A program made the position numbers and the translations under genes. From a virus, in the IMG/VR virus record IMGVR_UViG_3300042987_002109, positions 1-26,599 of that record: 26,599 bases of DNA. One strand, written 5' to 3'. Under the pieces are notes generated by a model. It was not told where the DNA came from. It made no database searches and worked only from the letters and a program-made list of their open reading frames with translations. Of this stretch, positions 1-26,599 are shown piece after piece (within the stretch, counting starts at the first letter, position 1; each line of letters begins with the position of its first letter).

Positions 1-429
1 ACCCAACTCATCTTCGGTTAAAACTTTAAATTCCCACATACGATCTTTACAAAATTCTTCTGCAGCTTTCCACTTTGCCTGATTTTTGGCATACTCAACA
101 ACTTCATAGATGTATGCTTTTGTTTTTTTCTTTTGGATTTTTGGTTCTACTGTTTGTTTTTTAGGTTTTATTTCAATAATATATTTTTTAATTTGACCGG
201 TTTGTTCTCTTACTTTGATATAAAAATCAGGGAAATATCTATGAACACGATTATCAATCGGAGAACGATATGGAAGTGCAATTTCTTCACTTCCCCATTC
301 TAGTATACTTTCATTTGTATCACAATACACCATGAATTTGCGTTCCCACAAAGATCTGTAAATAATATTTGTAGGATCTCCCTTATATTTTTGAGGAAAT
401 GATGGTGAATATTTTCCTTTGTAGGACAT
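1..429 (-). CDS. gp4: gp4-like head completion protein (partial, C-terminus outside window)
   Basis: The minus strand is open from an ATG at 429-427 to the window edge, giving 143 residues that begin MSYKGKYSPSFPQKYKGDP. The YRSLWERKF block, the WGSEEIALPY block and the following PDF...IIEIKPK segment resemble T4 gp4, which completes DNA-filled heads before tail joining. D68, E86 and K88 form a PD-(D/E)xK-like arrangement, the signature of a restriction-endonuclease-like fold; whether it cuts DNA is not shown here. T4 gp4 is about 150 residues, so only a short C-terminal tail is missing. It is transcribed away from the tail operon, and its start codon lies in a palindrome shared with the gene at 470. 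Family assignment is from motif recognition and is fairly secure. Confidence 0.85.
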   Translation of the reverse strand, partial: MSYKGKYSPSFPQKYKGDPTNIIYRSLWERKFMVYCDTNESILEWGSEEIALPYRSPIDNRVHRYFPDFYIKVREQTGQIKKYIIEIKPKKQTVEPKIQKKKTKAYIYEVVEYAKNQAKWKAAEEFCKDRMWEFKVLTEDELG

Positions 430-472
430 CTAAATACTTAATAATATAAACCTCTTATAAGATATTTAGATG
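427..472. promoter_or_regulatory. Divergent intergenic region with palindrome covering both start codons
   Basis: The arms CATCTAAATA (427-436) and TATTTAGATG (463-472) are perfect 10-bp inverted repeats, so both divergent genes begin with the same TATTTAG-ATG leader. Reading outward on each strand, a TTATAAGA (plus) or TTATTAAG (minus) element precedes it. This probably marks a bidirectional late promoter, since T4 late promoters are TATAAATA-like. No clear Shine-Dalgarno sequence lies within 12 bases of either ATG. The regulatory role is inferred. Confidence 0.5.
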
Positions 473-1288
473 GCGTCTATAGCACCTACTATTATTAGTA
501 ACATTAGTGCTCAAAGAATGAAAGAATTGTATGGTAGTCTGGCACTAACAAATCAATATCAGGTTCATTTTGGTGGATTGAGTGCTAGATTAAAAACACA
601 TTTAAAAGATGTTACATTTAGAAATGAACTAGGTTTTAGATTGGATGGATTTATTTCAGAAGATTTGGGTCTATTATGCTGTGATGCATCTTTACCATCA
701 TCTTCTTATGCAACTGCAGAAGTAAAAGATAATTTTATGGGAGTCACTCAAGAGTTTGCCCATACAAGACTTTATACTGATATTGATTTTTCATTTTATG
801 TAGATCAAAATTATAATACACTAAGATTTTTTGAAGGTTGGATGGATTATATCTCTGGAGGTAACAGTCCAAATACCACACCACGAGAACCTGCCGCATC
901 ATCAATACCTGATGGTTTGAAGCGAAATATTTATAGAAGATTTGTATATCCAGATGATTACAAAATAGATACTTTATCAATTTCAAAATTTAATCGTAAT
1001 GTTTTAACTGGAGTAGGTAGAAATCCACTTCTTGTTTATAGATTTATTAATGCATTTCCAAAATCACTAACAAGCATTCCAGTTTCTTATGGACCCTCAG
1101 AAGTAATGAAAGTGACAGTAACTATGAATTACGACAGGTATATTGTTACGAAAGATTTTTCTCAAGTCAATTCTCCAGAACCATCCAGAAATGGTGAAAC
1201 AGATAGAGAATTTTTGGATAGAATTGAAAGAATAGAATCTCAAAGTAGAGAACCAATCACAATAAATGATTTCCAAAATAATCAATAA
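470..1288 (+). CDS. Tail-tube-family protein, probable baseplate tail-tube initiator/cap (gp19/gp54/gp48 type)
   Basis: This 272-residue protein has the pattern of the T4 gp19 tail-tube family. After a short N-terminus come a conserved LGLLCCDASLPSSSYAT block, the VKDNFMGVTQEFAHTRLYTD strand pair and FSFYVDQNYNTLRFFEGWM. The region ends with strands such as VMKVTVTMNYDRYIV. In T4 this fold is shared by the tube subunit gp19 and the initiator gp54. Its place directly upstream of gp26 and the hub genes, rather than beside a sheath gene, favours a baseplate tube-initiator or cap role, where it would join the hub to the tube. Length is intermediate between gp19 (163) and gp54 (320). The C-terminal 40 residues are charged and likely disordered. 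The exact T4 equivalent is uncertain. Confidence 0.7.
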   Translation: MASIAPTIISNISAQRMKELYGSLALTNQYQVHFGGLSARLKTHLKDVTFRNELGFRLDGFISEDLGLLCCDASLPSSSYATAEVKDNFMGVTQEFAHTRLYTDIDFSFYVDQNYNTLRFFEGWMDYISGGNSPNTTPREPAASSIPDGLKRNIYRRFVYPDDYKIDTLSISKFNRNVLTGVGRNPLLVYRFINAFPKSLTSIPVSYGPSEVMKVTVTMNYDRYIVTKDFSQVNSPEPSRNGETDREFLDRIERIESQSREPITINDFQNNQ

Positions 1289-1291
1289 ATA
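1284..1291 (+). promoter_or_regulatory. Late-promoter-like box AATAAATA upstream of gp26
   Basis: AATAAATA overlaps the stop codon of the preceding gene and lies 27 bases before the gp26 ATG. It matches the NATAAATA form of T4-type late promoters. A+T-rich DNA gives chance matches, so the position before a start is the main support. Confidence 0.4.
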
Positions 1292-1318
1292 ATCACAACT
1301 GAAGTTCTATAGGACATT

Positions 1319-2041
1319 ATGCCTTTACCTAAAATTTCTACACCAACATTTGAGTTGGAATTGCCATCAAACGGGAAAAAAATTAAATATCGCCCATTTC
1401 TTGTCAGAGAAGAAAAAATTCTGATTATGGCACTTGAGACAGAAGATCTGAAACAAATTTCTGATGCAATTGTTCAGATTCTTTCTGAGTGTATTTTAAC
1501 AAAAAATATTAAGGTAGAAGACTTATCAACTTTTGATATCGAATACTTGTTTCTGAATGTTCGTGCAAAATCTGTTGGTGAAACTGTTGAAGTAAATATA
1601 ACTTGTCCTGATGATGGGGAAACAACAGTTCAATTAGAAATCAATATTGATGACATAAAGGTTCAAAAAGATCCAAAACATAATAATATTATTAAGTTGG
1701 ATGACAAACTTTCGATGAAATTAAAGTATCCAGCATTACATCAGTTTGTAGAAAACAACTTCGAGATATCTGCAGAGGGAAGTGATGTTAATAAATCTCT
1801 TTCTCTGATTAGTTCTTGTATTGATATGGTTTATGATGAAGAAGAATCTTGGAGTGCGGTAGATTGCACTAAAAAAGAACTTGAGGATTTTATTGAGCAG
1901 TTAAATACAAAGCAGTTTAAAGAAATTGAAACTTTCTTTACAACGATGCCAAAACTTTCTCATACAGTAAAAGTTAAAAATCCAAATACAAATGTGGAAA
2001 GTGAAATTGTTCTGGAGGGTCTAGCAAGTTTTTTCAGCTAG
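1319..2041 (+). CDS. gp26: Baseplate hub subunit gp26
   Basis: The 240-residue product has the character of the T4 gp26-type baseplate family (Pfam T4_baseplate): an N-terminal PTFELELPSNGKKIKYRPF segment, VREEKILIMALE, then ILSECIL and FDIEYLFLNVRAKSVGE. A CPDDGE turn sits between beta strands near residue 100. In T4, gp26 helps assemble the central hub of the baseplate, and phages of this group carry a longer version of it. The ATG is preceded by a weak AGGAC site. The stop is followed after two bases by the ATG of the gp51-like gene, so the two are probably translationally coupled. The gp26-gp51-hub order matches T4. Confidence in the family is high. Confidence 0.85.
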   Translation: MPLPKISTPTFELELPSNGKKIKYRPFLVREEKILIMALETEDLKQISDAIVQILSECILTKNIKVEDLSTFDIEYLFLNVRAKSVGETVEVNITCPDDGETTVQLEINIDDIKVQKDPKHNNIIKLDDKLSMKLKYPALHQFVENNFEISAEGSDVNKSLSLISSCIDMVYDEEESWSAVDCTKKELEDFIEQLNTKQFKEIETFFTTMPKLSHTVKVKNPNTNVESEIVLEGLASFFS

Positions 2042-2043
2042 GT

Positions 2044-2220
2044 ATGGCTCATACTAGTCTTGAGTCATACTACTTTGTAAATTTTCAGTTGATTCAGCAT
2101 CATAAATATTCTTTGAGTGAGATTGAGAATATGATTCCCTGGGAAAGGGATGTTTATGTTGGACTATTGAAAAATTATATTGAAGAAGAAAATCTGAAAC
2201 AGCAGCAAGCTAGTGGATAG
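2044..2220 (+). CDS. gp51: Small gp51-like baseplate hub assembly protein
   Basis: A 58-residue protein starts two bases after the gp26 stop and runs to TAG at 2218-2220. It reads MAHTSLESYYFVNFQLIQHH and continues with SLSEIENMIPWERDVYVGLL and an acidic, Gln-rich tail. Its place right after gp26 is where T4 encodes gp51, which catalyses hub assembly but is not in the mature virion. T4 gp51 is far longer (about 250 residues), so this would be a much reduced form; the label rests on synteny and on the same arrangement in related cyanophages. The YSLSEIENMIPWERDVY segment also recalls small assembly chaperones encoded beside tail genes. The downstream gene starts inside this one, an 8-base overlap. 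Confidence 0.65.
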   Translation: MAHTSLESYYFVNFQLIQHHKYSLSEIENMIPWERDVYVGLLKNYIEEENLKQQQASG

Positions 2221-3907
2221 TCAAATTTACAAAGCTCCATCCATACCAAAAATCAATAGAAGTAATATATCTTCTCCATTAATAAGAGGATCTTCTTCGC
2301 CTAAATTAGGTCTAAGGAGATCTTCATTTAAGTTTATAAAACCATTAATTTTAAAAAAATCATTAATAAGGTCTGCTGACATATTTGGAAGAAAAAATGC
2401 TGATAATTTAACACAAGCAGATTCAAATAAATCTCAAGGCATAGAAAATGCTTTAATTGAAACAAACAAAATTTTAGTAGAAATACAAAATCAATTAGCT
2501 ACTGATTTTGCTTTAAGAATTGCCGAAGAAAAGGAAAAAAATAAAAAGATAAAAGCAGTAGAATCTAAAAAAAGATTTTTAAGTAAAGAAGGTGCAATAG
2601 AATCCGTTAAAAAAATAGGGACAGGACTATCTAATCAGGTTGATAAAGTTCTTGCTCCCGCAAAAAGTATTTTTGAAAAAATTATTGAGTTTTTTAAAAT
2701 TGTCTTAACGGGAATTATAGTTAATAATGTTTTTAAATGGTTAGAAAAACCAGAAAATGCTAAAAAGTTAGCAAACTTTCTTGGATTTTTAGTAGGTCAC
2801 TGGAAAGAAATTCTTTTAATCTTAGGAACGATTAAGTTATTAGGTGCAATTGGAAAAATAATTACAGTAATTAAAACTTTGCAAGGATTGTTTGGATTAT
2901 TGATGGCAAATCCTATAACTTTGGCTATACTTGCTGGAGTAGGTGCTGCTTCTTTAAAAAATATTTCAGACAGAGAACAAGAAAAATTACTTGAAAAATC
3001 TGGATATCTTAAAAAGGAAGCAGAAAGAACAGGAAAAACACCAGAACAGGTGAGAGAAGAATTAAAAAATATTGAAAAAAGATCATTCCAAATACAAACT
3101 TTGACCAATCCTATGATTGGTCCAGGAGAACAATTCGCATATGGAGGCCAAGTTCCAGGATTGTTAAGATCATTTAAATCTATTGCTCGCAGATATGCTG
3201 ATGGTGGTACAGTCGTTCCGGGAACTAGAAAATCATCAGATACTGCAGACAACATTCCTGCCATGCTGTCTCAGGATGAATTTGTTGTTAGAGCACCTTC
3301 TGCTAGAATATTTAAACCAATTCTTCAAGATATTAATGAAAATGCTGGTCGTTTATGGGAACAATTTCAAAAAGCAGTAACAAAGTTAATGGAGGTAACT
3401 TCATTACAAAAAATTAATGCTGAAAAATTCAAAGAAGTTCTTGAAGATTATAATGAGTTCATACAAGATCAGGTACAAAAAATAAAATCAAAGGAAGACA
3501 AATATGGTGAAGGTGGTGGTATGGGTGGAGGATCTTCTATTCCATCAAGAACATCTTCAGCATCTCCTAGCAGAAAACCAAGCAGCATCAGTCCTCCTAA
3601 AATTAATATGGGAGGATCTGGAGGCGGTGGATCTATGCGTATGCCTACATCAAAAACTACTCCAATAAGATCATCATCTACGAGATCTTCAAATATTAGA
3701 CCAGTAACTACTAGTTCTACTATTCCCCAAGTTCAAAGAAAAAGAACACCAACAGTTATACCAATTAATTTACCAACTACAAAATCAGATCCACCAAAAT
3801 TACCAACATATCCAGCACAATCAACAGAAGTTCCTTCAATTTCTTCTGTGAATATGTCCAATATGTGGATGGAAAGAACACCACAATTATATGGAATAAT
3901 GGTGTAA
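2213..3907 (+). CDS. Tape-measure-like tail/hub structural protein (gp29 position), paralogue of the next gene
   Basis: The 564-residue frame begins at GTG 2213 inside the end of the gp51-like gene; no early in-frame ATG exists, so coupling from the upstream stop is likely. A coiled-coil region rich in Glu/Lys (about 60-125) precedes a hydrophobic helix, SIFEKIIEFFKIVLTGIIV (152-170), and then a long hydrophobic block (about 187-247). Next comes YADGGTVVPGTRKSSDTADN (328-347) leading into IPAMLSQDEFVVRAPSA, a motif common near the C-terminus of phage tape-measure proteins. The last 130 residues are Ser/Pro/Gly-rich and low in complexity. Tape-measure proteins set tail length and enter the cell envelope. 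Position corresponds to T4 gp28-gp29, but direct T4 homology cannot be claimed. Confidence 0.6.
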   Translation: MDSQIYKAPSIPKINRSNISSPLIRGSSSPKLGLRRSSFKFIKPLILKKSLIRSADIFGRKNADNLTQADSNKSQGIENALIETNKILVEIQNQLATDFALRIAEEKEKNKKIKAVESKKRFLSKEGAIESVKKIGTGLSNQVDKVLAPAKSIFEKIIEFFKIVLTGIIVNNVFKWLEKPENAKKLANFLGFLVGHWKEILLILGTIKLLGAIGKIITVIKTLQGLFGLLMANPITLAILAGVGAASLKNISDREQEKLLEKSGYLKKEAERTGKTPEQVREELKNIEKRSFQIQTLTNPMIGPGEQFAYGGQVPGLLRSFKSIARRYADGGTVVPGTRKSSDTADNIPAMLSQDEFVVRAPSARIFKPILQDINENAGRLWEQFQKAVTKLMEVTSLQKINAEKFKEVLEDYNEFIQDQVQKIKSKEDKYGEGGGMGGGSSIPSRTSSASPSRKPSSISPPKINMGGSGGGGSMRMPTSKTTPIRSSSTRSSNIRPVTTSSTIPQVQRKRTPTVIPINLPTTKSDPPKLPTYPAQSTEVPSISSVNMSNMWMERTPQLYGIMV

Positions 3908-3913
3908 TAAAAA

Positions 3914-5809
3914 ATGGAAAAAAATCAAGTTAAACAATTAAAACTAAATGTTACTAACATTAGAAGTGTTCTTGTCAATTCAAATAAAAAACTTAATAAA
4001 ATTCGTATTGAAAGAAACCAATTAACAACTAACTTAGAATATCAGAAAAAGTCTAAAGAAAAAGAAAAGAAAATAGAAGGAGGTGGAATTAAATCAACTC
4101 TTAGCAATATCAAAAATACTATATTATCCGGACCTATGAGTATTTTTGATAAGATTCTTGAATTTTTTGGTATTATATTGCTTGGTATAGTTGTTAATAA
4201 TTTACCACAAATTTTAAGCGGACTGCAAAAGTTTTTTGATTCTGAATTTATTAAAGGTGTAAAATCTTTTATAGGTGCCATAGTTGATGGTACTGGAAAA
4301 GTAATAAATTTTGTACAGGGATTTTCTACTGATCAGCAAAACAAAACAATTTCAGAAAGAAAAGAAATAAACAATAAGATTGACACATTAAAAACGGATT
4401 TAGATAAATTTAATCTTGATATTGAACAAAAGAAAAAACAAGTTGAACAAAATCAAAGAAATGCAAAGCCTTCTATGCCTGGACTGCCGCCAAGTGCTGC
4501 ACAACCAGGAACTGGACCATCTGGGAATAAAGTTGGATCAACTCCACAAAAAAGATCAACTGGTGGTTCAATAAGTGCTAGACAAACTAGCGGACAAACC
4601 GGAAGAGAAAGAAGAGCAAGACAATCTGTAAATTACTTTGAAACATTTAATCAGACTGTAACAAAATCAAAACAAAATACAATAGCAGATAAAAAAAATA
4701 TTGAATTGTTTGAAGAAATGACTTCAAATTTTAAAGAATTTACTAAAATAATGGATAAAATATCTCCTATGACGCCTCCAGGTGATAATCCCGTTTCTGA
4801 AAATGAGGGTCCTCCTATTATTGATGGAAAAATATATGAAAGTGAAGGTGGTGAAAAACCTAGTAAATATCCTGGAAGAGGAATTAATCCACCTTCTGGA
4901 CAAAATACTCATGGATATCCAGCACGAGATTATGCAATTGTTAAAGGAACTCCTGTTTCGGTTTTTATTCCAGGTGAAATTGAATTTGCAGGAATTAGAG
5001 ATCCTAATGGGTATGGAAATGAAATAGTTGTGAGGCATACGAATGGGCAGAAAACTAGATATGCACACTTATCTCAAATATTAGTTAAACAAGGTGATAA
5101 AATTGAAGCAGGTCAAACTAGAATGATTGGAAAAACAGGAGGAAAACCTGGAGATTTTGGGGCTGGGAGAACAACAGGAGAACATTTACACTTTGAACTA
5201 CTTGATGCCTCCGGAAATAAAATTACAAATTATAATACCGGGGATAATTATTTTAGATTTGGTGGGAATATTAAGGTTAAAGAATCAAAATTAACTACTG
5301 CCTCTACTTTAAATGGGGAAATAAGTTGGTATGGTCCTGGATTTTATGGGAAAAAAACAGCAAATGGTGAAACATTTACTGGTAATGATTTAACAGCTGC
5401 TCACAAAACACTTCCATTTGGAACAAAGGTTAGAATTACTTCTGGTAGTAGAAGTATAATAGTGAGAATTAATGATAGAGGTCCTTTTATTGCGGGAAGA
5501 GTTATAGATTTGAGTAGAGTTGCCATGGAACAACTAAGAGGTCTTGCACCAGGAACTCTTTTAAAAGATCCAAATATTGGGGGAGTTATTAATGGTGCAA
5601 AAATTGAAGTTCTAGGCACCACACCATCAAAACCGGGTGGTGGTCCAAACATAAGTAGTTTAAAACCAAGTCCTTACTCAAAGGTTGCTCTAAATAAATT
5701 ACCATTCTTAATGGAAGAAGATTCTGGTTCTGATGTTATTTTGATGGCAGTTCAACCAGTTGAGAAATATGTTCCTCTTCCATACCCAATTCCAATAAGG
5801 TCGGCATAA
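3914..5809 (+). CDS. Tape-measure-like protein with M23 endopeptidase and RlpA-like transglycosylase domains
   Basis: This 631-residue protein has an N-terminal coiled coil (1-55), a hydrophobic helix [19 protein letters not shown] (76-94) that matches the preceding protein, a second coiled coil (about 145-182) and a Pro/Gly/Ser linker. Residues about 318-440 look like a LytM/M23 peptidase: H333 and D339 (HGYPARD), H385 (YAHLS) and H424-L-H426 (GEHLHFE). Residues about 466-570 are an RlpA-like double-psi barrel: [35 protein letters not shown] and VIDLSRVA. E486, H497 and D521 align with the acidic/His residues of active RlpA lytic transglycosylases. M23 enzymes cut peptide cross-links and RlpA cuts naked glycan. 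It starts six bases after the previous stop. It probably acts on peptidoglycan at DNA entry, replacing the missing gp5 lysozyme. Confidence 0.82.
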
Positions 5810-5812
5810 TAA

Positions 5813-7096
5813 ATGGCAAACGCAGCATCAGCATCCAAATACGAATTAATGACTCTTGATAAGAATGGTAAAGGAGTGCGTTTGGAAGGAAAAACAGTAA
5901 CCTTTAATTACTACGAGAGTTTATTATCTCCATGTATTACTGCGAATTTAATATTTGTAGATACTGGTGCCTCTATTATTGGTAATAAAAAGTATGATAA
6001 TCAAGAGAGATTAACAAACATTTATAATGGACTACCAATTACTGGTAATGAAAAATTATTTGTTAAGATACAATCAAAGTTAGGTTCCTTAGATTTTCAA
6101 AAAAATCCATTATACGTGAATGATTCTGCTTCTCCCGGAGAGGAGTCGAACAGAAAAATAGTTGTTCTTGGATTAGTTTCAAATGCTGCCATTTTAGATA
6201 AAGAATCTACCTTATTTCAAAATTATGGTGGGAGAATTAGTGATACAGTAAAACGAATAGTATCAACAGAATTAAAAATAAAAAGCGATAAATTTTTTGC
6301 AACTCCTACTAAAAATTCATATAATTTTCTTGGAAATTGTAAAAGTCCTTTTGAAACCTTGTGTTTATTAGCATCCAAATCAGTACCAGAGAAGGGGAAT
6401 CCTGGATACTTTTTTTATGAAACATCTAGAGGATTTAATTATAAAGCAATTGATGATTTAATTAAACAAGAACCAAAAGCAACATACTTTAGGACTGATG
6501 TATTAAGATCAGGGGTTGAAACTGATGAAAATGATTTCAAAATATCCTCATTTAACATTATTAAAAATCAAAATGTAATGAGTGCCTTAGAATCTGGAGT
6601 TTATGTAAGTAGAAATGTTTTCTTTGATCCGAGATACTTTAAATATACTGAAATTGTATGTAAATTGCCAGAAAAAGAACTTCCTCTAGAAGAAACTTTA
6701 GGTAAAAAGGAAGTTGAAATTCCAACAAATAAAAGTTTTACACGAACTCACTATCATATTCTCGATGTTGGTACATTAGATCCAACAGTTTCCGGCAATA
6801 CAAATAATTCTCCATTATATTGGCAGGCAAAATCAACTATGAGATATAATTTGCTATTCACGCAAGTTATCAATATGACTGTTCCTTGTAATCCACAATT
6901 ATGTGCCGGTGATATTATAAAATGTAATTTTGAAACTGTAAGTCAGGATAAAAAAGAAATGGGATCTAATGATTCGACTCAAAGTGGGAATTATTTGATT
7001 CTGAATTTATGTCATCATTTTGATGCAAAAAGGTCATTTACGTCTATGACCCTAGTTCGTGATACCTATGGTCTATATACTAAAAAGAGAGGATAA
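5813..7096 (+). CDS. Baseplate hub protein, gp27-like
   Basis: The 427-residue product has the layout expected of a tail hub protein: an N-terminal beta domain (FNYYESLLSPCITANLIFVD) of the tail-tube type, a middle domain with SDTVKRIVSTELKI and FETLCLLASKSVP, and a YFFYETSRGFNYKAIDDLI block that recurs in hub proteins of contractile tails. The C-terminal part again has tube-like strands (TQVINMTVPCNPQLCAGDII). T4 gp27 (391 residues) forms the trimeric ring that carries gp5. The next gene here encodes the gp5 OB domain, which fits that partnership. The start three bases after the upstream stop shows tight operon packing. Recognition is structural and contextual rather than by strong sequence identity. 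Confidence 0.7.
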   Translation: MANAASASKYELMTLDKNGKGVRLEGKTVTFNYYESLLSPCITANLIFVDTGASIIGNKKYDNQERLTNIYNGLPITGNEKLFVKIQSKLGSLDFQKNPLYVNDSASPGEESNRKIVVLGLVSNAAILDKESTLFQNYGGRISDTVKRIVSTELKIKSDKFFATPTKNSYNFLGNCKSPFETLCLLASKSVPEKGNPGYFFYETSRGFNYKAIDDLIKQEPKATYFRTDVLRSGVETDENDFKISSFNIIKNQNVMSALESGVYVSRNVFFDPRYFKYTEIVCKLPEKELPLEETLGKKEVEIPTNKSFTRTHYHILDVGTLDPTVSGNTNNSPLYWQAKSTMRYNLLFTQVINMTVPCNPQLCAGDIIKCNFETVSQDKKEMGSNDSTQSGNYLILNLCHHFDAKRSFTSMTLVRDTYGLYTKKRG

Positions 7097-7104
7097 GTTA
7101 ATCC

Positions 7105-7632
7105 ATGATGGATTCTAATTTTGCCTTTGCAGGTTCAAATATGAAATGGTTTGTGGGGCAAGTAGTTCCAAATTGGAATGAATATAATCAAAATGGAACT
7201 TGGAAAACAGCATGGGGTAACAGAGTTAAAGTAAGAATACCAGCACTACATTCAAAAGACGGATCTGTACTGCCAGATTCCAAGTTACCTTGGGCAATAG
7301 TTGCCGAACCAACTACTCATGGAAATTCAAGTAGTGGATCTGTTAGTCTTATTGGTGGTGAATGGGTAAGGGGATACTTCTTAGATTCTGATAGTCCAAA
7401 TCCACAAATTCCAGTAATTTCTGAGGTTTTACCTATAAACTTTGAAAAAATTGAAATAGGACCTGCTGATATAAGTAGCAATATATATTCACAATCTACA
7501 GAATTTAAAACTATTGATAGGTTTATCACTTGGGATCCTGGAATGCATCAAACAATAGGTGGAATGAAACCACAATCACAAGCAAAACCAACAACGGAAG
7601 AATTTCAAAAATCTAAGACGGCAAATAAATAG
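7105..7632 (+). CDS. gp5: gp5 OB-fold domain protein (baseplate spike base, no lysozyme domain)
   Basis: Residues about 13-110 of this 175-residue protein parallel the N-terminal OB domain of T4 gp5: MKWFVGQVV, GNRVKVRIPALHSKDGSV, LPDSKLPWAIVAEPTT, GSVSLIGGEWVRGYFLD and then VISEVLP. That domain seats gp5 on the gp27 ring. T4 gp5 has 575 residues with a T4-lysozyme domain and a triple beta-helix; both are absent here and the C-terminus is a short polar tail rich in Gln, Lys and Thr. Peptidoglycan-cutting domains lie instead in the 3914 gene, and a needle-like beta protein is encoded at 9816. Two ATG codons occur in tandem (7105 and 7108). Coupled position after the gp27-like gene supports a hub complex. 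Confidence 0.82.
   Translation: MMDSNFAFAGSNMKWFVGQVVPNWNEYNQNGTWKTAWGNRVKVRIPALHSKDGSVLPDSKLPWAIVAEPTTHGNSSSGSVSLIGGEWVRGYFLDSDSPNPQIPVISEVLPINFEKIEIGPADISSNIYSQSTEFKTIDRFITWDPGMHQTIGGMKPQSQAKPTTEEFQKSKTANK
7624..7631 (+). promoter_or_regulatory. Late-promoter-like box AATAAATA
   Basis: AATAAATA overlaps the stop of the gp5 OB gene and is 19 bases before the next ATG. It fits the NATAAATA late-promoter form. Not decisive in A+T-rich DNA. Confidence 0.35.
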
Positions 7633-7650
7633 GACACTAGGTAAAAAATA

Positions 7651-9804
7651 ATGGCAAATGTATTTAAACCAGGTAAATTTTATATAAATCCTAAGGATGG
7701 AAATGTATTTGAGATAAATTCATCTGGAACTGGATATAGAGTTGCTAAATCTGGAGAAAACATTCAAACATTAGAATTTGTACCATTTATACCCATATCT
7801 CAAACAGTATCAGGAAGTCCTAGAATTAGTGTTGAAGATTTTAATGGATTTATTAGGGAAGGATTAATTATACCATATACACCACCACCATCTTCTTCCT
7901 CCACAGCAACAACATATACAACAGGACCCATAGCATTACAAGTAATTCCTTTTGGTGGAAATGCACCATCACAAACACCATCACCATCACAAACACCACC
8001 ACAAGCACCAGCACCCTCAACATTATTAGAACCTTCAACAAATCCATTTTTGAGAATTGATGATGATAGTGATAGTTATGTTCTGGGATTAACTAATGAA
8101 GATTTAAAAATAGTTTCTGATACAATTCAAGAACAATTAAATTCAGATGATCCTGCAATAAGAGCTCAAGGTCAGGCAGCGAGAGAATTATTAAGACAAG
8201 CAATTAAAACAGACAAAGAAAGATTTGGTAAGTGTGTAAAACTTCAAACCAATAAAGGTGGCGGCATAATATGGGATGAGTCGCCAGAGTGTGCTAAGTA
8301 TGTTAATAGCGTAGAGTACCAAACAATAAAATCATTAGTAGAAGTCCCCGAAATTGATCTTACAGACACTTGTGGCACATCTACGGTAGCAAAAATAGAT
8401 ACTGCACTATTAAATTTCTTTAACACATTAAAGGAAATTCAAAAATATGGAGAAGTTTATGTTCTTCCAGCAATCAATAAACTTCAAAGTATCACATCAT
8501 TAGTTCGTAATACTGCAGAAATTATCGGTGCGGTATTACGAACTCTTGTACAAAGACTAAGAAATTGGATTATAGAAAAAATAAGAAGGGGATTAAATGA
8601 TTTAAAAGATATAATTTTCCCCAAAATTGCTTCATTAATCAAAGATACTGTTGTCGAACAAGTTATTCAAGCATTAATTTGTGCATTTGATGAGATTATA
8701 AATGGTCTTATTGATTTTGTAATTGATTTTCTAATGGCTCTTGTGAATCAAATTATTAATCCAGTGTTTTGTGCTGCTGAGCAATTTATAAATGCGATGA
8801 TTAATTCATTAGCAAAGCAAATAGATGAAAAATTAGGTCCTATTTTAGATCAAATTAGTGATGTTCTTGGTCAAGGTGCTAAAATCGTTGGATCAGTTCT
8901 TCAAGGAATTGATTATATTCTTGGTTTTGAATCATTTTTATGTGCCAAACCAAATTGCGAACAAATTAAAAAGTTTAGATTAGGACCAGATGGAAATGGT
9001 CCAAGTCAAACTCAAATAGATAATTGGAATAATACCTTAAATAAAGTTCCATCAGAGAGTGATATAGTTGCTGGTGCCGATTCTTTAATTGGTGGTCTTC
9101 TTGGAGATGCATCTAGTGTGGATGCTGGACCATTAGATTGTAATACAGATCCATATCGTTGCGGACCTCCAAAAGTTGTTTTATTTGGTGGAGGTGGAAT
9201 TGGAGCTGCTGCTGATGCGATTGTAGATACTGTCGGTCAAGTAGTCGGTGTTAATTTAAAATTTGGTGGATCTGGGTATGATTCTCCACCATTTGTTGTA
9301 TTTGAAGATAGTTGTAACAGAGGAAGAGGAGCTTCTGCATATGCAGAGATTGAAAATGGTCAGGTAACATCAATTATATTGGTTAGTTCTGGAGGTGGAT
9401 ATTTAAATCAACCAGATGGGACGGATGAATTTGGAACTCCAGAAGAATCTTTAGTCGCTCAAGAACAAAATGTAAGAGATTATATTGGATGCTTACGTGA
9501 TTTTCAAGTTCTTAATACTGGATATGGATATAGTGTAAATGATTCTATAACGTTAGATCCAGATATTCCGAACTTACAAGCTTCAGTGTCTATTACTGAA
9601 CAGGGACAAATTGTATCAATTACCCCATTAAATTTACCTTGCAACATTACTGAGATTCCAACAGTCAGAATAAATAGTAATACTGGAGCAGGGGCGGTTA
9701 TAAGACCAGTAATTAAATTTACTGCAATTGAAGATTTTGAGCCAGAAAAAGAAGGATTCGATCCTCAAAAACTTGTAAGAGTAATTGATTGTGTTAGTAG
9801 GTAA
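7651..9804 (+). CDS. 717-aa virion structural protein with helical core and C-terminal beta repeats
   Basis: I do not recognise a named family. The N-terminus (1-75) is a small beta domain (FYINPKDGNVFEINSSGTGY). A Pro/Ser/Thr-rich linker follows (about 77-131), including a tandem repeat in the DNA. Residues about 245-425 form a long, strongly amphipathic-to-hydrophobic helical region (ALICAFDEIINGLIDFVIDF and neighbours). Residues about 535-690 contain two copies of a beta repeat with G-x-GY, a following P, then GASAYAEIENGQVTSIILVS or the corresponding LQASVSITEQGQIVSI. Thirteen cysteines are spread along the protein, many for a phage structural protein. Its place between the gp5 OB gene and the needle-like gene suggests a tail-tip or baseplate component; the exact role is unknown. 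Confidence 0.6.
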   Translation: MANVFKPGKFYINPKDGNVFEINSSGTGYRVAKSGENIQTLEFVPFIPISQTVSGSPRISVEDFNGFIREGLIIPYTPPPSSSSTATTYTTGPIALQVIPFGGNAPSQTPSPSQTPPQAPAPSTLLEPSTNPFLRIDDDSDSYVLGLTNEDLKIVSDTIQEQLNSDDPAIRAQGQAARELLRQAIKTDKERFGKCVKLQTNKGGGIIWDESPECAKYVNSVEYQTIKSLVEVPEIDLTDTCGTSTVAKIDTALLNFFNTLKEIQKYGEVYVLPAINKLQSITSLVRNTAEIIGAVLRTLVQRLRNWIIEKIRRGLNDLKDIIFPKIASLIKDTVVEQVIQALICAFDEIINGLIDFVIDFLMALVNQIINPVFCAAEQFINAMINSLAKQIDEKLGPILDQISDVLGQGAKIVGSVLQGIDYILGFESFLCAKPNCEQIKKFRLGPDGNGPSQTQIDNWNNTLNKVPSESDIVAGADSLIGGLLGDASSVDAGPLDCNTDPYRCGPPKVVLFGGGGIGAAADAIVDTVGQVVGVNLKFGGSGYDSPPFVVFEDSCNRGRGASAYAEIENGQVTSIILVSSGGGYLNQPDGTDEFGTPEESLVAQEQNVRDYIGCLRDFQVLNTGYGYSVNDSITLDPDIPNLQASVSITEQGQIVSITPLNLPCNITEIPTVRINSNTGAGAVIRPVIKFTAIEDFEPEKEGFDPQKLVRVIDCVSR
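7964..7998 (+). repeat. Short tandem repeat, 18-bp period
   Basis: CACCATCACAAACACCA occurs at 7964-7980 and again at 7982-7998, an exact copy with an 18-base period. It encodes the (P)SQTPSP-type repeat in the linker of the 717-aa structural protein. The period keeps the reading frame, so copy number could change linker length without breaking the gene. Confidence 0.8.
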
Positions 9805-9815
9805 AGTAAATTAAA

Positions 9816-10406
9816 ATGGCACAGAAAAAACCACCAGGTCATGAAATATCAAATAATTTTTATGGGTTTTTAAAATACGGGCCTCACGATAAAAATGAAA
9901 ATACCTCACTTACTATGAGTGCAAAGGGAGGTTATCGTCTTATAACAAATGAGAATGGAAATTCTCAGGTTGTTTGTGCTGGAAAAAGTGAAGAAGTTGT
10001 TGGATATAATTGGGAAAAGCAATTTGGTAATGAAGAAATACCTAGAGAAACGATTGCCAAAGCTATTGTTGCTAAAAATGGTGATATAGTTATTAATGCA
10101 GAAAATGGTTATGTAAAAATAAAGGCAAAAGGAATTTTTATAGAATCATCATCCTCCAAATCTGGACAAGGAAATATAAACATCGCAGCAAATGGTCCCA
10201 TCACAATTGCAAGTAATGATAAAGTTACACTTGGAGGATGCACTCTGTGTTTAAGAGGTCAATCTGGGATTGATTTAGCAACGCAAGGATTGGTTAAAGT
10301 TGTTGGAGAACTTACAGAGGTAAAACCATTTTCTGTACTTTCTTTTCTTGATCCAGCAGCAGGATTGACATCTTTAATTCAAAACTTATTACTCACTTGT
10401 AAATAA
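9816..10406 (+). CDS. Needle-like beta-helical tail spike protein (gp5 C-terminal domain type)
   Basis: The 196-residue protein is dominated by short, regular beta repeats: KNGDIVINAENGYVKIKAKG (85-109 region), then GNINIAANGPITIASNDKVTL. Such G-D/N-I-x-I-x-A repeats are typical of triple-stranded beta-helix needles, as in the gp5 C-terminus and VgrG-like spikes. The N-terminal part (LTMSAKGGYRLITNENG) also shows beta strands. The end is hydrophobic (FLDPAAGLTSLIQNLLL). Because the gp5 OB gene lacks a needle, this product is a good candidate for the detached spike tip; that is inference. It starts 11 bases after the upstream stop and ends two bases before the next gene. Confidence 0.6.
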   Translation: MAQKKPPGHEISNNFYGFLKYGPHDKNENTSLTMSAKGGYRLITNENGNSQVVCAGKSEEVVGYNWEKQFGNEEIPRETIAKAIVAKNGDIVINAENGYVKIKAKGIFIESSSSKSGQGNINIAANGPITIASNDKVTLGGCTLCLRGQSGIDLATQGLVKVVGELTEVKPFSVLSFLDPAAGLTSLIQNLLLTCK

Positions 10407-10408
10407 TT

Positions 10409-11230
10409 ATGGCACATTTTCAAGATTTATCCTGCTCATCATTCAGCACACTTGGTCCTCTAGGAGAAGCACTTAATATACCTAAGTCTTTTTGGGAACC
10501 TGGATCTGCTTCTTTTTATAAAGGACATTTTGGGAGTGGATCAATCGCTGCTCCATTTTCTGCTGCACTTGTTGTTGGTCCATCACCCACCTCACCACTT
10601 TCTATTAATACACTTGGTCTTGAAGTTCTAAATGGAATTAGAAATGTTTTTGGAGTAGATACCAAAACCGGTCAAGATATATCATTAGGAGCATTAAGAT
10701 CATCTTATGCTGCTCTAGATAGTTCTGGATCTGCACTTATATCAAAAGTAATTCCTCAAACTATAGAAGTTTCACCAAATGTTTGGAGTCTTAGTTCTAA
10801 ATGGGATGTTGGAGGTTTTGCCAGATATAATGGTAGAATAATTTCTACAGAACCAGACTCTACATCAGATATTCGTCTTAAAAAGAATATTACTCGTTTC
10901 GATGAAGGTCTTAATATTGTTTTAAATTTAAAACCAGTGCGATTTGATTGGAGAGAAGATAAATGCCCATCATCATTCCTAAAAGAATTTAGAGAACCTG
11001 ATGATGAATATGGATATCCAGGAAAGATCAAGAGGCAATATGGTTTAATTGCACAGGAAGTTGAAGAAATTGCCCCCGATTTGATTGGCGAAAAACCAAT
11101 GTATGATAAAAATTATAAAATGATTCGTTATGAAAAAATTGTTCCTATTTTAATTTCTGCAGTTCAAGAGCAACAAAAACAAATTGAAGAACTTAAGAAT
11201 GAAATTAATTTATTAAAACAAAATAAATAA
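10409..11230 (+). CDS. Small structural protein with C-terminal S74 intramolecular chaperone domain
   Basis: The C-terminal half of this 273-residue protein is a peptidase S74 (endosialidase-type) intramolecular chaperone domain: SDIRLKKNITRF (153-164), LNLKPVRFDWRE, YGLIAQEVEEIAPDLI (211-226), YEKIVPILISAVQEQ and a final coiled coil QKQIEELKNEINLL. S153 and K158 correspond to the Ser-Lys pair that self-cleaves in endosialidases, so autoproteolysis is plausible. The N-terminal 150 residues are Gly/Ser/Ala-rich without long fibre repeats, unlike the large fibres that usually carry this domain. It probably trimerises a short fibre or spike segment and may release the chaperone part. It lies in the same operon as the needle-like and LamG genes. 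Confidence 0.8.
   Translation: MAHFQDLSCSSFSTLGPLGEALNIPKSFWEPGSASFYKGHFGSGSIAAPFSAALVVGPSPTSPLSINTLGLEVLNGIRNVFGVDTKTGQDISLGALRSSYAALDSSGSALISKVIPQTIEVSPNVWSLSSKWDVGGFARYNGRIISTEPDSTSDIRLKKNITRFDEGLNIVLNLKPVRFDWREDKCPSSFLKEFREPDDEYGYPGKIKRQYGLIAQEVEEIAPDLIGEKPMYDKNYKMIRYEKIVPILISAVQEQQKQIEELKNEINLLKQNK
11222..11229 (+). promoter_or_regulatory. Late-promoter-like box AATAAATA
   Basis: AATAAATA overlaps the stop codon of the S74 gene and is 24 bases before the ATG at 11254. It matches the NATAAATA form seen before other genes here. Confidence 0.35.
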
Positions 11231-11253
11231 AGTAAATGAATTTATAAGTGAAA

Positions 11254-13197
11254 ATGGATGAAAACTTACGCACAAGAGTTGTCGAAATTCTTCAAGATGA
11301 GCAAAAGCAATTAGAGGGATGTTTAGAAAATCAATCTGATATTGTTGCGCCACAAACAATTGTAAAAACTCAGGTTACACAAAATTCTGACGGTTCTTGG
11401 AATAAGGTTGAATATGAGGAAAAAACTAATTTTACTGATGGATCTATTGATAATCTTTTAAGAGAAAAAGTTCAAAAAAATTCAGACTCATTACAGCAAT
11501 TCTGCAAGCAAATTGACGATAAGATTCTTTCCATTAATGCTCAAATTAATTCAAAAAAACAAGAAATTGTTGTTTTATCAACAGAAGCATCGGATGGTAA
11601 TTGTTGGCCTGGAATTGCACATAGTTTAGGATCTTCTACTGCAATTACAGTTTTTTATGGTAGAAACACTTACCTGAGAGAAGATCTTGAAAATCTTCGC
11701 ATTTATCCTTATATGGCTGGACCAAGTGCCAGATATGACGTAGAAAATCCATTTGAGCCAGATTCAATTTATAAACTTACACCTATTTACTCTGGATATG
11801 GTTATAAAAACTTACCAGATAAGGTTGTTTATAAAAATAAAGATGGATCTATAACCGGATTATTAACCGATGGAAGTGCTGCATATATTGGAAAAGGTAG
11901 ATTTGATATATCAGATCAAGAGTCTGATCATCAAGAGAGAATAGTATCAATTTTCCCTTACAGATATTATGATGGTGCAGGAAATTCTCCAAATGCAAAG
12001 AATACATCAGTAACTCCATCAAGATGCGTTGCTATTGCAAATAGTATTTCTGTTTTATATGATGAAATTATTGAATTGAGAAAGGAAAGAGATTCATTAA
12101 GAGGAAATTTGAATATAATTAAAGATAATAAAAGTGAAAAAGAACTTTCTGCCTGGGGATTAAACAGAACAAAAGATCAAATAGAAAAAAGAAGTTCTAA
12201 AAATATATCCGTAATTTCTTCGATCTTATCATATGATTCTAGTTTTAATGTCATAAATGAAAATATTGTTTTAAATCTTGATGTTGCATCTCCAGATTCC
12301 TACACTGGAATAGGAACAAATTGGTTTGATTTGAGTGGTAATGGAAATAATGCAGTTTTATATCCGATTTCTTCACCAGCATCTTATGATTATTCAGATA
12401 ATGGATTACTTACATTCAATGGTGTTGATCAATATGCACAAACTAAAATTAAAACATCTAATATTTTAGGAGATGGTAATGTATGGGCAATTGAAACTTG
12501 GTTTAATATATCTGGACCACCTTTGAAATCTTTCAATACTGTTGTCTCTGCTGCAGGAACAATTACAGCAGTTTATGACATTATTACTGGAATTTCAACA
12601 AATAACATTAAAGTCGGTCAATACATTCAACCAATTTCTGAAGTTATTGATGAAGAAACTGTAGTTACACAGATTGGAATTGGAAGTGTGTATATTAATC
12701 CACCATCAATTAATTCTGATAATATTTCTACTTCCTTTAATTTTGGAAATTACACACAATATGCAAATACTATTGTAGATGTAAATGCAAGTTCTACAAC
12801 AACTCATATGTTGAGTGTTTCTTATGGACAAAGTGGTATATTTGCTGGAATTTCAACCAATAAATTAATTTACACTACATCACAAACTGGTGTGAGTACT
12901 ACGCATTTAATTGGATCTGAAGTTTCAATTGGATCTTGGAATCAAGCATTTATCGTTAGAAATTCCACAACAAATACTACTTTATATCTTAATGGTAATA
13001 AAGTGGCAACTTATGATGGGAATTTCCCACTTGGAACCGCAAGTACAACTAGTACTAAAATTGCTTCATGGACAGAAGAGACATCATTTTCTAACTTATC
13101 TGTATCTTTAGTCAAGATTTATAATAAATCTTTCACTGATGAAGAGGTCAAGGTAAAATTTGAAGATCTCAAATACAGATATAATATTGTTGGTTGA
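11254..13197 (+). CDS. Virion structural protein with C-terminal LamG/concanavalin A-like domain
   Basis: From ATG 11254 the product has 647 residues; an in-frame GTG six bases upstream (11248) would add two. The N-terminus is charged and helical (residues 1-110, coiled coil). A mixed domain with NCWPGIAHSLGSSTAITVFYG and several Tyr-rich strands follows, and a second helical segment lies at about 265-315. Residues about 338 to the end look like a laminin-G/concanavalin A-like jelly roll: NWFDLSGNGNNAVLYP, LTFNGVDQYAQT, WAIETWFNIS, LYLNGNKVATYDG and a closing VSLVKIYNKSFTDEEV. Such domains often bind carbohydrate, so a host-surface or matrix contact is possible. It ends the first virion operon; a hairpin and strong promoter follow at once. 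Confidence 0.65.
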   Translation: MDENLRTRVVEILQDEQKQLEGCLENQSDIVAPQTIVKTQVTQNSDGSWNKVEYEEKTNFTDGSIDNLLREKVQKNSDSLQQFCKQIDDKILSINAQINSKKQEIVVLSTEASDGNCWPGIAHSLGSSTAITVFYGRNTYLREDLENLRIYPYMAGPSARYDVENPFEPDSIYKLTPIYSGYGYKNLPDKVVYKNKDGSITGLLTDGSAAYIGKGRFDISDQESDHQERIVSIFPYRYYDGAGNSPNAKNTSVTPSRCVAIANSISVLYDEIIELRKERDSLRGNLNIIKDNKSEKELSAWGLNRTKDQIEKRSSKNISVISSILSYDSSFNVINENIVLNLDVASPDSYTGIGTNWFDLSGNGNNAVLYPISSPASYDYSDNGLLTFNGVDQYAQTKIKTSNILGDGNVWAIETWFNISGPPLKSFNTVVSAAGTITAVYDIITGISTNNIKVGQYIQPISEVIDEETVVTQIGIGSVYINPPSINSDNISTSFNFGNYTQYANTIVDVNASSTTTHMLSVSYGQSGIFAGISTNKLIYTTSQTGVSTTHLIGSEVSIGSWNQAFIVRNSTTNTTLYLNGNKVATYDGNFPLGTASTTSTKIASWTEETSFSNLSVSLVKIYNKSFTDEEVKVKFEDLKYRYNIVG

Positions 13198-13209
13198 GGG
13201 GGAAACCCC

Positions 13210-13238
13210 TTGACACCCTACCCCGAATGCCCTATAAT
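13210..13238 (+). promoter_or_regulatory. Sigma70-type promoter upstream of the 61-aa gene
   Basis: TTGACA (13210-13215) and TATAAT (13233-13238) are both perfect consensus hexamers separated by exactly 17 bases. Transcription would start near 13245, some 20 bases before the ATG at 13265. This is the strongest host-type promoter in the window. A small GGGG-GAAA-CCCC hairpin sits just upstream and touches the -35. Confidence 0.85.
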
Positions 13239-13264
13239 ACTCAGGTAATCAAACGAAACGCCTG

Positions 13265-13450
13265 ATGCCTGCCGAAGAAGTCCTGACAAAATGTGTTGTT
13301 GATACGCTTGCCCGCAAGTTTTACCTGTATTCTAGTGAAGGTGGAGAGCGTGTTGTTGAATGCGAAACTGTAGATCAGTTTATGAATGTCTTGGAGGTTG
13401 TGCGAGATAAACTTGATGAGGATACTCTAGTTTATAGTAATCCTTTTTGA
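13265..13450 (+). CDS. Small conserved-type phage protein, unknown function (61 aa)
   Basis: The 61-residue product starts MPAEEVLTKCVVDTLARKFY and continues with LYSSEGGERVVECETVDQFM, then a helix and an acidic end. It looks like one alpha-beta unit: a strand pair (KFYLYSSEGGERVVEC) followed by a helix (VDQFMNVLEVVRDKL). It resembles small proteins encoded by T4-like cyanophages, but I know of no assigned function. A consensus sigma70-type promoter lies directly upstream, so unlike the virion genes around it this one is probably transcribed early by the host RNA polymerase. Start choice is supported by promoter spacing. Confidence 0.75.
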   Translation: MPAEEVLTKCVVDTLARKFYLYSSEGGERVVECETVDQFMNVLEVVRDKLDEDTLVYSNPF

Positions 13451-13452
13451 TG

Positions 13453-13460
13453 CATAAATA
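13453..13460 (+). promoter_or_regulatory. Late-promoter-like box CATAAATA
   Basis: CATAAATA lies three bases after the 61-aa gene stop and ends nine bases before the ATG of the Phd-like gene, so a transcript from it would have almost no leader. It may be a real late promoter or a chance match. Confidence 0.3.
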
Positions 13461-13469
13461 ACGGAAAAA

Positions 13470-13640
13470 ATGGAAGTTTTCACCGTGAAAGAATTTCAAG
13501 AACGTTTTGACGAACTAATTGGGAGAGTGGAAATGGGAGAGCAAATAGGAATAGTTGATGAGAATGGTAAGGCAGCGGTTATGATACCTGCAGATGATGA
13601 ACTTATACGAATATACACGGACCACGAAGAAGGTTCTTGA
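13470..13640 (+). CDS. Phd/YefM-like antitoxin-family protein, no adjacent toxin
   Basis: The 56-residue product has the shape of the N-terminal DNA-binding part of Phd/YefM antitoxins: MEVFTVKEFQERFDELIGRV (beta strand then helix), then EMGEQIGIVDENGKAAVMIP, matching the family pattern of a GE turn, an I-I-V strand, an N-G-K turn and a closing V-x-I-P strand. The usual C-terminal toxin-binding tail is short or absent (only about 16 residues after the P). Phd proteins bind their own operator and neutralise a Doc or RelE-type toxin. No toxin gene is adjacent. It could be a solo transcription repressor or neutralise a host toxin. Its stop overlaps the -35 of the tRNA promoter, which suggests possible autoregulation of that region. 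Confidence 0.65.
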   Translation: MEVFTVKEFQERFDELIGRVEMGEQIGIVDENGKAAVMIPADDELIRIYTDHEEGS

Positions 13641-13665
13641 CAAAGAGTTCCAGATCCTCTAAAAT
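13637..13665 (+). promoter_or_regulatory. Sigma70-type promoter for the tRNA cluster
   Basis: TTGACA (13637-13642) and TAAAAT (13660-13665) are 17 bases apart; the -35 overlaps the stop codon of the Phd-like gene. The expected start, near 13672, is just ahead of the first tRNA-like gene at 13681. The -10 lies inside the loop of a perfect 7-bp inverted repeat. Confidence 0.75.
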
Positions 13666-13680
13666 TGATCTGGGTTTTAT
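13650..13680 (+). terminator. Inverted repeat with T-rich tail, possible terminator or operator
   Basis: CCAGATC (13650-13656) and GATCTGG (13667-13673) form a perfect 7-bp stem with a 10-base loop, followed by GTTTTAT. It could terminate the Phd-like transcript. It also surrounds the -10 of the tRNA promoter, so an operator is equally possible. Confidence 0.45.
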
Positions 13681-13768
13681 GGTCGTCAGAACAGGTGTTC
13701 AGAGGGGCCTTATAAGCCCTTTGCCCCAGATTAGGGCCTTTGGCAGGGTTCGATACCCTGGGCGACTA
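13681..13768 (+). tRNA. Atypical tRNA-like gene with an Ile(UAU)-type anticodon loop
   Basis: The 88-base element has a 7-bp acceptor helix (GGTCGTC with GGCGACT, two G-T pairs), a discriminator A and CC (no full CCA). Its T arm is perfect, CAGGG-TTCGATA-CCCTG. An anticodon-type hairpin has loop CTTATAA (13709-13715), giving UAU and decoding AUA. The rest is irregular. The D arm is GAAC-AGGT-GTTC with only a four-base loop, one base separates it from each neighbour, the anticodon helix extends to seven pairs, and a hairpin GCCC...GGGC (13723-13737) plus six bases fills the variable region. Long variable arms belong to Leu, Ser and Tyr tRNAs, not Ile. It may be a degenerate or a specialised tRNA-like RNA. 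It abuts tRNA-Met three bases downstream. Confidence 0.5.
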
Positions 13769-13771
13769 CCT

Positions 13772-13844
13772 GCTCCTTTAGCTATCTGGTGAAAGCAATC
13801 GACTCATAATCGATCTCAGGTGGGTTCGATCCCCTCAAGGAGCA
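13772..13844 (+). tRNA. tRNA-Met(CAU), or tRNA-Ile2(CAU)
   Basis: A 73-base cloverleaf: acceptor GCTCCTT/AAGGAGC (7 pairs), T8 A9, D stem GCT/AGC, anticodon stem ATCGA/TCGAT with loop CTCATAA (anticodon CAT), variable CTCAG, and T arm GTGGG-TTCGATC-CCCTC with one T-T mismatch. CCA is not encoded. The paired G1-C72 excludes an initiator. Whether C34 is modified to lysidine, making it an AUA-reading isoleucine tRNA, cannot be told from sequence. Confidence 0.9.
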
Positions 13845-13845
13845 C

Positions 13846-13874
13846 TTGACCACTACGACTCTATGAGTTATAAT
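13846..13874 (+). promoter_or_regulatory. Sigma70-type promoter between tRNA-Met and tRNA-Leu
   Basis: TTGACC (13846-13851) and a perfect TATAAT (13869-13874) have a 17-base spacer. The -35 begins one base past tRNA-Met. Transcription would start near 13881, about six bases before tRNA-Leu, which would give it its own transcript. Confidence 0.8.
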
Positions 13875-13886
13875 GGTCTCATACAC

Positions 13887-13970
13887 GGGGCGGTGACGTA
13901 ACTGGTAGCCGTATCAGACTTAAAATCTGCTGGGAGTATTCCCGTGGGGGTTCGATTCCCCCTCGCCCTA
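13887..13970 (+). tRNA. tRNA-Leu(UAA)
   Basis: An 84-base class II cloverleaf: acceptor GGGGCGG/TCGCCCT, D stem ACG/CGT with a GG-containing loop, anticodon stem with loop CTTAAAA (anticodon TAA), a long variable arm GGGA-GTAT-TCCC, and a GC-rich T arm GGGGG-TTCGATT-CCCCC with discriminator A73. CCA is not encoded. UUA codons are very frequent in the A+T-rich virion genes here, so the tRNA probably supports late translation in a more G+C-rich host. Confidence 0.93.
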
Positions 13971-13975
13971 TAAAA

Positions 13976-13983
13976 AATAAATA
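13976..13983 (+). promoter_or_regulatory. Late-promoter-like box AATAAATA
   Basis: AATAAATA begins five bases after tRNA-Leu and ends six bases before the ATG at 13990. If that ATG is right the message is nearly leaderless; an internal ATG at 14005 would leave a normal leader. Confidence 0.3.
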
Positions 13984-13989
13984 CAAGAT

Positions 13990-14316
13990 ATGGGAAAATC
14001 TCCTATGTCTTTAAAGTATAAAATCACTCACGCATACTGCTGGTATAATGAGGGCAGTATGATAGTGAAAATGTACTTCATCAACGAGATTCCTTTTACT
14101 TTTGATGAATTACCAGATGGGCACTTGTACGATCAAGACTTATGTAGATTGGCAGATAAGTATCGTACATTTGAACCAGAAGATTTATATAAAAACTCTT
14201 TCTATTTGATAGATGAAGAAGCACATCCTTGTTTCTTTCCAGTTGAGTTAGAGAACCCTGAAGATTTACCTGATGAACTAGAATTTGACTATGGTGAAGA
14301 AGATTTGAGTTCATAA
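13990..14316 (+). CDS. Acidic small protein, unknown function (108 aa)
   Basis: I do not recognise this family. The protein starts MGKSPMSLKYKITHAYCWYN and has beta-rich first half segments (IVKMYFINEIPFTFDEL), a central helical stretch with DLCRLADKYRTFEPEDLY, and a strongly acidic tail (ELENPEDLPDELEFDYGEED). A second ATG at codon 6 (14005) may be the true start because the late-promoter-like box is so close to the first. It lies between the tRNA cluster and the giant fibre gene and has its own promoter-like box, so it could be expressed apart from the fibre. The acidic tail is like that of small phage proteins that mimic DNA or bind basic partners, but this is only a resemblance. Confidence 0.65.
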   Translation: MGKSPMSLKYKITHAYCWYNEGSMIVKMYFINEIPFTFDELPDGHLYDQDLCRLADKYRTFEPEDLYKNSFYLIDEEAHPCFFPVELENPEDLPDELEFDYGEEDLSS

Positions 14317-14319
14317 ATA
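14312..14319 (+). promoter_or_regulatory. Late-promoter-like box CATAAATA upstream of the giant fibre gene
   Basis: CATAAATA overlaps the stop of the acidic protein gene and ends 32 bases before the fibre ATG, an ordinary leader length. It is one of the more convincing late-promoter candidates in the window. Confidence 0.5.
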
Positions 14320-14351
14320 AAACATAGAATTATTTTGGTCAATATAATCCG

Positions 14352-17300
14352 ATGCCTCTTAATAAATTAGAGAATTTTATAAAGAATACAGAAGGTCGTA
14401 TTCTTTATGTTAATCCAAATGATCTTGATTCAACAGACAGTATATCTAATCTTGGAAATTCACTAACAAAACCCTTTAAGACAATTCAAAGGGCACTTTT
14501 AGAGTCTGCAAGATTTTCATATTTTAGAGGAAATAATAACGATATTACCGAAAAAACAACAATTCTTTTATTTCCTGGAGAGTATATTGTCGATAACCGT
14601 CCAGGATTTGCAATCAAAGATGTAAGCGGTACTGCAACCGCAGTATCTCCAACTGGAGAAACAAGTGCAGCCATTACTACATTATCTTTAACACAGGATT
14701 CTATATTTGATTTAACTCAAGACGATAATATTCTCTATAAGTTTAATAGTATTTACGGTGGTGCAGTAGTACCAAGAGGAACTTCAATTGTTGGACTGGA
14801 TTTAAGAAAAACAAAAATTCGTGCAAAATATGTACCAAATCCAACAGATGATGATGTAAATAAAACTGCTATTTTTAGAATTACTGGTGCTTGTTATTTC
14901 TGGCAACTTTCTTTCTTTGATTCTGATGAAAATGGATTAGTTTATACAGATCCTGTTGATTTTTCAGAAAACAATAAATCTAAACCAACATTTTCACACC
15001 ACAAATTAACTTGTTTTGAATATGCTGATGGTGTGAATATACCTCAAGGTTATGATATTACTGACCTTGATATGTATTATAGTAAACTATCTAATGCATA
15101 TAATCAATCTACTGGTAGAGAAATATTTGAAGTTGACAAATACCCAGAAAGTGAATTCGGATTTGCAAAACAAAGACCAGAGTGGGAAATTGTAGGGGCA
15201 TTTGCAGAAGATCCTATTGCAATTTCAAATATTATCTCTGGAAATGGACTTGTTCCTACGTCACAAATAACTGTAACGACAGCAACGGAACATAAATTAA
15301 CTTCAGGAACACCAATTAAAATCAGTGGAGTTTCTGTAGAAGATTATAACGTTTCAACAAAAGTCCAAAATGTATTGAGTTCTACTCAATTTACATTTTT
15401 ATTACCATCGTTTAGAATAAACCTTCCAGCATCACCAAGTTTTTCTTCTTCTCAAAATGTCACTGTTGAAACAGATACAGTATCTGGAGCATCTCCATAC
15501 ATATTTAATTGTTCATTGAGATCTGTTTATGGAATGAATGGTATGCACGCTGATGGCAGCAAGGCATCAGGATTCCGTTCAATGGTTGTTGCACAATTCA
15601 CTGGTGTTTCTCTTCAAAAAGATGATAGGGCATTTGTAAAATATAATCGTAGCTCAAGAACGTATAATGGAATATCTATTACAAAACAAGTAACTACAGA
15701 ATTATCATCTAAATCATCTTCATTAAACAGTTCTCAAATTTATCACTTAGATTCTGATGCTATTTACAGAACAGGATGGGAACCAAGTCATATTAAAATA
15801 TCCAATGATGCATTTGTTCAAATAGTTTCCGTATTTGCAATTGGATTTAATGTTCACTTTAATGTTGAGAGTGGTGGTGATGCAAGTATTACAAACTCTA
15901 ACTCTAATTTTGGACAAATATCTTTGGTATCTGATGGATTTAGAAAGTCTTCATTCCAAAAGGATAATAATGGATATATTACATCAATTATAACTCCTAG
16001 ATCTATAGATACCAATAATGAATTAGACATTGATTGGGTATCATTTGATGTTCAGAAAACAATCAATGCTGGAATATCTAGTCACCTATATCTCTTTGGA
16101 TTTACTGCTTTCGATGATGTCCCACCAACAGTTATTCAGGGATATAGAATAGGATGTAGAAAAAATGATTTATTAAGAGTTAATTTTGCAGGAACAATAA
16201 GAACAGCAACAATTAGAATGATAGATTCATTCTCAGGAACTGTTGCTATTGGAACTAACACAAGTGAAAAATCATATCGGGTTTCTTCAGGACCATCATC
16301 AAATGTTTTTACTCTAACTTCTCAACATGGACTAAGAAATGGTGAAAAAATAAGAATATTTAGTGATGATGGAGACTTGCCAGAAAATATTAATACAAAT
16401 ACAGTATATTATGCAATCACCAATGGATTATCTAATAATCAAGTAAAATTATCTTCATCAAAAACAAATGCTGATACTGGAATATCAATCGATGTTTATG
16501 GGGGAACTAATCTAAAAATTGTTAGTAGATCATCGGATAAGATTGCTGGAGATATTGGACATTCTATTCAATATGACACAAATATAGGTAATTGGTATAT
16601 ACATACAAATTCAGATAGTACAATTTATAGTGAGATTCTATCTCAGGGTGTATCTGGAATAGGTGAAAGAACACCAGTATCTTATGTGAAAAGAATAGAA
16701 GATAAAAGAAGTCTTGATGAAAAATTATATAAGGTTCGATATGTTATTCCACAACAAGCAAATAATTCAAGAAATCCTGAAGATGGGTATATAATTCAGG
16801 AATCTAGTTCAACTGGTATTGGAAGTGATGGATACACAACTACACAAACAATTAGTTCATCAGACCTAATATTCAATAAGAATTTAAGAATATTAAGTAA
16901 ATGTTCTGTTGTAGGATCTGCAATATCTGCGGTAAGTGAAACTCCCCACAATTTAGTGGTTGGAGATATTATTAATGTATTGAACGTTTCAAGTACAAAT
17001 AATACAAATGCATTAAATAATGAAGGATATAATGGATCATTTAAGGTTGTTAATGTAATTTCCGATAAAATATTCTTATATTCTGAAGGTTTGACTGATA
17101 TTTTTGGAGTAACTAGAAATCCGGGAACATTTACCAATGACCTTTCTATTAGAAACACATCTTTACCAAGATTTGAAAGAAATGATTTAAAAAGAAATTA
17201 CTTCATTTATAGATCAGACGTAATTTCGGAATACATTGAAAATGTTCAAGATGGAATTTATCATTTATATGTTTTAAATTCAGACAATGCAATCTCAAGT

Positions 17301-19904
17301 GAATTCACTAACCTAAAGTATTCGCAAAATATTACAGATTTATATCCACAATTTGATAAAGATAATGTTGATGATAATCCTTATGCATCAAAAACATTTG
17401 CAAAAAGAAGTCCTTTAGGTGAAGTTGTAACCAATGATCTTAAGAAGAGTGTAACAAGAGAAACAGTTGATTCTATTGCTCAAACTTTTGGTTATGGATT
17501 AAAAGTATCCAATGTAGTTACATCATTTAGTGGGAGTGTTGGTGTTGCAACTCTAACTTTTGATAGAGAGCACGGTTTAAATGGAATCACAACATTTACT
17601 AATTTAGTTGGTGGAACAGGACATAATAATGGTACATATTTTAATGTAAAATTATTTAATAATTCTAGTCTTACAAGTTGGAATGGTGCTACATCAAAAG
17701 TAATTGTTTCTGGAGGATCTGTAACTTCAGCAGAAATTATTTCTAGAGGATCGGCATACACTGCAGGAACACTTTATTTTGACATTAATGATATTGGTGG
17801 ATCAACAGATGCCACAATTCAAATTACAAATGCCGGGATTTCTAGTGCTATAGGTAATAGTATTCAGATTACTGGAAAGGGAACAGTAGATGATATTCAC
17901 ACTAGAATTACTCAAATTCCATCAACTACTAAAGTTGCATTTGCAATTACAACTGGTGATCCAATTCCAGTTGTTGGTCAATATGTTATAAACAATGGAC
18001 CATCTTTAGAGATTTTATCTAGCTCTTACAATTCAACAACTGGAATTACTACATTTGTAACTTCTCCTATACCTCACGGATTGTTACTGGGTAATAAATT
18101 TACTATTCTTAATTCTTCAGGTGCTAATCTTGGTCAATTTTTTGTTGCAGAAAAAGTAGGAGTTAATACATTTAATGCTACAACAAATCAATCATTGACC
18201 GGTGCAAGATATATTGTAAGAAATGGATATTCCGCAACAAATGCAATTTCCGATAAGACTCAAGAAAATATATCTGTAAGAGGATCCACTCCTTTTGATA
18301 ATGAAATTTTAATTCTTTCTCAGAACATTGATACAGAAACTGATTTCCAAGTTTCCCTTCCATATTCTGGAATTGGAACAATGTCAAGATTCCCATTAGG
18401 ATCTTACATTCAAGTTGATGAAGAAATTATGAGAGTTTCTATAAATTCTCTCACTGGAGTAAGTAATAATAGACTTAATGTAATTAGAGGGGTACTGGGA
18501 ACTAAAACACAATCACATTCTAGTGGTTCTTTAATTAAAAAAATTAAACCAATTCCTATTGAACTGAGGAGACCATCAATATCTCGTGCTTCTGGTCATA
18601 CTTTTGAATATCTTGGATATGGTCCTGGAAACTATTCAACAGGTCTTCCTCAAATTCAAGTTAAAACTCTAACAGAAAGAGAAGATTTTCTTGCACAATC
18701 TCAGGAAAGATCTGGGGGAATTGTTGTTTATACTGGAATGAGTTCTGATGGTGACTTCTTTATTGGAAACACAAAATATTCATCATCTTCAGGAACACAA
18801 AAAACATTTGATATTCCAATTCCCACCATTACCGGAGAAGATCCATCTAGATCTAGTGTTATCTTTGATGAAGTTGTAATTAAAGAAAGATTATTAGTTG
18901 AAGGTGGTAACTCATCTACAATTCTGTCACAGTTTGATGGTCCAGTTACTTTCAATAATGAAATTAAAGTCAATGATAATGTAACAATTGATGGTGATTT
19001 ATCTGTTAGTGGTGATATATCAGTATCTGATTCTTTAACTATCACTAATAATGCAAATGTTTCAGGAACCTTACAAGTTTCTGGAGAAATGACAGTAAAT
19101 ACTGGGATTGTTCCAGATACTGATGAAGGTGCATATCTTGGAACAGCATCTAAACCATTTAGTGATGCACATATTGGTGAAGTAAGAATTGCTCAAACAA
19201 ATGACAATACTATCGATACTGCCACAGGAAACTTAACTCTAAATGCCACAACTGGAAGCACTGTTGCAATTCAGACTAATACTACAATTAAAGGTAATTT
19301 AGATCTTACAACTTCTGGTGCAGGTTCTGCAACAAATTCTGGAAGAATTAGTGCAAATTATCTTGATGTTCCTAACATTAGTCCTGTTGGAAGTATTATG
19401 ATTTGGCCAGGTGGAGTCGATACATGGCCAACAGAAACTTGGACACTTTGTGATGGAAGATCGCTCAATACTTATACATATAAAGAATTGCATGAAATTA
19501 TTAGCAATACCTATGGTGGTACAGCTTATCAAGTAGGTGTAACAGATCAACCTGCAGCAGTAACAACATTTAATGTTCCAGATTTGAGAGAACGCTTTAT
19601 AATTGGTATTGGAGGTCCATATACATTGAATCAAACTGGAGGTTCTAAAGACTCAATTGTTGTATCACATACACACGGAATCACTGATCCTGGACATCAA
19701 CATACATATGCCGACTTTTTCGGAGTTCTTTCTGGATCCAGATATGGTTCTGAAGGAGAGCGTTTACATAACTCAAATACCTTCGCAAATAGAAGTACTG
19801 CTATTAATACTACTGGCATCTCAATTAATTCTACTGGTGAATCAGGTAATGATGCCAATTTACCTCCATATAGGGCACTTTACTATATCATAAGAACAGT
19901 TTGA
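14352..19904 (+). CDS. 1850-aa tail fibre/adhesin with C-terminal phage tail-collar domain
   Basis: The N-terminus (about 15-130) has LDSTDSISNLGNSLTKPFKT-type and FPGEYIV segments, typical of the start of a pectate-lyase-like beta-helix. Five copies of a short H-x-L...G...I-x-I motif lie near residues 314, 659, 866, 1074 and 1242. A beta-repeat stalk (VSGDISVSDSLTITNNANVS) precedes the tip. Residues about 1677-1770 are a tail-collar domain: SPVGSIMIWPGG, WTLCDGRSLN, YGG and FNVPDLRERFIIGIG. HTHGITDPGHQH (H1773-H1784) follows, resembling the metal-binding HxH of the T4 short fibre gp12, and the end NLPPYRALYYIIRT is typical of collar proteins. It probably forms a baseplate-attached fibre that contacts the host. 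Oxygenase genes follow at once. Confidence 0.85.
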   Translation: MPLNKLENFIKNTEGRILYVNPNDLDSTDSISNLGNSLTKPFKTIQRALLESARFSYFRGNNNDITEKTTILLFPGEYIVDNRPGFAIKDVSGTATAVSPTGETSAAITTLSLTQDSIFDLTQDDNILYKFNSIYGGAVVPRGTSIVGLDLRKTKIRAKYVPNPTDDDVNKTAIFRITGACYFWQLSFFDSDENGLVYTDPVDFSENNKSKPTFSHHKLTCFEYADGVNIPQGYDITDLDMYYSKLSNAYNQSTGREIFEVDKYPESEFGFAKQRPEWEIVGAFAEDPIAISNIISGNGLVPTSQITVTTATEHKLTSGTPIKISGVSVEDYNVSTKVQNVLSSTQFTFLLPSFRINLPASPSFSSSQNVTVETDTVSGASPYIFNCSLRSVYGMNGMHADGSKASGFRSMVVAQFTGVSLQKDDRAFVKYNRSSRTYNGISITKQVTTELSSKSSSLNSSQIYHLDSDAIYRTGWEPSHIKISNDAFVQIVSVFAIGFNVHFNVESGGDASITNSNSNFGQISLVSDGFRKSSFQKDNNGYITSIITPRSIDTNNELDIDWVSFDVQKTINAGISSHLYLFGFTAFDDVPPTVIQGYRIGCRKNDLLRVNFAGTIRTATIRMIDSFSGTVAIGTNTSEKSYRVSSGPSSNVFTLTSQHGLRNGEKIRIFSDDGDLPENINTNTVYYAITNGLSNNQVKLSSSKTNADTGISIDVYGGTNLKIVSRSSDKIAGDIGHSIQYDTNIGNWYIHTNSDSTIYSEILSQGVSGIGERTPVSYVKRIEDKRSLDEKLYKVRYVIPQQANNSRNPEDGYIIQESSSTGIGSDGYTTTQTISSSDLIFNKNLRILSKCSVVGSAISAVSETPHNLVVGDIINVLNVSSTNNTNALNNEGYNGSFKVVNVISDKIFLYSEGLTDIFGVTRNPGTFTNDLSIRNTSLPRFERNDLKRNYFIYRSDVISEYIENVQDGIYHLYVLNSDNAISSEFTNLKYSQNITDLYPQFDKDNVDDNPYASKTFAKRSPLGEVVTNDLKKSVTRETVDSIAQTFGYGLKVSNVVTSFSGSVGVATLTFDREHGLNGITTFTNLVGGTGHNNGTYFNVKLFNNSSLTSWNGATSKVIVSGGSVTSAEIISRGSAYTAGTLYFDINDIGGSTDATIQITNAGISSAIGNSIQITGKGTVDDIHTRITQIPSTTKVAFAITTGDPIPVVGQYVINNGPSLEILSSSYNSTTGITTFVTSPIPHGLLLGNKFTILNSSGANLGQFFVAEKVGVNTFNATTNQSLTGARYIVRNGYSATNAISDKTQENISVRGSTPFDNEILILSQNIDTETDFQVSLPYSGIGTMSRFPLGSYIQVDEEIMRVSINSLTGVSNNRLNVIRGVLGTKTQSHSSGSLIKKIKPIPIELRRPSISRASGHTFEYLGYGPGNYSTGLPQIQVKTLTEREDFLAQSQERSGGIVVYTGMSSDGDFFIGNTKYSSSSGTQKTFDIPIPTITGEDPSRSSVIFDEVVIKERLLVEGGNSSTILSQFDGPVTFNNEIKVNDNVTIDGDLSVSGDISVSDSLTITNNANVSGTLQVSGEMTVNTGIVPDTDEGAYLGTASKPFSDAHIGEVRIAQTNDNTIDTATGNLTLNATTGSTVAIQTNTTIKGNLDLTTSGAGSATNSGRISANYLDVPNISPVGSIMIWPGGVDTWPTETWTLCDGRSLNTYTYKELHEIISNTYGGTAYQVGVTDQPAAVTTFNVPDLRERFIIGIGGPYTLNQTGGSKDSIVVSHTHGITDPGHQHTYADFFGVLSGSRYGSEGERLHNSNTFANRSTAINTTGISINSTGESGNDANLPPYRALYYIIRTV

Positions 19905-19949
19905 TATTCAATCTTGATTTGATAATATTAATTTAATTTTGATCTAAAA

Positions 19950-20522
19950 ATGCACAATTTTCCAATTATCATAAAAAATGTTTTACCAATTAAAACTTTT
20001 TTATCAATAAATGATGAATTTAGATATGCTGGATGGCAACTTACTAATTATTCTGATGGAGGTTTAGGAAATGAAAGAAAAGCGTGGAAACTTAATGATC
20101 GAAATACTCAATTAATTATGTTTGAATGTGCTTCAATTATAAAATTAAAGATAAAAAAATATTTAAACAAAGATATATTTTTTATCCGAGCACACAGTAA
20201 TGGAAGCACTTTTGGACAAACATCTAATTTTCATATAGATTTTGATGAAGACGATGTTTGGACTTTTATTTTATTTTCTTCAATGAATTGGAACACTCAG
20301 TGGGGTGGAGAATTTGTATGTTTTGATCCAATAAATAAGGAATACAAGTATGTGCCATATATTCCAAATACCGGATGTTTAATACCATCAAATTGGCATC
20401 ATTATGGTTCATCTCCTAATGAAACTACAGATTGTTTGAGAACTACACTTGCATTTAGTTTTTGTTCAAGTAATTCCTTTGAGTCTGTCAGTAAAAATTC
20501 TATTACCAAACAATTTTTATGA
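19950..20522 (+). CDS. 2OG-Fe(II) oxygenase, prolyl-hydroxylase-like (first of three)
   Basis: The 190-residue protein has the double-stranded beta-helix pattern of 2-oxoglutarate/Fe(II) dioxygenases of the prolyl-4-hydroxylase type. Visible parts are TSNFHIDFDEDDVWTF with the HxD pair H95 and D97, WGGEFVCFDP, CLIPSNWHHYGSSPN with the distal His (H150 or H151), and R164 in the strand LRTTLAFSF, which would bind 2-oxoglutarate. It uses O2 and 2-oxoglutarate to hydroxylate a substrate; the substrate is unknown. It lies between two fibre genes and overlaps the next oxygenase by four bases (ATGA), so the two are translationally coupled. Fibre proline or lysine hydroxylation is a reasonable guess; nucleotide or sugar modification is also possible. 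Confidence 0.8.
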   Translation: MHNFPIIIKNVLPIKTFLSINDEFRYAGWQLTNYSDGGLGNERKAWKLNDRNTQLIMFECASIIKLKIKKYLNKDIFFIRAHSNGSTFGQTSNFHIDFDEDDVWTFILFSSMNWNTQWGGEFVCFDPINKEYKYVPYIPNTGCLIPSNWHHYGSSPNETTDCLRTTLAFSFCSSNSFESVSKNSITKQFL

Positions 20523-21124
20523 TTGAATTTTTACCTTTATTTCCATCTCCGGTCATTAAAGTTAATACAAATCCAGAATTTTTAAATATAAAAGATGATT
20601 TGATTAATTTTATATACTCTGAACAAAAAAAAGATAATATCGGAATTATAAGATCTAATGTTGGTGGTTGGCATTCTGATGTTAATTTGCAATTGAACAA
20701 TCAATTTAAAAAATATATTGATTTTATCTTAAATTATTTAAATAAATCATGCAGTCCTTTTTTTAATGAAAAAACATCAATAAACATCATGAGTTGTTGG
20801 GCGAATGTAAATCCCAAAAATTCTATGAATGATTGGCACACGCATCCTGGATCAGATATGTCAGGTTGTTTATGGATAAAAACACATAATAATTGTGGAA
20901 ATTTAATATTTAATAATCCAAATGAATTTGTTCATGATCCTTGGTTAATGTGCTTGAATCATGAAACTAAAAGTAAATTTCTTTTTTCACAAAAATATTT
21001 CTTTTCTCCAGTTGAGGGGGAGATTGTTTTGTTTCCCTCTAACATTTGCCACAAAGTTGGACTAAATGAAAGTGAAGAAGATAGAATATCCATAGCATTT
21101 AATATTAAATTTTACGATAATTAA
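20519..21124 (+). CDS. 2OG-Fe(II) oxygenase-like protein (second of three)
   Basis: A 201-residue protein starting MIEFLPLFPSPVIKVN resembles the 2OG-FeII_Oxy_5 family, common in cyanophages. The family hallmark is NDWHTHPGSDMSGCLWIK (104-121), with H107 and H109, then GNLIFNNPNEFVHDPW, EGEIVLFPSNICHKVG with the distal H178, and R189 in DRISIAFNIKF. The Asp of a classical HxD is replaced by the H-x-H-x-G arrangement, as in that family. Its start lies in the last codon region of the previous oxygenase (ATGA overlap), so the two are one translational unit. The reaction and substrate are unknown; the fold and cofactor use are inferred from motif. Confidence 0.78.
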   Translation: MIEFLPLFPSPVIKVNTNPEFLNIKDDLINFIYSEQKKDNIGIIRSNVGGWHSDVNLQLNNQFKKYIDFILNYLNKSCSPFFNEKTSINIMSCWANVNPKNSMNDWHTHPGSDMSGCLWIKTHNNCGNLIFNNPNEFVHDPWLMCLNHETKSKFLFSQKYFFSPVEGEIVLFPSNICHKVGLNESEEDRISIAFNIKFYDN

Positions 21125-21131
21125 ATAAATA
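21124..21131 (+). promoter_or_regulatory. Late-promoter-like box AATAAATA upstream of the 609-aa fibre
   Basis: AATAAATA overlaps the stop of the second oxygenase and ends 19 bases before the fibre ATG. It matches the NATAAATA form. Confidence 0.4.
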
Positions 21132-21150
21132 ATTAAAAGACCAAAATAAG

Positions 21151-22980
21151 ATGGCAAATTATAGAAAGTCATTTAGTTTTAGAAACGGTGTTCAGGTAGA
21201 TACTGATAATTTTATAATAAATGAAAATGGTTTGGTGGGAATCGGAACCACAAATGCATCAGATTATTTACTGAGTGTTTATGGTGATACTAGAGTTACT
21301 GGACTTACAACATCAAATAATATTTACGCTAATCAATCCGCAAATGTTGGCGTATTGACAGTAAGAAATAGAGCAAATATTACAGGTGATGTATTTGTTT
21401 CGGGCGCTCTTACTGCAACAACATTTTACGGAAGTGCTGCCGGACTTACTGGATTTTATGCTGTTGCAACTGATGGTTGGTACATTGATTCTGCAAATTC
21501 TGGAATTTTTACTTCATTCAAGGTTGGTATAGGAACAACAAATCCACAATATTCTTTACAAATTGGAAGCCCAAATAGTGGTGAAGGTATATATTTTGAG
21601 TCTTCTACTGGTAATATTTTTTCCACTGGAAATATTTCTTGCATCACTGGTCAATTATCAGCACTCACAATTTCTGGGGATTTAGATGCATCTAATCTAT
21701 CTGGAACGATTGATAATGCTAGGTTACCAAATATTAGTGTTGGAATAATTACAGCCACTACTTCATTCTTTGGAAATTTAACAGGAACTGCTTCTGTAGC
21801 AAATTCTATCACACCTACTGCAAATATTCAAGTTAATTCTATCAATAGTGGGTTTTCATCTTCTGGAATTTCTACTGTTTCTACAACACTTCATGTTTCT
21901 GGAAATCTTGGTGTTGGTACGCAAAATCCAAATTCTCAGATTCATGTTCGTAAGTCTGGAATTTCTTCTATTCAACTTACAAGTGATGGTTCAAATTCTT
22001 CGACAATTACATTTGGAAGAAGCGTAAATATAACTTCTAATTCTACTAATGGTCAATTAAGATTTGGAAATACCAGTGGATCATATCCAGATAGTACTCA
22101 ACAATCTGTAGATATTATTAACTATGACACTGGAAATTTAAACTTCTATTTAAATCCCGGTGGATCTGGAACTGGATCATTTAACTGGTTTAAGTCTGGA
22201 ATTTCCAAAATCATGACTTTATCGAGTTCTGGTAATCTTGGAATTAATTCGTCTTCACCCAGTAGTAGATTGTCTGTTGTTGGAGATGTCAATATTAGTG
22301 GTGTTGTAACAGTTGGAGTATTATCCGCAACAAATAATTCTAGAATCAGTGGAATTTTAACAGTAACAAACGGCATATCTGTATCTGGTGTTTCTACAAT
22401 TAGTACGGTCTCAATCAGTACAGCATCAATTAATTCGATTAGAGATAAGGATAATGAAGTAGGATCATCTAATCAAGTATTAACTTCTACAGGATCGCAA
22501 ATAGATTGGAAAAATCTATCGGATTTACCATTATCTGGAAAAATAATCCAAATAGTTAGTCAACGTTATACAATATCAACTACACACGATACTATATGGC
22601 AACCAACTGGGTTAAGTATAGACGTTACTCCAACATCATTAGATAGTAAAATTTTAATATTAGTTAATCAACCAATTGCATTTGAAGATAAATCTGGTGG
22701 AATAAGAATTTGTAGAAATGCTGGTCTTGGAACAGAAAGTCTTTATAATCCAGGATCTAATACACTTGGTGGTATTGGTGTAGGTGGTGATGTCTGGGGA
22801 TCTCAAATAGCATCAATTCAAATTATTGACGAGCATCAAGCAACAGGAGTTGTAACATATTATACTGAAGGATTTGCAAATGTTAATGGAACTTTCTATT
22901 CTAATAGTGGATTAGATGTATCTGGATCACCGGGAATTACAAGTGCAACATCTCAAATATATGCGATTGAAATATCATAA
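21151..22980 (+). CDS. 609-aa tail fibre-like protein with GIGT-type beta repeats
   Basis: The first 400 residues are built from repeats with a GIGTTN-x-P-x-x-x-L-x-V motif (LVGIGTTNASDYLLSVYGDT; VGIGTTNPQYSLQIG; LGVGTQNPNSQIHVR; LGINSSSPSSRLSVVGD), separated by Ser/Thr/Gly/Ala-rich strands such as FFGNLTGTASVANS. These repeats are typical of long trimeric phage fibres. In many relatives an S74 chaperone ends such a fibre. Here the C-terminus (about 470-609) is instead a compact beta domain (KIIQIVSQRYTISTTHDTIW and GIRICRNAGLG), which may be the tip. The S74 domain is encoded alone at 10409, so a partner role is conceivable. It lies between the second and third oxygenases. Confidence 0.75.
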   Translation: MANYRKSFSFRNGVQVDTDNFIINENGLVGIGTTNASDYLLSVYGDTRVTGLTTSNNIYANQSANVGVLTVRNRANITGDVFVSGALTATTFYGSAAGLTGFYAVATDGWYIDSANSGIFTSFKVGIGTTNPQYSLQIGSPNSGEGIYFESSTGNIFSTGNISCITGQLSALTISGDLDASNLSGTIDNARLPNISVGIITATTSFFGNLTGTASVANSITPTANIQVNSINSGFSSSGISTVSTTLHVSGNLGVGTQNPNSQIHVRKSGISSIQLTSDGSNSSTITFGRSVNITSNSTNGQLRFGNTSGSYPDSTQQSVDIINYDTGNLNFYLNPGGSGTGSFNWFKSGISKIMTLSSSGNLGINSSSPSSRLSVVGDVNISGVVTVGVLSATNNSRISGILTVTNGISVSGVSTISTVSISTASINSIRDKDNEVGSSNQVLTSTGSQIDWKNLSDLPLSGKIIQIVSQRYTISTTHDTIWQPTGLSIDVTPTSLDSKILILVNQPIAFEDKSGGIRICRNAGLGTESLYNPGSNTLGGIGVGGDVWGSQIASIQIIDEHQATGVVTYYTEGFANVNGTFYSNSGLDVSGSPGITSATSQIYAIEIS

Positions 22981-22988
22981 TCAACTAC

Positions 22989-23017
22989 TTGACAATAATG
23001 TAAAATACTGCTAGACT
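22989..23017 (+). promoter_or_regulatory. Probable sigma70-type promoter for the third oxygenase
   Basis: TTGACA (22989-22994) with a 17-base spacer to TAGACT (23012-23017), which matches TATAAT at four of six positions. It starts eight bases after the fibre stop and would give a leader of about 30 bases before the ATG at 23054. Confidence 0.6.
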
Positions 23018-23053
23018 ACCTTTGTCTGGTTTGAAGATTAATTATAGCTAATT

Positions 23054-23668
23054 ATGATACATAAATCCCAATATAATCATATATCTCTACCGAATCCTGG
23101 TATTACTCTTTCAACCATACCAGATGAAGTTTATTCATCTATTATGAAAGAATCTCACGAGATTCAATCAAATTGGAGTTCTCATGAGAGATGGGGTGAA
23201 GGTCTAGTAGGTAATATGGAAAAGCAATATAAGCTTACGAGATCCGTATCCGTATTAGAACCATTTCTTAATGATATGTGTAAGGAATATACTAGTTATT
23301 GGAATTGGTTTCATAAGGAAGAAGACTTCAAACTTGATCAATTATGGATTAATTTTCAACAGAAAAATGAGTTTAATCCAGTTCATCATCATAGCGGAAC
23401 ATTCAGTTTTGTATGTTGGTTAAAAATTCCATATCATCTTAATGATGAACTAAATGCTCCTCATGTAAAAGATTCAAATGCAAAGGTGGCATCAACATTT
23501 CAATTTGTCTATACAAACATTCTTGGAAGAGTGAGTATTGACACTGCATATGTTGATCAAGACTGGGAGAAAAAAATAATTCTGTTTCCAGCATCACTAT
23601 CACACTGCGTTCATCCATTTTCTACTAGCGATGGATATAGAATATCCATATCAGGAAATCTAATTTAA
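23054..23668 (+). CDS. 2OG-Fe(II) oxygenase-like protein (third of three)
   Basis: The 204-residue product has an N-terminal helical region followed by NEFNPVHHHSGTFSFVCWLK (residues 105-124), with H111-H113 placed as the proximal Fe ligands, and later KKIILFPASLSHCVHPFSTS (173-192) with H184 or H187, then R196 in YRISISGNL for the 2-oxoglutarate carboxylate. This resembles the putative 2OG-Fe(II) oxygenases common in T4-like cyanophages. The motif differs from the other two, so these are separate lineages and not recent copies. It has its own host-type promoter rather than the fibre transcript, so it may be expressed earlier. The substrate is unknown. Confidence 0.72.
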   Translation: MIHKSQYNHISLPNPGITLSTIPDEVYSSIMKESHEIQSNWSSHERWGEGLVGNMEKQYKLTRSVSVLEPFLNDMCKEYTSYWNWFHKEEDFKLDQLWINFQQKNEFNPVHHHSGTFSFVCWLKIPYHLNDELNAPHVKDSNAKVASTFQFVYTNILGRVSIDTAYVDQDWEKKIILFPASLSHCVHPFSTSDGYRISISGNLI

Positions 23669-23691
23669 TCTAGGACACTTGACGAACTGGC

Positions 23692-23718
23692 ACAAGGGTC
23701 CTTCGGTCCCCTTGTTTT
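23692..23718 (+). terminator. Intrinsic terminator after the fibre/oxygenase block
   Basis: ACAAGGG (23692-23698) pairs with CCCTTGT (23709-23715) around a C-TTCG-G tetraloop with a small internal bulge, followed by TTTT. It separates the virion region from the helicase. Confidence 0.75.
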
Positions 23719-23724
23719 GTGCTG

Positions 23725-23730
23725 TATAAT
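23725..23730 (+). promoter_or_regulatory. -10 element for the helicase gene
   Basis: A perfect TATAAT preceded by TG lies 22 bases before the ATG at 23753. No good -35 sits at the right distance because the terminator hairpin occupies that space. The leader shares GAAACGC with that of the 61-aa gene, which also follows a TATAAT. Confidence 0.5.
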
Positions 23731-23752
23731 ATCTGTATTGAAACGCAAAACG

Positions 23753-24982
23753 ATGTTCCAACTTCGTCCCCACCAACAACGTGCTCTTGATGCTCTTGCC
23801 AAGTATCGCATCGGTCAGGTGATTATCCCGACTGGTGGTGGCAAGACCAACGTTGCTATCTTTGATGCCAAGCATCAGTTTGACAACAACTACGGCGAGA
23901 CTCTGATCGTGGTGGTGGCACCGCGCATCCTCCTGGCAGAGCAACTGTCCAGTGAGTTTCTGGAGTTTATCACCAATGCTTCTGTTCTGCACGTTCATAG
24001 CGGTGAGACTCATCACCAGAGCACGACTCGCCCCAGTGAGATCCGCAATTGGGTTTATCAGACTCGTGGTAACAAACTGATCTTCACCACCTACAACTCC
24101 CTGCAGCGCCTGCAGCAGGCAGATATTCACGTTAATACCATCTACTTCGATGAGGCACACAACTCTGTTCAGCGTCATTTCTTCCCTGCCACAGAGCATT
24201 TCTCTGCTACTGCTGACCGCTGCTATTTCTTCACTGCTACTCCTAAGCATTCTGTCACTATTTCCAAACCTGGAATGAATGATGGTTCTGTGTATGGTCA
24301 AGTGATCTGTAATGTTCCCGCTCCTGAACTGGTTCAGGGTGGTTTCATTGTTCCTCCTAAGGTTGTGGTGAAGCAGTTTGAGATGCTCTCCAAGGGGCAA
24401 TTGGTTGCCGATGTTGATTGTGAGAATATGCTTGCCACTATTGACGAGCAAGAGGTTGGTAAGGTGCTGATCTGCTCCAAGGCAACCAAACAGATCATCA
24501 ATCTGGTTTCTCAAACTGATTTCTGTCAGCAACTTGAGGAGCGTGGTTTCTCTTGGATGTATATCACTGCCAAGACTGGTGCCGTGATTGATGGTAAGAA
24601 GGTCAATCGTGAGGTGTTCTTTGACACTCTCTCTGCCTGGGGTAAGGATGATGACAAAAAGTTCGTTGTTCTTCACCACAGTATTCTGTCCGAAGGTATC
24701 AACGTTTCTGGTCTGGAAGCGGTGCTGTTTATGCGCTCTATGGACTACATCGGTATTTCTCAAACCATCGGTCGTGTGATTCGCCTTCACAAGGACGATG
24801 CTGCTGGACTGCAGAGCGGTAAGATCGCTCCTGGTGCCCTTGAGACCTACACCAAATCGTTTGGGTTGGTTTGTATCCCCGTGTTCTCTAACGTGGGTGT
24901 GAGCACCGCTAAGGCGGTTCAGGCGGTTGTAGATACCGTGTTCAATCAGGGGCAACCTGCCATCAGCGTTGTGCGCCGCTGA
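23753..24982 (+). CDS. SF2 DEAD/DEAH-box helicase (UvsW/SSL2-type), GC-rich
   Basis: The product has 409 residues from ATG 23753, which sits just after a TATAAT; the frame opens further upstream, but that part would lie in the promoter and terminator. LRPHQQRAL begins it, then Walker A PTGGGKT (26-32), motif Ia VVAPRILLAEQ (54-64), motif II DEAH (133-136), motif III TATP (161-164) and, in the second RecA-like lobe, ILSEGINVSGLEAVLFMRS and the motif VI GRVIRL. These mark a superfamily 2 helicase of the UvsW/SSL2 type, acting on DNA in recombination, repair or replication. Base composition is about half G+C by eye and C/G-ending codons dominate, in contrast to the A+T-rich virion genes. That, with the terminator before it, suggests separate acquisition or different selection. 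The following gene uses similar codons. Confidence 0.85.
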   Translation: MFQLRPHQQRALDALAKYRIGQVIIPTGGGKTNVAIFDAKHQFDNNYGETLIVVVAPRILLAEQLSSEFLEFITNASVLHVHSGETHHQSTTRPSEIRNWVYQTRGNKLIFTTYNSLQRLQQADIHVNTIYFDEAHNSVQRHFFPATEHFSATADRCYFFTATPKHSVTISKPGMNDGSVYGQVICNVPAPELVQGGFIVPPKVVVKQFEMLSKGQLVADVDCENMLATIDEQEVGKVLICSKATKQIINLVSQTDFCQQLEERGFSWMYITAKTGAVIDGKKVNREVFFDTLSAWGKDDDKKFVVLHHSILSEGINVSGLEAVLFMRSMDYIGISQTIGRVIRLHKDDAAGLQSGKIAPGALETYTKSFGLVCIPVFSNVGVSTAKAVQAVVDTVFNQGQPAISVVRR

Positions 24983-25015
24983 TTCTTTAACTATTCATTT
25001 TGGAGGTACTTTCAA

Positions 25016-25345
25016 ATGGCACGTTGGACTGCTAAATGTTGGCTTGGTTCTAGTTCTGGTTATCAGAACTGTGAGGTTGATTCTAACACCAGTCACGGTG
25101 CTATGGAACAACTGCGGAGGATTTATGGTGCAGAGCAAATTATCAATCTGCGCCAGGTAAATAGAAGTGGTGGTAGTTCTAGCAGCAGTAGTGATGGTGG
25201 TGGAGTTATTGGTCTGGCACTACTTATTGGTGGAATCTGGGTTGTTACGACCTACTGGAATATTGTAGTAGCACTTTTCTGGATTGCCTTAGGTATCTTG
25301 GGTATCTGGACAATCTATAAGATCATTCGTTTTTTCCTTAAGTGA
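25016..25345 (+). CDS. Small membrane protein with Ser/Gly linker (109 aa)
   Basis: This 109-residue protein has a strong ribosome site, TGGAGG (25001-25006), ten bases before ATG. The N-terminal part (MARWTAKCWLGSSSGYQNCE) is soluble, polar and has two cysteines, followed by IYGAEQIINLRQVN. A run of Ser and Gly (52-64, SGGSSSSSSDGGG) acts as a linker. Two adjacent hydrophobic helices (VIGLALLIGGIWVVTTYW and IVVALFWIALGILGIWTIY) end in a basic KIIRFFLK tail. It is probably an inner- or thylakoid-membrane protein with a soluble N-terminal part. Function unknown; the family is not recognised. Its start is 33 bases after the helicase stop, and the next gene follows after 12 bases. Confidence 0.75.
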   Translation: MARWTAKCWLGSSSGYQNCEVDSNTSHGAMEQLRRIYGAEQIINLRQVNRSGGSSSSSSDGGGVIGLALLIGGIWVVTTYWNIVVALFWIALGILGIWTIYKIIRFFLK

Positions 25346-25357
25346 GGGGTAATTTTA

Positions 25358-25501
25358 ATGCGCTGTAAAGTTCAACTCTATGTTGCTGGTAAAGTCTTCG
25401 ATGAGATTGTTGAAGCAAAGGATTATGAAGATGCTAGACGTACTGCTTTAGCACGAAATCCTAGTGCTAAAATTGTTGGTGTAACTGCTGTATTCGGATG
25501 A
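25358..25501 (+). CDS. Small protein, unknown function (47 aa)
   Basis: The 47-residue frame reads MRCKVQLYVAGKVFDEIVEA and KDYEDARRTALARNPSAKIV, then GVTAVFG. GAGGGG (25345-25350) eight bases upstream is a good ribosome site. It looks like a compact beta-alpha-beta unit: a strand (CKVQLYVAGKVF), a helix (EDARRTALARN) and a closing strand (KIVGVTAVF). Such short proteins are common in T4-like cyanophage early regions. Its stop overlaps the next start (ATGA), so the pair is translationally coupled. Function unknown. Confidence 0.75.
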   Translation: MRCKVQLYVAGKVFDEIVEAKDYEDARRTALARNPSAKIVGVTAVFG

Positions 25502-25719
25502 ATACTCAAAATGAAACTCTCCTAAATCCCAAACCAGGAGACCCAAACGGGTATGTGACCAAGAACGGGGAATGGGCAGCGGTGCCGTGGGGATCCAAAT
25601 TCGTGATCATTCACAAGGGGCATCAGGTTCATACTGCCAACAACTATCAGACTGCTAAATCTTATATTCAGAAGGCAATTAAGGGCAAATCTGTCTCAAA
25701 TTTGGATGAATTCCTATGA
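25498..25719 (+). CDS. Small protein, unknown function (73 aa)
   Basis: This 73-residue product begins MNTQNETLLNPKPGDPNGYV and has a strand pair (GEWAAVPWGSKFVIIHKGHQV) followed by a helix (YQTAKSYIQKAIKG). The ATGA overlap at each end (25498-25501 and 25716-25719) shows it is expressed as a set with its neighbours. No family is recognised. The fold pattern, small beta sheet then helix, is like that of many short phage proteins that bind host proteins, but this is only a resemblance. Confidence 0.75.
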   Translation: MNTQNETLLNPKPGDPNGYVTKNGEWAAVPWGSKFVIIHKGHQVHTANNYQTAKSYIQKAIKGKSVSNLDEFL

Positions 25720-25922
25720 GTTTTACATTTTCCTGCACATCTGATGCCCCTTATGATAGACATAACTACGAAATCGTCTTGAAAAATGGTAAAAAGCAAT
25801 TTTTTGAGAACTGGGAGGACGCTCAGGGGTATTGGTTCGTCCATGCCCAAATTCCAGATTTTTTGGATCTTATAATCGTCAAAGATAAAAAGAAGGTTAA
25901 GACCAAAGGATTTGGTGGATAA
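25716..25922 (+). CDS. Small protein, unknown function (68 aa)
   Basis: The 68-residue product starts MSFTFSCTSDAPYDRHNYEI and continues VLKNGKKQFFENWEDAQGYW. A strand (YEIVLKNGKKQFF), a helix (WEDAQGYWFVHA) and a strand (DLIIVKDKKKV) suggest an alpha-beta unit, with a basic end (KDKKKVKTKGFGG). It is coupled to the gene before by an ATGA overlap. Its stop is covered by a GATAAATA box that precedes the next gene, so the next transcript may be separate. Unknown function. Confidence 0.75.
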   Translation: MSFTFSCTSDAPYDRHNYEIVLKNGKKQFFENWEDAQGYWFVHAQIPDFLDLIIVKDKKKVKTKGFGG

Positions 25923-25925
25923 ATA
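25918..25925 (+). promoter_or_regulatory. Late-promoter-like box GATAAATA
   Basis: GATAAATA overlaps the stop of the preceding gene and ends 22 bases before the ATG at 25948, which also has a GGAG ribosome site. It fits the NATAAATA form. Confidence 0.35.
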
Positions 25926-25947
25926 CCACTAATAACGGAGAGACCCT

Positions 25948-26118
25948 ATGGGTACTCTACTACTTACTGCAACTATATCTTGCTCTCAAGCGGTGAGTAT
26001 CATTCAACGTATTACTAAAGTTGTTGGATTAACTGAACTTCAGAAAACTGAAATAGTCCACGAAATCCGCAAAACTATTCCTTTTTGTCCTGTGATTATT
26101 AAAAAAGATGGAAAATGA
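25948..26118 (+). CDS. Small protein, unknown function (56 aa)
   Basis: The 56-residue protein reads MGTLLLTATISCSQAVSIIQ then RITKVVGLTELQKTEIVHEI and a basic end. ACGGAG (25935-25940) seven bases before the ATG is a clear ribosome site. The pattern is an N-terminal hydrophobic stretch with one Cys, then two helices; the first could be a short signal-like or membrane segment, although it is only about 12 residues and could equally be buried. It overlaps the next gene by 11 bases, so they are likely coupled. No family is recognised, though similar short proteins occur in cyanophages. Confidence 0.75.
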   Translation: MGTLLLTATISCSQAVSIIQRITKVVGLTELQKTEIVHEIRKTIPFCPVIIKKDGK

Positions 26119-26281
26119 AACTCATGAAGATAAATGGAACCGTGGATTGGATCTCTTTATTGAAAGTGTTCATAAACCAGATCACGAATTACGTCAAATT
26201 GCACATGAACAAAAGTGTTTTAATGAGTTGATGACTGTGCGCGATCAAGTTCTGGACTATCTCAAAACACTTAGAAAATGA
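26108..26281 (+). CDS. Small acidic helical protein, unknown function (57 aa)
   Basis: The 57-residue product starts MENETHEDKWNRGLDLFIES and is predicted mostly helical and highly charged (VHKPDHELRQIAHEQKCFNE, then LMTVRDQVLDYLKTLRK). It begins inside the end of the upstream gene in another frame (11-base overlap) and its stop overlaps the next start (ATGA). Coupling on both sides supports a real gene in spite of its size. No function can be assigned. Confidence 0.65.
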   Translation: MENETHEDKWNRGLDLFIESVHKPDHELRQIAHEQKCFNELMTVRDQVLDYLKTLRK

Positions 26282-26520
26282 ATCCAAATTACATATATCT
26301 AACAATATTCTTTTGTATTGCTTATTTGATAGTTACAGATCCATCCATCGCAAAGGGGTTCTATATGCTAACCCAACTAGCAAGAGTACAATATGAAAAA
26401 GTCAAATGGTGGGTGCAGAATTCTCCAGCAAATCCCATTGTTCGTTACTTTATATGGAGAAGGTCTATGAAGATGGCTAAAGAACTGATGGAAGAACTTG
26501 CAGAAAAGAATAAAACCTGA
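26278..26520 (+). CDS. Small membrane protein, unknown function (80 aa)
   Basis: The 80-residue product has one N-terminal hydrophobic helix (YIYLTIFFCIAYLIV, residues 5-19) and a long, positively charged cytoplasmic-type remainder (YEKVKWWVQNSPANPIVRYF and IWRRSMKMAKELMEELAEKN). It should be a single-pass inner-membrane protein with the bulk inside the cell. It is coupled to the gene before by ATGA. The SPANP turn separates two helices. Function unknown. Confidence 0.7.
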   Translation: MNPNYIYLTIFFCIAYLIVTDPSIAKGFYMLTQLARVQYEKVKWWVQNSPANPIVRYFIWRRSMKMAKELMEELAEKNKT

Positions 26521-26551
26521 TAGAATATTAATGTGATTGAGGATTAACTCT

Positions 26552-26599
26552 ATGTCTAGGACTTATCGCAATCTGGAAGGAATGAACCGTTGTGCTCTT
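26552..26599 (+). CDS. Start of a small protein gene (partial)
   Basis: An ATG at 26552 opens a frame to the window end reading MSRTYRNLEGMNRCAL. TGAGGA (26538-26543) lies nine bases upstream as a ribosome site. The start resembles a short basic protein of unknown function found in cyanophages. Only 16 residues are visible. Confidence 0.55.
   Translation, partial: MSRTYRNLEGMNRCAL

Follow-up and report, generated by a model that had tools for sequence, protein, structure and literature searches.

In bacteriophage T4, the OB domain, the GH24 lysozyme and the beta-helix of gp5 are encoded by one gene, and the spike is tipped by the PAAR protein gp5.4. The earlier note on the DNA analysed here described T4 gp5 as one chain, which is correct for the gene product before maturation but not for the mature spike, which consists of two chains, gp5* and gp5C, resulting from a cut at Ser351/Ala352 (PMC3004832). 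In phage P1, the gp5 needle is lysozyme-free and an SLT domain has been proposed to be carried by the tape measure protein Sit (PMC9024508); in P1 the OB domain and the needle form one chain, and no body protein has been described. The hub protein gp15 of the Anabaena phage A-1(L) (8kea) includes a DPBB-type endoglucanase and an M23-type peptidase, domains which act on Anabaena cells (PMC10966104).

Closest in gene order are T4-like cyanophages with a one-chain gp5 (phrog_1922), such as S-T4, Sf-CH8 and P-SSM2, in which a single ORF encodes the OB domain and a helical and beta body without lysozyme, the needle is encoded by the next gene, and the wall enzyme, where found, is carried by one of two proteins that we call X and Y. 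The chain is also organized in other ways: Syn33, whose sequence was read directly, combines the OB domain, a helical region and a C-terminus of needle-like repeats in a single lysozyme-free chain; in Stenotrophomonas phage BUCT608, too, one chain without a lysozyme is made of an OB domain, a helical region and Gp5_C repeats. In AG-345-O18 the break lies between a part comprising the OB domain and the helical region and a part comprising the beta region, while in P-HM1 gp5 is divided differently, a second gene annotated as gp5 giving a weak Gp5_trimer_C match.

The window, by which we mean the whole stretch of 26,599 nucleotides that was analysed (Table 1), carries the tail-hub operon of an uncultured T4-like cyanophage. 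Its gene order is that of the Kyanoviridae, running from the tail tube through gp26, X, Y, the gp27-like protein, gp5 and the needle to fibres and tRNAs, and these relatives point to a cyanobacterial host. In the hub the order reads X, Y with its enzyme domains, gp27-like protein, OB protein, gp5 body and needle, which is the order of S-T4, Sf-CH8 and P-SSM2, except that the single OB and body ORF of those phages is represented by two ORFs in the window. The protein in the gp27 position gave a profile match to T4 gp27 that is not significant (E 0.027) and one to the P1 hub protein gp6 at E 0.052. The gene at 10409, next after the needle, has an S74 fibre chaperone domain, with more fibre genes behind it. 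Compared with T4, the homologous OB domain, the gp5C-like needle and the hub position are alike, whereas the window has a gp5 without lysozyme, a separate needle gene and no PAAR tip gene, the last of these carrying little weight in a fragment. The window shares with P1 an enzyme placed off the spike, and with A-1(L) the types of enzyme, which are located within the hub in A-1(L) and on Y in the window.

Table 1. Features of the window, followed by the loci in which the OB domain has a gene of its own
Feature	Position	Strand	Evidence or remark
Sequence record	26,599 bases		Single virus record, 33.7% G+C; fragment of 26.6 kb
gp26-like baseplate hub assembly protein	1319..2041	+	PF12322, E 1e-73; same position in relatives; gene-order anchor
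Protein X, tape-measure position	2213..3907	+	GTG start as listed; N-terminus paralogous with that of Y
Protein Y, tape-measure position, two wall-cutting domains	3914..5809	+	M23 and DPBB
Peptidase_M23 of Y, aa 339-431	4928..5206	+	E 8e-18
DPBB_1 (RlpA-like) of Y, aa 467-541	5312..5536	+	E 2e-20
gp27-position hub protein	5813..7096	+	phrog_350 'tail protein', E 1.4e-89
Stand-alone gp5 OB protein, 175 aa	7105..7632	+	OB domain aa 1-110 (7105-7434), then C-terminal tail
gp5 body	7651..9804	+	phrog_1922 positions 212-654, E 1.3e-59; no lysozyme
Probable needle, 196 aa, gp5C/VgrG-like	9816..10406	+	Profile, fold, synteny; probable beta-helix aa ~70-165
Split loci			Window, L015, L095, L097, L099, L105, L107, L108, L110, L111, AG-345-L05

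The earlier note had proposed a gp5 taken apart into an OB domain, a needle and a wall-cutting enzyme on three separate genes. The solitary OB domain is borne out: the OB protein matches just the first ~110 positions of the 'baseplate hub and tail lysozyme' families (phrog_1922 positions 13-112, E 1.9e-21), a profile made from seven members finds T4 gp5 residues 6-89 (E 6e-8), and the domain is, judged by these matches, homologous to the N-terminal OB domain of T4 gp5. In the window, this chain includes neither a GH24 lysozyme nor a C-terminal beta-helix, the needle having its own gene. All three parts do lie on separate genes, but the proposal overlooked the gp5 body, which falls within the interval that it covered (7105-10406), and there are thus more pieces than three. 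The one-chain family phrog_1922, labelled 'baseplate hub and tail lysozyme', is collinear with the OB protein and the body taken together, and in relatives the two form one ORF, mostly of 650-1040 aa. The body begins with a unique N-terminus (aa 1-233) that is not common to other split-clade bodies, followed by a helical region (aa ~234-430) and beta modules (aa ~500-700), and no recognised enzyme domain was found in it. Its place in the spike is putative, its structure model being poor (mean pLDDT 58.5). Fold matches of this model (Foldseek, VIA) were generic helical bundles in the helical region and were set aside.

The protein encoded after the body is probably a needle of the gp5C/VgrG type. 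When its profile was compared with spike families, as had been suggested, the best PDB matches were spikes of injection devices, with VgrG (8gra, E 5.5e-4) followed by the eCIS spikes 7aef (E 3.4e-3) and 7b5h (E 7e-3), and the phage tail tip protein gp86 was also found. Neither DUF2345 (19.3 bits against a gathering score of 30.7) nor Gp5_trimer_C reaches its Pfam gathering score. In the AlphaFold monomer model (mean pLDDT 82) the middle of the protein is mostly extended and lacks intrachain strands, which is how a single chain of a triple beta-helix would look. Fold matches are modest (VgrG residues 456-605 with a VIA Z of 7.8 over 142 residues; Foldseek E 1.5e-3 at best), T4 gp5 386-576 being among the best of them; T4 gp34 and similar fibre beta-structures appear lower in the list. 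In the surveyed loci this family is nearly always located directly downstream of gp5, and profile, fold and synteny together uphold the separate needle candidate.

The survey combined IMG/VR scans with GenBank regions and yielded 108 loci in which both the OB domain and the body were identified, 85 of them fused and 23 split, with some records redundant (same virus), the split loci representing about nine different viruses, the window not counted. Alignment-based scans of IMG/VR were needed, single-protein queries being insufficient: the OB protein on its own retrieved no locus, and the needle on its own retrieved a false one (L009), whose ORFs include NrdA-like genes and lack a spike gene; it was discarded. 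No lysozyme was detected in gp5 in any of the 56 T4-like cyanophage proteins scanned, and nearly all complete loci have the needle gene directly after gp5. The wall enzymes of these phages are found instead in X and Y, two paralogues encoded ahead of the gp27-like hub; M23 is present in 34 of the 79 Y proteins scanned, while others carry Phage_lysozyme2, VanY, SLT, GH24, Hydrolase_2, DPBB or GH19, and a few X proteins bear wall-enzyme domains in place of Y. The earlier note had named a lysozyme-containing gp5 elsewhere in the genome as evidence that would count against it, and none was found when 12 relatives, including seven complete or long GenBank records, were searched over their whole length: each has exactly one gp5 OB domain, PF00959 never occurs on that chain, and the GH24 matches belong to Y-position proteins or to a free frame of 236 aa (DSL-LC03). 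The family's standard arrangement is therefore a gp5 that lacks lysozyme, a needle encoded separately and a wall enzyme located elsewhere. Because T4-like cyanophages in general have a relocated enzyme and a needle on its own gene, the layout of the window is not peculiar in these respects, and the suggestion that it represents a different piercing device has to be given up, P1 providing a further precedent (PMC9024508).

The detached OB domain, on the other hand, marks a whole, previously unremarked phage lineage. It is present in about ten distinct loci, among them the window (Table 1; L090-L094 are near-identical records to L015) and the Kyanoviridae single-cell genome AG-345-L05 (MH319754). 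A gp27 tree (49 rows, nine split and 40 fused; quick method, midpoint root) explains the split state by one change with an SH-aLRT of 100, and since the split clade is nested while T4 and most relatives are fused, it probably arose by fission and not by fusion. Between the OB stop and the body start lie -4 to +42 nt, and two relative frames occur; this variation indicates independent starts for the two genes. Pairwise dN/dS values of 0.07-0.32 indicate that the OB-only gene is maintained by purifying selection. In most of the clade the OB protein is extended at its C-terminus by a shared sequence (EFKxTLxWY...), not seen aligned in fused gp5, which may replace the lost covalent link. The domain content of Y varies within the clade (M23+DPBB, M23, Phage_lysozyme2+M23, VanY or GH24). 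For the phages of this clade, neither a structure nor a proteome was found, and in the papers searched, which included few of the subscription journals, no cyanophage gp5 consisting of the OB domain alone is described.

Wall-cutting domains had been claimed for Y, and both M23 and DPBB were indeed detected in it. The M23 domain keeps HxH and YAH, but the His of HxxxD is displaced by two residues in alignments with zoocin A and ShyA, and as this His is a zinc ligand the activity of the domain is uncertain. The DPBB domain, in which the conserved H and the NDRGPF...IDLS motifs are preserved, matches PA4485 (4.4e-21) and the A-1(L) hub (1.1e-14), so that both enzyme types of Y find a counterpart in 8kea. 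No enzyme domain was found in X of the window; its profile can be aligned with that of Y (117 columns, 95.9%, E 6e-9). Such enzymes are not universal in this position, since the X/Y pairs of P-SSM2 and AG-345-L05 contain no recognised enzyme.

That Y is a tape measure is a reading and not an observation. Its position, the N-terminal domain shared with X and the greater length of both proteins in the long-tailed S-CREM2 suggest a tape-measure-like protein which would free its enzymes via the tube. X and Y comprise 1565 and 1456 aa in S-CREM2, with a tail of 418 nm, and 933 and 722 aa in S-N03, with a tail of 138 nm, and are thus longer with the longer tail but not proportionally so; some tape-measure PHROG matches were also obtained. 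Direct profile comparison revealed no homology of X or Y to T4 gp29, a protein reported to have diverged so far in remote T4 relatives that BLAST no longer recognises it (PMC2147016). Purified S-CREM2 virions contain X (gp208, 73 unique peptides) and Y (gp209, 71 unique peptides) as well as gp212, the protein in the needle position (PMC10665884); gp212 is taken as the needle by position and sequence reading, without a profile match. The GenBank notes of S-SCSM1 label its X and Y as virion proteins. It is plausible that the enzyme is delivered through the tube, but the claim that it travels inside the tube was not substantiated, given that no gp29 homology was detected and that the authors of the S-CREM2 study consider a capsid location possible.

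Several other readings of these data have to be weighed. The OB domain and the body of the window share one frame and might be taken for a single gene that was broken by a sequencing or assembly error, or whose parts are joined by readthrough or frameshifting, but this can practically be dismissed: two in-frame stops (TAG 7630-7632 and TAA 7642-7644) part the ORFs, which is not explained by a single base error, the split recurs in about ten independent genomes, and the variation in frame and spacing rules out recoding, while purifying selection acts on the OB-only gene. It is also improbable, albeit not to the same degree, that the presumed needle is a component of a peripheral fibre or adhesin, an outcome the earlier note had itself considered. 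The S74 chaperone gene with fibre genes next to it and the gp34-like structures in the fold list are what such a protein would lead one to expect, yet spikes head the PDB profile matches, the fold match spans the relevant parts of VgrG and T4 gp5, and the position straight after gp5 is conserved. Somewhat more credible, though still unlikely, is that the enzymes of Y are not tube cargo but virion-associated lysins of the capsid or baseplate, or lysis proteins. The authors of the S-CREM2 study list both enzyme proteins as lysis proteins, possibly in the capsid (PMC10665884), and the equivalent domains of A-1(L) are located in the hub; relatives, however, keep X and Y between gp26/gp51 and the hub genes, and their length in the two phages with measured tails and the tape-measure PHROG matches are more consistent with a role in the tube.

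Taken as a whole, we are fairly confident in the explanation that this hub operon of a T4-like cyanophage encodes a spike made of separate OB, body and needle proteins, with the enzyme borne by Y. Three gp27-like and three OB chains would close the end of the tube, trimers of the body and of the needle would lengthen the spike, and this spike would pierce the outer membrane mechanically, the murein being cut by the M23 and DPBB domains of Y and not by the spike itself. Y would probably be held in the tail tube as the tape measure or part of it and released as the tube empties. Separate translation of the parts can be tolerated because spikes are oligomers held together by interfaces, and T4 cuts gp5 itself. 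A simpler account, to which we give slightly less than even weight, is ordinary domain shuffling, with a lysozyme-free spike whose OB domain was freed by a neutral in-frame stop and with penetration proceeding as in relatives. In all other respects the body and needle line up with those of fused relatives, and AG-345-O18, Syn33 and P-HM1 have other breakpoints, all of which would fit; what speaks against it is the OB extension found in most of the clade and not aligned in fused gp5, and the persistence of the split in all known clade members, which hint at an interface and not at pure neutrality. Under the explanation of separately encoded spike parts, the gp5 chain would have come apart stepwise, the lysozyme being absent in all examined phages, the needle separate in most and the OB domain detached in one clade. 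More tentatively, this clade may combine a separately translated OB adaptor, a helical-beta body and a needle with exchangeable enzymes on a two-chain tape measure formed by X and Y, the enzyme, the spike and the length ruler each evolving as a module of its own.

In conclusion, the wider plan, in which the spike has no enzyme and another part of the tail carries it, was known before, and what is new is the OB-only clade, which, considering the other break points and the cleavage of T4 gp5, represents a further step in a modular spike and no different principle. Many cyanophage genes annotated as 'baseplate hub subunit and tail lysozyme' have no detectable lysozyme, which corrects this annotation, and the wall-cutting activity is more likely to be found in neighbouring genes that are frequently labelled hypothetical, peptidase or endolysin. 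Wall enzymes turn over at this one locus, and the natural series from one chain, through a detached needle, to an OB domain that is detached as well bears on the question of which covalent links a contractile spike needs.

One beta module of the gp5 body, which is the lysozyme-free protein encoded from position 7651, resembles residues ~90-186 of the T4 tail sheath protein gp18 (HMM E 8e-7), and comparison of its predicted fold with that of gp18 gave a VIA Z of 7.0 over 73 aa (2.4 A, 23% identity).

Placement of the sheath-like module in the window
Feature	Window position	Protein position	Evidence
gp18-like beta module	~9496-9714	aa 616-688 of 7651 protein	HMM + VIA

In AG-345-O18 (L126 10911-16121) the beta part of the gp5 body is on a separate protein of 1736 aa with PA14 domains. 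In L105, L107 and L108, where the gp5 OB domain has its own gene, the bodies are ~1300 aa long and a big insertion separates the beta modules. The gene following the needle (10409-11230) encodes a protein similar at its N-terminus to the equivalent product of L015, another such locus, but ending in an S74 endosialidase-type chaperone domain.

Further downstream, small ORFs, including a DUF7294 member and a Phd/YefM-like antitoxin match under the cut-off (25.1 bits), adjoin three tRNAs (Ile-TAT, Met, Leu) at 13265-13970; in the corresponding region Syn33 also carries tRNAs and an antitoxin resembling Phd. Amid the fibre genes lie two that resemble 2OG-Fe(II) oxygenase genes (19950-20522 and 23054-23668).

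Upstream, the tape-measure-position proteins X and Y (window 2213-5809) are paralogous over their N-terminal ~120 aa, and both are far longer in the relative with a 418-nm tail than in that with a 138-nm tail. It is possible that X and Y together constitute a two-chain tape measure.
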